This document shows, one piece after another, positions 1 through 64,000 of a DNA stretch of 64,000 nucleotides (positions within the stretch are counted from its first letter, which is position 1; the number at the start of each line of letters is the position of its first letter). The position numbers and the translations under genes are program-made. The stretch comes from Campylobacterales bacterium (GTDB lineage Bacteria > Campylobacterota > Campylobacteria > Campylobacterales > Hydrogenimonadaceae). The stretch spans positions 1-64,000 of the forward strand of contig JALWMA010000144.1 in the NCBI GenBank assembly GCA_027081015.1, given 5' to 3'. The notes beneath the pieces are model-generated. The model saw nothing but the letters and a program-made list of their open reading frames with translations. It did not search any database and was not told the DNA's origin.

Positions 1-216
1 TTAGAAACCGGATTTTGCCCTTTTCATCAGCTCTTCCATCTCTCTTTTTCTGTGCACCTCTTCGCGTCTTTTGACCGCTTCGTTCGACGGCGTTAGAGGA
101 TCTGAAAAAATCGCTTTTCCGTAGAGTGTGCACCCTTTGGTGCCCGGTTCGCACGGTTTGTCGAGAAGATCGCAGATTTCACCCTTTTGGTGCGAACATG
201 TCCATCCGCCGCTCAT
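1..216 (-). CDS. Small Cys-rich conserved hypothetical protein (possible metal-binding, CSH..C..C..C)
   Basis: 71-aa ORF with stop (tta) at window position 1; GWTCSHQKGEICDLLDKPCEPGTKGC. Confidence 0.6.
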   Translation of the reverse strand: MSGGWTCSHQKGEICDLLDKPCEPGTKGCTLYGKAIFSDPLTPSNEAVKRREEVHRKREMEELMKRAKSGF

Positions 217-280
217 TATGACTCCGTAAAGTAGATTGTTTGGGTCGATTGTATCGAAAAAGGGAAAAAATTTCCATTGT

Positions 281-344
281 GCACCGCCTTAAGGAGTAGG
301 AAAAGAGGCGGTGCGAAAGCTGTGCCGACACTCAGCCGGCACAG
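281..344 (-). terminator. Tandem hairpins downstream of the porin gene
   Basis: Inverted repeats 320-327/337-344 (ctgtgccg/cggcacag) and 281-289/306-314 (gcaccgcct/aggcggtgc), followed on the minus strand by T-rich sequence (TTTTTTCCCTTTTT). Confidence 0.6.
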
Positions 345-353
345 ATGCGCAGA

Positions 354-1631
354 TTAGAGCTCCGCGTGGAATTTGTAGTCGAGCTGTACCCAGTATTTGG
401 TTACATCGTTCTTGTCGAAAGATGCATCGCCTGCAGTGTACCATGCACCTTTAAGGAGGAGGCCGAGGCCTTTGTTGATCTTATAATTATACGCAACATC
501 GATTTCGGATCCAAGGTCATCATCTCCATTTGCATTCGACACATCACTACTGAAGTCGTGATAGATTCCGACGATTTTGCCGAACTCACCCGCATTGTAA
601 GCAAGTTTTAGAGTCATGTCTGCAAGACCTTCTTGCGGTGTTTTGCTAAGGAATACATCAGCCCAACCGTTCATAGCGTGAAGTGTAGCGAGAGGAGTAT
701 AGAAAGCATTTGCCCCATTCCCTTTTTCGCTCAAAAGCTCATATCCGGCCCCTACAGTGAAGCCACTCATGGAAGCATCTACAGCCACTTTGTAGTAGCT
801 TGCATCCTGGGTGATGTTGTTTACATCACTTGAATACATCGGGTCACCACCAAACGTTGCAGCAAGATTCGGATCATCCGTGCTGTCCATTGTAGGATCG
901 TTTTGCATGGCGTATTCAGCTTCATACTTTAAAGCAACGGCATCGAGTTTTACCTTGCCTGTTGCACGTATACCGATATGGTCGGCAAAGTTTTCAATCA
1001 TATAGTCATATGCCGTTACTGTCAATTCCGGCATAACTTTGTACGATGCATGAAGTAGTACCGAGCCGCTATCGACTACAGATTGTGTTACTCTATTCAC
1101 CCTGGTGACGTATGCACCAAGAAGGCTGAGATTTTCTACACCGTTATAGATACCTGCAGCCAGGTCGTAAGTCTGGGGCATCTGTCTCCAGCCGACGTTA
1201 CCTATGAATCTGGCGTTGTCCAGAACGACCATTTTGCGGCCGAGGATCCCTGTGAAGCCGTTCGCGCTGTAGGAGATGTTCGCCTGTGTCATGCGTGTCT
1301 GTGCAGGATCGGCAACGACTGCATAGGTTGGATCGCCGGCTGTAAGGCCGTTATAGTCGTTTACCAGTCCGAAGTGGTCTACGCTCATAGCCTGCAGTTG
1401 AGCGTTGAGTCCGTCTACTCCGAGAAGTCCGGCCTGTACGCCGATAGCCGTTCGTACGGTAAGTGCACTCGCCTCTTTGTTGACGCTGTCATCTACCGCT
1501 TCATATCTCGGGCGAAGCTCTATGTCGAGCTTGGGGTTGCTCAGGATAGTGTCCAGGGCACCTGCGTTGGCACCGGTTGTTGCAGCGGCGGCAGCCAGTG
1601 CTGCTACAAGACTCATCTTGATTTTGTTCAT
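354..1631 (-). CDS. Outer membrane porin, Campylobacterota major OMP type
   Basis: 425 aa, signal peptide MNKIKMSLVAALAAAAATTGANA, porin-like beta-strand repeats, C-terminal WVQLDYKFHAEL. Confidence 0.8.
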   Translation of the reverse strand: MNKIKMSLVAALAAAAATTGANAGALDTILSNPKLDIELRPRYEAVDDSVNKEASALTVRTAIGVQAGLLGVDGLNAQLQAMSVDHFGLVNDYNGLTAGDPTYAVVADPAQTRMTQANISYSANGFTGILGRKMVVLDNARFIGNVGWRQMPQTYDLAAGIYNGVENLSLLGAYVTRVNRVTQSVVDSGSVLLHASYKVMPELTVTAYDYMIENFADHIGIRATGKVKLDAVALKYEAEYAMQNDPTMDSTDDPNLAATFGGDPMYSSDVNNITQDASYYKVAVDASMSGFTVGAGYELLSEKGNGANAFYTPLATLHAMNGWADVFLSKTPQEGLADMTLKLAYNAGEFGKIVGIYHDFSSDVSNANGDDDLGSEIDVAYNYKINKGLGLLLKGAWYTAGDASFDKNDVTKYWVQLDYKFHAEL

Positions 1632-2020
1632 ACTTACTCCCTTGTGGTATTAGGATTAACCGTTCCGGTCAAATGTATATACAGTATCATATATACAGTT
1701 GGCCGGAACAGCTTTTACCATACAATTTTACTACGACCCATCGCTTATTTTCTTGATGCAAGTCAATAAAATGATGGTTCGATTAACTATATGTTATTGA
1801 AATAATATTTAAGATATTTTTAAAAGGATATTAAACTACTTAAAATCGATGAAAACAGTTCAATTAATCTGTATAAAGCGGGGAAAATTCAGAAAGTCGA
1901 GGCTTTGTGCTGTATCTTCGGGCGGAAGTCTATTCGAATCTGTTTCGGTTGTAGACGTGCACTACTCTTTTTTCGTTTCGCTTCTCGGAGGGTTACGGTA
2001 CGGGCCTCGGCCTCGATGCC

Positions 2021-3130
2021 CTACCGAGCGTCGCTCTTTTCCGCCTCCGCTACGAGTACGCCTTCGATGAGCTTGTCTATATCGCCGTCGAGGATCGCGT
2101 CAACGTTGCTGAAGGCCTGGCCGCTCCTCGTATCTTTAACCTGCTGGTAGGGGGCGAGTACGTACGACCTTATCTGGTGTCCCCAGCCGATATCGCTCTT
2201 TTCGACGCCCTCAGCTTCGGCTCTCTTCTTCTCGAGTTCCAGTTCGTAGAGGCGCGACTTGAGCATCTTCATGGCCGTCGCCCTGTTTTTGTGCTGGCTT
2301 CTGTCGTTTTGGCACTGCACCACGATCCCGGTGGGGATATGGGTTATGCGGATGGCGCTTTCGGTCTTGTTTACGTGCTGTCCGCCGGCACCGGAGGCGC
2401 GGTATGTATCTATGCGAAGATCCTTCTCTTCTATCTCTATGTCTATATCCTCATCCACTTCGGGCGAGACCATGACCGAGGCGAAAGAGGTATGGCGGCG
2501 TGCGTTCGAGTCGTAGGGGCTGATTCTCACAAGACGATGGATTCCGTTTTCGACCTTCAAGTAGCCGTAGGCGTTTTCGCCCTTTATAATGAAACTTACA
2601 TCCTTTATGCCGGCCTCTTCACCCGGCTGGTAGTCGAGCACCTCCACCTTGAAGCCGTGCCGCTCGGCCCATCGCAGGTACATGCGGTAGAGCATACTCG
2701 CCCAGTCCTGGCTCTCGGTTCCGCCGGCTCCCGGGTGGATAGAGACTATCGCGTTGTTGGCGTCGTGCGGGCCGCTAAGCATCACCTCTATCTCGACCCT
2801 GTTCACCCGCTCCTCTATCTCCGGCGCCTCCGAAAAGAGCTGCTGCAGCGTCTCTTCGTCTTTCTCTTCCGTGGCCATCTCGAAAAGATCGACCGCGTCG
2901 TCAACCGCACTTTTCGCCTCTTTGTAGCTTTTGAGCAATCTTTCGAGCCTGTTTTTCTCCTTCTGTATCTCCCCGGCCCTCTTGGCGTCGCTCCAGAAAT
3001 CTTCGGCCATCTCCATCTTCGAGATCTCTTCGAGCCGCCTCTCTATTTCGTCGGGTTTGACTATGTTCTCTATATTCTCTATCTTGCTCTTAAGTCTCTT
3101 CATCAGTTCGGAAAATTCGTAACTGTCCAC
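2021..3130 (-). CDS. prfB: Peptide chain release factor 2
   Basis: GGQ motif in [23 protein letters not shown]; class I RF domain architecture; single uninterrupted frame. Confidence 0.95.
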
Positions 3131-3263
3131 TCTCTATCCTCTTTGCTATAATTGCGTAACCAGACCTCTTTTCGGCGCCTGTGAAAGCTGTATCGGCCGC
3201 CCTGAAAGAGGGCATCTTTCAACAGATGATGAAAGATAGCTATTATACACTAAAAGGCTCTAT

Positions 3264-4085
3264 GTGCAGATTATACGGAGTATAGAAGAGTTAAGAAGCG
3301 CCAGGAGCAGCATGGACGGCAGCGTCGGTTTCGTGCCGACGATGGGGGCGCTGCACCGGGGGCATCTGAGCCTTATAAGAAGATCGGTTGAAGAGAACGA
3401 CCATACCGTGGTTTCGGTCTTCGTCAACCCTGCGCAGTTTCTTCCCGGAGAAGATCTCGAGGCCTATCCGAGGCGCGAGGAGGCAGATGCCAAAATATGC
3501 GAAATCGCCGGTGTAGATGTTCTGTTCATGCCCGAAATCTCCTCTATGTACGGAAGCGACGAAGTGAAGCTGAAGGCGCCCGAATATCTCGGCTACATTC
3601 TGGAGGGCAACCGCCGTCCGGGCCACTTCGACGGCGTCGTGCGGGTGGTTATGAAGCTCTTCGGCCTTGTGGGCCCCAAAAGGGCCTACTTCGGCAAAAA
3701 GGATGCGCAGCAGCTGGTCATACTTCAGAAAATGGTTAACGATCTCTTCTTGCCGGTAGAGATCGTACCTGTAGATACGGTGCGTGAAGAGGACGGCCTC
3801 GCCCTAAGCAGCCGAAACGTATACCTGACTCCCGAAGAGCGCAGAAGGGCACTCTCCATTTCACGCTCCCTAAAGAGCGCTTCGCGCCTGATAATGGCCG
3901 GCGAATACGATTGCGCGAAGATAGCGGAGCATATGCTCGGGATCATGAGAGATATAGATGTGGAGTATGTAAGGATCGTAGACCGCTCCTTCAGGCCGCT
4001 CGAGAGAGTCGAGATTCAAAACAGCATCATACTCGTGGCCGCACGGGTGGGAAAGACGAGGCTCATAGACAACCTATGGATTTGA
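3264..4085 (+). CDS. panC: Pantothenate synthetase
   Basis: GTG start; VGFVPTMGALHRGHLSLIRRS, FVNPAQFLPGEDLEAYPR, FGKKDAQQLVILQKMV. Confidence 0.95.
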   Translation: MQIIRSIEELRSARSSMDGSVGFVPTMGALHRGHLSLIRRSVEENDHTVVSVFVNPAQFLPGEDLEAYPRREEADAKICEIAGVDVLFMPEISSMYGSDEVKLKAPEYLGYILEGNRRPGHFDGVVRVVMKLFGLVGPKRAYFGKKDAQQLVILQKMVNDLFLPVEIVPVDTVREEDGLALSSRNVYLTPEERRRALSISRSLKSASRLIMAGEYDCAKIAEHMLGIMRDIDVEYVRIVDRSFRPLERVEIQNSIILVAARVGKTRLIDNLWI

Positions 4086-5882
4086 GAGGGCGGGGTCGGG
4101 CTTTAGTTCGCCCTGTTCTACCAAAAGGTCCACTATCTGCTTGAAGACCGGCACCGCCGACATCGATGCGAAGTAGTGGTACCTCTTTTTCGGCTCCCTT
4201 ATCAGCACCCCTATCGTGAGGCGCCGCTTTTTGTCGTTCGCGAAGCCGATAAAAGAGCTGTTGTATAGTTTTGCGTATCCGCCCTTTTTCCCCGCTATAT
4301 GTGCCGTTCCCGTCTTTCCTCCGACCCTGAGTCCGGGAGTGTAGGCTTTCGTACCGGTACCTTTTTTGACGACCTTTTCGAGGATGTTCATCATCTTCGC
4401 CGCTGTGGCGGGCGGGATCACCTGGCGGGGTTCACCGTTTTGCTCAACCGGATAGATTTTACCCATAGGGTCGATAATCTCCGATACGATCTTGGGCTCG
4501 ATCAGCTTCCCCCTGTTGTTGAATACGTTGTAAGCCCTTACCAGCTGTATAAGGGTGGCGCGCATTCCGTAGCCGTAGGCTACCGTGGCCTTGTAGATCT
4601 CGCTGCGCATCTGGGTTACGCGGGGCATGACCCCGATATGCTCGTACGGGAGGTCGATGCCGCTCTTTTGCAAAAAGCCGAAATCGCGGAACCCTTCGGT
4701 AAACTCCACCGCGTCGAGACGCTGTGCAAGCTGCGCTATTCCGATATTGGAAGAGTAGACGATGACGTTTTCGGCACTCATCCACTCCTCTTTGTGCTCG
4801 TCTGTTATGATTTTGCGTCCGAGTCTGTAGCGTCCGCCGTATGTTCTTACTATGTCGAACGGGTTGACCTTCTTCTCCTTGAGCAGGAGGGCGAAAGTTA
4901 TCGGTTTTATCACCGACCCCGGCTCGTACGTATACTCTACGGCCGAAACGTTGAGGGAGTCGTAGTCTCTTCTTCTTATGTTGGAGGGGTCGTATCGGTT
5001 CGATGTGGCGAGGGAGAGGATTCTGCCGCTTTGGGCCTCCATTATGCATGCTATAGCCTCTTTCGCTTTCAGTTCGCTCTTCGCCCTGTCCAAAACCGCT
5101 TCCACCGCCTTTTGCAGGCCTATCGAGATGTTCAGCTTGAGCGACATGCCGTCTATGGCCGGCTTTACGAAGCTCTCGCCGTCGAGTATTATCGTGTTGC
5201 CTATATCCCGCTCACCGCGCACTATGCCGTTTTGTATGGGCAGCAGCTCTTTCTGGTAGTACTTCTCAAGGCCCTTCACGCCCACTGGTCGGGTGAAACC
5301 CTCCTCCTCCCTCTTTCTGATGAATCCGAGCACGGGTGTCAGGATATCTTTGTATGAGAAGATTCTCGACTCCCCGCTTTCGGTGAGGCTCAAGCCGTAC
5401 TTTATTATCCGTCCGTTTCGATCTTTGTAGGGTATGAAAACCTTCAGAAGGCGCAGTTTTCTGGCAAGCTCTTTGAGATATTTCGCACGGTTGGCGTCTA
5501 TGGAGTAGGAGAGGACCACATTCCCTTTCGCACGCAGCCTTTTTTTTATATCTTTTTCCGAAATTCCGCTGTATATGCTGAAGAGCCTTGTAAACAGCTC
5601 CCTCTTGTCGGGGTCTATGTTTCTGGTGTTCACCATCGCTTTGTAGAGCTTCTGGCTGAATACGAGCCTGAAGCCCTCTGCGCTCACTATCGGTCCGCGC
5701 AGGGCCCTGTTGGTTTCGCTTATGACAAGCTTTGGTATCTGTCTATCGGTGAGTGCGGTATGAAGAGTGGAGCCGAGAAAAGAGAGAACACCCGCAATGA
5801 ACAGGAGCATTATAAGTAGGAGCTTCGTCTTTTTCCCGATAAGCTTGTCGATGTCGTTTTGATGAGGGAAGATTGGCGACAC
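4074..5882 (-). CDS. ftsI: Division-specific transpeptidase (penicillin-binding protein 2/FtsI family)
   Basis: N-terminal TM, transpeptidase motifs SVIK, SSN, KTGT; adjacent to fliE as in Helicobacter. Confidence 0.9.
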   Translation of the reverse strand: MSPIFPHQNDIDKLIGKKTKLLLIMLLFIAGVLSFLGSTLHTALTDRQIPKLVISETNRALRGPIVSAEGFRLVFSQKLYKAMVNTRNIDPDKRELFTRLFSIYSGISEKDIKKRLRAKGNVVLSYSIDANRAKYLKELARKLRLLKVFIPYKDRNGRIIKYGLSLTESGESRIFSYKDILTPVLGFIRKREEEGFTRPVGVKGLEKYYQKELLPIQNGIVRGERDIGNTIILDGESFVKPAIDGMSLKLNISIGLQKAVEAVLDRAKSELKAKEAIACIMEAQSGRILSLATSNRYDPSNIRRRDYDSLNVSAVEYTYEPGSVIKPITFALLLKEKKVNPFDIVRTYGGRYRLGRKIITDEHKEEWMSAENVIVYSSNIGIAQLAQRLDAVEFTEGFRDFGFLQKSGIDLPYEHIGVMPRVTQMRSEIYKATVAYGYGMRATLIQLVRAYNVFNNRGKLIEPKIVSEIIDPMGKIYPVEQNGEPRQVIPPATAAKMMNILEKVVKKGTGTKAYTPGLRVGGKTGTAHIAGKKGGYAKLYNSSFIGFANDKKRRLTIGVLIREPKKRYHYFASMSAVPVFKQIVDLLVEQGELKPDPALSNP

Positions 5883-5892
5883 GGCGGTACCG

Positions 5893-6195
5893 TCAGATCT
5901 GTGTACGGAGGAGCTCTTTGTACGCGTTGATCGCCTTGTTGCGGACTTCGAGCATCAGCTTCATGCTCGTTTCGGCTTTACCGATAGCGAGTGCGGCCTG
6001 ATGGAGATCTTTGACCTGTCCAGTCGCTATGTCGCTCATAGCCTCTTCGCCCTTTTTCTGCAGGTCGTTGACTTCGTCGAGTGACTCTTTGAGCACTTCC
6101 GCGAAACTGCCGTCCTCTTTTTTTTCGACCTCTTTGCCGTTTTTGAGAAGATCGTTCGAAGAGAGCCGGTTCACTCCCTGAATGTTTTTATCCAT
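5893..6195 (-). CDS. fliE: Flagellar hook-basal body protein FliE
   Basis: 100 aa; DLHQAALAIGKAETSMKLMLEVRNKAINAYKELLRTQI. Confidence 0.95.
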   Translation of the reverse strand: MDKNIQGVNRLSSNDLLKNGKEVEKKEDGSFAEVLKESLDEVNDLQKKGEEAMSDIATGQVKDLHQAALAIGKAETSMKLMLEVRNKAINAYKELLRTQI

Positions 6196-6224
6196 TCACC
6201 TTTTCCTGTAGTTGTGATCTGGTT

Positions 6225-6325
6225 TTACGCAAAAAGCGTAAAACTATCTCGAAATCTTGGATTTCGAAGCTTTATTGGGGCTGCAGGGCCTGCCAAATTG
6301 CGGGCTATGCCCGGAATTTGCGTAA
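6225..6325. repeat. Candidate palindromic (MITE/REP-like) intergenic element between flgC and fliE
   Basis: Perfect 9-bp terminal inverted repeats ttacgcaaa (6225-6233) / tttgcgtaa (6317-6325) enclosing several internal palindromes: 6222-6244, 6249-6267, 6283-6293, 6294-6320. Confidence 0.45.
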
Positions 6326-6341
6326 CATTACGGTTATTATA

Positions 6342-6836
6342 TTACGCTTTCATAAGCTCGATGGCACTGTTCGCCATCGCCTTCACGTTTTGGAAAGCGG
6401 CTACGTTGGCCTGGTATGCACGTGTCGCTTCTATAAGATCGGCCATCTCCACTACCGGGTTGATATTGGGGTATGCTACATACCCTTCGGCGTTGGCGTC
6501 GGGGTGGGTCGGATCGTACTTCATTTTAGGTTCGCTGTCGTCGCGAACGACCTTGTCTACGACCACACCCATCAGGGGCGGCATCGCCTTTTCGCCCTCC
6601 ATCCCCTCATCCAGCGGATCGGAGTATGGAAGGTAGTCGGTATCGTTCTCTATTTTACTGTTTAAAACTTTATCGAAATTGAAAGCTTTGAATACCACTT
6701 CACGTCTGCGGTATGGGCCGCCCTCATCGGTTCTGGTCGTGTTTGCGTTGGCGATATTGGAGCTTATGATGTTTACCCGAAACCGCTGTGCCGAAAGGCC
6801 GTAGCCGTTTATGTCGAAACTGTTCAAAAAATTCAT
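6342..6836 (-). CDS. flgC: Flagellar basal-body rod protein FlgC
   Basis: NISSNIANANTTRTDEGGPYRRREVVF; C-terminal EATRAYQANVAAFQNVKAMANSAIELMK. Confidence 0.95.
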   Translation of the reverse strand: MNFLNSFDINGYGLSAQRFRVNIISSNIANANTTRTDEGGPYRRREVVFKAFNFDKVLNSKIENDTDYLPYSDPLDEGMEGEKAMPPLMGVVVDKVVRDDSEPKMKYDPTHPDANAEGYVAYPNINPVVEMADLIEATRAYQANVAAFQNVKAMANSAIELMKA

Positions 6837-6845
6837 AAAAACTCC

Positions 6846-7268
6846 TTACACTTTCGCAGAAGCGTCGATAACGCCGCGCAAGATCGCGCCGTTCTTTTTG
6901 AGTGCGGCGACCAGTGCGTTGTACATCGTCATGTTTTTGGCCATCTCCGTCGTCTCTACATCCAGATCGACCGTATTTGCGTCGTTTCTTGCCGTATGGC
7001 CGTCACGGAAAAATATTTCGGCCTTTACGCCTCCGCTTTCGGCGACTCCTTCCATATGCCCGGCATCGGTTTTTGCCATCTTCAAAACGCCGCTCTCTTT
7101 TTTGAAGAGCTGCGCCTTTTTGGCCGCGAGTGCCTCTTCGAAAGAGATGTCCCTGGCGCGGTAGTACGGCGTGTCGACATTGGCTATGTTTGCACTTATC
7201 AACTCCTGTCTGGTTGCCCTGTAGTCGAGCGCCTTTTCCATCAGAATGTCTGCCGGGCTAGTCCGCAT
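6846..7268 (-). CDS. flgB: Flagellar basal-body rod protein FlgB
   Basis: RQELISANIANVDTPYYRARDISFEEAL; start chosen at MRTSPADI with upstream GGAG (track ORF extends to 7316). Confidence 0.93.
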   Translation of the reverse strand: MRTSPADILMEKALDYRATRQELISANIANVDTPYYRARDISFEEALAAKKAQLFKKESGVLKMAKTDAGHMEGVAESGGVKAEIFFRDGHTARNDANTVDLDVETTEMAKNMTMYNALVAALKKNGAILRGVIDASAKV

Positions 7269-7312
7269 CTTTTCTCCTCGCTTCATTGTTTGAAACTGTA
7301 CGACCAACATAA

Positions 7313-7326
7313 GCAAAAACCGTTCC
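7313..7326 (-). promoter_or_regulatory. Putative sigma-54 (RpoN) promoter for flgB-flgC-fliE
   Basis: Minus strand reads TTTCGGAACGGTTTTTGCTTATG: GG-N10-GC, close to the Campylobacter-type TTGGAAC-N5-TTGCTT; about 45 nt from -12 element to the flgB start. Confidence 0.7.
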
Positions 7327-7332
7327 GAAATC

Positions 7333-8268
7333 TCAGCTGTCTGGCTGAATGACGACCGGACGCCCCTCTTTGAGGCGGGCTGTGTCGAGCCACGAGAGTC
7401 CGTTCGCCCGTATCACCTTGTTGAGGTCCTCTATATACTCCCCTTTTCGCTCCGAGTAGTGTTCGAGCGTGTGTATCAGTTCGGTACCGTAAAGCGGCCT
7501 GCCGTAAGCCCTCATCATGGAGCGTAGATGGCGGAAATCTCTGTAGGCCGGGTGGGTGTTGATGTTTAGAAGATATGAGCGTATCGAGTCCATCGGCGAC
7601 TTGAACGTAGCGAGGCCGTAGTTTCCGAGATGGCTTCTCTGCTCCTTCGGTTTTAGCGCCTTGTCGCTGAAGCTCCACTGACCGAAGAGGGCGTTCCCCT
7701 CCACGGCGAAACGTGAGGTTCCCCATCCGCTCTCCACGGCCCCCTGTGCGACGATTATCGAAGGGGGCACTATATCCACCCGGCGCACGAGCTCTTGCAG
7801 CTTCTCTCTCGTCAATATGTCGTCTCTGTTTTTGAGTACCTTGTATTTGAGTGCCAGCTCCCTGAGCCATGCGCTCTCTCTCCTGGATATCGGCCCTTTC
7901 GAGAGCTCTTCGGTAAGAGCGAGGAGCCTTCTTCGCTCTTTGAGCACCTCTTCATTCGCCATCAGCGCCCCGGATGCCATCAGTCGCAAAAAGATACTCT
8001 TTTTGGTCTCTACGGGGATCTTGTCGGCATACTTTTTCCACCGCTTCGATATACGGGTTATGACGACCCTCGGAACCTCCCTCATCCCTCTTTTGAACTT
8101 CTCCTGAGTGTAGCCCATATTGTCGAGTATCTGCATCGTCTGTTTATAGGAGTTTACACTGTAGTAGAGGAGTTTCGGCGGCTCCGCACGGTGCCGATCT
8201 TCCGATTCTCTGGAGGTGCATCCGGCAAAAAGCAGAAGAAGCAGTACCGGCCAAAAACCGAAGCGCAT
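7333..8268 (-). CDS. Bax/FlgJ-type N-acetylglucosaminidase, probable lipoprotein
   Basis: VVAQGAVESGWGTSRFAVEGNALFGQWSF glucosaminidase motif; MRFGFWPVLLLLLFAGC lipobox-like signal; track ORF extends to 8310. Confidence 0.8.
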   Translation of the reverse strand: MRFGFWPVLLLLLFAGCTSRESEDRHRAEPPKLLYYSVNSYKQTMQILDNMGYTQEKFKRGMREVPRVVITRISKRWKKYADKIPVETKKSIFLRLMASGALMANEEVLKERRRLLALTEELSKGPISRRESAWLRELALKYKVLKNRDDILTREKLQELVRRVDIVPPSIIVAQGAVESGWGTSRFAVEGNALFGQWSFSDKALKPKEQRSHLGNYGLATFKSPMDSIRSYLLNINTHPAYRDFRHLRSMMRAYGRPLYGTELIHTLEHYSERKGEYIEDLNKVIRANGLSWLDTARLKEGRPVVIQPDS

Positions 8269-8477
8269 GGAGTCCCAACCTTTAGATACCGCCGCGACCG
8301 ATTCGCCCAAAAATTGAGACTATGGGCCGACTCGGCAGTAGGAGTTTTCAGTTAAAATTTCATATAATATTACCGTAATCGGGCGGCGCATGAAGCTTTG
8401 AGTCGGACGCTCGTGCGCAGCCCGGAGTCTGATATAATAGCAAAAACATAGATGAGACACAAAACCAAAGAGAGCCG

Positions 8478-9659
8478 ATGATAGACCGTCCACTTTTCCT
8501 TGCAGTAACAGCACTCATCGTCATCGGCATGGTTTTCAGCTACTCCCTCTCGGCCTATACGGTGCTTCTGTACAATACGCAGCCCTACCACTTTTTTCTT
8601 CGCCAGTTCATCGCCGGAATGGCCGGTATCGTGATCATGTGGGCGCTGGCCAGGCAGAATCCCGAAAAGATCGTCACCCCGGTAGGGTTCACCCTATTCA
8701 CGGTCTCGGCCCTGCTTATGATAGCCCTCCCTTTTCTGCCCGAGCAGTTCGCCAAGGAGGTTGGCGGCGCAAAAAGATGGATACGCCTCGGGCCGGTATC
8801 TTTGGCGCCGGTGGAGTTCTTCAAGGTCGGGTTCGTCTTTTTTCTGGCGTGGAGCTTTTCGCGCAGGGTTCTGCCCCGCCACATGCAGAGAGGAAGCGGG
8901 GAGCGCTATACTCTCAAAGAGGAGCTTCTTATAGTCCTGCCCTATCTTCTGGTCTTCGTCGCGATCATGTTCATAATAGCGATTTTTCAAAACGATCTCG
9001 GGCAGGTTATAGTGCTTGGCGGTACCCTGCTGATCATGATGACTTTTGCCGGAAGCAGTCTGCGATTTTTCGGTGTTTCGATCCTGGTGGCGCTGGTGGC
9101 GTTCGCCGGGTTCATCGTGACATCACCGCACCGGATAGAGCGCTTCAAGGGGTGGTGGTTCATGCTGCAGAACCTCCTGGCGCAGCTCTTTCCGCAGTGG
9201 GCGGCGAAGGTGCCGAAGGTCGATCTGGCCGAAGAGCCCTACCAGGTGAGCAACTCCCTGCACGCCATTCACCACGGCGGACTCTTCGGCACGGGCCTGG
9301 GCAACGGGGTGCTCAAACTCGGCTTTTTGAGCGAGGTGCACACCGACTTCGTGCTGGCCGGCATGGCCGAAGAGATAGGCATTGTGGGGGTGGGTGCGGT
9401 AGTCGTACTTATGATGTTTGTGATATTCAGGCTGCTGAAGATCGCCGGGCGCAGCGAAGAGCCGGTCTACTACCTCTACTGCGTAGGGCTGGCTATGATT
9501 ATCGGCTTCGCCTTTTTGATAAACGCTCTGGGAATAAGCGGCGTGATACCGCTGAAGGGGATAGCCGTTCCGTTTCTAAGCTACGGCGGGTCGCAGGTAC
9601 TGGCGCTTTCGGTGGGGGTGGGGCTTGCACTCTCGATGAGCAAGAGGGCGAGGCTCTGA
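8478..9659 (+). CDS. ftsW: FtsW/RodA/SpoVE family peptidoglycan glycosyltransferase
   Basis: Multi-TM; GGAKRWIRLGPVSLAPVEFFK, ISGVIPLKGIAVPFLSYGGSQVLAL. Confidence 0.92.
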   Translation: MIDRPLFLAVTALIVIGMVFSYSLSAYTVLLYNTQPYHFFLRQFIAGMAGIVIMWALARQNPEKIVTPVGFTLFTVSALLMIALPFLPEQFAKEVGGAKRWIRLGPVSLAPVEFFKVGFVFFLAWSFSRRVLPRHMQRGSGERYTLKEELLIVLPYLLVFVAIMFIIAIFQNDLGQVIVLGGTLLIMMTFAGSSLRFFGVSILVALVAFAGFIVTSPHRIERFKGWWFMLQNLLAQLFPQWAAKVPKVDLAEEPYQVSNSLHAIHHGGLFGTGLGNGVLKLGFLSEVHTDFVLAGMAEEIGIVGVGAVVVLMMFVIFRLLKIAGRSEEPVYYLYCVGLAMIIGFAFLINALGISGVIPLKGIAVPFLSYGGSQVLALSVGVGLALSMSKRARL

Positions 9660-9710
9660 CCCTGCCGCTTCGTTTGGATTCGGTATAAATTTCACATTTT
9701 AGGAGAGCAG

Positions 9711-10415
9711 GTGCAAAACGACAAACTGAACAGGATGATAGAGATGTTCGGGCTTCAAAACAGGCTGAACGACGATACAAACGGCCCGAAGTGGCGAGAT
9801 GGTGTCACGAAGCATGGGAAAGTGATAAACTGGAAGCGGTGCATAGTGATGGAGACCGCCGAACTGATCGACAGCTTCAGCTGGAAGCACTGGAAGAGCA
9901 TTGACGGCGGAATAGATATAGAGAATATCAGAATCGAGATGGTCGATATCTGGCACTTCGTAATGAGCTACATTCTGCGCTTCAAAACCCCCGAAGAGGC
10001 GGCGAAAAAAGCTCTGGAGAGGATGACGGAGAGCGGCATCAGGCTGCCTGAGAGCTGGAGTCCGAGAGACAACCAACGCATAGAGGAGCTCCTTTCGCCG
10101 TTCGAGGATCTTATGGCGCTTGCCCTCATAAAGAGCGACGACGAAGCCTATATGGAGGAGCTGCTCGAGAAGTTTTGGGAGGCTCTGGATGCGGTGGGCA
10201 TGAGCTTCGATGACCTCTACCGTCTCTACATAGGCAAAAACGCCCTGAACCAGTTTCGGCAGCTGCACGGATACAAAGAGGGCACCTACACCAAAATCTG
10301 GAACGGCAGGGAGGATAATGCCGTGATGCAGGAGATACTGGCCGAAAACCCCGAAATTACCTACGAGGGACTTCTGCGCGAGCTCGGGAATAGGTATGCG
10401 CAAGCGTGTGCTTAG
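9711..10415 (+). CDS. dut: Dimeric all-alpha dUTPase (MazG-like NTP pyrophosphatase superfamily)
   Basis: GTG start; CIVMETAELIDSFSWKHWK, NIRIEMVDIWHF. Confidence 0.85.
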   Translation: MQNDKLNRMIEMFGLQNRLNDDTNGPKWRDGVTKHGKVINWKRCIVMETAELIDSFSWKHWKSIDGGIDIENIRIEMVDIWHFVMSYILRFKTPEEAAKKALERMTESGIRLPESWSPRDNQRIEELLSPFEDLMALALIKSDDEAYMEELLEKFWEALDAVGMSFDDLYRLYIGKNALNQFRQLHGYKEGTYTKIWNGREDNAVMQEILAENPEITYEGLLRELGNRYAQACA

Positions 10416-10441
10416 CGGCGGGCGGCGCTCAAAGGTGTGCC

Positions 10442-11455
10442 GTGCGAAGTAAAATTTTGCTGACCGGCGGCGGTACGGGAGGGCACCTTTCGATCGTGCG
10501 CTCGGTAAAAGAGGAGCTTCTAAAAAGGGGCATAAAGCCTTTTTACATCGGCTCCGAGAGCGGGCAGGACAGGGCGTGGTTCGGCGACGACGACGGTTTT
10601 GAACAGAGTCTCTTTCTGGAATCTTCGGGCGTCGTGAACAAAAGGGGTTTTGCGAAAATCGCATCGATAATCCGGCTTCTGAAATCTGCCCGTGAAGCAC
10701 GGGCCTTCATGAAAGAGCACGATATAGAAGCGGTGCTCAGCGTCGGCGGTTTTTCGGCCGCACCCGCCTCTTTCGCCGCCGTTTATTCAAAAATCCCGCT
10801 CTTCATTCATGAGCAAAATGCCGTAAGCGGCCGCCTGAACCGCATCCTCAAGCCTTTTGCAGAACGCTTTTTCAGCTCGTATGAAGAGAGTTTCACACAC
10901 TACCCGGTAAGCGATATTTTTTTCGAAACCGCCAGGGTGCGGACGGAGGTAAAGAGCGTCATATTCCTCGGGGGAAGCCAGGGTGCAAGAGCGGTAAACG
11001 ACTTCGCGCTTTCGGTCGCCGCCGGGTTGAGAGAGCGCGGCGTATCCATCATCCACCAGACAGGAAGCGGGGACTACCTGCGTGTCAAAGGGGCTTACGA
11101 AAAGGCGGGAATAGAGGCCGATCTTTTCGATTTCGACAGGAGTTTGAGCCGAAAGATAGCCGCCGCGGACTTCGCGGTAAGCCGCGCCGGTGCCGGAACG
11201 CTCTGGGAGCTTGCGGCAAACCGTATTCCGTCGCTTTTCGTACCCTACCCGTACGCCGCCGGAGACCACCAGTACAAAAACGCCCTTTTTCTGCAGCGCA
11301 GATCGGCGGCTTGGGTGGCGCGCGAGAGTGAGCTGAAGCCCGATCTTTTGTGGAGGCTGCTCGAAAGCGACATCGAAAGCGTCAGCAGAAGGCTCGCTAC
11401 AGCGATAGAGCCGGGCGGAGCAAAGAAGATAGCGGACGCTCTGACGGGAGGTTGA
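10442..11455 (+). CDS. murG: UDP-GlcNAc:lipid II N-acetylglucosaminyltransferase
   Basis: RSKILLTGGGTGGHLSIVRSV, FIHEQNAVSGRLNR, SRAGAGTLWELA; GTG start chosen inside track ORF 10406. Confidence 0.94.
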   Translation: MRSKILLTGGGTGGHLSIVRSVKEELLKRGIKPFYIGSESGQDRAWFGDDDGFEQSLFLESSGVVNKRGFAKIASIIRLLKSAREARAFMKEHDIEAVLSVGGFSAAPASFAAVYSKIPLFIHEQNAVSGRLNRILKPFAERFFSSYEESFTHYPVSDIFFETARVRTEVKSVIFLGGSQGARAVNDFALSVAAGLRERGVSIIHQTGSGDYLRVKGAYEKAGIEADLFDFDRSLSRKIAAADFAVSRAGAGTLWELAANRIPSLFVPYPYAAGDHQYKNALFLQRRSAAWVARESELKPDLLWRLLESDIESVSRRLATAIEPGGAKKIADALTGG

Positions 11456-11615
11456 TATTTGTTGTCGGTCCGCGGGCTCGGCCCGGAGTTTGCAAGCGGC
11501 GTTCAAAAGGTAAACGACCGACAGGGATCTGTTTGGTTATAATATATTGAAGATGAAACTCAAACCCGCAGTGCCCGAAGGGTCGAAGTGCATAAACAGA
11601 TCGAAGGAGAAGATC

Positions 11616-11933
11616 ATGACCAAAAACGAATCGGCGCAGATAGAGGAGCTTAAAAAGGAGATGGAGGCTCTTAAAGAAGATCTTTCCAAGCTTACGCAGA
11701 CACTCGGGAAGATCACGGAAGAGAAGATAAAGAGCTCGGCGGGAGATATAAAGGATCAGATTCTTTCGCAGATCCCCAAAGAGCAGCTGGAGCAGCTCGA
11801 AGAGGTGAAGGCGAAGAGCGAGGAGGTGCTCGAGACTCTAAAGGAGCAGCAGGAGAAGCATCCGGCCGGTACTCTGCTTGTGGCCGCGGGTATAGGGTTT
11901 TTGCTGGGCAGGGTGCTGGGCGGAAAGAGCTGA
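11616..11933 (+). CDS. DUF883/ElaB-YqjD-like C-tail-anchored membrane protein
   Basis: Amphipathic coiled coil followed by HPAGTLLVAAGIGFLLGRVLGGKS; internal ATG of track ORF 11547. Confidence 0.65.
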   Translation: MTKNESAQIEELKKEMEALKEDLSKLTQTLGKITEEKIKSSAGDIKDQILSQIPKEQLEQLEEVKAKSEEVLETLKEQQEKHPAGTLLVAAGIGFLLGRVLGGKS

Positions 11934-12271
11934 TGGCCAAGGTTACCGTATCGGACTTCATTATCGCGCTGCTCGATCTGGCGGAAGCGCAGAGCAGGGC
12001 GTTTCAGGAGTCGGCCGAAAACTTCTTGAACCGTCAGCGCAAGGCTCTGCACGAGTCGCTTTTCAGGAGTCTCTGGATGGGGGCGTGGATAGTGCTTGCC
12101 GCCGTGGCCGTTATGGGTGCGCTTGCTTTTTTCACACTCGGTTTCTACAGGTGGCTCTCGCTCCATCTTCCGGAAACCGCCGCCCCTTTTGCGGCTGGGG
12201 GCCTGCTGCTGCTTTTCGCGCTGCTTTTCGGCTTTTTGGCGCTCAAACTCAGAAGTGACGAAGATGGGTGA
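11933..12271 (+). CDS. YqjE-like (phage holin superfamily III type) two-TM membrane protein
   Basis: DLAEAQSRAFQESAENFLNR... SLWMGAWIVLAAVAVMGALAFFTLGFYRWL... GGLLLLFALLFGFLALKLR; overlaps the stop of the preceding gene. Confidence 0.6.
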   Translation: MAKVTVSDFIIALLDLAEAQSRAFQESAENFLNRQRKALHESLFRSLWMGAWIVLAAVAVMGALAFFTLGFYRWLSLHLPETAAPFAAGGLLLLFALLFGFLALKLRSDEDG

Positions 12272-12545
12272 AGAGCTGAAAGAGGCGAAAGAGAGGTTCG
12301 AAGCGCTCTCGAAGGGGAGGTACTACCCCAAAAGGCTCACCCTTCAGGAGGCGAAGGAGCGGCTTGCCCGGACCGATCCGGGACTTGACATTTCGCCCCT
12401 TTTGAGCGCGAAAGATGCCGCCGAACTTAAGCGTGCCGCTCTTTCGCTTCTGGCCCAGTCGGCGCAGCCGCAGACCCTTTCGTACTTCTCGCCCCTGCTC
12501 ATCGAGGCTCTGGACGAGGTGTTGAAGCTGCTCGACGATAGATAG
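12264..12545 (+). CDS. Hypothetical cytosolic protein, third gene of YqjD/YqjE-like cassette
   Basis: ATG at 12264 overlaps upstream stop; MGEELKEAKERFEALSKGRYYPKRLTLQEAKERL. Confidence 0.6.
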   Translation: MGEELKEAKERFEALSKGRYYPKRLTLQEAKERLARTDPGLDISPLLSAKDAAELKRAALSLLAQSAQPQTLSYFSPLLIEALDEVLKLLDDR

Positions 12546-12554
12546 GGCACGGCC

Positions 12555-13289
12555 TTAGCGGACTACTTCTCCGTCGTAGGAGACTATGCCCCTCATGAGG
12601 TTTCCTACATGTTTGAAGCCCTGGGCCTTCATCACATGCTGTATCTGGTAGCTGCGGCTTCCCGTGTGGCAGTAGAGTATGAGGTGATCCTCTTTTTTGC
12701 CCTGAATTTTGCCGAACCAGTCGTAAAACTGTGATGTGGGCCAAAGTTCGTCCACCCCTTTGATGCGGCCCATCTGGTACTCCATAGGCTCACGTACGTC
12801 TATCAGCTCGAACCGCACCATTCCAAGATCTCTCGCCTCAAGCAGCGCTTCGAGCTCCTCGCCGTCGAGCTGCTCTTTCGTTACGAGCAGTTCCGCCTCC
12901 TCCTGTGTAAGGCCTCTCGAGTGCAGGTGTACGGCCTCCTCCATCTCCTCTTCCGCCTTATGCTTCGCGGCATACTCCGGCGTGCAGAAGATTCCGCAGT
13001 GGCAGTACCCCTGCTCGGGGATCTCCTTCTCGAGCGCCGGTTTGCATGGGCATATGCGGTTGTCTGCAGCCTTTCTCTCTTCGGGGGTTTCGCCCACCAC
13101 CATGAAGCAGGGGCAGTACCTTTTGCCGTAGATCATCTTGTTGCGGGCAAGCCCCATCGCGACCCCTTCGTTTATCTCGCTGTCGGGGTTTTGGACGAAT
13201 CCGAACTGCTTGTTGACCTTCTCTACGAATCTCCATGTCTTTTCGAGTTCCGTCTGAAACTCGGGTGAATTGGGATCTATCTGCTGCAT
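12555..13289 (-). CDS. Ferredoxin:thioredoxin reductase catalytic-chain domain fused to a C-terminal rhodanese domain
   Basis: CPC...CPC...CHC pattern (YCPCFMVV...ICPCKPAL...GYCHCGIF); rhodanese IDVREPMEYQMGRIKG and catalytic loop LYCHTGSRSY. Confidence 0.85.
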   Translation of the reverse strand: MQQIDPNSPEFQTELEKTWRFVEKVNKQFGFVQNPDSEINEGVAMGLARNKMIYGKRYCPCFMVVGETPEERKAADNRICPCKPALEKEIPEQGYCHCGIFCTPEYAAKHKAEEEMEEAVHLHSRGLTQEEAELLVTKEQLDGEELEALLEARDLGMVRFELIDVREPMEYQMGRIKGVDELWPTSQFYDWFGKIQGKKEDHLILYCHTGSRSYQIQHVMKAQGFKHVGNLMRGIVSYDGEVVR

Positions 13290-13504
13290 AGGCCATCTTT
13301 CCTTCTGTGTAATTCCAAGTAAATATCGGTAATTTAAGCTGTGATTATAGAGAAAAAAAGTGGATATTATTTTTAAAGCTCTCTTTTAACTTGTCTGAAA
13401 AGGTTTTGAGAAAAATAGACCGGGCTTCTTCATACTCTATTACCGACATTTCAAAAGAATTTGGATAAAATCGGAACAATTTTATTTACAAGGTTCTAAC
13501 GACT

Positions 13505-16072
13505 ATGGATATCAGACAGGCTTTTTTGGATTACTTCGCGTCTAAAGGGCATAAAATATACGAGAGCTCCCCCCTCGTGCCCGACGACCCCACGCTCCTA
13601 TTTACCAATGCCGGAATGGTCCCTTTCAAGAATATCTTTACCGGTGAAGTCCCGGCACCGACCCCGCCGAGGGCGGCGAGCTGCCAGACCTGCATAAGGG
13701 CGGGCGGAAAGCACAACGACCTCGAGAATGTGGGCCATACCGCCAGACACCACACCTTTTTCGAGATGCTCGGAAATTTCAGTTTCGGAGACTACTTCAA
13801 AGAGGAGGCCGTAGCCTATGCGTGGGAGTTCGTAACCGAAGTGTTGGAGCTGCCGAAAGATCGGCTCTGGGTAACGGTTCACGAGAGCGACGACGAGGCG
13901 GAGGAGATCTGGGCGAAGCATATAGCGCGCGACCGCATTCTGCGCATGGGTGACAAGGACAACTTCTGGCAGATGGGCGATACCGGCCCCTGCGGACCCT
14001 GCAGCGAGATATTCTACGACCAGGGAGAGGAGCACTTCAACGGTCCCGAAGACTATCTGGGCGGAGAGGGCGACCGCTTTTTGGAGATATGGAACCTCGT
14101 ATTCATGCAGTACGAGCGCGACAAAGATGGAAACCTCACCCCGCTGCCGAAGCCTTCGATAGATACCGGGATGGGCCTCGAGCGTGTCGTCGCCGTAAAA
14201 GAGGGCAAGCTCAGCAACTACGATACGGAGCTTTTTATGCCGATCATCAGGGCGGTCGAAGAGCTTGTGGGCAGAAAGTACGAGTACGAGAGCGGTGCGA
14301 GCTACAGGGTCATAGCCGACCATCTCCGCTCTACCGCTTTTCTGCTTGCGCAGGGTGTGAACTTCTCGAACGAAGGGCGCGGCTACGTTCTGCGCCGTAT
14401 TCTGCGCCGTGCGGTGCGCCACGGCTATATGCTGGGGCTGAGGGAGCCTTTCATGTACAGGCTCGTGGATGTTCTGGTGCAGATAATGGGCGGCCACTAC
14501 ACCTACCTCCGGGAGAAAAGAGAGGGCGTCAAACAGATGATGCGGCTCGAAGAGGAGCGCTTCTTTGCGACGATCGCGGCGGGAATAGAGCTCTTCGAAA
14601 AGGAGCTTCGAAACACGAAAAACCTCTTCAGCGGCGCCGTCGCGTTCAAGCTATACGACACATACGGTTTTCCGCTGGACCTGACGCAGGATATGCTCAA
14701 AGAGAGAGACATGGATGTGGACATAGCCGAATTCGAGCGGCTGATGAACGAGCAGCGGATGCGTGCGAAGGCCGCCTGGAAAGGGAGCGGCGACGCGGCC
14801 GTGGAGGGCGACTTCAGGGCCCTGCTGGAGGAGTTCGGCAAAAACAGCTTCGTGGGTTACGACTCCTTGAGTGCCGAAAGCAGGGTTCTTGCGGTTTTGA
14901 ACGAGAGTTTCGCAAGGGTGAAGTGCCTGAACCCGGGACAGAAGGGGTGGTTGCTGCTCGATGTCACACCCTTCTACGCCGAGAGCGGCGGGCAGACGGG
15001 CGATGCTGGGGAGCTGAAGGAGCCCGGCTCCGGGCAGAGGGTTGCGGAGGTTCTCTATACGAAGAAGTTTTTCGACCTCAATCTGAGCGAAGTAGAGGCC
15101 GAAGCCAAGATCTGCGAAAACGACGATCTCGAAGCGGTCGTAGACAGCTCACGCCGCGAGATAGCCAAGCACCACAGCGCTACCCATCTGCTCCACAGCG
15201 CTCTGCGAGAGATACTCGGAGAGCATGTAACCCAGGCGGGGTCGCTGGTGGAGGCGAACAGGCTCCGTTTCGACTTCAGCCACCCCAAACCCCTTACCGC
15301 CGAAGAGATTACGGCCGTCGAAGAGAGGGTTAACGCGATCGTGGAGCGCGGCATCGAGGCGGATGTGGAGGAGATGGCTCTCGAAGATGCCAAAAATAGA
15401 GGCGCGATGGCCCTTTTCGGCGAGAAGTACGGTGAAAAGGTGCGCGTAGTCGCATTCGGCGACACCTCCGTAGAGCTTTGCGGCGGCACCCATGTGCACA
15501 ACACGGCGGAGATAGGAGTGTTTCTGATAACCAAAGAGAGCGGCGTGAGTGCCGGTGTGCGGCGCATAGAGGCGGTCTGCGGACACGCCGCGTACGAGTC
15601 GGTAAAAAAGATGCGCTCTACGCTGGCGGAGATAGCGGGCGAACTGAAGGCGAAAGAGCCGATGCAGGGCATCGCCAAGCTTAAGTCGCAGATAAGAGAG
15701 CTCAAAAGCGAGCTGGCCGCGGCGCAAAAGAGCAGAAAGAGCGAGCTGAAGGCCGAGTCTATAGGCGGTGTAACCGTAATTGTCGAAGAGGTAGAAGGCG
15801 GCGACATAAAGGAGATGATAGACGATCTCAAAAACGCACACGATAGTGTTGCCGTCATGCTCTTTCAGAAAAGAGGCGACAAGGTTCTGATAGCCGCGGG
15901 GCAGAAGAACAGCCCGATAAAAGCGGGTGCATGGGTCAAAGAGATCGCGCCGGTGCTTGGCGGCGGCGGCGGCGGACGAGACGACTTCGCGCAGGCCGGG
16001 GGCAAGGATGCGTCGAAGATTCCCGAGGCGAAAGAGAAGGCGCTCTCGTACCTCAAAGAGAAGATAGGCTAA
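13505..16072 (+). CDS. alaS: Alanyl-tRNA synthetase
   Basis: 855 aa; [51 protein letters not shown]-terminal [15 protein letters not shown]. Confidence 0.98.
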
Positions 16073-16091
16073 AGAGAAAGAGGAGTGTACT

Positions 16092-16583
16092 ATGAGAGAG
16101 TTTGCGGCGGAACTTTTCGGTAACTACGCTTTCGTAATTCTCTTTTTGCATGTATTGGGCGCCATCGTATGGGTCGGCGGAATGATAGCAATGCGCATAG
16201 CCGTACATCCCGCTTTGCAGCATATAGAAGATACGAAAGTGCGGCTTGCAAGAACGCTGGAGATGGTGGGAAACCTCTTTCGGCTGGTACTCCCTTTCAT
16301 AGTGCTGCTTCTTCTAACCGGGCTTATTATGGGTCTTGCCGTCGGCTCCGGCGGTACGAAGTCGGGGATGTTCGTCCATATGAAAGAGGGTATCTGGCTG
16401 ATCATGACCCTAAACTACGCGATGATGGTGAGGCTTAGAAACAGGGCCGAGAGGTTTTTCATCTCCGGCGATCTTGCCGGTGCGCGCAAAACGATGGAGC
16501 CGGTGGCGAAGATTATGCTGCCTCTCAATATTCTTCTGGGGCTTATCGCCCTCGCCGCCGGGATCTCTTTGAGGGGCTTTTGA
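16092..16583 (+). CDS. CopD/DUF4149-like integral membrane protein
   Basis: 163 aa, 4 predicted TM; FLHVLGAIVWVGGMIAMRIAVHPAL. Confidence 0.6.
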   Translation: MREFAAELFGNYAFVILFLHVLGAIVWVGGMIAMRIAVHPALQHIEDTKVRLARTLEMVGNLFRLVLPFIVLLLLTGLIMGLAVGSGGTKSGMFVHMKEGIWLIMTLNYAMMVRLRNRAERFFISGDLAGARKTMEPVAKIMLPLNILLGLIALAAGISLRGF

Positions 16584-17143
16584 GGCGGATGATACTTCTG
16601 GGCTCCTCTTCAGCTACGCGTGCTCAAATATTGAGTAATAGAGGAGTAGAGTTTGAGCAGGTCGGCTGCGGCTTCGACGAGGAGTCTATAGACCACTCCG
16701 TACCCGAAAACTTCGTATACCACGCGGCGATGGGGAAGATGCGTGCCTGCGAAGCCGAGCACGGTCTCTCCGTGCCGATACTCTGTGCAGACACGGTTGT
16801 CACTGCACACGGGGAGATTCTGAGAAAGGCCTCGAGCGTCGAAGAGGCCCGAAAAATCCTGAAGATGCAGAGCGGCAGCAGGGTCGCCATATTGACCTGC
16901 ATGGTCTACAAGAGCGAAGAGTTGATGTTTGTAGACCTCTCCAGTACGCTCTACGAGTTTCTGCCGTTCGACGAGGAGCGGCTGGAGCGCTACCTCGAGA
17001 GCGGCGAGTGGAGGGGCAAAGCCGGGGCCTGCATGGTGGAGGGGTTCTGCAAACCCTACATAAAGTCGGTGCAGGGGCTGGAGTCGTGCGCGATGGGGCT
17101 TACGGTAGAGAAGCTGGAGCCCTGGCTGAAAGGTGATGCGTGA
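16580..17143 (+). CDS. maf: Maf-like nucleoside triphosphate pyrophosphatase
   Basis: LLGSSSATRAQILSNRGVEFE, VPILCADTVVTAHGEILRKA. Confidence 0.92.
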   Translation: MRRMILLGSSSATRAQILSNRGVEFEQVGCGFDEESIDHSVPENFVYHAAMGKMRACEAEHGLSVPILCADTVVTAHGEILRKASSVEEARKILKMQSGSRVAILTCMVYKSEELMFVDLSSTLYEFLPFDEERLERYLESGEWRGKAGACMVEGFCKPYIKSVQGLESCAMGLTVEKLEPWLKGDA

Positions 17144-18258
17144 AGAGGCGAAGCGGGGAGTTCTACAAAGCAGAGCTGGAGGCCCTCGGGCGCTCCGGCC
17201 GATTTCGCGAGCCCTATATCTCCGATCCGAAACGTATAGATATGGCATCGAACGACTATCTGGGTCTGGCGCACAGAAAGAGCCTTTTGAAAAGAGCCTG
17301 CAAAAAGCTCGGCAGGTACGACCGGCACGCCCCGAAGTCTTCGCTTTTCGTAGGAGGGTACCATCCGATCCACCGCGAATTCGAAAGAGCTCTCTGCGAA
17401 GCGAACCGGTTCGAGGCGGGAGTCGTGGCCGGGAGCGGCTTTTTGGCGAATCTGGGGCTGATCGAAGCGCTTGTGAGAAGGGGCGATACCCTCTTTATCG
17501 ACGAGAGCTACCACGCCAGCGGAATGGTCGCGACAAAGCTCGTGCAGGGGAGTGTGAAACTCTTTTCGCACAACGACCCGGAGGATCTGATCGCCAAGCT
17601 GGCCGAAACGGAGAGCGGCGGCAGAAAGATCGTCGCGGTAGAGGGGATCTACTCGATGGAAGGGGATATGCTCAAAAGGGAGTTCTTCGATATCGCCGAA
17701 TGGTTCGATGCGTTGATGATAGTGGACGAAGCGCACAGCAGCGGCACGGTTGGCCCGAACCTGCTCGGAGTCTTCGACCATTACGCCATAGAGCCGGGTG
17801 CGAGGCATATAAAGATGGGGACTCTCGGCAAAGCATACGGGAGCTACGGCGCCTATATTCTCGGCTCCAAAGAGGTGATTTCGTTTCTGCATAACAGGGC
17901 GAAGCCGCTCATCTACGCGACCGCCCCCTCACTCTTCGATACGGCGCTCGCATACGAGGGCTTCAGGCGCATCGTGAAAAAGAGAGAGAGCCTCAAAAAG
18001 AGGATCGAAAAGCTCAAGAGTGTGGCCGAGGAGTATACGGGAAGCAGACCGGATGGAATGATAGTACCCGTACCGATGCCCGATATAGCCACGGCTATGC
18101 GGCTAAAAGAGGGGCTGGCCGAAGAGGGTTTCGAAGTGGGCGCCATCAGACCCCCTACGGTCAGGAGCCCCATACTGCGCATAATCTTGCGAACCTCCGT
18201 GAAGCCCAAAAAGTACCGAAGACTCTTTGAGAAGATGGAAGAGCTTCTGAATGGGTGA
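17140..18258 (+). CDS. PLP-dependent alpha-oxoamine synthase (8-amino-7-oxononanoate synthase / KBL family)
   Basis: GTG start overlapping maf stop (GTGA); DMASNDYLGLAHRK, DTLFIDESYHASG, MIVDEAHSSGTVGP, HIKMGTLGKAYGSYGAYILGS. Confidence 0.85.
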   Translation: MKRRSGEFYKAELEALGRSGRFREPYISDPKRIDMASNDYLGLAHRKSLLKRACKKLGRYDRHAPKSSLFVGGYHPIHREFERALCEANRFEAGVVAGSGFLANLGLIEALVRRGDTLFIDESYHASGMVATKLVQGSVKLFSHNDPEDLIAKLAETESGGRKIVAVEGIYSMEGDMLKREFFDIAEWFDALMIVDEAHSSGTVGPNLLGVFDHYAIEPGARHIKMGTLGKAYGSYGAYILGSKEVISFLHNRAKPLIYATAPSLFDTALAYEGFRRIVKKRESLKKRIEKLKSVAEEYTGSRPDGMIVPVPMPDIATAMRLKEGLAEEGFEVGAIRPPTVRSPILRIILRTSVKPKKYRRLFEKMEELLNG

Positions 18259-18949
18259 GTTTGTCTGCCGTTCGCTCAAGATAGCGGACAGTAAAAGGGA
18301 GTATGTAAACATATCTTTTTCTATAAAGAGCTCCCTTGCGCTGGTGGGTGAGAGCGGAAGCGGCAAGAGTTTGACGCTCAAGGCCCTTTTGGGGATGCTT
18401 CCGGCGGGTTTCAGGGCACAGATGGAGTGTGAGAGCGACTTCGAGCTTCTGCGCGGCAGGACCCTGGCGTATGTTCCTCAAAACCCCTTTACAGCGCTTT
18501 CGCCGCTTACAAAGATAAGGGACCAGTGGATACTCTACGAGGAGCGGGCCGCGGAGATGATGGAGCGCGTGGGGCTCGAGGCCGCCCTGCTTGATCGTTT
18601 CGTACCGGAGTTATCGGGAGGGCAGCTTCAGCGAATCGTCATAGCGATGGCTCTGGCCACGGAGCCCAAACTGCTTCTGCTCGACGAGCCGACCACGGCC
18701 CTGGATGCGCAGCTGCGTGAAACTGTGGTGGAGCTACTGCTGCAGCTGCAGAGGCGTTACGGCTTCAAGATGCTCTTCGTCACGCACGACATATCGACGG
18801 CGCGGAAGCTTTGCGAGCGCATAACGGTCATAAAAGATGGACGGGTCGTGGAGAGCGGAGATATGCTGAGCGTAACGGCCGATCCGAAATCCGAATATAC
18901 AAGGGCGCTTATAGCGGCCAATTTTGCAAACCGGGAGTTTAGAAGATGA
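18251..18949 (+). CDS. ABC transporter ATP-binding protein (oligopeptide/nickel DppD/NikD type)
   Basis: Walker A GESGSGKS, signature LSGGQLQR, Walker B LLLLDEPTTALD. Confidence 0.88.
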   Translation: MGEFVCRSLKIADSKREYVNISFSIKSSLALVGESGSGKSLTLKALLGMLPAGFRAQMECESDFELLRGRTLAYVPQNPFTALSPLTKIRDQWILYEERAAEMMERVGLEAALLDRFVPELSGGQLQRIVIAMALATEPKLLLLDEPTTALDAQLRETVVELLLQLQRRYGFKMLFVTHDISTARKLCERITVIKDGRVVESGDMLSVTADPKSEYTRALIAANFANREFRR

Positions 18950-20889
18950 AGTCTCTTTTTCGCTGGAGCGTCAGGCTGGGGGTATTGGCGGGGGCGGTAC
19001 TCGCCGCCTACCTTGTCTACCTCTATTTCGAGATCGGCCACATGGTGCGCCCGCTGGTTGACTACAATCCGCCCAAAACCACGCAGATCTTCGACAGAAA
19101 CGGAAAACTGGTGGCGAACGTTTTCGAGAAACAGCACCGTCTATATGTACCTTACAGCGAAATTCCCGGCCGTGTGGTAGAGGCGCTCGTAGCCATAGAG
19201 GATACGATGTTTTTCGAGCATCACGGTGTAAATCCGGAGGCGATCTTCAGAGCTGTAATAAAAGATATAAAGGCAAGAAAGCTGGTGGAGGGGGCCTCTA
19301 CCCTGACGCAGCAGCTTGTGAAATCGACTCTGCTGACGCGTGAAAAGAAGATCGAAAGAAAGATAAAGGAGGCGCTGCTTTCGATTAGGCTGGAGCGGGA
19401 GCTTACCAAGGAGCAGATCCTCGAGCGCTATCTAAACGCCATCTTTTTCGGTCACGGATACTACGGCATAAGAACGGCTGCGCTCGGCTACTTCCATAAA
19501 GATCTCGACGAGCTTTCGCTTAAGGAGATCGCCGTGCTCGTGGGGCTGCCGAAAGCTCCGAGCGCCTATGACCCGACCCGCCGGTACGCCAACGCGATGG
19601 CGCGTGCGAACCGCGTACTGGAGCGTATGCGTAGCCTGGGCTGGATAGATGAGGCGACATATATGAGCGCCGTAAAGGAGGCGCCGAAAGTCTACGACGA
19701 CACCCTTACGCAAAACAGGGCTCCATATGTGGTGGATGCCGTAGTCAACACTCTCATGCCGACCTACCCCGACATAAGGCGCGGAGGCTACAGAATAAAC
19801 GTGGCGGTTGACCTGGAGTACCAGCAGATGGCGAGAAAAGCTCTTAAGTACGGTTACGAAGCCTACTGGAACCGCCATAAAAACGACGAGAACGTATCGC
19901 AGACATTCAACGGCGCCATGGTGGTGCTGGACGGAAGGAGCGGTGATGTGCTGGCGATGCTCGGAGGTGTGGACTACACAAAGAGCGCTTTCAACAGGGC
20001 GATCTCTTCGAGGCGCCAGCCCGGTTCGGCTTTCAAGCCGTTCATCTACGAAACGGCGCTAAACCTTGGGTACAACCCTGTAAGCAAGATTCCCGATATA
20101 GCACGGACCTACCGCTTCGAAGAGGGTGATACCGAAAAGCTCTGGCAGCCCAAAAACTATGAAAAGAACTACAAGGGCATCATCACTCTCAGAGAGGCGC
20201 TCGTACACTCGAGGAACCTGGCCACGATAAACCTGGTAAACGAGATAGGGATCATGACGCTGCACAAAAAACTGGAGCCGTTCGGAATAAAAGACCTGCC
20301 CTACAACCTCTCCATAGCGCTGGGCAACCTTGCGCTTTCACCGATGCAGGTGGCCAGGCTCTATACGGTATTCGCCGATATGGGGGTGCTGCACGAGCCG
20401 AGGCTCGTAACGGAAGTGTATGACGGTGAAGGAACCCTGCTGAGACGCTTCGAACCCGAAAGCAGGGAGGTCTACCCCAAACCGCAGGCCTACCTGATGG
20501 TCGATATGCTGCGCGACGTAGTGCGCCGCGGTACCGGAAGAAACGCCCGCGTACGGGGTATGGACATAGCAGGAAAGACCGGAACCACAAACAAGAGCGT
20601 AGATACGTGGTTCTGCTCTTTCACACCCGACGTGGAGACGGTGGTATGGTTCGGAAACGACGACAATACGCCCCTGCCCAAGCGTGAAACGGGGGGGCGC
20701 ACCGCCGCCCCTGTCGCCCGCTTCTTCTACTCCGAACTGGTGCGTAAACATCCCGAATACAGGAGGAGGTTTGAAGAGCCCGAAGGCGTATACCACGCAA
20801 AAAGGGAGGGAAAAGATCTCATCTATACGGATATTTCTCCCCTGCCCGACTATGACGCCGTAGAGCCGGAGGAGGATATCCTCTTTTAG
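18946..20889 (+). CDS. Class A penicillin-binding protein 1A
   Basis: Glycosyltransferase AIEDTMFFEHHGV, EGASTLTQQLVK; transpeptidase PGSAFKP, SRN, KTGTT. Confidence 0.95.
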   Translation: MKSLFRWSVRLGVLAGAVLAAYLVYLYFEIGHMVRPLVDYNPPKTTQIFDRNGKLVANVFEKQHRLYVPYSEIPGRVVEALVAIEDTMFFEHHGVNPEAIFRAVIKDIKARKLVEGASTLTQQLVKSTLLTREKKIERKIKEALLSIRLERELTKEQILERYLNAIFFGHGYYGIRTAALGYFHKDLDELSLKEIAVLVGLPKAPSAYDPTRRYANAMARANRVLERMRSLGWIDEATYMSAVKEAPKVYDDTLTQNRAPYVVDAVVNTLMPTYPDIRRGGYRINVAVDLEYQQMARKALKYGYEAYWNRHKNDENVSQTFNGAMVVLDGRSGDVLAMLGGVDYTKSAFNRAISSRRQPGSAFKPFIYETALNLGYNPVSKIPDIARTYRFEEGDTEKLWQPKNYEKNYKGIITLREALVHSRNLATINLVNEIGIMTLHKKLEPFGIKDLPYNLSIALGNLALSPMQVARLYTVFADMGVLHEPRLVTEVYDGEGTLLRRFEPESREVYPKPQAYLMVDMLRDVVRRGTGRNARVRGMDIAGKTGTTNKSVDTWFCSFTPDVETVVWFGNDDNTPLPKRETGGRTAAPVARFFYSELVRKHPEYRRRFEEPEGVYHAKREGKDLIYTDISPLPDYDAVEPEEDILF

Positions 20890-20906
20890 GTATCGAGTTA
20901 AAAGAG

Positions 20907-20912
20907 TATAAT
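20907..20912 (+). promoter_or_regulatory. Putative -10 element upstream of dynamin-like GTPase gene
   Basis: TATAAT between the PBP1A stop and the ATG at 20940. Confidence 0.45.
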
Positions 20913-20939
20913 ATGGAAGCAGAGTAGACGGAGGAGCAT

Positions 20940-22334
20940 ATGACGCCCCAGGAGCGATACAAGAAACTGAAGCAGCACCTTTCGGAAGAGAACCCGGTTC
21001 TTCTCGATGTCGTCAAGGAGTACGAGACCCTCGACAAGATCGCGCATACCCACGGCTTTTTGGACCCGGAAGACACATATACGGCGCACATTTCGTGGTG
21101 GCCGCTGATTTCGGTGTTGGGCACCTTTTCTTCTGGAAAGTCCACCTTCATAAACCACTATTTGGGAAAGAGGGTGCAGACTACCGGAAATCAGGCGGTA
21201 GACGACAAATTTACGGTCATCTGCTACGGTACCAACGACGAAGTGACCACCCTGCCGGGGCTCGCTCTCGATGCCGATCCGCGGTTCCCTTTCTACAACA
21301 TAAGCGAAGAGGTCGAGAAGGTAGATGCGGGGGAGGGGAGCCGGGTAAACCTCTACCTGCAGCTTAAAACCGTACGCTCCGACGCGGTCAAGGGAAAGAT
21401 CCTCATAGACTCCCCCGGCTTCGATGCGGACAGCCAGCGTGACGCGATACTGCGCATAACGAGCCATATCATCGATATGTCCGACCTGGTTCTGATCTTT
21501 TTCGACGCAAGGCATCCCGAACCTGGTGCCATGAGGGATACCCTCGAGCACCTGGTCGGAGCCGCGATATCGCACAGGGATGCGAACAAGATTCTATACA
21601 TACTGAACCAGATAGATACGACTGCAAAAGAGGACAACCTCGAAGATGTCATAGGCTCGTGGCAGAGGGCGCTGTCGCAGCAGGGGCTCGTTTCGGGCAA
21701 CTTCTTCGCCATCTACAGTGAAGAGGCGATGGTGCCTATAGAAGACGAGGCTCTTGCCGAACGGATGAAGCGAAAAAGAGACGAGGATCTCGCTGAGATC
21801 GTAGGCAGGATGGACAAGGTCGGAATAGAGAGGGCCTACAGAATCACCAAGGCGCTCGAGGATTTTGCCAAAGAGATAAAAGATAGAAAGCTCCCTTCGC
21901 TGCAAAAGGCGCTCAAAAAGTGGATGGTGCGAGTGAGCGTCGCGGATGCGGTGCTCTTTCTTCTCCTTTTTGCCGGCATCGGTGTGTTCGAGTGGCAGTT
22001 CGGGTTCGTATCTGCAGTGTCTGGTTCGTCCGTAACGGCCGCTGCTTCGGTAGCCGTGCTTTTGGGGCTGCTTCTCTTTTTGCACTTCAAGGTCAGAAAC
22101 TTTGTAGGGCGCAGGATGTTCAGAAAACTGGAAGCGGGCGATCCGGCTCTGGCCCAGGCCTTTTTGCGAAATACGAGGTGGTACCGCCCCATGTTCAGGG
22201 CCGCGATGAGCGGCTGGATAAAGCGGGCGCAGCAGAGGCTCGAAGAGGTGATCGGCCGCAGCAGGCGCTCGATTCAAAAGCTCAACGACCAGTTTGTCAG
22301 CCCGTCGGGCAGAGTACATGATGAAGAAAGATAG
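20940..22334 (+). CDS. Bacterial dynamin/EHD-like GTPase with C-terminal membrane segment
   Basis: GTFSSGKST P-loop, LIDSPGFDA G3, NQID G4; hydrophobic segments ADAVLFLLLFAGIGVFEW and SVAVLLGLLLFLHF. Confidence 0.8.
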   Translation: MTPQERYKKLKQHLSEENPVLLDVVKEYETLDKIAHTHGFLDPEDTYTAHISWWPLISVLGTFSSGKSTFINHYLGKRVQTTGNQAVDDKFTVICYGTNDEVTTLPGLALDADPRFPFYNISEEVEKVDAGEGSRVNLYLQLKTVRSDAVKGKILIDSPGFDADSQRDAILRITSHIIDMSDLVLIFFDARHPEPGAMRDTLEHLVGAAISHRDANKILYILNQIDTTAKEDNLEDVIGSWQRALSQQGLVSGNFFAIYSEEAMVPIEDEALAERMKRKRDEDLAEIVGRMDKVGIERAYRITKALEDFAKEIKDRKLPSLQKALKKWMVRVSVADAVLFLLLFAGIGVFEWQFGFVSAVSGSSVTAAASVAVLLGLLLFLHFKVRNFVGRRMFRKLEAGDPALAQAFLRNTRWYRPMFRAAMSGWIKRAQQRLEEVIGRSRRSIQKLNDQFVSPSGRVHDEER

Positions 22335-22355
22335 ATAGCAGTAAAATAATAAAAC

Positions 22356-22385
22356 TTGACAATAGCACTATCAACGTTGTAAAAT
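22356..22385 (+). promoter_or_regulatory. Putative sigma-70 promoter for htpG
   Basis: TTGACA - 18 bp - TAAAAT immediately upstream of htpG. Confidence 0.45.
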
Positions 22386-22411
22386 TCCGATAAAAAAAGA
22401 GGAGTTTTGCA

Positions 22412-24223
22412 ATGTCGAAACATGAGTTCCAGACCGAAGTGAACCGGCTGCTGCATCTGATGGTGCACTCGCTCTACTCCAACAAGGAGATATTTCTTCG
22501 TGAACTGATCTCAAACGCCAGCGACGCGCTCGACAAGCTGGAGTATCTGAAACTGACCGACGAGAAGTACAAAGAGCTGGAGCAGCCGGGCAAAATCGTG
22601 ATCTCTTTCGACAAAGAGAAAAAGCTTCTTACCATAAGCGATACCGGAATAGGCATGAACGATGAAGATATGGTGGAGAACCTCGGAACCATAGCAAAGA
22701 GCGGCACCAAAAGCTTCATAGAGAGCCTTACCGGAGACGCCAAAAAAGACAGCCATCTCATAGGGCAGTTCGGCGTTGGCTTCTACAGCTCATTCATGGT
22801 TGCCAAAAAGGTCGAGGTTCTTAGCCGCAAGCCGCTTGAAGAGAAGGCGTGGAAGTGGGTGAGCGAAGGCGACGGCTCCTACGAGATAGAGGAGGCGCAA
22901 AAAGAGGATTACGGCACGCAGATCACCCTATATCTTCGCGACGAGGCGGAGGAGTTCGCCGACGAGTGGCGCATAAAGAGGATAGTCGAGAAGTACTCCA
23001 ACCATATACCTTTCCCGATATACCTGGTCAACGACAAGGGCGAAGAGGAGCAGATAAACAGGGCCTCCGCCCTCTGGCGCCTCTCCAAGAGCGAACTGAA
23101 AGACGAGGATTACAAAGAGTTCTACAAGCAGATCAGCCACGACAGCGAAGATCCGCTGCTGTGGATACACACGAGGGCCGAAGGTACGCTGGAGTACTAC
23201 ACGCTCTTCTATATTCCGAAAAGAGCGCCCATAGACCTCTTCAGGGTCGACTATCAGCCGGGTGTGAAGCTCTATGTAAAGAGAGTATTCATAACCGATG
23301 AAGAGAGGGAGCTTCTGCCTACCTATCTGAGGTTCGTCAGGGGTATCATAGATGCCGAAGATCTGCCTCTGAACGTCAGCCGCGAGATACTGCAGGAGAA
23401 TATCATCCTCACCAAGATAAAAAAGGCGAGCGTCAAAAAGATTCTCGGAGAGCTGAAAAAGCTGCTCGAAAATGACAGAGAAGCCTACGAGGGCTTTTTC
23501 AGGGAGATGGGAAAGGCTCTCAAAGAGGGTATCTACAGCGATTTCGAGAACAAAGAGAAGCTGCTCGATCTTATGCTCTTCAAATCGAGCGCGAGAGAGG
23601 GTTACGTAACCTTCAGGGAGTACAAGGAGGCGATGAAAGAGGGGCAGGATAAGATCTACTACATCATGGGAGAGGATGAGAACCTGCTCCGCCACTCTCC
23701 GCTTCTGGAGAAGTACAAAGAGGAGGGTATCGAGGTTCTTCTCTTCGACGATGAGGTGGACGCTATCGTTATGCCTACCGTAAGCGAGTATGACGGCACG
23801 CCGCTCGAAAATATAGCCAATGTCGAAGAGGAGGGCGAAGTCTCGGAAGAGACCAGAGAGAAGTTCGCCTCGGTCATCGCGGCGATGAAGGCGGAGCTGG
23901 GAGAGAGTGTAAAAGATATACGACTCACAAATCGCCTCAAAGAGTCTCCGGCAGTCGTAGTTTTCGACAAGAACGACCCCGATATAGCGATGCAGCAGAT
24001 ACTGCGGCAGATGGGTCAGGAGGTGACGCCGCCCAAACCGATACTCGAGATAAACCCGCGGCACGAGATATTCGCCAAGCTGCAGGAGAAGGGCGATGAA
24101 GCCGTTACACGCGATATCGCGCATGTGGTACTGGATGAAGCCAAGATGGCGGCCGGCCTGGAGCTGGACGATATAGCCGACTTCAATGCGCGGCTGAACA
24201 GACTTATAGCCAAGGCTATCTGA
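22412..24223 (+). CDS. htpG: Molecular chaperone HtpG (Hsp90)
   Basis: EVNRLLHLMVHSLYSNKEIFLRELISNASDALDKL, GTIAKSGTKSF, GQFGVGFYSSFMVA. Confidence 0.98.
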   Translation: MSKHEFQTEVNRLLHLMVHSLYSNKEIFLRELISNASDALDKLEYLKLTDEKYKELEQPGKIVISFDKEKKLLTISDTGIGMNDEDMVENLGTIAKSGTKSFIESLTGDAKKDSHLIGQFGVGFYSSFMVAKKVEVLSRKPLEEKAWKWVSEGDGSYEIEEAQKEDYGTQITLYLRDEAEEFADEWRIKRIVEKYSNHIPFPIYLVNDKGEEEQINRASALWRLSKSELKDEDYKEFYKQISHDSEDPLLWIHTRAEGTLEYYTLFYIPKRAPIDLFRVDYQPGVKLYVKRVFITDEERELLPTYLRFVRGIIDAEDLPLNVSREILQENIILTKIKKASVKKILGELKKLLENDREAYEGFFREMGKALKEGIYSDFENKEKLLDLMLFKSSAREGYVTFREYKEAMKEGQDKIYYIMGEDENLLRHSPLLEKYKEEGIEVLLFDDEVDAIVMPTVSEYDGTPLENIANVEEEGEVSEETREKFASVIAAMKAELGESVKDIRLTNRLKESPAVVVFDKNDPDIAMQQILRQMGQEVTPPKPILEINPRHEIFAKLQEKGDEAVTRDIAHVVLDEAKMAAGLELDDIADFNARLNRLIAKAI

Positions 24224-25526
24224 TACATTTTCGGTCCGTTTTGGGCTCCGTGTAGGCTTTCGCCTTTTGCGAAGGCCTCCTGACCCTCTTCAATCCCGTT
24301 ATCGAGAAGATGTGATACCCCTTTTCGTAGCGGTATGAGAGGGTCGCGCCGTGCGCTTCGAGTATCGAACGCACTATGTAGAGCCCCAGCCCGAAGCTCT
24401 CTTTTGAAACTCCGTTTCCGTCCCGCATGAATGGCTCGAGTATCTTTTCGAAGCTCTCCGACATCGGTTCGCCCCTGTTTATGACCTCCAGAACCCCCTT
24501 TCTGAAGCATAGGTGCACCTTCTCTTCGGTGCCGTATTTTATCGCGTTGTCTATCAGGTTTTTGAGGACTATCACCATCATGTTGTAGTCCGCCTCTATG
24601 AAGCATGTGTGGCAGTAGATGGAGATCTTCTCTTCATCTATGAAGAGGAGATTGGCCGCATCTTTCGCCAGCGAGCGGAAGTCGCACTCGGTGCTCTTCA
24701 GGTCGAGCGACTGTGAAGTGATCATCTCCATCTCGGCCATCTCCTGGATCAGGTGTTCCATGCGGTTGAAGGCGCGCTGCAGAATCTTCGCCTCCTGCTC
24801 CTCCTTCAGCAGCGCTACACTCAGCTTCCCTTTGGTTATCGGGGTTTTGAGCTCGTGCATGATGTTTCTCATAAAGAGTGTACGCGCCTCCTTCATGGCG
24901 TTGATCTTTTTGACCGTAGCGTCGAACCGGTTGGCTACGAAGGCTATCTCGTCCCGCTTGTCGGAGCGGGTAGATATGTTCATCTCCCCTTCGCCGAATC
25001 GCCTGATCTGTTCGGCCAGAGTCTTGAGCGGTATCAGGCTTCTTCGCAGGGTCCAGTAGAGCAGGAAGATGATGCCGGTCATCCCGCCGAAGAAGATGGC
25101 TATCCACTTGGGGCGGTAGGTCTCTATCGGTGCCGCCACCATCCTGGAGCTTTTGGGCCCGACAAGCTCGAAATATATCTTGCTCTCGTCACGGTAGATC
25201 CTGAGACGCCCATCCTCTATCCGCTCTTTTAGGCTCTGCGGGAAAGCGGGAGGCGGAGGCAGGAAGAGCGGGCGCAGGTTGACGTTTATCTCTTCCGGAT
25301 GCAGAATCGTCTCGTATCCGTGCTCTTCGAGCCGCTTTTGCAGCGACGAACCTCCCTGTACGACGATTTTGCGGATATCGGTCTCGCACTTTACGGCCTT
25401 TTTTTCGAGCATCCGCATCTCCTGGCTCTCTATCTCCTTTACCATCATCGCAAAAAGAGCTATCAGGGCGCCGAGGGCGAAAATAAAGATCAGGTTGAGT
25501 TTGAAGAATATGGAGTGGCGGTTCAC
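24216..25526 (-). CDS. ArsS-family sensor histidine kinase
   Basis: Two TM, HAMP-like region, FMRNIMHELKTPITKGKLSVALL H-box, LKNLIDNAIKYG N-box, FGLGLYIVRSI G-box. Confidence 0.88.
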   Translation of the reverse strand: MNRHSIFFKLNLIFIFALGALIALFAMMVKEIESQEMRMLEKKAVKCETDIRKIVVQGGSSLQKRLEEHGYETILHPEEINVNLRPLFLPPPPAFPQSLKERIEDGRLRIYRDESKIYFELVGPKSSRMVAAPIETYRPKWIAIFFGGMTGIIFLLYWTLRRSLIPLKTLAEQIRRFGEGEMNISTRSDKRDEIAFVANRFDATVKKINAMKEARTLFMRNIMHELKTPITKGKLSVALLKEEQEAKILQRAFNRMEHLIQEMAEMEMITSQSLDLKSTECDFRSLAKDAANLLFIDEEKISIYCHTCFIEADYNMMVIVLKNLIDNAIKYGTEEKVHLCFRKGVLEVINRGEPMSESFEKILEPFMRDGNGVSKESFGLGLYIVRSILEAHGATLSYRYEKGYHIFSITGLKRVRRPSQKAKAYTEPKTDRKCIR

Positions 25527-26188
25527 GGTGTAAATTTATATCCCGCTCCGCGGATAGATTTTATATAGCGAGGCTGCTTCGGGTTGTCCCCTATCTTACC
25601 GCGTATCCTGCTTACGATCACGTCTATCGTACGCTCAGAGCTCTCCCACGAGATCGATTCGGCGTTGTTGGCGAGGTAGTCCCTGCTAAGAACCGTTGCC
25701 GGGTTCAGCAAAAAGAGCCTCAAGATCTCATATTCTGCCGTAGTCAGATCGAGGAGGCTCCCTTTGTGGCGTATCTGCATCTTGCTCTCGTCGAGCTCGA
25801 AATCGGTTCCCTGCGGCTGGAGTGTCGGGCGGTAGCGGCGCAGGATACTCTGGACCCTGGCTACGAGCTCCCTGGGTTCGTACGGTTTCGGCAGATAGTC
25901 GTCGGCGCCGTACTCGAGGCCAATGATTTTGTCGGTCAGATCGCTTCTTGCGCTCGATATGATTATAGGTGTGTCGTAATCTTTTCTTATCGTTTTGCAG
26001 AGTTCGAGCCCGTCCATCTGGGGAAGGGTGAGATCGAGTATTATCAGGTCGTAGTGGTCCAGTTCGAGCGCGTTGAGTGCGGCTTTCGGAGTCTCCACGC
26101 TCTGTACGTTCATGCCGTACTGCTCGAGGAATCTTGTCAGGAGCGCGCTTATATCTAAATCGTCTTCTATCATCAGTATATTGATCAT
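25523..26188 (-). CDS. OmpR-family response regulator
   Basis: MINILMIEDDLDISALL, LIILDLTLPQMDGLELC, winged-helix DVIVSRIRGKIGDNPKQPRYIKSIRGAGYKF; start set at ATG 26188 after GGGGGAAG. Confidence 0.92.
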   Translation of the reverse strand: MINILMIEDDLDISALLTRFLEQYGMNVQSVETPKAALNALELDHYDLIILDLTLPQMDGLELCKTIRKDYDTPIIISSARSDLTDKIIGLEYGADDYLPKPYEPRELVARVQSILRRYRPTLQPQGTDFELDESKMQIRHKGSLLDLTTAEYEILRLFLLNPATVLSRDYLANNAESISWESSERTIDVIVSRIRGKIGDNPKQPRYIKSIRGAGYKFTP

Positions 26189-26239
26189 GCTTCCCCCTTT
26201 CGGACGGGTCTGCGCAGGTGCGGAGTCTATATTTAACAT

Positions 26240-26245
26240 ATTATA
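26240..26245 (-). promoter_or_regulatory. Putative -10 element of the response regulator gene
   Basis: TATAAT on minus strand directly after the stop of the 40-aa small ORF. Confidence 0.45.
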
Positions 26246-26248
26246 CTC

Positions 26249-26371
26249 CTATTTCCTGAAAATCGAGATTTCGGCGGAGCACTTTTTTGCACTCTTCTCG
26301 TCATCTATCTGCATCGCGGAGCCGAGCGTAAGCAAAAGTGCGCAAAAGAGTGCGAACAGTTTAAAAGTCAT
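26249..26371 (-). CDS. Putative 40-aa secreted small protein preceding the two-component genes
   Basis: Manual translation MTFKLFALFCALLLTLGSAMQIDDEKSAKKCSAEISIFRK*; upstream AAGGGGGTTCAAAG-ATG; too short for the ORF track. Confidence 0.55.
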   Translation of the reverse strand: MTFKLFALFCALLLTLGSAMQIDDEKSAKKCSAEISIFRK

Positions 26372-26399
26372 CTTTGAACCCCCTTTTTTGTACCGGACT

Positions 26400-26452
26400 A
26401 TTCTACAAACAGGCGGTCAACGGTCGGTCAATAGAGTTTAAACGAGTGTCAA
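26400..26452 (-). promoter_or_regulatory. Putative promoter with phased direct repeats (response-regulator binding site candidate)
   Basis: Minus-strand -10-like TAGAAT (26400-26405); cggtcaa at 26414-26420 and 26425-26431, variant gtgtcaa at 26446-26452 (spacings 11 and 21 bp). Confidence 0.45.
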
Positions 26453-26533
26453 TGGATATTGTAGTCTCTTTCGATATATCGATGTCTTGAGGTTTTTTGG
26501 GTTGGGGAAATATAGCGCTTGGTTCGGCTGCCG

Positions 26534-26555
26534 CTCCGCACCCGGAGGTGCGGAG
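26534..26555 (-). terminator. Hairpin immediately downstream of glnA
   Basis: Perfect 9-bp stem ctccgcacc/ggtgcggag with 4-nt loop next to the glnA stop; no strong U-tract. Confidence 0.5.
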
Positions 26556-26558
26556 ATG

Positions 26559-27989
26559 TTAGCACGAGTATGTAGTTTTGAACTCGAACGCGGTAGGGCG
26601 TGATTCGTCCGGCCAGATCTGAGTTTCGAATTTGTAAGTTTTGTATGTGTCGAGGAACTCGTCCGTCATGACCGGCTTTAGGAAATCGTTGTCTTTGATT
26701 AGCGCTTCGATCGCTTCTCTTAGTGTGTGGGGCATCTGCTGGATACCCTTCTCCCTGATCTCGTCGAGGCTGAGTTCGAAGAGGTCGATATCCATCGGGC
26801 CAACGGGCTCGTACTTGTTCTTGATACCGTCTATACCGGCAAGAAGCAGTGCGGTAAAAGCGAGGTAGGGGCAAGAAGAGCTGTCCGGGAAGCGTGTCTC
26901 GATTCTTGTCGCCTTTTCGCCGGCGCCGTACGGGATGCGGATGGAAGCGGACCTGTTCTGGCTCGAGTATGTCAGGATCGAGGGGGCTTCGAATCCGGGT
27001 ATGAGGCGCTTGTAGGAGTTTGTGGAGGCGTTTGTGAACGCCGCTACCGCCTGGGCATGTTTGAGAACGCCGCCCATGTAGTGCCGTGCCGTTTCGCTGA
27101 GGTTTCCGTATTCACCCTCTTTGTAGAAGAGGTTCTTGCCGTCTTTCCAGATGGACTGGTGAACGTGCATTCCGTTTCCGTTGTCGCCGAAGAGCGGCTT
27201 GGGCATGAACGTAGCCGTTTTGCCGTTGAGGTGTGCGACCATGCGTACGACATACTTGTACTTCTGAACGTTGTCGGCAGCCTCTACCAGCGTACCGAAC
27301 CTGACGCCGATCTCTCCCTGTGCCTGTGCAACTTCGTGGTGTCCGAGGACCACTTCGAGACCCACCTCTTCGAGAACCTGCATCATCTCCGCACGAAGGT
27401 CGACCATGCTGTCGGTGGGAGCGACGGGGAAGTAACCGCCTTTCGTGCGGGGTCTGTGTCCGATGTTGCCGAAGTCGTCGTTTCTGCTCGGGTCGTTCCA
27501 CTCGCCCTCTTCGCTGTCTACGCGGTAGTAGGACTCGTTTATCTCATCTTTGATCTGTACATCGTCGAAGATGAAGAACTCGTTTTCGGGACCGAAATAG
27601 GCCACATCGCCGACGCCGGACTCTTCAAGATATTTGAGCGCCTTTTTCGCGATGGAGCGGGGGCACTTCTCGTACATCTGCCCTTTGTAGATATCGTATA
27701 CGTCGCAGAATACGATGATGGTCGGGTCTGCAGTGAACGGATCGAGGAATGCGGTTTCGATATCGGGCTTGAGGATCATGTCCGATTTGTTGATGGGCTG
27801 CCACGCTTCTATGGAGCTGCCGTCGAACGGAAGACCGTTTGTGAGCATCTCTTTGTCGAGCGCGCTGAGAAGGTATGTGAGGTGGTGCCACGCCCCTTTT
27901 ATATCGGTGAAGCGGAGGTCGACGAACTTTACATCGTTTTCCGCGCAGTATCTGAAGAACTCTTCGACATTGTTGACGAATTTGCCCAT
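26559..27989 (-). CDS. glnA: Type I glutamine synthetase
   Basis: [26 protein letters not shown]-like [39 protein letters not shown]; start set at [12 protein letters not shown]. Confidence 0.97.
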
Positions 27990-28265
27990 TTTCTCTCCTT
28001 GGGAATTTTTGGAATATCGGGTATTGTAACAAAAAATCCGTAAAGTGTGAGTGAAAGGATTGATTAAAAAATAGTCACATATTTCGATCCGGAATGGGAG
28101 CGAAAGAGTATGCCCCATCTCCGTCCGGCGGCTGCTTCGCGCCCTTCTGGACGCGGGGGCGCTTTCGTGTTTGGGGCACTCTTCGGAGACGATTCAGCAG
28201 CGGTGCGGGTGTGCGCCCCGAGCGCCGGTCGTATCGAAAAGTAACATATGGGCGGGGTATCTCCG

Positions 28266-29069
28266 TCAGAACTTCGCTTTTATGCGATCCCTTTTGATGT
28301 AGTGGACCGCTTCGCTGTAGCCGACGGACCTCGCGAATGCCGCTATCTCATCTTTTTTGTAGCCCACCTGCTCCGGTTTGTGCGCATCGGAGCCGAACGT
28401 TATCGGGATATCTCTCTCGAAGGCCATCTGCAGAAGCTCCCTCGAGGGGTAGGGCTCTCCTATCGGCTTGCGGTAGCCGGCGGCGTTTATCTCTATCGCC
28501 ATGTCGGCGCGTTTTATCGCATCCATCGCCTTTTGCGCGATGAGTCTGACATCGGTTTTGGGGACATACTTGAAGACTTTGATTAGATCGAGGTGGCCCA
28601 CTATGTCGAACTTTCCGCACTTCGCCAAATTTTCTACCAGGTCGAAGTAGTCCTGCCAGATGGCCTCTATGTCGGCACCTTCGTACCTCCCAATGAACTC
28701 CGGGTTGTCGAAACCCCACCTGTCTATGAAGTGTACGGAGCCTATCAGGTAGTCCACATCGGCACCCAGCACCCTCTCGTCCATATGTCCGGGCAGGTAG
28801 TCCACCTCGTATGCGAGGCGAATCTCTATCTCTTTCTCGTACTCCCTTTTTGCCCGTTTCACATCCTCCTCGTAGGCTCTCATCTCTTCGAATCCCATTC
28901 TGTAACGCGGGTCGAAATCCATCGGCGCATGGTCGCTGAATCCGAAAATGTCGATACCTTCGGCTATCGCCTTTTTAATGTAGTCGTCTATCGTACCTTC
29001 GGCGTGGTTGCATCTGGATGTGTGGTTGTGGAGGTCGATTTTCAGTCGTTTTTCGTTTTTCGCTTGCAT
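28266..29069 (-). CDS. PHP-family histidinol-phosphatase (HisJ type)
   Basis: KIDLHNHTSRCNHAEGTIDDYIKKA, FGFSDHAPMDF, FGSDAHKPEQVG. Confidence 0.88.
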   Translation of the reverse strand: MQAKNEKRLKIDLHNHTSRCNHAEGTIDDYIKKAIAEGIDIFGFSDHAPMDFDPRYRMGFEEMRAYEEDVKRAKREYEKEIEIRLAYEVDYLPGHMDERVLGADVDYLIGSVHFIDRWGFDNPEFIGRYEGADIEAIWQDYFDLVENLAKCGKFDIVGHLDLIKVFKYVPKTDVRLIAQKAMDAIKRADMAIEINAAGYRKPIGEPYPSRELLQMAFERDIPITFGSDAHKPEQVGYKKDEIAAFARSVGYSEAVHYIKRDRIKAKF

Positions 29070-29073
29070 ATAT

Positions 29074-29937
29074 CTAACTCTTTGGGGCTCTTTTTTTGAG
29101 AAAAGTGCCGTTCTCTTTTACCTCTACGGCCCCTCTTTGCAGCAGAAGTGTCAGGGCTCTTTTGAAGTTTTTCCGGCTCAGCCCGAGCAGCTCTTTTATC
29201 CTCTCGGGGTCGCTCTTGTAGACAAGGGGCATCATCCCTTTGCGGCTCTCGAGATACTCTATTATCCTCTCTGCAGCGATCTCGTCGCTCTTTTTGCCTA
29301 TAGGGCGCATCAGTATGTCTATCTTGCCGTCGTCGCGCACCTTTTTGACATACCCTCTGGCCCTTTGACCGATCTGCAGCCCGGAGAATATTTCGGAGTG
29401 GAAGATGAGCCCTTCGTAGCGGCCATCGACAAGCACCTTATAGCCGAGCTCCGTTTTGTCGTAGACCAAAATATCGACCTCTTCGTTGCGTTTGAGCTTT
29501 TGAGGCCGGCGGTCGAATCTGCCTTCCGTCTTCTGCACCCCTATGAGACGGTGGGTTCTCTCGTCGTAGTCGACATATATGAGGTGCTTTTCACCTTTCG
29601 CAAGACTCCTTCTCTGCAGGGCTTTGGGGACGAAAAGGTCTTTGGCGAGCCCCCAGTCGACAAATGCGCCGTGGGGAGTGGTGTCTACGACCTCCATGAC
29701 CGCAAATTCGCCCAGCACGGCCAAGGGTCTCTCCGTCGTTGCCACGATGCGCTCTTCGCCGTCTCTGTAGACAAAGAGCTCCTCTACGCAGCCGAGCCCC
29801 ATCTCTTCGGTCACATACCGTTTCGGCAGCAGCACCTCCTTCTCTTTGGAAGAGGCGAAGATCAGCCCGTGGTCGGACTCTCTCACGGCTTTTAGGCGGT
29901 TGACTTTTCCAAGTTCCGGATATTCGTTTATAATCAT
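29074..29937 (-). CDS. S1-domain RNA-binding protein, CvfB/YitL family
   Basis: GEFAVMEVVDTTPHGAFVDWGLAKDLFVP, GYVKKVRDDGKIDILMRP; start set at MIINEYPELGK. Confidence 0.8.
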   Translation of the reverse strand: MIINEYPELGKVNRLKAVRESDHGLIFASSKEKEVLLPKRYVTEEMGLGCVEELFVYRDGEERIVATTERPLAVLGEFAVMEVVDTTPHGAFVDWGLAKDLFVPKALQRRSLAKGEKHLIYVDYDERTHRLIGVQKTEGRFDRRPQKLKRNEEVDILVYDKTELGYKVLVDGRYEGLIFHSEIFSGLQIGQRARGYVKKVRDDGKIDILMRPIGKKSDEIAAERIIEYLESRKGMMPLVYKSDPERIKELLGLSRKNFKRALTLLLQRGAVEVKENGTFLKKRAPKS

Positions 29938-29991
29938 GAAGATATTATATCCAAAACGGTTTGCGTAAAGAGTTTTAGGGCATAATAGCGC

Positions 29992-32900
29992 ATGCGATTT
30001 ATCGAATACTTCATAAAGAACACGAGACTCAACCATCTACTGCTCCTTTTCATCCTGATAGCGGGCATATACAGCTACAAAGAGATGCCCAAAGAGCTCT
30101 TCCCCGACGTGACTCTGAACATGATAGGCGTTAGCGGAGGCTATGCCGGATCGAGCGCCAGGGTCCTGGACAAGATGGCCGTCAGGGACATTGAGGAGGC
30201 GATAGAGGGAATCAGCGGCATAAAGACCACCGAGACGGTCATAGTACCGGGAAGATTCGACATAATCGTGACCCTCAACGACGAAGCGGAGCCCGTCGAT
30301 GTGCTCAGCAAGGTAAAAGATGCCATAGCCGCAAACAGGCAGTATCTGCCTGCGGACATGACGGAACCTACGGCGACCCATCTGACGCGCAAGCGGGACC
30401 TGCTCTCGATATCGCTCTCTTCGAAGAGTCTGGACAAAGAGTCGCTGGTCAGGGAGGCCAAAGAGATAAAGCGGCGGATAATGCAGATCGAAAATATCGC
30501 CGAAGTGAAGATATACGGCGACTCGGACGAGGAGATCCTGCTAAAGATAGACTCCAAGGCGCTCGCAGCCTACGGAATAGACCCAAAAGCTCTCCTGACC
30601 GCCATATCGAGCCTCTCCTACATCTACCCGGTCGGAGACATAGAGCAGCCCGGAGACTACCTCTACCTCTCTACCGTACACGGATGGAAAGACGAGAAGG
30701 GGTGGGAGAGCGCACTCATCGGGGTAGGCGGCAGGTATATCCGTCTCGGCGACGTCGCCGAGGTGAGCAGGCGGCTGGCCGATACCTCGACACTCTCATC
30801 CTTCAACGGCAGGGACAACATCACCCTCAAAGTCTACAAAGACTCCAAAGGGGACGCGATAGCCCTCTCCAAGAAGCTCCACACCTTTGTGGAGGGTCTT
30901 AATAGGAGCCGCCCCGAACTGATCGCCGACATCTACCACGACACATCCAGGCCGATAGAGAAGAGGCTCAACGTAATAGTTTCGAACATCCTGATAGGGC
31001 TGGTGCTGATATTTTTCACGATGGCCCTGCTGATAAACTTCCGCATAGCCGCGATAGTGACGCTCGGGATTCCCTTTTCGTTCGCGATAGGGCTGATAAT
31101 CCTGCACTCTATGGGATATACGATAAACATCGTCTCCCTGCTGGGTGCGCTTATAGTCATAGGTATCGTCGTAGACGACGCCGTAGTCGTCGCCGAAAAT
31201 ATACAGCGCTATATCGACGAAGGGATGCAGAGGAGTTCCGCGGTATTGAAGGGGGTCGAGGAGATGGTGCTTCCGGTAACGCTCGCCACGCTCACCACCT
31301 TCGCCGCCTTTTTGCCGCTCTTTATGCTTTCGGGGGAGATATCGCACTTCATCATACTGATTCCGGTAGTCGTGGTTGCCGTTTTGGCCGGCTCTTTGAT
31401 CGAGAGCTTCCTCTTTCTTCCCCTGCATGCCAAAGAGCTGCTCTCAAAAGGGCACAGCATGGTCGACTGGAGCCCCCTTCAGGGACTCTACGAGCGGAGC
31501 CTGCGCTACTGCATCCGGTACAAGAAGAGCTTTCTGTTCCTCTTTCTGATCGGTATTCCGCTTCTGACCTATCTTCTCGTAAAGTCTATGCACTTCCAGT
31601 TTTTCCCCAGTTTCGACAGCAACTACATATATGTCACCGGCAAGCTCGACTCCAATACGCCGATAGAGCGCACATCCGAAGTGGCCAAAGAGATGGAGAG
31701 GGAGATTCTGAAGCACAAAGAGGAGCTGGGCATAAAGTCGGTGTCGGCCGTAGCCGGTTCGAGAACCACGCTCGGCGGCGAAAAAGAGAGTGACAACGGA
31801 TCGTTCTATATTACGGTCGAGCTCTACGATCTGATCGAAAAAGATTTCATAAACCGCTACGTCAACCCGATTTTCAACCTCTCTTTCGACTTCAACGACC
31901 CGAACAGGAGGCGTACCATCGAAACCTACGAACTCGCCAAGCCGCTTAGCGACATAGTGGAGCCTTTCAGGAAGCGTTACTCCATGGAGGAGCTCGGTGT
32001 CAGGCAGAGGCATGTGGGGGTCATAAGAAACGATATAAAGATCAACTTTTCTGGCGAAGACGAGAAGCTGGTGGAGCGCAGTATGCGACTTGTGGAGGCT
32101 GCACTCGGCAGAATCGACGGGGTTGTCGGCATTAGCGACAATCTCAAATACGGCAAAAGCGAATACAAACTCAAAATCAACGACTACGGAGAGAAGCTGG
32201 GTCTCAGCGAAGGGGAGGTGGCGTCTCTGCTCTCGGGCTACTTCCTGCAAAGACGCCACGCCCTCACCTTCGGCAAAGAGGGAGTGGTCGAGATTCGTAC
32301 GGAGGATATGAGAAAAGAGAGCCTCGAGGAGCTGAAGAGCTTTCCTGTGCCGCTGAAAGACGGAAGGTTCGTAAGGCTGGACCAGGTTGCGGAGTTCGAG
32401 GTTTCGCGCGACTACGCCCAGATAAAGAAACGTGACGGAGAGGTCGTGAAGACCGTTTTCGCCTCCATCGACAAATATAGAACTACCGCAAACGACGCGC
32501 TCGAAAAGCTCTCTGGCCTGATTTCCGAAATAGAGAAGAGCGGGGTAAAAGTGACGCTTCTTGGGGAGAAAGAGAAGAACAGGCAGCTTGCCGAAGAGAT
32601 GAAGAGGGCCACGCTTCTCGCCATCTTTCTGATACTTCTTTCGCTGATGCTGATATTCTCCAGAATAAGATACGCGCTGATGGTGATGTCGGTGATCCCT
32701 TTTTCGATTCTGGGAGCCCTGATAGGCCATACGCTTCTGGGCATCAACCTTTCGATGGCTTCGATAATCGGAATTCTGGGGCTTGCCGGGGTGGTGGTGA
32801 ACGACGGGATAATCATGCTCGATTTTTTGCACGGAACAAGGAAAAGCCGCGAATTTTTCGAACGTGCGAAACTCAGGCTCAGGCCGATTCTCATAACCTC

Positions 32901-33084
32901 CACGACCACCTTTCTCGGGCTCTCGACCCTCATATTCTTCGCTACCGGACAGGCGGTCATTCTACAGCCCATCGCCGTCTCGATCGGTTTCGGGCTTTTA
33001 TGGGGAACGGTGCTGAACCTCTACTACCTCCCTACGCTCTATGCGGTGGTAAACCGTATAGAGCCGGTTAGCGAAAGGGTATAA
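29992..33084 (+). CDS. RND-superfamily efflux permease (AcrB/HAE1 type)
   Basis: 1030 aa; two six-TM repeats, GIVVDDAVVVAENI, GLAGVVVNDGIIMLDF. Confidence 0.92.
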   Translation: MRFIEYFIKNTRLNHLLLLFILIAGIYSYKEMPKELFPDVTLNMIGVSGGYAGSSARVLDKMAVRDIEEAIEGISGIKTTETVIVPGRFDIIVTLNDEAEPVDVLSKVKDAIAANRQYLPADMTEPTATHLTRKRDLLSISLSSKSLDKESLVREAKEIKRRIMQIENIAEVKIYGDSDEEILLKIDSKALAAYGIDPKALLTAISSLSYIYPVGDIEQPGDYLYLSTVHGWKDEKGWESALIGVGGRYIRLGDVAEVSRRLADTSTLSSFNGRDNITLKVYKDSKGDAIALSKKLHTFVEGLNRSRPELIADIYHDTSRPIEKRLNVIVSNILIGLVLIFFTMALLINFRIAAIVTLGIPFSFAIGLIILHSMGYTINIVSLLGALIVIGIVVDDAVVVAENIQRYIDEGMQRSSAVLKGVEEMVLPVTLATLTTFAAFLPLFMLSGEISHFIILIPVVVVAVLAGSLIESFLFLPLHAKELLSKGHSMVDWSPLQGLYERSLRYCIRYKKSFLFLFLIGIPLLTYLLVKSMHFQFFPSFDSNYIYVTGKLDSNTPIERTSEVAKEMEREILKHKEELGIKSVSAVAGSRTTLGGEKESDNGSFYITVELYDLIEKDFINRYVNPIFNLSFDFNDPNRRRTIETYELAKPLSDIVEPFRKRYSMEELGVRQRHVGVIRNDIKINFSGEDEKLVERSMRLVEAALGRIDGVVGISDNLKYGKSEYKLKINDYGEKLGLSEGEVASLLSGYFLQRRHALTFGKEGVVEIRTEDMRKESLEELKSFPVPLKDGRFVRLDQVAEFEVSRDYAQIKKRDGEVVKTVFASIDKYRTTANDALEKLSGLISEIEKSGVKVTLLGEKEKNRQLAEEMKRATLLAIFLILLSLMLIFSRIRYALMVMSVIPFSILGALIGHTLLGINLSMASIIGILGLAGVVVNDGIIMLDFLHGTRKSREFFERAKLRLRPILITSTTTFLGLSTLIFFATGQAVILQPIAVSIGFGLLWGTVLNLYYLPTLYAVVNRIEPVSERV

Positions 33085-33202
33085 TTTTCCTATAATGAAT
33101 AACGCACTATAATCTAACCGTTAGATTCGACAAACGGTGCCGCGCACCCTCGAGGCATATGCGTGTCACCGGTTTGGACTATCCCAAGATTAGGAATGCC
33201 GC

Positions 33203-33877
33203 ATGACACAAGAAGAGCTGGATGCACTGATGGCCGGCGACCTCGACCTGGATGCCGAAGAGGAGTCGCTGCAGGAGGCTGTTACGGAGGGTTCCGAAGC
33301 GGAGTCTTCAGGGGTCGAAGAGGGTGGCGAAGCAGAGGCGTTGATACCTCCCCCGGCTACAAAAGAGCATCAGGTCGTGCACCAGCTCGACGACGTTACG
33401 CGAGACTCGGAAGAGAAGGCGAGCGAGATCTTCGATGCGCTCGATGCGGTTATGAACGATATCGACGGAGCCCTGGCAGCTATAGAAAAGATGGACGCGA
33501 TATCGAACGGGTTCGAAGAGATGTTCGCCACCCTTATGCAAAAATTCCCGAGCGTAAAGAGGTTCGAGACTGCCGCCGAAGAGGCTAAGAGGCTAAGAGA
33601 GCTCTCAAGCGAAGTGACCGATATGCTCCAGAGTGCCAACGACCAGATCCTCGGGGCGATGGATACGATGCAGTATCAGGATATCCATCGCCAGAAGATA
33701 GAGCGCGTCATAAACATAATGCGTGCGCTCAGCCGCTACATGAGCGCGCTTTTCGAAGGAAGCATAGAGGATGAGAAGCGTGTCAAATCGGCCCGCCATA
33801 TCGAGGGGGACACCACGACCGAAGAGGTGATCAGCAACGACGATATAGAAGCGCTCATAGCCCAGTTCGGAAAATAG
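33203..33877 (+). CDS. cheZ: CheZ-like CheY-P phosphatase (HP0170 type)
   Basis: MQYQDIHRQKIERVINIM aligned to the CheZ QD..GQ.I.R motif; C-terminal ISNDDIEALIAQFGK; adjacent U32 peptidase as in Helicobacter. Confidence 0.75.
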   Translation: MTQEELDALMAGDLDLDAEEESLQEAVTEGSEAESSGVEEGGEAEALIPPPATKEHQVVHQLDDVTRDSEEKASEIFDALDAVMNDIDGALAAIEKMDAISNGFEEMFATLMQKFPSVKRFETAAEEAKRLRELSSEVTDMLQSANDQILGAMDTMQYQDIHRQKIERVINIMRALSRYMSALFEGSIEDEKRVKSARHIEGDTTTEEVISNDDIEALIAQFGK

Positions 33878-33881
33878 GCAT

Positions 33882-35141
33882 ATGGTCGAACTCCTCTCCC
33901 CCGCGGGCAATCTCGAGAAACTGAAAATCGCACTCGCCTACGGGGCAGACGCCGTCTACGGAGGGGTCAGCCACTTTTCGCTGCGCATAAGAAGCGGCAA
34001 AGAGTTTACGTACGAGAGCTTTGAAGAGGGGGTAGAGTACGCCCACTCGCTCGGCAAAAAGGTCTATGTGACTATAAACGGCTTCCCCTTCAACTCCCAG
34101 CTGGAACTCTACAGAAGCCATATGGAGCGGATGGCGCGGATGGGGCCGGACGCCTTCATCGTCTCTACGCCCGGACTCGTGAAGATGGCGCGCGAAACGG
34201 CACCCGAGATTCCGCTGCACCTCTCTACGCAGGCGAACGTGATGAACGTTCTGGATGCGCGTTTTTATTACGAGCTCGGCGTCAGGCGGATAATAGCGGC
34301 CCGCGAGATCAGCCTGAAAGATCTCGAAGCGATCAAAAGGGAGCTTCCAGATCTGGAGCTCGAAATCTTCGTGCACGGCTCCATGTGTTTCGCATACAGC
34401 GGACGGTGCCTGATAAGCGCCGTTCAGAGCGGCAGGGTGCCAAACCGCGGCAGCTGCGCCAACGACTGCAGGTTTCCATATGTGCTGTATGCCGAAAACC
34501 CTGAAACGGGGGTGACCTTCAGACTCGAAGAGGAGGAGGGTTTAGGCACCTACATAATGAACGCCAAAGATATGAATCTCGCTTCGCATATAGACGAGAT
34601 ACTCGAAAGCGGAGCGGTAGACTCGCTCAAGATAGAGGGGCGCACGAAGAGCCCCTACTACGTCGCCGTTACAGCAAGCGCCTACAGAAGGGCGATAGAC
34701 GACTTCTACACAGGACGATTCGACGCATCGAAGTACCAGGAGGAGCTCCATACGACCAAACATCGCGGCTTTACGGACGCCTACCTTCTCCACAGACCCT
34801 TCGAAAAGGAGGGCACGCAGAGCCTGGAGAGCTCCATAAGCGAAGGGACCTATCAGGTAGCGGCGCTGGTGGATGAGAAAGGTTTGGCCTTCTACGCAAA
34901 AGACAGGATCGAAGAGGGCGACGAGATGGAGATACTCTCTCCACGCCCCATAGAGGAGAGCGTAGATAACGAACGGGGAGAGATCTACCCCAAAGAGGGG
35001 CGGTGGTACATTAGGATGAGGATGCTCGAGACCCCAGGCGGCAGAAGGTTTCAGACCATACACAGCGGAAACGAAAACCCGATTCTGCTGCCCGCCGCGC
35101 TGCCCCCTTTCACATTTTTGAGAAGGAAGATAGATGGATGA
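33882..35141 (+). CDS. U32 family peptidase (collagenase-like / tRNA-rRNA hydroxylation-associated)
   Basis: ELLSPAGNLEKLKIALAYGADAVYGG, EIFVHGSMCFAYSGRCLISAVQSGRVPNRGSCANDCRFPY. Confidence 0.93.
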   Translation: MVELLSPAGNLEKLKIALAYGADAVYGGVSHFSLRIRSGKEFTYESFEEGVEYAHSLGKKVYVTINGFPFNSQLELYRSHMERMARMGPDAFIVSTPGLVKMARETAPEIPLHLSTQANVMNVLDARFYYELGVRRIIAAREISLKDLEAIKRELPDLELEIFVHGSMCFAYSGRCLISAVQSGRVPNRGSCANDCRFPYVLYAENPETGVTFRLEEEEGLGTYIMNAKDMNLASHIDEILESGAVDSLKIEGRTKSPYYVAVTASAYRRAIDDFYTGRFDASKYQEELHTTKHRGFTDAYLLHRPFEKEGTQSLESSISEGTYQVAALVDEKGLAFYAKDRIEEGDEMEILSPRPIEESVDNERGEIYPKEGRWYIRMRMLETPGGRRFQTIHSGNENPILLPAALPPFTFLRRKIDG

Positions 35142-35478
35142 TCGTTTTACCACCTCAAGAGTCCTGAAAGCGTGGTGGGCGATGCAGTGGAGAGCCGTTT
35201 TGGCGACCTTTGTAGGTTCGCTGGTGCTGATAGCCCTCTTCTCATTCTTCGCCGCATTGATGGGCGTCTCGAAGGGGGTTATAATGATGTTCGGAAATAT
35301 CATCTATACCGGGGTGGCGATATTCGCATCGTTCTACTTCTTCGGATATTCGCTCAGGAAGGATTATGGGGATTTCAGGTTTGAGATATCGCAAAAGCCG
35401 CCGGAGGCGACGGAGCCGCCCACCGATCGAGAAACTGATGCAGAGAGTCCAGAGTCCAGTTCCGCAGGTCGGAATTAG
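35134..35478 (+). CDS. Small integral membrane hypothetical protein
   Basis: 114 aa, two TM segments, disordered Pro/Glu-rich tail; overlaps upstream stop. Confidence 0.65.
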   Translation: MDDRFTTSRVLKAWWAMQWRAVLATFVGSLVLIALFSFFAALMGVSKGVIMMFGNIIYTGVAIFASFYFFGYSLRKDYGDFRFEISQKPPEATEPPTDRETDAESPESSSAGRN

Positions 35479-35510
35479 TTTTTGGATTTTTAAAACTTAC
35501 ATCTAAAGGA

Positions 35511-36011
35511 GTGGAAATGAGGTTCATATCGATCATCATAGGGAGTAAAAGCGATTACGAGGTGATGAAGGAGTGCGGCAAGACGCTGGAGAAGTTCGGT
35601 GTCCCTTACGAGCTGATAATCTCTTCGGCCCACAGAAGCCCGGAGCGCACCAAAAACTATATAAAAGATGCGGAGGAGCGCGGGGCGGTAGTCTTCATCG
35701 CCGCCGCCGGCATGGCCGCACACCTTGCGGGTGCCGTGGCCGCCACCACGATAAAACCGGTAATAGGTGTACCTATGAGCTCCTCCGACCTTCGCGGGGA
35801 GGATGCGCTTTTGAGTACGGTAATGATGCCTGCCGGTATGCCGGTGGCAACCCTTGCGATAGGCAAAGCCGGTGCGATAAACAGCGCCTATCTGGCGATG
35901 CAGATACTGGCGATAGACGACGACGAGCTCAACGTCAAGCTGATAGAGGATCGGATAGCGAAGGCGAAAAAGGTCGAAACCGACTCCGCGGAGATAGAGG
36001 TCAGAATCTAA
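35511..36011 (+). CDS. purE: N5-carboxyaminoimidazole ribonucleotide mutase
   Basis: [65 protein letters not shown]. Confidence 0.97.
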
Positions 36012-36050
36012 AGTCCGCCCGCTGCGGGGCGGCACCATAGAGGAGATGGC

Positions 36051-36533
36051 ATGAAAACTTGGCTCAGTATCAGGGCGTATGCGAAACTGATCGATCGCGA
36101 CTTCGACTATGTGCTTTCACTCGTAGACAGCGGCGCCGTGGTCTCCAAAGAGGAGAACGGCGAGATCTTCATAGAGGCCGATTCACAGGAGAGTCTTCCC
36201 GGCACACCCGTAAAGGGGGGCGAAATCTTGAAGGTGGATATGGAGAGAGGCGAGGGCATACAGTTTGTGGAGAAGACCATCGGAACCATTTTGAACATGC
36301 ACGAAAAGGTGATGGACGCCAAAGACGAGACGCTGCAGACGCTCAAAAACGAGAACAGTTTTCTTAAAGATGCCCTCCTCTCGATGCAGGAGCTCTACGA
36401 CGAGGACAGAAAGACGATAGAGACGCTCACCGCCGAACTCAACGCCACGAGGGAGGAGCTGGAGTTCATGAAGCGCAAATACAGGCTCATGTGGGGGAAA
36501 GTGGTGGAAAAACATGCCGGAGAAGAGAGTTGA
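36051..36533 (+). CDS. DUF3972-type conserved epsilonproteobacterial protein
   Basis: MKTWLSIRAYAKLIDRDFDYVLSLVDSGAVVSKEENGEIFIEADSQESL; C-terminal coiled coil. Confidence 0.7.
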   Translation: MKTWLSIRAYAKLIDRDFDYVLSLVDSGAVVSKEENGEIFIEADSQESLPGTPVKGGEILKVDMERGEGIQFVEKTIGTILNMHEKVMDAKDETLQTLKNENSFLKDALLSMQELYDEDRKTIETLTAELNATREELEFMKRKYRLMWGKVVEKHAGEES

Positions 36534-37399
36534 AGCTGGAGCCCGAGTGCGTGACATGCATATTTTCGCAGGCGCTCAGAGTTTGCGAAATCCTGCATGT
36601 AGAGAAAGAGCGCACCAAGAGGGTACTCGATGAGGTGGCGCTCATGATACCCGGATTCTCTTTTTCGGAGACCCCTCCCCAGGTGGCTGCGAGAGTCTAC
36701 CCCAAAATAGCGCAGCTGCTCGGGGTCGACGACATCTACGCCGAGTACAAAAAGGAGGCGACGCGACACGCGATGAGACTCTTTCCGGCCGTGAAAAAGA
36801 GGGTGCTCGAGAGCGGCGACAGGCTGCATGCCGCGCTGAAAGCCTCCGTGGCCGGCAATGTCATAGATCTCGCCGCGACACACAGCTTCGACCTCGAAGA
36901 GGAGGTGGAGAGAGTATTCGAGACCCCTTTTGCGATAGACGACTCGCAAGAGCTTCGAAAAAGGCTTCAATCGGCGCGACGCCTGCTCCTGATAGGCGAC
37001 AACGCAGGCGAACATCTGTTCGACAAGCTGCTGATGGAGACTATCTCGGAGATCTGCCCGCAGCTGGAGATAGGCTATGCGGTCAGGGGGCGCCCCATAA
37101 TAAACGACATAACCGCGCAGGATGCGAAGGAGGCCGGTATAGACGAAGTGGCCGACATAATCGACAGCGGCGTAGATACGCCCGGGTTCGATCCGGCCAG
37201 ATTGAGTCGGGAGGCTCGAAAATATTACGAAATGAGCGATCTGGTTATAGCCAAAGGGATGGGCAACTACGAATCGCTGAACGACGCCTCGACAAAGCCG
37301 ACATTCTACCTGATGAAGGTGAAATGCAGCGTCGTTGCAGCCTCTTTGGGCCGTGAAATAGGAGATATAGTATGTTACGAAGGAGCCTCCGATGTTTGA
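36530..37399 (+). CDS. DUF89 (ARMT1-like damage-control phosphatase) family protein with N-terminal CxxC
   Basis: TTG start overlapping upstream TGA; EPECVTCIFSQALR, LIGDNAGEHLFDK, RGRPIINDITAQDA, VIAKGMGNYESL. Confidence 0.82.
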   Translation: MKLEPECVTCIFSQALRVCEILHVEKERTKRVLDEVALMIPGFSFSETPPQVAARVYPKIAQLLGVDDIYAEYKKEATRHAMRLFPAVKKRVLESGDRLHAALKASVAGNVIDLAATHSFDLEEEVERVFETPFAIDDSQELRKRLQSARRLLLIGDNAGEHLFDKLLMETISEICPQLEIGYAVRGRPIINDITAQDAKEAGIDEVADIIDSGVDTPGFDPARLSREARKYYEMSDLVIAKGMGNYESLNDASTKPTFYLMKVKCSVVAASLGREIGDIVCYEGASDV

Positions 37400-37889
37400 G
37401 CGACTGATGGATGAGAAGATACTGCCGTTTCTCTTCAAAGAGCCGAAACACCCGATGCGTTTCAACGAGCTTATGCAGGCCAACAAGATGCTGGTGGACC
37501 ATATACCGCTCGAGGGGAGAATACCCGGCATTAAACTTCGGCTTTCGCGCCTCTATATATTTATGGTCACGATCTGGAACCTCATATTCCTGCCGCCGGC
37601 GCTCATTTTTCACAAGCTGCTGGCGAAGATAGACTGCCACATCATGATCGTTCTGGCCGTCTTTTTCACGATCTTCTTTTTCGGTGTGCTCTCCGTTTTC
37701 AGATCATGGGCGATAGAGCGCATGGCCCTGAACCAGATAAAGAAGGCGTGGAGACTCCATCTTCCCTATTACGATTTCGATACATACCACGTCAAGGTTG
37801 CGAAGTTCTATACCGACGCCCTCGAAAAGGGGGTCACGGGCGCCAATGTGGAGATGTACATCATGAACGCCCTCTCGCTTGAAAAGTGA
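37392..37889 (+). CDS. Conserved membrane protein, unknown function
   Basis: 165 aa with two TM segments (LYIFMVTIWNLIFLPPALIFH; IMIVLAVFFTIFFFGVLSVF). Confidence 0.65.
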   Translation: MFERLMDEKILPFLFKEPKHPMRFNELMQANKMLVDHIPLEGRIPGIKLRLSRLYIFMVTIWNLIFLPPALIFHKLLAKIDCHIMIVLAVFFTIFFFGVLSVFRSWAIERMALNQIKKAWRLHLPYYDFDTYHVKVAKFYTDALEKGVTGANVEMYIMNALSLEK

Positions 37890-37941
37890 TGGCGGAGTTA
37901 TATATAATTTCGGGAAAAATTATCGATAACAGGAGGTAAAC

Positions 37942-38199
37942 ATGGCAGATACCAAACCGAAACGCCAAAAGCAGGTAGTGCTCTTTACCTCGCCCGGATG
38001 CGTATGGTGTACGCGCGCCAAGAACTTTTTCAAGAAAAACGGCATAAAGTTCAAGACCATAGATATAAGCACCAACAGGCAGGCCGCCAAAGACTGCGAA
38101 CGCCACGGATGCCGCGGAGTGCCGGTGGTTTTGGTAGGGAGCCAGTGGATATGCGGTTTCGACGAGCCGAAAATAAAAAAAGCATTGGAACTTAAATGA
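37942..38199 (+). CDS. Glutaredoxin-family protein
   Basis: [42 protein letters not shown]. Confidence 0.88.
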
Positions 38200-39086
38200 T
38201 CACATTCAGCGACCTTCTTCTCAAACTCCAGACCTTCTGGGCGAATCAGGGGTGCAACATAGTTCAGCCCTACGACATCCCTTCCGGTGCGGGTACGTTT
38301 CACCCCGCGACGCTTCTGCGGAGCCTCGATTCGGGCCCGTGGTCTGCCGCCTACGTGGCCCCGAGCCGCAGGCCGACAGACGGCAGGTACGGTGAAAACC
38401 CCAACAGGCTTGGGGCGTATTACCAGTTTCAGGTGCTCATAAAGCCGAGCCCGGAGGATATACAGGATCTCTACCTGAAGAGCCTGGAGTACCTTGGGCT
38501 CGATATCTCCAAACACGACATCCGCTTCGTCGAGGACAACTGGGAGTCGCCGACACTCGGTGCGTGGGGGCTTGGCTGGGAGGTCTGGCTCGACGGTATG
38601 GAGGTGACGCAGTTTACATATTTCCAGCAGGTAGGCGGAATTGTCTGCGATCCGGTAGCCGCCGAGATCACGTACGGGACGGAGCGGCTGGCGATGTATC
38701 TTCAGGGGGTCGAATCGGTATTCGATATTGTCTGGGGCGAAAAGGACGGCCGTGTCACCACATATGCCGACGTGCACAGAGAGAGCGAGTATGAATTCAG
38801 CAGGTACAACTTCGAGGTCGCCGATATAGAGATGCTCTTTCGGCACTTCGATGATGCCGCGAAAGAGTGCCGGCGCTGCCTCGACGCCGGACTGCCGCTG
38901 CCGGCTTACGATCAGTGCATGATCGCCTCCCACCTGTTCAATACGCTCGATGCGAGAAAGGCGATATCGGTGACGGAGAGGGCCAACTACATCCTTAAAA
39001 TAAGGGAGCTGGCCAAAGGGTGTGCCGAGCTCTACAAGGAGCAGGAGAGCGAGAGAGAGGCGAGAATCAGGGGTGAAAAAGCGTGA
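38196..39086 (+). CDS. glyQ: Glycyl-tRNA synthetase alpha subunit
   Basis: [55 protein letters not shown]. Confidence 0.97.
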
Positions 39087-39802
39087 CGGTAGGCGAAATA
39101 TACAGGATTCTCGATACTCTCAGCCCGTTCGAACTTCAGGAGAAGTGGGACAACAGCGGACTTCTCCTGGGGGATGAACAGCAGCGTGTGGAGCGCGTGG
39201 TACTCAGCGTCGATATAGACGCCAAAATGGTGGAGGAGGCGGAAGAGGGGACGCTCTTCGTTCTCCACCACCCGCTTATCTTTTCGGGGCTCAAGAGGCT
39301 GGTATGGAGCGATTACCCGGCGAATATCCTCCGTGAAATGGTCAAAAAGGGCCATGCGATGATCGCGATGCACACCAATTTCGACAAAACCCATCTAAAC
39401 CGCTACGTCTTCGAAAAGGTTCTCGGTTTCGAGGGGTGCTGTGAAGAGTTCGTGTGCCGGGCCGAAGGGGAGTGGAGCGGCGACGAACTGCTCGAAGACA
39501 TAAAGCGGAGACTCGGCCTCGAGAGGCTGAGGGTGGTCGGCCGGAAGAGAGACATAGGCAGCGTGGCGATGACGACCGGCTCCGGCGCGAGCCTTCTCGA
39601 CGAGATAGATGCCGACCTCTTTTTGACAGGAGACATCAAGTTCCACGACGCGATGAAGGCGCACTCGATGGGTATTATGATGGCAGATATAGGGCACTTC
39701 GAGAGCGAGCGCCATTTTGCCGACGCGCTCGGAGAGAGTTTGAAAAATTTGCCGATTCCGGTTATAATTGCACAATCAATCAACCCCTTTACCTACATTT
39801 AA
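39083..39802 (+). CDS. Nif3-like dinuclear metal center protein
   Basis: [71 protein letters not shown]. Confidence 0.92.
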
Positions 39803-39814
39803 GCAAGGAAATCC

Positions 39815-40546
39815 ATGAACAAGCATCTTGAAGATCTGATCGAGTTGTCGAAGATAGATCAGACCATAGACGCGTTTGAACCGAAAATAGAGGAGGCCCG
39901 CTCCAGACTCGACGAAGTGGAGGAGGCCCAAAGCGCAGTCGAGCGCGAGATACTCGAGCTATCCGAGGAGATCAGGGAGAGCGAGCTCAAAAAGGCGAAG
40001 AACGAGCTCCATATACAGGAGCTTGGCGAGAAGCTCGAGGCGAACAGAAAAAAGAGCGCCGAAGCGAAGACCGAGAAGGAGATAAAGGCTCTGCAGCTCG
40101 AAGAGGAGATAGCGAAAGAGCAGCTCGATTTCGCCAACGAAGAGATAGAGCGCCTCGACAACCTGATAGAGACGAGAAAGAGAGAGATAGAGACCAAAGA
40201 GGCGGAGCTCGCGGCCCTGAAAGAGAAGGGCGCCGCGGTCAAAGAGGAGGTCGAGCGGGAGCTTGCCGAGATCGAAAAAGAGAGACAGCGCCTTTTTGAA
40301 CAGAAGCAGGAGCTCATCTCCAGAATGAGCCAGAAGATCCTGGCGTTTTACGACAAGATTCGCCGATGGGCGAAAAACAGCGCCGTGGTTCCCGTGCGCA
40401 AGCAGGCGTGCATGGGCTGCTACATGAAGATAAACGACAAGACCTACGCAGAGGTCATCAAGGGTGAAGAGATCACTACATGTCCCCACTGCGGACGCAT
40501 TCTCTACCTCGAACTCCAGAAAGAAGAAGAGAGCGCTGAAGCATAA
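39815..40546 (+). CDS. flgZ: Coiled-coil zinc-ribbon protein, HP0958/FlgZ (RpoN-associated) type
   Basis: Long coiled coil followed by CMGCYMKI...TTCPHCGRILY; synteny glyQ-Nif3-flgZ-waaA. Confidence 0.8.
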   Translation: MNKHLEDLIELSKIDQTIDAFEPKIEEARSRLDEVEEAQSAVEREILELSEEIRESELKKAKNELHIQELGEKLEANRKKSAEAKTEKEIKALQLEEEIAKEQLDFANEEIERLDNLIETRKREIETKEAELAALKEKGAAVKEEVERELAEIEKERQRLFEQKQELISRMSQKILAFYDKIRRWAKNSAVVPVRKQACMGCYMKINDKTYAEVIKGEEITTCPHCGRILYLELQKEEESAEA

Positions 40547-41708
40547 CCTTTTCGCGGCCCTCTATACGCTCGTCGCATGGGGGCTCTATCTGCCGTCTAT
40601 ACCCCTGCTGCTGCTTCTATCTCTTAAAAAGAAGTATCGTCAATCCGTTCCGGCGCGTTTTTTTCTCTGGAAAAACCCCCCGCTGAGGGGGGACGGGGTC
40701 TGGTTCCACGCATGCAGTTTCGGGGAGACGAGGGCCCTGAAACCGCTGATCGACGCCCTGGGGCGCGAAAAGTGTGCGGTCACCACGACGACCCGGACCG
40801 GATTTTCGGAAGCCGAAAAGATCTCCGACGAGGTTAGATACCTCCCCTTCGAGCCCCTCCTTTGGCTCTGGATCCGTCCGCAGAAGGTGCTTGCGGTAAT
40901 GGAGGCGGAGCTCTGGTTCCTGCTCTTTTATATCGCCAAACTGCGCGGAGCCAAAACGTTGCTGATAAACGCCCGAATTTCGGACAGATCATGGAAAAGC
41001 TACCGCCGCTTCTCATGGTTCTACAGGAAGATTTTCGACCTGATTGACGAAGTGTATGCCCAGAGCGAGACGGACAGGGAGCGGCTGGAGCTTCTCGGCG
41101 CAAAGAGTGTGACCGTTACGGGGAACATCAAGCTTGCGCAGCCGGCACGCGCCGCCAAAAGCTACCCTAAGCCCGCCGGCACCGTAGTTACGGCCGCCAG
41201 TACCCACGAAGGGGAGGAGGAGAGTATTTTGGACTCTTTTTTGGAGTTCAAAAGGGGGCACCCGGATGCGAAGCTGCTGATCGTCCCGAGGCATCCGGAG
41301 CGGTTCGACAAGGTATGTGCCGTCGCTAAAAGGGCGGCTTCGGGATCGGGCCTGGGTTTCGGCAGATGGAGCGAGTCGAAGAGTATGGATGCCGATATAG
41401 TCGTGATAGATGCGATGGGTGAACTGATAAACATATACGCGATCAGCGACATAGTGATACTCGGCGGAGCCTTCGCCCCGGTCGGCGGCCACAACCCTGC
41501 GGAGGTGCTGCCGTTTGGGTGCAGACTGATAACCGGAAAGCGCATATTCAACCAGAAGGCGATCTTTTCGGAGATGGAGGGGGTCCTCTTTTGCGACCTT
41601 CCGGAGCTTGCGCAGACTCTTCGCGAGGCGCTCGACGCGCCGCCCCCGAAGTTGAAGCGGGAGACCTCTCTGGAGCCGATCCTGAAAGGCGTTTCGGATG
41701 TGGTATGA
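40464..41708 (+). CDS. waaA: 3-deoxy-D-manno-octulosonic-acid transferase
   Basis: VWFHACSFGETRALKPLIDAL, VGGHNPAEVLPFGCRLITG; start uncertain (GTG 40464 overlaps flgZ; CTG 40536 possible). Confidence 0.9.
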   Translation: MKRSLHVPTADAFSTSNSRKKKRALKHNLFAALYTLVAWGLYLPSIPLLLLLSLKKKYRQSVPARFFLWKNPPLRGDGVWFHACSFGETRALKPLIDALGREKCAVTTTTRTGFSEAEKISDEVRYLPFEPLLWLWIRPQKVLAVMEAELWFLLFYIAKLRGAKTLLINARISDRSWKSYRRFSWFYRKIFDLIDEVYAQSETDRERLELLGAKSVTVTGNIKLAQPARAAKSYPKPAGTVVTAASTHEGEEESILDSFLEFKRGHPDAKLLIVPRHPERFDKVCAVAKRAASGSGLGFGRWSESKSMDADIVVIDAMGELINIYAISDIVILGGAFAPVGGHNPAEVLPFGCRLITGKRIFNQKAIFSEMEGVLFCDLPELAQTLREALDAPPPKLKRETSLEPILKGVSDVV

Positions 41709-41982
41709 TAGAAAAGACGGGTATGTCGACCTGCTTGTAAGCGCACGGCCCAACAGCGGCAAAAACGGCTTCGCAGGCATATACGACGACAGTTTGAAGA
41801 TACAGATAAAGGCCCCCGCGGTCGAAGGGGCGGCCAACAGGGAGCTGGTCAAGTTCCTGTCGAAGAGTTTCAAGATTCCCAAAAGCGAGATTCGAATCCT
41901 ATCAGGCGAGACCGGAAAGAGAAAACGGATACGCCTGCCCCTAAACGAGAGAGTGGAAGAGTTCATAAATGCAAAAGAGTGA
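41698..41982 (+). CDS. DUF167/YggU family protein
   Basis: ARPNSGKNGFAGIYDDSLKIQIKAPAVEGAANRELVKFLSKSF. Confidence 0.88.
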   Translation: MWYDRKDGYVDLLVSARPNSGKNGFAGIYDDSLKIQIKAPAVEGAANRELVKFLSKSFKIPKSEIRILSGETGKRKRIRLPLNERVEEFINAKE

Positions 41983-42730
41983 AAAGAAGCAGAAGGCGTA
42001 TAAACTTCTTGCGGTACAGATGGGGTTGTCAAACTCCAAGGCAAAAGAGCTGATCGACAGAGGCGTGGTCTATGTCGGAAACAGAAAGGTCGCCATAGCC
42101 AGGGGCGAGCTTCCGATAGAGACCAGGTTTCGGGTACTAAAGCTCGAGAGGCCCGAGGTGATTTTCGAGAACGAAGAGGTGCTGGCGCTCAACAAGCCGG
42201 CCTTCTACACGAGCGACGAGGCGGCGGCAGCCTACAGGAGTGCCAGGCTCCTTCACAGGCTCGACCGTGAGACGAGCGGCGTTCTGCTTCTTTCGAAAAA
42301 CAGATCTTTCCACAAGAGGGCCGAGGAGGCTTTCAGGGCGAGGGCCGTATACAAGGTCTATACCTGCTGGGTGCAGGGGATGGTAAGCGAGCCTGCAACG
42401 ATAGAGAAGCCGATAAAGACGATCAAGAGAAACGGCATAGCCTACAGCAGGATCGACAGGAGAGGCAAAGAGGCCGTAACCCATATAGAGCCCCTTATGA
42501 TCGTGGGAGGGCGCACAAAACTGAGAGTGGTGATCGAGACCGGGCGCACCCACCAGATAAGGGTGCACCTGAAGAGCATAGGGCACCCGATAATCGGCGA
42601 CACCCAATACGGGGTTATGTCGAACCAGACAAACAGGATGCTCCTTCATGCCCTCGAGCTGAAGCTGCTCGGCTACGACTTCAAGGCGAAAGAGCCGAAA
42701 GGTTTCGATGTGTACGCCGGCGGCGGATAA
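41969..42730 (+). CDS. RluA-family pseudouridine synthase
   Basis: S4-like N-terminus; LLHRLDRETSGVLLLSKN, GRTHQIRVHLKSIGHPIIGDTQYG. Confidence 0.93.
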   Translation: MQKSEKKQKAYKLLAVQMGLSNSKAKELIDRGVVYVGNRKVAIARGELPIETRFRVLKLERPEVIFENEEVLALNKPAFYTSDEAAAAYRSARLLHRLDRETSGVLLLSKNRSFHKRAEEAFRARAVYKVYTCWVQGMVSEPATIEKPIKTIKRNGIAYSRIDRRGKEAVTHIEPLMIVGGRTKLRVVIETGRTHQIRVHLKSIGHPIIGDTQYGVMSNQTNRMLLHALELKLLGYDFKAKEPKGFDVYAGGG

Positions 42731-42833
42731 TCTTATATTTAATTAAAATTAAAGTGTTTATAAGCTAAAATTCCAGACTTTGAGTAGAGCCCTCGATTTA
42801 TGGGGGAATTTAAGGCCAAAAGCAGGAGCGGGT

Positions 42834-44177
42834 GTGTTCGAGTCGTTAAGCAGCAGTTTTCAAAACGCCATATCGAAGATACGTTTCAAGGATGACGAGA
42901 AGGCGCTAAAGCGCGCCCTCGGCGAGCTTAAAAAGTCTCTTTTGAAGGCGGATGTGCACCACAAGGTGGTAAAAGAGCTGCTGAGCGTCGTTGAACGCGA
43001 AACGAAGCTTGCCGGAATCGGCAAAGAGAACTTTCTGAAAGCTCTGAAAAGAGAGCTGACGCAGATTCTGACCGCTCCGGGGAAGCAGGGTTTCGTCTAC
43101 AGCTCCAAACCCCCTACCGTCGTTATGATGGCGGGTCTGCAGGGGTCCGGTAAAACCACCACGTCCGGCAAACTGGCATACTACCTGAAGCTGAGAAAAA
43201 AGAGGGTCCTCCTGGCCGCTGCCGATCTGCAGCGCCTTGCTGCCGTCGAACAGCTTAGGCAGATCGCCGGTCAGATAGAGGTGGACGTCTTTGCCGACGA
43301 GTCGATCAAAGATCCGGTCGAAGTCGCCAAAAGGGCGCTCAAGAAGGCAAAAGAGGGCAACTATGACGTCCTTATAGTCGATACCGCCGGCCGTCTCGCG
43401 ATAGATGAAGAGCTTATGGATGAGATAAAGCGGGTCAAGGAGGCCCTCGAACCCGACGAGATCTTCTATGTGGCCGACTCCCTTACCGGCCAGGATGCGG
43501 TCAGAAGCGCCGCTGCTTTCAACAAGGAGCTCGGTCTTACGGGCGTGATTTTGAGCAAATACGACGGCGACAGCAAGGGCGGTGTGGCTCTGGGAATAGC
43601 GAAGCAGGTCGGGGTGCCGCTCCGCTTCATCGGCTCCGGCGAGAAGATGCCCGATCTGGAGGTTTTCATTCCCGATCGTATCGTCAACCGCCTTATGGGC
43701 GCCGGAGATATCGAATCTCTTGCCGAGAGGGCGTCTGCAGTCATAGACGAGAAAGAGGCCAAGAGGGTCGCAAGGAAGATCAAGAAGGGTCAGTTCAACT
43801 TCAACGACTTCCTCGAGCAGCTCGAGCAGATGAAGAAGCTCGGAAGCCTCAAGTCGATCGTCGGAATGATTCCCGGGATGGGCAAGATGGCGAGCGCCCT
43901 GAAAGATATGGATCTCGAAAACTCCGGCGAGATAAAGAAGATAAAGGCGCTGATAAGCTCGATGACCCCGGCCGAGCGCGAGAATCCGGACCTTCTGAAC
44001 AACAGCCGCAAGCGCCGCATAGCCAAAGGGGCCGGCCTCAACCAGATGGAGGTCAACAAGGTGCTCAAGCAGTTCAAGAATGCGGCGAAGATGGCCAAGA
44101 AGTTCTCCGGCAAGAAGGGGATGCAGGATCTGCAGAACATGATGAGCCAGATGCAGGGCGGCGGATTCCCGCGATGA
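42834..44177 (+). CDS. ffh: Signal recognition particle protein Ffh
   Basis: MAGLQGSGKTTTSGKLA, DTAGRLAIDEELM, M-domain MIPGMGKMASALKD...SSMTPAERENP; GTG start chosen (track ORF from 42780). Confidence 0.96.
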   Translation: MFESLSSSFQNAISKIRFKDDEKALKRALGELKKSLLKADVHHKVVKELLSVVERETKLAGIGKENFLKALKRELTQILTAPGKQGFVYSSKPPTVVMMAGLQGSGKTTTSGKLAYYLKLRKKRVLLAAADLQRLAAVEQLRQIAGQIEVDVFADESIKDPVEVAKRALKKAKEGNYDVLIVDTAGRLAIDEELMDEIKRVKEALEPDEIFYVADSLTGQDAVRSAAAFNKELGLTGVILSKYDGDSKGGVALGIAKQVGVPLRFIGSGEKMPDLEVFIPDRIVNRLMGAGDIESLAERASAVIDEKEAKRVARKIKKGQFNFNDFLEQLEQMKKLGSLKSIVGMIPGMGKMASALKDMDLENSGEIKKIKALISSMTPAERENPDLLNNSRKRRIAKGAGLNQMEVNKVLKQFKNAAKMAKKFSGKKGMQDLQNMMSQMQGGGFPR

Positions 44178-44191
44178 AAACGGCCCAGGGA

Positions 44192-44230
44192 CATTGACCT
44201 AAACGATCCCGTCAATCGCTTAGGTCAATG
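44192..44230. other. Long hairpin (16-nt arms) between ffh and rpsP
   Basis: cattgacctaaacgat (44192-44207) / atcgcttaggtcaatg (44215-44230), 15 of 16 paired, 7-nt loop. Confidence 0.7.
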
Positions 44231-44273
44231 CCTCTTCGGCAACTGAAAAACAACAATATCTCAAGGAGAAAAG

Positions 44274-44501
44274 ATGACCACAATCAGACTTACACGCATG
44301 GGACGCAAAAAGCGACCGTTCTACAGAATAGTAGTTACAGACAGCAGAAAGAGGCGCGACAGCGGCTGGATAGAGTCTATAGGCTACTACGACCCGATGA
44401 CCGAGCCGGCTACCGTAAAGATAGACGAAGAGAGGCTCAACTACTGGCTGAGCGTCGGGGCCAAGCCGAGCGAACGCGTCAAGAAACTTGCCGGAAAGTG
44501 A
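44274..44501 (+). CDS. rpsP: 30S ribosomal protein S16
   Basis: [40 protein letters not shown]. Confidence 0.98.
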
Positions 44502-44502
44502 T

Positions 44503-44757
44503 ATGATCGAAGATTTTGTGCGCGACTTCGCCAGACTGATCGCGTCTCGTCCCGACGATATCTCCGTAGAGCGGCAGAGTCTCGGTGAGAATTTCGACGA
44601 GATAGTGATCTACGCGCACAAAGAGGATGCCGGGAAGCTGATAGGTAAAGAGGGGCGGATGATAAATGCGCTCAAAACCGTCATAAGCGGATGCAAGGCG
44701 AAAGACGGTATCAGTTACCGGGTCAATGTCCGGACGATAGAGGAGCCGAAGGGGTGA
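44503..44757 (+). CDS. khpA: KH-domain RNA-binding protein KhpA
   Basis: FVRDFARLIASRPDDISVE, KEDAGKLIGKEGRMINALKTVISG. Confidence 0.9.
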   Translation: MIEDFVRDFARLIASRPDDISVERQSLGENFDEIVIYAHKEDAGKLIGKEGRMINALKTVISGCKAKDGISYRVNVRTIEEPKG

Positions 44758-45281
44758 ACCCCGAAAAGATACCCGTGGCCAGAATAGGCAAGACGGTTGG
44801 GCTCAAAGGTGAGATGCGCCTCAACCTGCTGAGCGATTTCCCGGAGCAGTTCAAGCCCGGCGCACGCTTCATGAGCGACCGCGGCGATCTGACGGTCGCC
44901 TCCTACAGCCCCTCGAGGGGGGTCGTGCGTTTCGAGGGCATAGAGAGTATCGAAGAGGCCAAACCCCTGACCAACGCCTATATCTACACCACGAAAGAGG
45001 CCGGCGAAGCGGCTTGCAGGCTGAAGAGGGGCGAGTACTTCTGGTACCAGATAATCGGTCTCGATATTGTCGAAGAGGGTGAGAAGATAGGTACGGTCAA
45101 GAGTATAGAGCGCCTTGCCGGAACCGACTACCTCCAGGTAGAGACTTCGAAGCCGCTGGTCGAAGAGGGGTATCCGAAAAGCTTCCTGATCCCGTATATC
45201 GACCGCTATATCGAAAACGTCGATCTGGAAAGAGGGCTTGTCGAGACCGGGGGCGCCAAAGAGATCCTGGAAGCGAGCTGA
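44754..45281 (+). CDS. rimM: 16S rRNA processing protein RimM
   Basis: GTG start; VARIGKTVGLKGEMRLNLLSDFPEQF, YFWYQIIGLDIV; operon position. Confidence 0.93.
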   Translation: MNPEKIPVARIGKTVGLKGEMRLNLLSDFPEQFKPGARFMSDRGDLTVASYSPSRGVVRFEGIESIEEAKPLTNAYIYTTKEAGEAACRLKRGEYFWYQIIGLDIVEEGEKIGTVKSIERLAGTDYLQVETSKPLVEEGYPKSFLIPYIDRYIENVDLERGLVETGGAKEILEAS

Positions 45282-45994
45282 TGCGTTTTACGTTCGTCAC
45301 CCTCTTCTGGCCCCTGATGGAAGGCTATTTCAAAGACTCCATCCTCAAGAGGGCCATCGAGGGGGGCATTCTCGAGATAGAGGATCTCGATCCGAGGGAG
45401 TTCACGAAAGATCGCCACCGGAAAGTCGACGATACGATGACAGGGGGCGGGGCCGGAATGGTCATGATGCCCCAGCCGCTCTTCGATGCCCTCTCTCACC
45501 TGAAGGAGGGGTCGGCCGATGTGCATATCGTCTTTACGACTCCGGTAGGGAAGCCGTTTAACCAAAACGACGCCAAAAGACTCGCCCGAAAGAGCCATAT
45601 AGCCTTTGTGAGCGGCCGTTACGAGGGGATCGACGAGCGTGTCATAGAGAGTTACGCGGATGAGTGCTTCTGCATCGGCGACTACATCCTTACCGGAGGG
45701 GAGCTCCCTTCGCTGGTGATGGCGGACGCGATAAGCAGGATGGTGCCGGGGGTTTTGGGAAACGCTCAGTCTCTGGAGTCGGAGAGCTTCGAGTCGTACC
45801 TTCTTGAGGCACCGGCATTCACAAGACCTAAAAGTTTCCATAATTTAAGCGTTCCTTCAGAGTTTTTAAAGGGAAACCATAGTAAAATTAACGCCCTGAA
45901 AAAAACGATGGCGTTGAGCAAAACAAAATATTTTCGCCCGGAGCGATATTTGAAATTTACCCAAAGGGAAAGTGATGAAAAATCGATATATTGA
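45281..45994 (+). CDS. trmD: tRNA (guanine-N1)-methyltransferase
   Basis: [64 protein letters not shown]. Confidence 0.97.
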
Positions 45995-46334
45995 GTCGTT
46001 CGAAAAGTCTCAGATTGAAAACAAGAGTATCCCGGAGTTTCGTGCCGGAGATACGGTTCGGGTTGCCGTCAACATCAAAGAGGGCGAAAAGACCCGTATA
46101 CAGAATTTCGAAGGTGTCTGCATCGCCATTCGCGGTGAGGGGACCGGAAAAACTTTTATAGTTAGAAAGATCGGCGCCAACAACGTGGGTGTCGAGCGTA
46201 TCTTCCCGCTCTACTCCGACAGCATCGAGAAGATAGATGTGGTAAGGCGCGGCCGTGTACGCAGAGCGAAACTCTTCTATCTGCGCGGGCTCCGCGGTAA
46301 AGCGGCGAGAATCAAAGAGCTTCGAAAGAAGTAG
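45975..46334 (+). CDS. rplS: 50S ribosomal protein L19
   Basis: [77 protein letters not shown]. Confidence 0.98.
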
Positions 46335-46345
46335 CCTCTCTTCGG

Positions 46346-46364
46346 CGGGGGCTGTAAGCCCCCG
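46346..46364 (+). terminator. Hairpin downstream of rplS
   Basis: cgggggc-tgtaa-gcccccg, with ccccctttttg about 13 nt further on. Confidence 0.45.
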
Positions 46365-46441
46365 GCATACCATAAACCCCCTTTTTGTCGACATATCCAT
46401 AACTATAACTCTTCCGAAAGCTTCCGTTTTGTAAACTACGT

Positions 46442-46472
46442 TACCGGTACCGCACCCGTTGCGGTGCCGGTA
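46442..46472 (+). other. 5'-leader hairpin upstream of the PPIase gene
   Basis: taccggtaccgca-cccgt-tgcggtgccggta, 13-nt arms with one G.U-compatible mismatch; ATG at 46496. Confidence 0.55.
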
Positions 46473-46495
46473 TATATCACATCCGGAGTAACCTA

Positions 46496-47035
46496 ATGAA
46501 AAAGATAGTTGTATCGCTACTCTTCTTTGCCGCGATTTTGTTTGCACAGGATTCGAAGCAGAGCTATCCGCAGGTGCTCGTGCATACCAATATGGGCGAC
46601 TTTACGCTGCAGATCAGACCCGATCTTGCCCCTATGGCCGGCGAAAACTTCCTGACACATGTAAAGAACGGCTACTATAACGGTACGATTTTCCACCGCG
46701 TCATAGAGGATTTCATGATCCAGGGTGGCGACCCGACCGGCACAGGAAGGGGCGGTGAGTCGATATGGGGCAAACCGTTCAAGGATGAGTTTGCACCGAA
46801 CGTCGTCTTCGACAGGCCGGGGATTTTGGCGATGGCTAACGCAGGGAGGAATACGAACGGGAGCCAGTTTTTCATCACCGTCGCTCCCACACCGTGGCTA
46901 AACGGCCGTCACACCATATTCGGTTATGTGGTAAAGGGGATGGAGACCGTCATAAAGATCTCCGAAACAGGGGTCGACAGGTACGACAGACCCGTAAAGC
47001 CGGTGAAGATAATAGAGGCAAAGATTATCGAGTAG
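46496..47035 (+). CDS. Secreted cyclophilin-type peptidylprolyl isomerase
   Basis: Signal peptide MKKIVVSLLFFAAILFA; GTIFHRVIEDFMIQGGDPTGTGRGGESIWG, MANAGRNTNGSQFFITVAPTPWLNGRHTIFG. Confidence 0.95.
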   Translation: MKKIVVSLLFFAAILFAQDSKQSYPQVLVHTNMGDFTLQIRPDLAPMAGENFLTHVKNGYYNGTIFHRVIEDFMIQGGDPTGTGRGGESIWGKPFKDEFAPNVVFDRPGILAMANAGRNTNGSQFFITVAPTPWLNGRHTIFGYVVKGMETVIKISETGVDRYDRPVKPVKIIEAKIIE

Positions 47036-48089
47036 GCTCCTGCTCTATCTGCAGAGCATCCCCGTTCACCCCTCTCTCTTCCGAGGGCGCTTCCGACGGA
47101 TGATCGTCCAAACCCCTTCGGGCCGGAAGCTCCTCTCCCTCTATCAGCGCCATGCGGAAGCTCCTGCTCTTTTCGAGTGCCTCCGAAAGCTGCTTCGAGG
47201 GCTCGCCCTCCGATGTGACTATCGTAATGTTCAATATCGGAACGACGGCCTCGGCACATGCCGCGGCTCTTTTCACACTCTTTTTGGACCCCTCCCTATA
47301 CTTTTCGAAATCCAACCCTTCGGTGTAGAGGATACGCTTCATGACGGCGTTGTACTCCTGCAGGAAGATATCGAACGTCTCCATAATCTCTTTGAACTCC
47401 GACAACTCTCCGTCGAGTCTCTGCATAGAGGAGATGTAGCGCTCTTTTCGGTCTCTGTAGCTCTCCGCATCCGCATGGCTCTTTTGGGCTTCCGAAAGGT
47501 TGCGACCGGAGCTTTTGGCCATCAGCAGCGACCAGGTCGTCAAAGCGGCTGCGAGCGCTGCTGCAGCCGTTCCCGCGGCGCCCCACACCTCCGATGCGCC
47601 CGGATAATCGAACGCGCCTCCGCCGATCCATACGAGCAGCTTCCGAAGGGTTTCCGGGTCGGTGAGCGTTTGCGGATCGAGGGGAGTTCCGGTCGCTATC
47701 AGTGCGATCGCAAAGGCGGCCGCGACCGTGATGAGTGCTGCCGCCACCGATGCGGTTACGGCTTTCAACTTTCCCCTCTTCGCCGCGGCTATCTCTACGG
47801 GTTCGATCTCGTCGAGGCGGTCGGTAAGCGATTGAAGCTGGGCGCCGAAAGGGTGCTCGGAGATATCGGCCAACTCTACCGGTTCCGCCCCGTCGATTTT
47901 GAAAAAGAGGTCGCGGAATCTTTTGATGGTCACTCTGGCCAGGCGGTTGCGCAGGGTGTCGGCCTCCGCAACGCTCTTTTCGAGCCGCTCTTTTGCCAGA
48001 GCGCCTTTTTCATCGGTCTCTTCGACTATCCGGCGAGCCTCTTCTATCAGCTCTTCGGCCTTTTTCTGCTTATGAATTGTCGAGAACAT
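47025..48089 (-). CDS. Coiled-coil / two-TM hypothetical membrane protein
   Basis: 354 aa; TM-like LKAVTASVAAALITVAAAFAIALIATG and GAAGTAAAALAAALTTWSLLMA flanked by charged helices; perfect AGGAGG ribosome-binding site. Confidence 0.7.
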   Translation of the reverse strand: MFSTIHKQKKAEELIEEARRIVEETDEKGALAKERLEKSVAEADTLRNRLARVTIKRFRDLFFKIDGAEPVELADISEHPFGAQLQSLTDRLDEIEPVEIAAAKRGKLKAVTASVAAALITVAAAFAIALIATGTPLDPQTLTDPETLRKLLVWIGGGAFDYPGASEVWGAAGTAAAALAAALTTWSLLMAKSSGRNLSEAQKSHADAESYRDRKERYISSMQRLDGELSEFKEIMETFDIFLQEYNAVMKRILYTEGLDFEKYREGSKKSVKRAAACAEAVVPILNITIVTSEGEPSKQLSEALEKSRSFRMALIEGEELPARRGLDDHPSEAPSEERGVNGDALQIEQEPTR

Positions 48090-48274
48090 GGAGCCTCCTG
48101 ATACTCTTCTTCTATCGGGTCGGTATAGACTTCTCTATCTTGACCCGTCGGCCTGTGCGGCACCTGACGCCTAACCGGAGTACAGCTGAAACGGAGCATG
48201 CGCCGGCCAAGACGGTGAACGAGCGCTCTTTTCGGTATAGGCCTACTTCCGTGGAGTGCTGCTCGTCAAATAGG

Positions 48275-48730
48275 TCAATACCCCTTCATCGCCGCACGGG
48301 CTTCGCGGTCCGCCGTCTTCTTTTTGAGCGCCTCTCTCTTGTCGTGCTTCGTTTTGCCTTTGGCGAGGGCGATCTGAAGCTTCGCCCGGTTTCTCTCGTT
48401 AAAGTATAGCATCAACGGCACGATCGCCAGCCCCTCCTGCTTTACCCTGCCGAGCCACCTATCTATCTGCTTGCGGTGAAGAAGCAGCTTCCTCGGTCGT
48501 TTTTCGTCCGGTTTGTAGTGCGGGTTCGTACTCTCAAGCAGCGTGATATGCATGCCGAAAACCCACGCTTCACCCTTTACGATCCGTACGTAGCTATCTT
48601 TAAGGTTCACACGCCCCATACGGATCGATTTCACTTCGCTGCCGAGCAGCTCTATCCCCGCTTCGAGCTTCTCGAGAATCTCATACTCGTGAAAGGCTTT
48701 TTTGTTTCTGGCTACTATCTTGATCGACAT
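48275..48730 (-). CDS. smpB: SsrA-binding protein SmpB
   Basis: [57 protein letters not shown]; start set at MSIKIVARN. Confidence 0.96.
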
Positions 48731-48819
48731 AGGTTTCCTTGACGCTGTGAAGCCCTTTTTTGCAATAGTGTTATCGAAAGCGGTATTATACACCACACAT
48801 CTACGGCAGATGCTTTCCG

Positions 48820-49581
48820 TCAGATCTTTTCGAAGAGCGTACTTCCGCTGCCGCTCAAAAACATGCCGCTCTCTGCATACTCTTCGAGCTGCGGGTATCT
48901 CAAGAGCGCCGCCGGGTAGAGGTCGTTCGCCTCTTTCGGTTCGAGCGACTCCATCAGCTCACCGCTCGGAACATCAAGCCACTCCTTCGCCGCGTCGGGG
49001 TCCATTTTGTCGAAAAAGGAGCTTCGGAAGGCTTTGTACACCGCCGCCGTATCGCAGTGGATCGGTGGAGTATGGAGCCTGACATTCGGGGCCCGCTCTT
49101 CGTACGGCACTATGACCTCACCGATCCCCTCCACGTTCGCACTCTCGTACCCGTAGACGAAAAAGGGTACGTCCGCCCCTATCTTTTGCCCGATAAGCGC
49201 GAGCCTTTCGGTAGGTATATCGAGCGAACATACCTCGTTGCACAGGTGCAGAAAAGCGGCGGCATCGGAGCTTCCGCCCCCCAGACCCGCTCCGGCGGGA
49301 ATCCTCTTTTTTAGGTGAAGCGCATACTCTTTGAAGAGAGCCTCTATGCCGGGGGCCTCCTCTTTTAGCAGCGCGTAGGCCGTGCTGAGGGTGTTCTTTT
49401 CGGGCAGCGGGGTGTCGCACACCAGTTCGAAACCGCCGCCGGGAGTCCTCTTTTTTTCGAGGCTGAGTGTATCGTGGAGCGAATCGACCCGCACGAAACG
49501 GGAGCGCAGCTCGTGGTAACCGCCGCGGGTACCGGTGATTTTGAGAAAGATGTTGATCTTTGCCGGCGCGTCGCGTCTCAT
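48820..49581 (-). CDS. ispE: 4-diphosphocytidyl-2-C-methyl-D-erythritol kinase
   Basis: [49 protein letters not shown]. Confidence 0.95.
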
Positions 49582-49811
49582 GATTTGACGAGCTTCTCCT
49601 TGAGCGTGTCGAGAATCTGCGCCGGGGCCTCTTTCGATGCCTTCTTGTTCTCTTCGCTTACGGCCAGAAAGAGCTCCTCTCTCAGTATCGTAACGCTGCC
49701 GGGGGCCTCGATTCCGATGCGTACTCCATGCTTGTCGCATGAGATTACCTTTACGACGATATCGTCACCGATACGAATGGCTTCGTCTTTTTTGCGTGTC
49801 AGTACGAGCAT
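49578..49811 (-). CDS. csrA: Carbon storage regulator CsrA
   Basis: MLVLTRKKDEAIRIGDDIVVKVISCDKHGVRIGIEAP. Confidence 0.97.
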   Translation of the reverse strand: MLVLTRKKDEAIRIGDDIVVKVISCDKHGVRIGIEAPGSVTILREELFLAVSEENKKASKEAPAQILDTLKEKLVKS

Positions 49812-50638
49812 AGTTCCACCTTGTTGAGCAGATAGGCAACCCGGTCGCCGTCGTCTATCTCTATAATAGCAAAATATTTGCCGAAAACGGTGTGGTAGAT
49901 ACCCGGATTACGGTTTTCGAACTTCGATCTATCCAGTTTTCTGCCCAGCATAAGATCGTTGATGTCGCCCAGATAGCGGTTTGGCGGCGGCTTTAGGTAG
50001 TCGAGCGGGTTGAGCGCTCTTTCGTCTTCGTAGACGAACTCCCCCTCCCGAATGCGCTCGAGATAGCTCAGCGCCCCGTCGCACCCGAGCCTTTTTGCGG
50101 CTGCCGCCGCGAGGGAGCGGATGTAGGTCCCTTCGGAGACGTCGGCTTCGAATGTGACGAAGGGGTGCCTGTAGTGAAGGAGCCTGATCCCGTAGATCTC
50201 CGACCGGCACTCGGGAAGTTCGACCTCTTTGCCTGCGCGCGCGAGGTCGTAGGCCCTCTTGCCCTCGACCCTTTTGGCGCTGAAACTCGGAGGAGTATAG
50301 GTGAAGTCGCCCACGAACGATTCGAGCACGGAGGCGACCCTCTCTTTGTCGAAAGGGGGTATCTCCGCTATCTCTTTGACCGATTCGATATCGAGGGTTT
50401 CGCTGACGGCACCGAGCCACAAAACGGCCCTGTAGGTTTTCGGGCTCTTTTTCAGAAATCTGAAGAGCCTGGTGTACTGGCCGAACGCTATTATCAAAAC
50501 ACCGCACGCAAAAGGGTCGAGTGTGCCCGAGAAGCCGGCTTTTTTGACGCCGTATCGCCTCTTTATGCGCGATAAAAAGGAGTTCGAGCCCATGAACATC
50601 GGCTTTCTTGCCGTAAAGAGGCGGTTCGTGCACACCAT
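49799..50638 (-). CDS. truB: tRNA pseudouridine(55) synthase
   Basis: NSFLSRIKRRYGVKKAGFSGTLDPFACGVLIIAFGQYTR; VSEGTYIRSLAAAAAKRLG. Confidence 0.95.
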   Translation of the reverse strand: MVCTNRLFTARKPMFMGSNSFLSRIKRRYGVKKAGFSGTLDPFACGVLIIAFGQYTRLFRFLKKSPKTYRAVLWLGAVSETLDIESVKEIAEIPPFDKERVASVLESFVGDFTYTPPSFSAKRVEGKRAYDLARAGKEVELPECRSEIYGIRLLHYRHPFVTFEADVSEGTYIRSLAAAAAKRLGCDGALSYLERIREGEFVYEDERALNPLDYLKPPPNRYLGDINDLMLGRKLDRSKFENRNPGIYHTVFGKYFAIIEIDDGDRVAYLLNKVELCSY

Positions 50639-50682
50639 GCCGCTACCGCGCCCCCTTCAAGAGAGATATTGACATCGATCGG

Positions 50683-52728
50683 TTACACCTTTTCCACGAA
50701 AGAGGAGAGTATCTCCCTCCTGTCACCGCCGAAGTTGATCTGGAGCTTGAAGTCGCGCCCGGCCCGCGATACGCCGAGAACGCGCCCGATGCCGAAGAGC
50801 TTGTGTTTTACGAGGTCCCCCTTTTTGTATCCGACGGACTTTTCGATAACGAGCGACCCTTCCAGCAGCCCCGCTTCGGTCAGGAAGCGGCTCTTCTCCA
50901 GCTGCTTCCTGCGCCCCTTGTGAAATCGGCTCTGCACGGTAGAGAGTGTGAGACTCTCTTTGGCCCTCGTCATCGCGACGTAGCCGAGCCTGCGCTCCTC
51001 CTCTATGTCGCACCCGTCACCGAGGAGCGGGAAGAACTCCTCCTCCATCCCTATAACAAAAAGGTGTGTAAACTCGAGCCCCTTCGAGGCGTGGACACTC
51101 ATTATGGATATCTGCTCCCCCTTGATCTGGTCCTGATCGCTCTGAAGCGAAATCTCGTTCAAAAAGGCATCGAGACCCATATCCGGGTTTTTCTTTACCA
51201 TGTCGCGAAAAAGTCCGTAGAACTCGTCGAGGTTGAGTACTCGATCCATTCCGTCGGGCATCGAGGCGTAGTACTCTTTCAGTCCGATCGTCGGCTCCAG
51301 CGCCTCTATAAACTCCATCGTCGAGCGCTCGAGGGTCTCCTGCAGAATCTCGAGGTCGTTTATGAAGCGGTTGATGGAGGCGTACGCCTTTTTGCTCAGA
51401 AGCTGCGACAGCTCCGATTTGGGCGTCTCGGCCAGGAAGCGGTAGAGCGACTGTCTCCTCTCGAATGCGGCCTTCTCTATCTTGTCTATCGTCGCTTTGC
51501 CGATTCCCCGTTTGGGTCTGTTTATGACTCGTTTGAAGCTGAAGTCGTCGTGGCTGTTGGCGATGATGCGGAGGTAGCTGATGGCATCTTTTATTTCGGC
51601 GCGCTCATAGAAGCGTACGCCTCCTACGAGCTGGTAGGCTATCCCGGCTCGGTTGAGCCCCTCTTCGAGCGAGCGCGAGAGTGCGTTGACGCGGTATAGG
51701 ACCGCTATTTCACCGGCGGGTACCCCGCTCTCGATGAGCTTTTTGACCGCTTTCGCCACCTTGTCGGACTCCTCGTTCTCGTCGTGGCTCTGAAAGAGCG
51801 TTATCGGTTCGCCTCTCCCTTTCGTGCTTATCAGCGTCTTCCCGAGCCGGCCGCGGTTGTGGCGGATAAGCAGGTTGGCCGCGGAGAGGATCTCTTCGGT
51901 GGAGCGGTAGTTGTTCTCGAGCTTGACCACCTTGGTCCCTTCGAACATATTGGAGAACTCCAGGATGTTTCTGATGTTGGCTCCCCTCCAGCCGTATATG
52001 CTCTGGTCGTCGTCGCCGACCACGCAGAGGTTGGTGTGTGAGTGGCAGAGCTTTTTCAGAAGCTGCAGCTGAAGCTCGTTCGTATCCTGGTATTCGTCGA
52101 CCATGATATAGCGGTAACGTTCGCTCATGCTTTTTCTGAGATCCTCGTTCTCGTCGAGGATCCTGTATGTGAGCATCAGCAGGTCGTCGAAATCCACGAG
52201 ATTGTTCTCTTCGAGGTACTCCTGGTAGGTTTTGTAGACTCTCGAAATCGTTCTGTAGTTCGGGTGCTCGGCCTGCTCTACGGCCTGTTTCGGATCTATG
52301 AGGGAGTTTTTGTATCGGGAGATTTCGCTGGCTATCAGCGGTGTGGGCAGCTCTTTGCTGATCTGCTTTATGATCCTCTTTTTGTCGTCCGTATCGATGA
52401 CTATGAAGTCGTTTTTGCGCCCGAGCCTCTCTATGTTGAACTTCAGAAAGAGAAGGCCGAATTTGTGGAAGGTACACAGAAGCGGAGGGTAGACCGGGTT
52501 CTCTATCATCGAGAGCGCCCTTTCGCGCATCTGTGTGGCCGCCTTGTTCGTAAAGGTGAGCGTTAGTGTATTGGCGGGGTCTATCCCGAGCGAGAGCAGA
52601 TATGCAAGACGCGACGTTATGGTTTTGGTCTTTCCGCTTCCGGCTCCGGCAAGAATGAGCATCGGCCCGTCTATGTGGCATGCCGCTTCACGCTGCTGTG
52701 GGTTGAGTTCTTCCAATATCTTGTCCAT
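50683..52728 (-). CDS. UvrD/Rep/PcrA superfamily I DNA helicase
   Basis: LNPQQREAACHIDGPMLILAGAGSGKTKTITSRL, VDEYQDTNELQLQLL, VGDDDQSIYGWRGANI, SVHASKGLEFTHLFVIG. Confidence 0.96.
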   Translation of the reverse strand: MDKILEELNPQQREAACHIDGPMLILAGAGSGKTKTITSRLAYLLSLGIDPANTLTLTFTNKAATQMRERALSMIENPVYPPLLCTFHKFGLLFLKFNIERLGRKNDFIVIDTDDKKRIIKQISKELPTPLIASEISRYKNSLIDPKQAVEQAEHPNYRTISRVYKTYQEYLEENNLVDFDDLLMLTYRILDENEDLRKSMSERYRYIMVDEYQDTNELQLQLLKKLCHSHTNLCVVGDDDQSIYGWRGANIRNILEFSNMFEGTKVVKLENNYRSTEEILSAANLLIRHNRGRLGKTLISTKGRGEPITLFQSHDENEESDKVAKAVKKLIESGVPAGEIAVLYRVNALSRSLEEGLNRAGIAYQLVGGVRFYERAEIKDAISYLRIIANSHDDFSFKRVINRPKRGIGKATIDKIEKAAFERRQSLYRFLAETPKSELSQLLSKKAYASINRFINDLEILQETLERSTMEFIEALEPTIGLKEYYASMPDGMDRVLNLDEFYGLFRDMVKKNPDMGLDAFLNEISLQSDQDQIKGEQISIMSVHASKGLEFTHLFVIGMEEEFFPLLGDGCDIEEERRLGYVAMTRAKESLTLSTVQSRFHKGRRKQLEKSRFLTEAGLLEGSLVIEKSVGYKKGDLVKHKLFGIGRVLGVSRAGRDFKLQINFGGDRREILSSFVEKV

Positions 52729-52876
52729 CGATCAGTTACTTTTCAATTATGTGTCGCAATTACATTTATAAACTAATTTAAGTATACCAAAAAAAAATTA
52801 ATAATCCGGTTACGCTTCAAAGCGGCGCAGGCGAAGAGAAAAGAATTTGCAGAGAAAAATAGAGAAATAATAAAAA

Positions 52877-52900
52877 ATTATTGCTTTTGCAAAAATAATT
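52877..52900. promoter_or_regulatory. Candidate operator/autoregulatory palindrome upstream of the LysR gene
   Basis: attattgc-tttt-gcaaaaataatt imperfect inverted repeat (core ttgcttttgcaa) in an AT-rich divergent intergenic region. Confidence 0.4.
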
Positions 52901-52936
52901 TGGTAGAATAACAAATAAAAATATTAAGGATAGATT

Positions 52937-53842
52937 ATGTTGAAGGATTTTGCGAAACTGGAGACATTTTTGACGGTAATCCGTGAGCACAGTTTTTCCA
53001 AAGCTTCAGCAAAGCTTGGGATATCTCAGCCGGCCGTAACCCAGCAGATCAAATTCATAGAGAAATACCTCGACTGCAAAGTTATAGAGCGCAAAAAAAA
53101 CGGTGTGGTTCTTACGAAAGAGGGTGAAGACCTCTACCGCATAGCGCTCCGGCTCGAGAAGTGCATAAACAGTGCCGAGAGGGATCTGATAAAGATAATT
53201 AACAAAGAGATAACCTTTAGGATAGGCGCATCGTTTACGATAGGAAACTTCGTTATCCCGGGCAAGTGCCTGAACAATATCAAAGAGGTGATCCACAACG
53301 ACGTGCAGGTCAAGGTGGAGCTCTCCGCGCAGGTTATAGACGATATTCTCAACAAGAAGATAGATCTCGGACTCATAGAGTCTCCGGTTTTCAAAGACGA
53401 CGTAATCTATCGCGAGTGGCTCGACGACGAGCTTGTGATCTTCAGCAACCGACCGCTGCCGAGATATCTCAAGCCTGATGACCTTAAGAACTTCCGCTGG
53501 ATCTGCCGCAACGAATCTTCGCACACCAGAAAGCTGGTAAAGGAGGTTTTCGAAGAGATAGGGTTCGACTGTAACGGGCTCGACGTTCTCTATGAAGTCG
53601 ACAGCACCTCCACGCTGAAAGCCTCCATACTCAAGGCGGACAAAGATGAGGATAAACCGCCGGTGGTTTCGGTCATCTCCCATGCGGCCGTTGCGGACGA
53701 GGTGGAGAGCGGCCTGCTTTACGAGGCGAAGATCCGCGGCCACCGCATAAAGAGGAAGCTCTACATCGCCTACTCCAAAGAGCGCAAACACGATGCCTTT
53801 ATAGAGAATGTGGTGGGGTACCTGCAGCAGGCCAAATGTTAG
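52937..53842 (+). CDS. LysR-family transcriptional regulator
   Basis: LETFLTVIREHSFSKASAKLGISQPAVTQQIKFIEKYLDCKVIERKKNGVVLTKEGE. Confidence 0.92.
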   Translation: MLKDFAKLETFLTVIREHSFSKASAKLGISQPAVTQQIKFIEKYLDCKVIERKKNGVVLTKEGEDLYRIALRLEKCINSAERDLIKIINKEITFRIGASFTIGNFVIPGKCLNNIKEVIHNDVQVKVELSAQVIDDILNKKIDLGLIESPVFKDDVIYREWLDDELVIFSNRPLPRYLKPDDLKNFRWICRNESSHTRKLVKEVFEEIGFDCNGLDVLYEVDSTSTLKASILKADKDEDKPPVVSVISHAAVADEVESGLLYEAKIRGHRIKRKLYIAYSKERKHDAFIENVVGYLQQAKC

Positions 53843-53875
53843 AGGGCCTCTCCGCCGGCAGGCTCTGGCGGCCTC

Positions 53876-54331
53876 TCAGCCCTTCTTTATGAACTTCCTG
53901 TTTTCGGGGTTGCTCAAAAGGGCCTCCATCGAGCTCTTGACCCCGGGCTCCTCCATACGCTCTTCGTCGGTATCGGCCGGAAGCGCCATGTTTATGAGGA
54001 GGGGGGTTTCATCCACTATCACCTGCAAAACAGCCAAAATCGGCATGCTTACGACGCTTCCGAAGTTTTGGGGCCCGAAGCCCGCTTCGAAAAATATCTC
54101 GTGCTCCGTTATTTCGAAACTATCGAAGGTGTACCCGGCAATCATGAAGAGTGTGACGCTTTGAAGCTGCTCCGAAAGCTCCGGCGGGAGGGGCGGGTCG
54201 AAAGATACATACTCGATGTTGCATAGCAGGCCGAAAGGAGTGTCTCTTTCGAGCAGAAGGGCCATGATCTCCCTCAGGTGGCTCTGCATCATGCTCTGAA
54301 ACTCGGGGCTGTTTACAAGTTTTACGATCAT
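53876..54331 (-). CDS. Conserved hypothetical protein
   Basis: 151-aa ORF in line with pabC. Confidence 0.6.
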   Translation of the reverse strand: MIVKLVNSPEFQSMMQSHLREIMALLLERDTPFGLLCNIEYVSFDPPLPPELSEQLQSVTLFMIAGYTFDSFEITEHEIFFEAGFGPQNFGSVVSMPILAVLQVIVDETPLLINMALPADTDEERMEEPGVKSSMEALLSNPENRKFIKKG

Positions 54332-54348
54332 ATTGCCCTCTTTGTCCG

Positions 54349-54930
54349 TTATCTGTCTATTATTATACCATTTTCAACCGGTTCGAACCCTATCATCGCG
54401 TTGAGCAGCGCGAATTTGCTGAAACCTTGGATCTCGCTGCGGCGAATATCCCTAGGCAGCAGAAAGCCGCTCTTTACCAGCCTTTCGCGGGTAGTGCCCC
54501 TTAAGAGAGGAGTTTTGGGGGTGACCCAGTCTCTTCCGTTGAAAAAGGCTATATTGGCTATCGACGTATCGGTTACAAGACCGTCGCGGACTATAAGAAT
54601 ATCGTCCGCCTCGCCCCTACTTTCAAAGAGCTCTTCGATCTGCTCCCTGTCGGTGAACTTGTGGGCGTAGCCGATCTGAGAATCTACCATCTTCAGCCTC
54701 TTGATACTCCTCGGTCTGTATGGGGTGTAGTCTACACTCCTGAGGAGCCTGTCGTAGACGACCCTGCATTTGAGTATGCCGGAGCCGGCGGGGGGGTGGA
54801 TTACCGAAGAGAGGTCCAGCTCTTCGATCTCCTCCCCGAAGAGTGCACTCCTGCTCGAGTCGAGGCGGGATTGATGGTACGAAAGGTTCTGGATCGATCC
54901 GTTATGGATACATATGGTTTCGAAAAGCAT
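54349..54930 (-). CDS. pabC: Class IV aminotransferase / aminodeoxychorismate lyase
   Basis: LFETICIHNGSIQNLSYHQSRLDSSR, DDILIVRDGLVTDTSIANIAFFNGRDWVTPKTPLLRGTTRERL. Confidence 0.8.
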   Translation of the reverse strand: MLFETICIHNGSIQNLSYHQSRLDSSRSALFGEEIEELDLSSVIHPPAGSGILKCRVVYDRLLRSVDYTPYRPRSIKRLKMVDSQIGYAHKFTDREQIEELFESRGEADDILIVRDGLVTDTSIANIAFFNGRDWVTPKTPLLRGTTRERLVKSGFLLPRDIRRSEIQGFSKFALLNAMIGFEPVENGIIIDR

Positions 54931-54972
54931 GGTGCCTCCTTTGGCGCCGGAGAGAAGGGGCCGGCGTACGCT

Positions 54973-55902
54973 TTATGCCTCTTCGTTGAAAAGCTCGGTG
55001 CTCAGGTAGCGCTCGCCCGTGTCGCACAGAACGGTCACGACGGTTTTACCCCTGTTTTCGGGCCTCGATGCCACCTTCATCGCGGCATGGACGTTTGCGC
55101 CGGAAGAGATTCCGACCAAAATCCCCTCCTCTTTCGCTATCCGCCTGCTCATCGCGAAAGCCTCTTCGTTGGAGACCTTTATCACCTCTTCGTAGACCTC
55201 CGTATCGAGGATTTTGGGAACGAAACCGGCCCCGATTCCCTGAATCTTGTGGGGGCCCGGAGCGCCTCCGGAGAGTACCGGAGAGCTGCTCGGTTCGACG
55301 GCGACCACCTTTACGGAGGGGATTCTCTCTTTCAGAACCTCTCCTACCCCGGTTACGGTTCCGCCGGTTCCTACCGCCGCCACGAAGATGTCGACCTTTC
55401 CATCCGTATCGCGAAGAATCTCTTCGGCCGTCGTTATTCTGTGAATCTCGGGGTTGTCCGGGTTTTCGAACTGCTGCAGAATCAGGGAGTTTTTGATCTC
55501 CTCTTTCAGCTCGCGGGCGCGGTCGATAGCACCCTGCATCCCCTCCGCGGCCGGGGTCAGCTCCAGGTGCGCCCCGAGCGCCTTTAGAAGCTTTCTGCGC
55601 TCTATGCTCATCGATTCGGGCATCGTAAGTATCAGTCTTATCCCCTTGGCGGCGCATATGCTTGCAAGAGCTATGCCGGTATTGCCGCTCGTAGGCTCTA
55701 TGACCGTGCTGTTTTCGTCTATGATCCCCCTCTCGAGAGCGCGCTCTATCATGTTTTTGCCGATACGATCCTTTACCGATCCTCCCGGGTTCATGAACTC
55801 GCACTTCCCAAGGATCGTACACCCCGTCTCTTCGCTCGGCTTGTTGAGCCTAACCAGCGGCGTGCCGCCTATAAGTTCCGTTACATCTTTAGCTATTTTC
55901 AT
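54973..55902 (-). CDS. cysK: Cysteine synthase A
   Basis: [71 protein letters not shown]. Confidence 0.95.
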
Positions 55903-56021
55903 ATTTCAGATCTCCTTCGATGATATCGTAGGTGCACCCTTGCACAAATTCCGAACTCTCTCGTAATCATAGTAGCATAAGAAATAATAAAATTGAATTA
56001 TACGCTTGTCGGTACGCTGCT

Positions 56022-57245
56022 TCATTGCGGAGAAATCACGGCGGTCACCGGGCCGTTGGTGGCGTGGTATATCGTGGTTTTGTGGCGGTTTGCCTGAAGC
56101 TGAAGAAGCAGTCTCTGCAAAGATGGCTCGATGGATGGCAGAAACCATGCGTTGTTGCTTACTGCGACCATATATTTCGGGTCGCCCTCGTAGAGCCTGT
56201 CGGTAGTGGCTTCGTAGCATATGGCGTTGCGCCACTTATGTCCGAGCATAAAAAAGTCGCTCGGTTCGGAAGCGGTGCGGTAGTCGCTCGCACCTTTGAA
56301 AAAGGTTTTGTTGACCCAGCCGCCGATCCACTTGGGGAGCGGCACCTCCTCGCCGAAGGGGACCAGTACGACCTTGTGCATCACTCTCATGCTCCCTTTT
56401 TGAAAGAGGTATGTAGAGTTGTAGGATCTGCCATTTTCGTAGTAGAGCGCTCCGGTCAAGATGGTGACTCTTTCGCTCAGTCCCATCAGCTCTTCGACCA
56501 GCTCCGGATCCATATTCAGATAGAGGGGGAATGCGCTTTCGGGAAGGACCACAGCTTTGTACCCCTCCATTTGAGCCCCCTTTATGGAGGCTATATTTGC
56601 CTGCACTATCAGGTTCAGGTAGCGCGGATCCCACTTGTCACGCTGATTCAAAGCGGTCTGCACAAGTTTTATAGGAAGGTCGGGAGGGGGAGTGTTTTGC
56701 GGCATATGCAGGGCACCCAGCATCGAAACCGGTACGACCCACCTCCACCTGTTGCGGATAGCGGCAAACAGTGCCAGCGCCGCCAGCACGATCCAGAGCT
56801 GCCAAAGCGAATCTCCGAAGATGGAGCCGGTAAAGAGCAGGGCCGGCCTGAACCAGTCGAACCCCAAAGGGTGCAGCCACTCCAGGGCGCCCAGCGCCGC
56901 CGCGCGTAAAAGCGGGTGGCCCAAAAAACCGATGAGCCAGAAGATCAGCCCGTAAACGAGCCCCACCCCGGCGATTACAAAAGGGACCATCCACACCAGA
57001 TCGTAGTAGCGGAAACTGAGCCCGATCCACCAGAACCAGAAGAGGGCCGTGAAAAAGCCGCTCCAAAAGAGCGCCGGCCGCTCGAGAGTGAGCCAGAAGT
57101 AGAGGGCGAGAGCCCCCAAAAAGGTTTGAAGATAAGCAAAATGGAGCCCAAAATGAAACATGTAGATGAATAAAGATGCACAAAGTGCTGAAAGAAAGCC
57201 TAAACTTAGCGAAGCGGTGTTAAAATAGCGCATCGAAATTTTCAC
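56022..57245 (-). CDS. lnt: Apolipoprotein N-acyltransferase
   Basis: Multi-TM N-terminus; VVLPESAFPLYLN, HKVVLVPFGEEVPLPKW, AICYEATTDRLYEGDPKYMVAVSNNAWF. Confidence 0.9.
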   Translation of the reverse strand: MKISMRYFNTASLSLGFLSALCASLFIYMFHFGLHFAYLQTFLGALALYFWLTLERPALFWSGFFTALFWFWWIGLSFRYYDLVWMVPFVIAGVGLVYGLIFWLIGFLGHPLLRAAALGALEWLHPLGFDWFRPALLFTGSIFGDSLWQLWIVLAALALFAAIRNRWRWVVPVSMLGALHMPQNTPPPDLPIKLVQTALNQRDKWDPRYLNLIVQANIASIKGAQMEGYKAVVLPESAFPLYLNMDPELVEELMGLSERVTILTGALYYENGRSYNSTYLFQKGSMRVMHKVVLVPFGEEVPLPKWIGGWVNKTFFKGASDYRTASEPSDFFMLGHKWRNAICYEATTDRLYEGDPKYMVAVSNNAWFLPSIEPSLQRLLLQLQANRHKTTIYHATNGPVTAVISPQ

Positions 57246-57260
57246 ATAGAAGGATTAAAG

Positions 57261-57545
57261 ATGAACGGTGCCGAGCAGGGGAATGTTTTAGCTTCATTGT
57301 TTCCGCTTCTTATTCTGTTTGCGATCTTCTACTTTCTGGTTATCCGCCCGCAGCAGAAGCAGGCAAAACAGCATAAAGAGATGGTCGCTTCGTTGAAAAA
57401 GGGTGACAGGATCGTCACTACCGGCGGTCTGATCGCCGAAGTGGTCAAGCCCGAAGAGGATTTTATCAAAATCAAGCTTAACGACGAAACGATCGTCAAA
57501 CTCGTGCCGGACTACGTTGCAAGAAAGATAGAGGATGAAGCTTAA
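57261..57545 (+). CDS. yajC: Preprotein translocase subunit YajC
   Basis: [48 protein letters not shown]. Confidence 0.96.
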
Positions 57546-59115
57546 CTACCGCGTCGTCATCTTCGTAGCCGCGGCGATTTTCGGCATAGCGCTCTCGATG
57601 CCGTCGCTGCTTCAGACGGAGAAGGGGTCGAAGATCACCCTCGGCCTCGACCTGCAGGGGGGGCTCCATATGCTCCTCGGCGTCGATACGGACGAAGCGA
57701 TAAGATCCAAGGTCAAATCGCTCGCCTCCGCCATAAAGTACGCCGCAGAAGATGAGGACCTTATCATAGACGGGTTCAAGGTTAGAAACGGCGTTGTCGA
57801 GTTCGAGCTTCTCGACAGGGACGATATGCCGAAGATGGATGCGATCCTTGAAAAGATGGAGGGGATCGCCGTCGAGAAAGATGGCATGAAGTACAGGGTC
57901 TCCCTGACTCCGGCCGAAAAAGAGTCGATAAAAAAGTATGCGATAACGCAGGCGGTGGACACCATCAGAAACCGTCTCGACCAGTTCGGTCTGGCTGAAC
58001 CGACGGTGGCGAAGCAGGGAAAAGAGAAGATACTCGTGGAGGTTCCCGGAGTCAAGACGCCCGAGCAGGAGCAGCGGATTCGCGAACTGATCGCCAAGGC
58101 GGCCCACCTGCAGCTGATGGCGATAGATGAGGAGCGGGCCGCGAACGTCGACAAAATGACGCCGGCCGAAGCCGCCAAATACGGCGACGTCATACTGCAG
58201 GGTGCCCAGGACGGCCGCAAATACCTCGTGAAAGAGATACCGATTCTCGACGGCTCTATGCTCACCGATGCCCGTGTGGCGTTCGACCAGAGCAACCAGC
58301 CGGTCATCAACTTCTCCCTTAACTCACAGGGTGCGCAGATCTTCGGGGACTTCACCGGCAAAAACGTGGGCAAGAGGCTTGCGGTAGTGCTCGACAACAA
58401 AGTCTACAGCGCGCCGGTGATTCGGGAGCGCATCGGCGGAGGAAGCGGCCAGATCTCCGGCGGTTTCAGCGTAAAAGAGGCGCACGATGTAGCCATAGCG
58501 CTGCGCAGCGGCGCGCTGCTGGCCCCCGTCTTCATGGAGGAGAAGCGCAGCGTAGGCCCGAGTCTCGGCGCCGACAGCATCAAGGCGTCGATGGTCGCCC
58601 TGATTACGGGCTTTATCGCCGTCGTGATCTTCATGGTGCTCTATTACGGCATAGCCGGGATAGTCGCCGATATCGCCCTCATAGTCAACCTCTTCCTGAT
58701 ACTTGCTATCATGGCCCTCTTCGGAGCGACGCTTACGCTTCCTGGTATGGCCGGCATAGTCCTGACGGTCGGTATGGCCGTCGATGCGAACGTCATCATA
58801 AACGAACGGATACGGGAGCTGCTGCATCAGGGCAAGAGCATCACCAAGGCGATAGAGCAGGGATACGCAAACGCCTTCAGCGCGATTTTGGATGCCAACA
58901 TAACGACCCTTATAGCGGCGGTAGTGCTCTACGCTTACGGTACCGGCCCGATAAAGGGGTTTGCGATTACGATGAGCATAGGTATTCTCGCCTCCATGCT
59001 CACCGCGATCCTCGGAACGCACGGCATATGGCAGATGCTCGAGTCGAAGATCTCGAAAGAGAGAGTGGGTATCTGGTTCGGAATAAAGCCGGAAGGGGCA
59101 GCGGATGCCAAGTGA
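57535..59115 (+). CDS. secD: Protein translocase subunit SecD
   Basis: [68 protein letters not shown]. Confidence 0.97.
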
Positions 59116-59141
59116 TCTTTTCAGCCGCAGTGCAATAAATA

Positions 59142-59160
59142 AGGCCGCACTCCGCGGCCT
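59142..59160 (+). other. Hairpin between secD and secF
   Basis: aggccgc-actcc-gcggcct perfect 7-bp stem, 22 nt before the secF ATG. Confidence 0.5.
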
Positions 59161-59182
59161 CAGACCGGAAGGTATATAATCG

Positions 59183-60154
59183 ATGGAACTCTTCAAATAT
59201 AAAAAACCGATCCCGTTGATGGCGAAGTCGAAGCTCTTCTTCACCATCTCCGTTGTCGCCGTTTTGGCTTCGTATATCCTGATCTTCACCAAAGGTTTCA
59301 ACCTCGGCATCGACTTTGCCGGCGGTACCGTGGTGCAGGTGAAGTACGAGGGGAAAGCGCCTATAGAGAAGGTGCGTGAAGCGATCCGCTCTTCGAAGGT
59401 CTTCGAGGGTGCCTCCGTAAACTTCTTCGGCAGCGACGACGAGATAGTGATAAAGGTGCGCTCGAGCAGCAAGAAGCTCGGCACCGATATAGGTGACGAG
59501 GCGAGGGAGCTTCTGAAGAGTACAGGAAAGTTCGAGGTGAGGCGCGTCGATATGGTCGGCCCGAAGGTGGGTAGCGAACTTCGTGAAAAGGGGCTGACCG
59601 CCCTCCTGCTCGCCATAGCGGGCATTCTGATATATGTCTCGTTCCGTTTCGAGTGGCGGTTCGCGATCGCGTCGGTCATCGCCCTCGTTCACGACATTTC
59701 GATAGCGATGGGCGCGATAGTGCTCTTCAACATAGAGGTTAACCTCGATATACTTGCGGCGCTTCTTACGATTCTGGGGTACTCCCTGAACGACACCATC
59801 ATCGTCTTCGACCGCATCAGGGAGGGGCTGGTTTCTGTAAAAAGCTCCAGACTCGCCGACGTCATAGATGAGTCTGTCACCAGAACCCTCTCCAGAACCA
59901 CCCTGACATCTTTGACAACGTTCTTCGTGGTATTGACGCTCTTTTTGATGGGCGGAGAGATAATCCACGGATTCAGCTTTACACTGCTTGTAGGCATCAT
60001 TGTCGGTACATACAGCTCGATCTTCATCGCCTCGCCTCTTTTGATGGTTATGAAGTTCAATGTCGAGGGTTACCGCAAGAAGCTTGCCGAAAAGAGGCGC
60101 AAAGAGGAGGAGAAGGCGCGCCTTCGCGCCATGTACGAGCAGGGCACCGTATAG
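59183..60154 (+). CDS. secF: Protein translocase subunit SecF
   Basis: FNLGIDFAGGTVVQVKY, LGYSLNDTIIVFDRIREGL, SRTTLTSLTTFFVVLTLFLMGGEIIHGFSF. Confidence 0.97.
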   Translation: MELFKYKKPIPLMAKSKLFFTISVVAVLASYILIFTKGFNLGIDFAGGTVVQVKYEGKAPIEKVREAIRSSKVFEGASVNFFGSDDEIVIKVRSSSKKLGTDIGDEARELLKSTGKFEVRRVDMVGPKVGSELREKGLTALLLAIAGILIYVSFRFEWRFAIASVIALVHDISIAMGAIVLFNIEVNLDILAALLTILGYSLNDTIIVFDRIREGLVSVKSSRLADVIDESVTRTLSRTTLTSLTTFFVVLTLFLMGGEIIHGFSFTLLVGIIVGTYSSIFIASPLLMVMKFNVEGYRKKLAEKRRKEEEKARLRAMYEQGTV

Positions 60155-60207
60155 CGCTGCCGTTCCCTCCGCTGCCGAAACCGAATAAAAAAATATGAGA
60201 GTTACGA

Positions 60208-62652
60208 ATGAGATACGATCCTTCCGAGATTGAGAAGAGGTGGCAGAGATTCTGGGACGAAAACGGGAGTTTCGAACCGGAAGAGAATGGAAGCCTGCCG
60301 AAAAAGTATGTGCTGAGCATGTTCCCGTACCCGAGCGGTCGGATCCATATGGGGCATGTGCGCAACTACGCCATAGGCGACGCGATAGCCCGTTACTGGC
60401 GGAAAAGGGGTAGAAACGTCCTTCACCCGATAGGGTGGGACGCCTTCGGGATGCCTGCCGAAAACGCCGCCATAAAGAACAGGGTCCACCCGAAGAAGTG
60501 GACTTATGAAAACATAGCCTATATGCGCAGAGAGCTTGCGGCACTCGGCCTCTCCTTTTCGAAAGAGCGCGAGTTCGCGACCTGTGACCCCCTCTATACC
60601 AAATATGAACAGGCGTTCTTCATCGACATGTGGGAGAGGGGACTCGTCTACAGGAAAAAGGGGTATCTCAACTGGTGCCCGCACGACTTGACAGTTCTGG
60701 CCAACGAGCAGGTGATAGATGGGCGCTGCTGGCGCTGCGACACCCCGATAGTCCAGAAGGAGATGTATCAGTACTACATCAAAATAACCGACTACGCCGA
60801 CGAACTTCTGGAGGATCTCAAAAAGCTCGAGGGTGGATGGCCGAGCCGGGTCATCGCGATGCAGCGCAACTGGATAGGCAGGAGCGTGGGGCTCGAGTTT
60901 TCGTTCGAGCTGGATGAGGAGAGCCGTGCCAAGACCGGCATAGAGAGCTTCGAAGTCTTCACCACGAGGCCCGACACCATATGCGGCGTCACATATGCGG
61001 CCGTCGCCCCTGAGCACCCCCTTGTGAAGTCGCTGCTCGAAAAAGGGCTTCTCGACGATGAAGCGAGAGCCGAAATAGAGCGTATGCAGAGGATGCCGGT
61101 GCGGGAGCGCAACATGGCCGAAAAGGAGGGTGTGCCGCTGGGGATCTACGCCCTCCACCCGGTAACCGGCGAAAAGGTGCCCGTATGGAGCGCCAACTTC
61201 GTTCTGATGGAGTACGGCAGCGGTGCGGTGATGGCAGTTCCGGCACACGACAGCCGCGACTACGACTTCGCCAGAAAGTACGGTCTGCCCGTAAAGGCGG
61301 TCGTCTTTCCGAAAGATGGGGATCTTCCCGAGGGTGAAGCCTACACCCAAGATGGCGTGGTCAGAGGCTGCGACGGTTTCGACGGACTCTTCGGACAGGA
61401 GGCCAGAGATGCGATAATAGAGTGGTTCGAAGCCCGGGGACTCGGGAAAAAGGTGGTCAATTTCCGTCTCAAAGACTGGGGGGTGAGCCGCCAGCGCTAC
61501 TGGGGAGCCCCGATACCGATGGTCCACTGCGAAAAGTGCGGTGTGGTGCCGGAGAAGAGAGAGAAGCTGCCGGTTACACTTCCCGACGATGTGGAGATTA
61601 CGGGGGAGGGGAACCCGCTGGACCACCACCCCACATGGAAGCGTGTGAAGTGTCCGAAGTGCGGAGGCGAAGCCGAAAGGGAGACCGATACGCTCGATAC
61701 CTTCGTGCAGTCGAGCTGGTATTTCCTGCGCTACACGACACCGAGGAGATTGTGGGAGGAGACCGCCTTTACGAAAGAGGATACCGACTACTGGATGCCG
61801 GTCGACCACTATATCGGCGGTATCGAACATGCGATACTCCACCTTCTCTATGCCCGCTTCTTCACCAAAGTTCTCAGGGATCTGGGCTATATCGACATAG
61901 ACGAGCCGTTCAGAAGGCTCCTTACGCAGGGGATGGTGCTCAAAGATGGCGCGAAGATGAGCAAATCGAAAGGGAATGTCGTAGACCCCGATGCGCTGAT
62001 AGAGAAGTACGGTGCCGATACGGCGCGCCTTTTCATCCTCTTCGCGGCGCCCCCTACACAGGAGCTGGAGTGGAACGAGAGTGCGGTAGAGGGTGCCAAC
62101 AGGTTCCTGCGCAAACTCTACGACAGGGCCATTAAGTGCGACCCTTGCGACAAGCTCCCACGCATAGAGCACGCAGCGCTGGACAAGAGCGAAAAAGAGG
62201 CCAGGAAGAAGGTCTACGAGGCGCTTAAAAAAGGTGAAGAGGTATACTCCGAACGCTTCACCTTCAACACCCTGATCGCCGCCTGCATGGAGGCCATGAA
62301 CGCCCTCGACAAGCAGCGAAACGCTGAGGTATGGCAGGAGGGGATGTGGATTCTGCTCAATCTCCTGGAGCCGATAGTGCCCCATATCGCATGGGAGTTG
62401 AGCGACCGCCTTTTCAAAAGGAACAATTTTGGCTTGATAGATATCGTCGAGGAGGTTTTCGAAGTCGAAGCGCTCCCTATGGCGGTATCTGTGAACGGAA
62501 AACCGAGGGCCCAGATAGAGGTCGCACCCGATGCGACAAAAGAGCAGATTATCGAGGCGGCCAAGGCGGCCGTACCGAAATGGCTGGAGGGGAAAATGGT
62601 TGTCAAGGAGATTGTTGTACCCAAAAAACTTGTCAACCTCGTTGTAAAATAG
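60208..62652 (+). CDS. leuS: Leucyl-tRNA synthetase
   Basis: [25 protein letters not shown] (HIGH), [21 protein letters not shown] (KMSKS), CP1 editing domain. Confidence 0.98.
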
Positions 62653-63216
62653 GTGGTGGGAATGAGCCGAAAAGTCGAAAACGGAACCCGGAACCGAAGG
62701 CGGTTCGGCTCTATGCTCACACCCTTTTTTTCGTTTCTCCTGCCGCTGCTTGTTTTTGCCGGCTGCGGCTACAAGCCCATGACCTCCTATACGAAGAGGG
62801 TCTTTACCGACAAGATATATACGGAGGTGGAGGTCTACCTGCGCGACCCTGAGAACGCCGTACTTGTAAAAGATGCGATGAACGAGGCGATAGTGAGCCG
62901 GTTCGGCGCGAAGATCGCCAAAAAAGAGGATGCGACCACGCGCCTCTGGATACGGTTCAAATCGGTCTCTTTCTCCCCGATACAGTACGACGCAAACGGT
63001 TATGCGGTATACTACCGCGCAAACGTAAATCTCAGTGTGCGCTACGAATCGCCCAAAAAGCGCGGAACCGAGAGTGTTTTCGGCTTCTACGACTTCCCTA
63101 TCGAGCCCAATGCGGTCATATCCGACGCCAAGCGTTTCGAAGCGATCCGCTTCGGGGCACAGAAGGCGCTGGACGCTTTCATATCGCGTATGGCGATGAG
63201 AGGAGAGAGTCTATGA
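62653..63216 (+). CDS. lptE: LPS-assembly lipoprotein LptE-like protein
   Basis: MLTPFFSFLLPLLVFAGCGYKPMTSYTKRVFTDKIYTEV lipobox; position after leuS; start could be GTG 62653, ATG 62662 or ATG 62713. Confidence 0.75.
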   Translation: MVGMSRKVENGTRNRRRFGSMLTPFFSFLLPLLVFAGCGYKPMTSYTKRVFTDKIYTEVEVYLRDPENAVLVKDAMNEAIVSRFGAKIAKKEDATTRLWIRFKSVSFSPIQYDANGYAVYYRANVNLSVRYESPKKRGTESVFGFYDFPIEPNAVISDAKRFEAIRFGAQKALDAFISRMAMRGESL

Positions 63217-64000
63217 CGATTCAGGAGATTATAAAAAAGACGCTGATGGAGGTGAAGTCGAGGGGGGAGAACCTGACGCCGGACCTCTACAGCGAACTAT
63301 TCTGCAAAGAGGCGAAGAGGGCCAACGTAATAGTCGAGGATTGCCAGAGGGTGGAGAAGTTTCTGAAGAGACTGCCGCCCGAACTTCAAAAAGATCTGAA
63401 AAAGAGGCACCTGACGACCGTCGACCAGCTTGTTCAGTATATGGCTTCCGAACTCTCACGCAGCAGCGATACAAAGGGGGCTTCGGAGATAATAGAGTCC
63501 TACTTCATGCTTGTGAAGAGGCTGCTTCAGGCAATAACGCTCCTGCACGACAGAGAGGCCGCCGCTATGGCCGAAGAGGATCGCAAAAGGTTGTCCGAAC
63601 ACTCGCAAAAGAGGGAGATCGACGCGGTAAGGGAGAGGTGGAACGGCTTCGTAATGGAGTATAGCGACACCTTTTTAAACCGTCTCGACCCATACTGCAG
63701 GGTAGACAAGAGCGACCTGAAATCGATGGTCGACGATCTTGTCAACTGCTTCAGGGGGAGCCCCAAACCTCAAGGCACCCGTTCCGAAGAGGGGATGGAT
63801 GCCGTAGCGCAGATAGTCATAGCTTCGCTCACACCCTCCATAGCCTCCGGTATGGATGACGAGCTCGCCACGATCAGCGCCCAGATCAGGTCGAACCCGG
63901 AGCTTCTGACGTCCGATGCGATGATGCAGGATCTGAAGCATATGGTCAAAAAGCGGATAGAGCTGGATAAAAAGGCGGTCATAAGCCAAATCGGAGAGCT
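63213..64000 (+). CDS. N-terminal part of a large helical protein, truncated by the window edge (possibly the N-terminus of a GGDEF protein)
   Basis: Manual translation from ATG 63213 (MTIQEIIKKTLMEVKSRGENLTPDLYSELFCKEAKRANVIVEDC...) open to the window end; not in the ORF track because no stop is reached. Confidence 0.6.
   Translation, partial: MTIQEIIKKTLMEVKSRGENLTPDLYSELFCKEAKRANVIVEDCQRVEKFLKRLPPELQKDLKKRHLTTVDQLVQYMASELSRSSDTKGASEIIESYFMLVKRLLQAITLLHDREAAAMAEEDRKRLSEHSQKREIDAVRERWNGFVMEYSDTFLNRLDPYCRVDKSDLKSMVDDLVNCFRGSPKPQGTRSEEGMDAVAQIVIASLTPSIASGMDDELATISAQIRSNPELLTSDAMMQDLKHMVKKRIELDKKAVISQIGE

Follow-up and report, generated by a model that had tools for sequence, protein, structure and literature searches.

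Palindromes in the flgC-fliE gap of a Campylobacterales genome: a probable decayed copy of a MITE-type transposon family with a conserved folded core

Introduction

Is the chain of palindromes that lies between two flagellar genes of a Campylobacterales bacterium a control element of that operon, a mobile element, or an accident of an AT-rich spacer? The locus lies in a 64,000-nucleotide stretch of contig JALWMA010000144.1, hereafter the window. On its minus strand the open reading frame list gives flgB, flgC, fliE and then a penicillin-binding-protein gene, in that order; the gene names come from the initial annotation and from sequence knowledge. The gap of 146 bp between flgC and fliE is almost wholly occupied by the palindromic element. 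We examined its structure, its relatives and the sites that it occupies.

Results

Layout of the window copy

The five palindromes, as well as the inverted pair ttacgcaaa/tttgcgtaa, were located exactly where the initial annotation had put them. Family alignment places the ends of the element at CTGG... (6219) and ...CCG(TA)ATG (6333), which makes it 115 bp long rather than the ~101 bp originally proposed (Table 1). The 9-mers taken for terminal repeats are real, but form only the inner part of 13-14 bp CTGATKTTACGCA-like repeats. The palindrome gcaggGcctgc (6283-6293) is present too; intact copies have a larger second hairpin here, of which it is the part that a deletion has left. Folding of the plus strand gave -46.9 kcal/mol, against -31.9 for shuffled sequences (z = -3.98), and folding of the minus strand -42.0 against -28.6 kcal/mol (z = -3.81); on either strand, none of 200 shuffles equalled the native value. 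A role as a terminator was considered and rejected: there were only weak consensus matches, and shuffled sequences had more of them than the region itself.

Table 1. Coordinates of the element, its parts and the adjoining genes
Feature	Position	Strand	Basis or remark
flgC, gene upstream of element	6342..6836	-	ORF; ortholog alignments; element begins 8 bp past flgC stop
fliE, gene downstream of element	5893..6195	-	ORF; present in 17/21 genomes searched; fliE start 23 nt past element end
Probable MITE copy, decayed, 115 bp (intact copies 122 bp)	6219..6333	- (sense strand)	100% self match, ~60 genomic matches, family-alignment boundaries
Right terminal inverted repeat CTGGTTTTACGCAA; family form CTGATTTTACGCA	6219..6232		family alignment
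Left terminal inverted repeat, decayed, CCGTAATGTTACGC on minus strand; family form CTGATGTTACGC; 2-bp insertion	6320..6333		
Terminal hairpin H4 GTTTTACGC-TTTTT-GCGTAAAAC	6222..6244	-	stem covaries across family
Hairpin H3 TCGAAATC-nnn-GATTTCGA	6249..6267	-	near-invariant in Hydrogenimonas; other stems instead in other families
Hairpin H2 remnant; intact copies GGCAGGGCC..GGCCCT	6283..6293	-	11 bp deleted in window copy
Hairpin H1 CAAATTCCGGGC-ATA-GCCCGCAATTTG	6294..6320	-	strongest covariation of all stems
Presumed target duplication, flgC side, ATAATAA on minus strand	6334..6340		5/7 match
Presumed target duplication, fliE side, ATCACAA on minus strand	6212..6218		5/7 match

A dispersed family of gene-free units

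Across the 147 contigs (2.14 Mb) of the window genome, the gap sequence has 61 matches. Most are ~120 bp long with an identity of 76-87%, and many follow one another head to tail in arrays, one unit every ~120 bp. Other Hydrogenimonas genomes contain at least 48 (G005), 50 (G001), 40 (G007), 17 (G012), 8 (G016) and 2 (G010) matches; G002 and G008 each gave a single weak match and nine further genomes of the genus none. All named matches of the core motif were Hydrogenimonas metagenome-assembled genomes, and on that basis we assign the window to Hydrogenimonas. Multiple copies with conserved ends, which the initial annotation had named as a sign of mobility, are thereby documented in quantity in the window genome and in sister species. 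Alignment of 56 copies yielded a 122-bp unit, CTGATGTTACGCAAATTCCGGGC...GCCCGCAATTTGGCAGGGCC...GGCCCTACAACCCCCTGAAGCTTCGAAATC...GATTTCGAGATGATTTTACGC...GCGTAAAATCAG, with terminal inverted repeats CTGATKTTACGCA / TGCGTAAMATCAG. Full units measure 122-123 bp, end in CTGATKTTACGC and are free of genes. They occur singly or in arrays of two or three, which are 242 and 362 bp long and into which a transposase gene would not fit.

All units of an array run head-to-tail in one orientation, without alternation. The array junctions are alike at unrelated loci, with a sequence of about GCGTAArCCATYCATGTTACGC, and the loop sequences are similar inside an array; together these likenesses suggest that the junction is inherited and that the units may be homogenised locally. 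Array length varies at orthologous sites, with two units in L030 and L016 vs one in their counterparts L079 and L072, respectively. Separately, we observed that H2 is often GGGGGTGAGC-like in the first unit of an array and GGGCCTG in the later ones (L008, L019, L007, L030, L035), so that the order of units is not random. Within the window genome, near-identical flanks on separate contigs enclose one vs three units (L018 vs L019) and two vs one (L002 vs L017); these are either duplicated loci or strain variants inside the assembly. Lone terminal hairpins such as CTGATTTTACGCAGAATGCGTAAAAC also occur without the remainder of the element (L197:4686-4697; L208:1796-1807).

Target duplications and empty sites

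The 7-mers directly left and right of the element were compared at 112 copies with complete ends, drawn from several genomes. Their identity was 0.606, compared with 0.396 for shuffled pairings (z = 15), and 41 of these pairs differed at no more than one position where 2.2 were expected. Lengths of 2-6 and 9-12 bp gave no signal comparable to that at 7 bp in the same copies. The duplications are AT-rich and, as judged by eye, close to TTANTAA. Among the 26 copies scored in an order-wide set (see below), 15 had duplications matching at 6 or 7 of 7 positions.

In 11 further Hydrogenimonas genomes, flgC and fliE are separated by a short gap without the element. For 12 loci, the element and one copy of the duplication were removed in silico and the excised sequence was searched across the genus. 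The excised window site matched G017 as a single uninterrupted piece, and seven excised loci matched uninterrupted G005 DNA over the whole ~160 bp with 85-89% identity; several of the G005 sites are off by a few bases because the flanks have diverged. The cleanest case is a 242-bp two-unit array at C40 (L007), which has CTATTAT on either side; G005 has a single CTATTAT there and is otherwise near-identical. An empty site in a relative, the other sign of mobility that the initial annotation had proposed, was found in this way in sister species, and comparison at the level of sequence demonstrates the mobility of the family. Other sites (L034/L124) are occupied in both species, and some insertions are consequently older. 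Since a two-unit array can sit on a single duplication, arrays either move whole or grow in place. In the 65-bp flgC-fliE gap of G001 (L106), the sequence gtgttacac..gcgacatcag recalls the two ends of the element; it could be the relic of an internal deletion or a chance likeness.

Search for the mobilising enzyme

An autonomous partner was sought in about 1 Mb of sister DNA, mostly from G001 and G007, as pairs of ends 450-6000 bp apart with matching 7-mers; none was found. A relaxed search returned two weak pairs (5/7), one of which (L264) begins inside a separate short element. Another pair of ends, 1637 bp apart in G222, has fdhD-like and ModE/LysR-like genes between them; this pair was judged coincidental. 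The DDE_Tnp_1 domain (PF01609) is absent from G000, G001 and G007; an IS4/IS5-type (DDE_Tnp_1) parent was rejected, given this absence from three genomes and a single G005 match that lacks the ends of the family. The parent elements of other MITEs have often been lost (PMC4853749).

Two further kinds of non-autonomous element came to light. One, in G001 (L252-L271, e.g. L265:15600-15764), is 165-178 bp long and hairpin-dense, with ends CTGACCTTACGCAAA; several of its copies have 7-bp duplications, and its core was found also in G007 and G013. G001 holds ~40 copies, many of them >94% identical to the query, so an enzyme acting on CTGACCTTACGCAAA-type ends was probably active recently in that genome. 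The other consists of elements of 264 and 267 bp in G222 (L384:1501-1764 and L398:1501-1767), whose CTGACCTTACGCAC ends are perfect and whose interior has long palindromes. These are unlike the 116-bp family of the same genome and represent another non-autonomous type that shares its ends.

A folded core conserved across Campylobacterota

We then considered the stems in 77 Hydrogenimonas copies. Pairing was 0.885 vs 0.782 with shuffled partners for H1, 0.930 vs 0.831 for H2 (with its gap shifted by hand) and 0.920 vs 0.840 for H4, and changes on both sides were seen in 6 of 12, 2 of 6 and 6 of 11 pairs, respectively; counts of this kind are inflated by the relatedness of the copies. Long-range pairing between the two ends of the element did not rise clearly above shuffles in these copies.

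A search of 399 genomes of the order, after which 20 loci were examined, showed that other families have elements that share the ends (CTGAYNTTACGCAC/GTGCGTAANRTCAG), most commonly ~115-117 bp in length, and with 7-bp duplications (e.g. TTATAAT/TTATAAT and TTATTGT/TTATTGT). Their linkers are those of Hydrogenimonas and their H1 and H3 stems differ; the core linkers GGCAGGGAC..GTCCCTACAACCCCCTAAAGC recur in several families of Campylobacterota. For the left part of the element, 30 sequences had 89.0% of cells paired vs 78.4% when shuffled, and a covariation score of 0.283 vs 0.112 (0 of 500 shuffles) that breaks down once the partner is moved over by a single column. Alignment A2, which includes two hand-trimmed sequences, was left out of the evidence. 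A covariance model of the core had matches in 85 of the 397 Campylobacterota genomes sampled and in 19 of 68 genera, those with E above about 1e-12 being less certain.

Among the Rfam 15 covariance models none matched the window copy, and relatives gave only chance-level scores far below the gathering score. The Hydrogenimonas consensus had no match in plasmid, phage and viral collections; for the order-wide element there was one partial match, on the Sulfuricurvum kujiense plasmid pSULKU01 between genes for an Rrf2-type regulator and TolC. In G299, from another family of the order, core units recur with a 92-bp period beside an assembly gap (L348:2028-2222), so arrays are not confined to Hydrogenimonas.

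Placement relative to gene starts

By simple ORF calling the copies are mostly intergenic. We counted a gene start where reading outward from an element end met a start codon that had a Shine-Dalgarno-like motif and opened a frame of no fewer than 80 codons. Using this definition, a start codon lay within 45 nt of the left end in 42 of 97 copies (range 11-41 nt); the right end had one in 12 of 97 copies, and random positions in 5.7% of cases. The bias between the ends (p = 2e-6 by a Fisher test that takes the copies to be independent) had the same direction in every genome, and the tendency was alike in other families, where starts adjoined 9 of 42 left ends and 2 of 26 right ends. The window copy has the minority orientation, with its right end 23 nt before fliE. 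Its position, which the initial annotation had called unusual, is ordinary for the family, whose copies usually lie in short gaps by gene ends or just 5' of gene starts.

Discussion

The dispersed copies, their ends, the 7-bp duplication, the gene-free units and the empty sites lead us to conclude that the palindromes in the flgC-fliE gap are best explained as a decayed copy of a MITE-type non-autonomous transposon, presumably mobilised in trans and making a 7-bp duplication (probability roughly 0.92). Several points weigh against this reading. No transposase-bearing element with these ends turned up in the ~1 Mb of sister DNA sampled, and PF01609 is absent from G000, G001 and G007; the duplication of the window copy matches at only 5 of 7 positions; several excised sites in G005 are a few bases out; and the internal core is strongly conserved across families, which is atypical for MITEs and would be compatible with a function in the host. 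In the mechanism that we propose, a transposase acting in trans, presumably with DDE-type chemistry, would recognise the CTGAYNTTACGCA ends and make staggered cuts 7 bp apart in AT-rich target DNA resembling TTANTAA, leaving the duplication. On this view the window copy inserted 8 bp past the flgC stop once its lineage had split from the relatives; since then, a deletion has removed 11 bp of it and its duplication has partly decayed.

Other origins for the cluster can be weighed against the same observations. Palindromes might gather by chance in an AT-rich spacer, and this one is short and in places of low complexity; z values below -3.8 on both strands and a genome-wide family refute that idea, which we give hardly any credit. 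Somewhat less far-fetched, yet still very improbable, is a control element, serving processing, attenuation or stability, that arose at this site and was inherited vertically with the flgC-fliE operon. The stable fold on both strands and the location within the operon would suit it, but the same gap is without the element in 11 relatives and dozens of copies lie by unrelated genes; an origin in place is refuted by this, and an effect of the element on fliE mRNA is possible. Comparably improbable is a REP/BIME-type element moved by a Y1 (RAYT) transposase, which acts on single-stranded hairpins and leaves no target duplication. REP/BIME sequences are palindromic, extragenic, multi-copy and clustered; REPs alternate in orientation within a BIME and have a link to tyrosine transposases (PMC2817692). 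The Hydrogenimonas family resembles them in being palindromic and hairpin-dense, intergenic, present in tens of copies and clustered in arrays of units; unlike them, it has clear 7-bp duplications, inverted ends and array units in one head-to-tail orientation. Thus, from the "MITE/REP" anatomy proposed at the outset, the MITE half is borne out by the copies and empty sites, and the REP half is unsupported because of the target duplications and terminal inverted repeats.

A MITE origin is compatible with an added function. The fold might act as a 5'-UTR RNA that is transcribed from the right to the left end, with the left end just before a Shine-Dalgarno motif, making the element a mobile structured-RNA cassette; we regard this as a tentative and rather unlikely proposal. 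The distance of left ends from gene starts, the repetition of this bias in other families and a core that is conserved and covaries across families speak for it. So does an excess of A.C over G.T oppositions (A.C being G.U on that RNA strand), an argument from sequence that is only suggestive, since the excess is significant overall, comes mostly from one position and falls to p = 0.14 when one column is dropped. Against the proposal, the window copy has the minority orientation and no Rfam family was matched. Moreover, the left-end bias could reflect an insertion preference, selection against a terminal hairpin directly before a ribosome-binding site, or an RNA function, and either of the first two accounts for it equally well. 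The broader view, in which a Campylobacterota-wide transposon superfamily carries a structured-RNA payload and puts this cis-acting 5'-UTR module a narrow distance 5' of ribosome-binding sites, seems to us similarly doubtful. In the flgC-fliE operon itself, the element presumably adds little beyond a longer spacer and a folded RNA segment.

As a rule, MITEs are young remnants of a single insertion sequence and have a narrow distribution. Those of bacteria are described as 50-500 bp long, gene-free and intergenic, with inverted ends, a target duplication and many copies (PMC10969869), all of which the Hydrogenimonas family has in common with them. It differs in its core of stems and linkers, conserved and covarying over several families of the order, in that no parental insertion sequence was found, and in a 7-bp duplication that was matched to no known family in this comparison. 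BOX elements of Streptococcus pneumoniae, with end modules boxA and boxC around repeated boxB (PMC3049150), are likewise MITE-like, folded and intergenic, with variable tandem modules and same-site length differences between strains. In Hydrogenimonas, by contrast, it is the entire ~120-bp unit that is repeated, across a conserved junction, and the boxA-(boxB)n-boxC order does not occur; we claim no sequence relation. ERIC elements, whose target is TA, belong to another host group. As far as descriptions can be compared, our element recalls the ERIC/IRU repeats of enterobacteria (127-bp RU-1; PMC2759123) in its size, intergenic position and largely palindromic sequence. The IS982 family makes direct repeats, of variable length, and has a member in a related host, ISSude1 from Sulfurimonas denitrificans; its ends start with AC (PMC7335449) vs CTGA in the Hydrogenimonas family.

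The family with its conserved core was not found in the open-licence literature searched, and the folded core appears to be undescribed. This fold has probably been kept either because the element requires it or because copies near genes are tolerated when they are folded and insulated. The family is a repeat worth annotating, and it raises the question of what enzyme, acting on CTGAYNTTACGCA ends, produces target duplications of 7 bp. The ends, the 7-bp duplication and the folded core all recur over several Campylobacterota families, indicating that the interior of the element has been kept as well as its ends.
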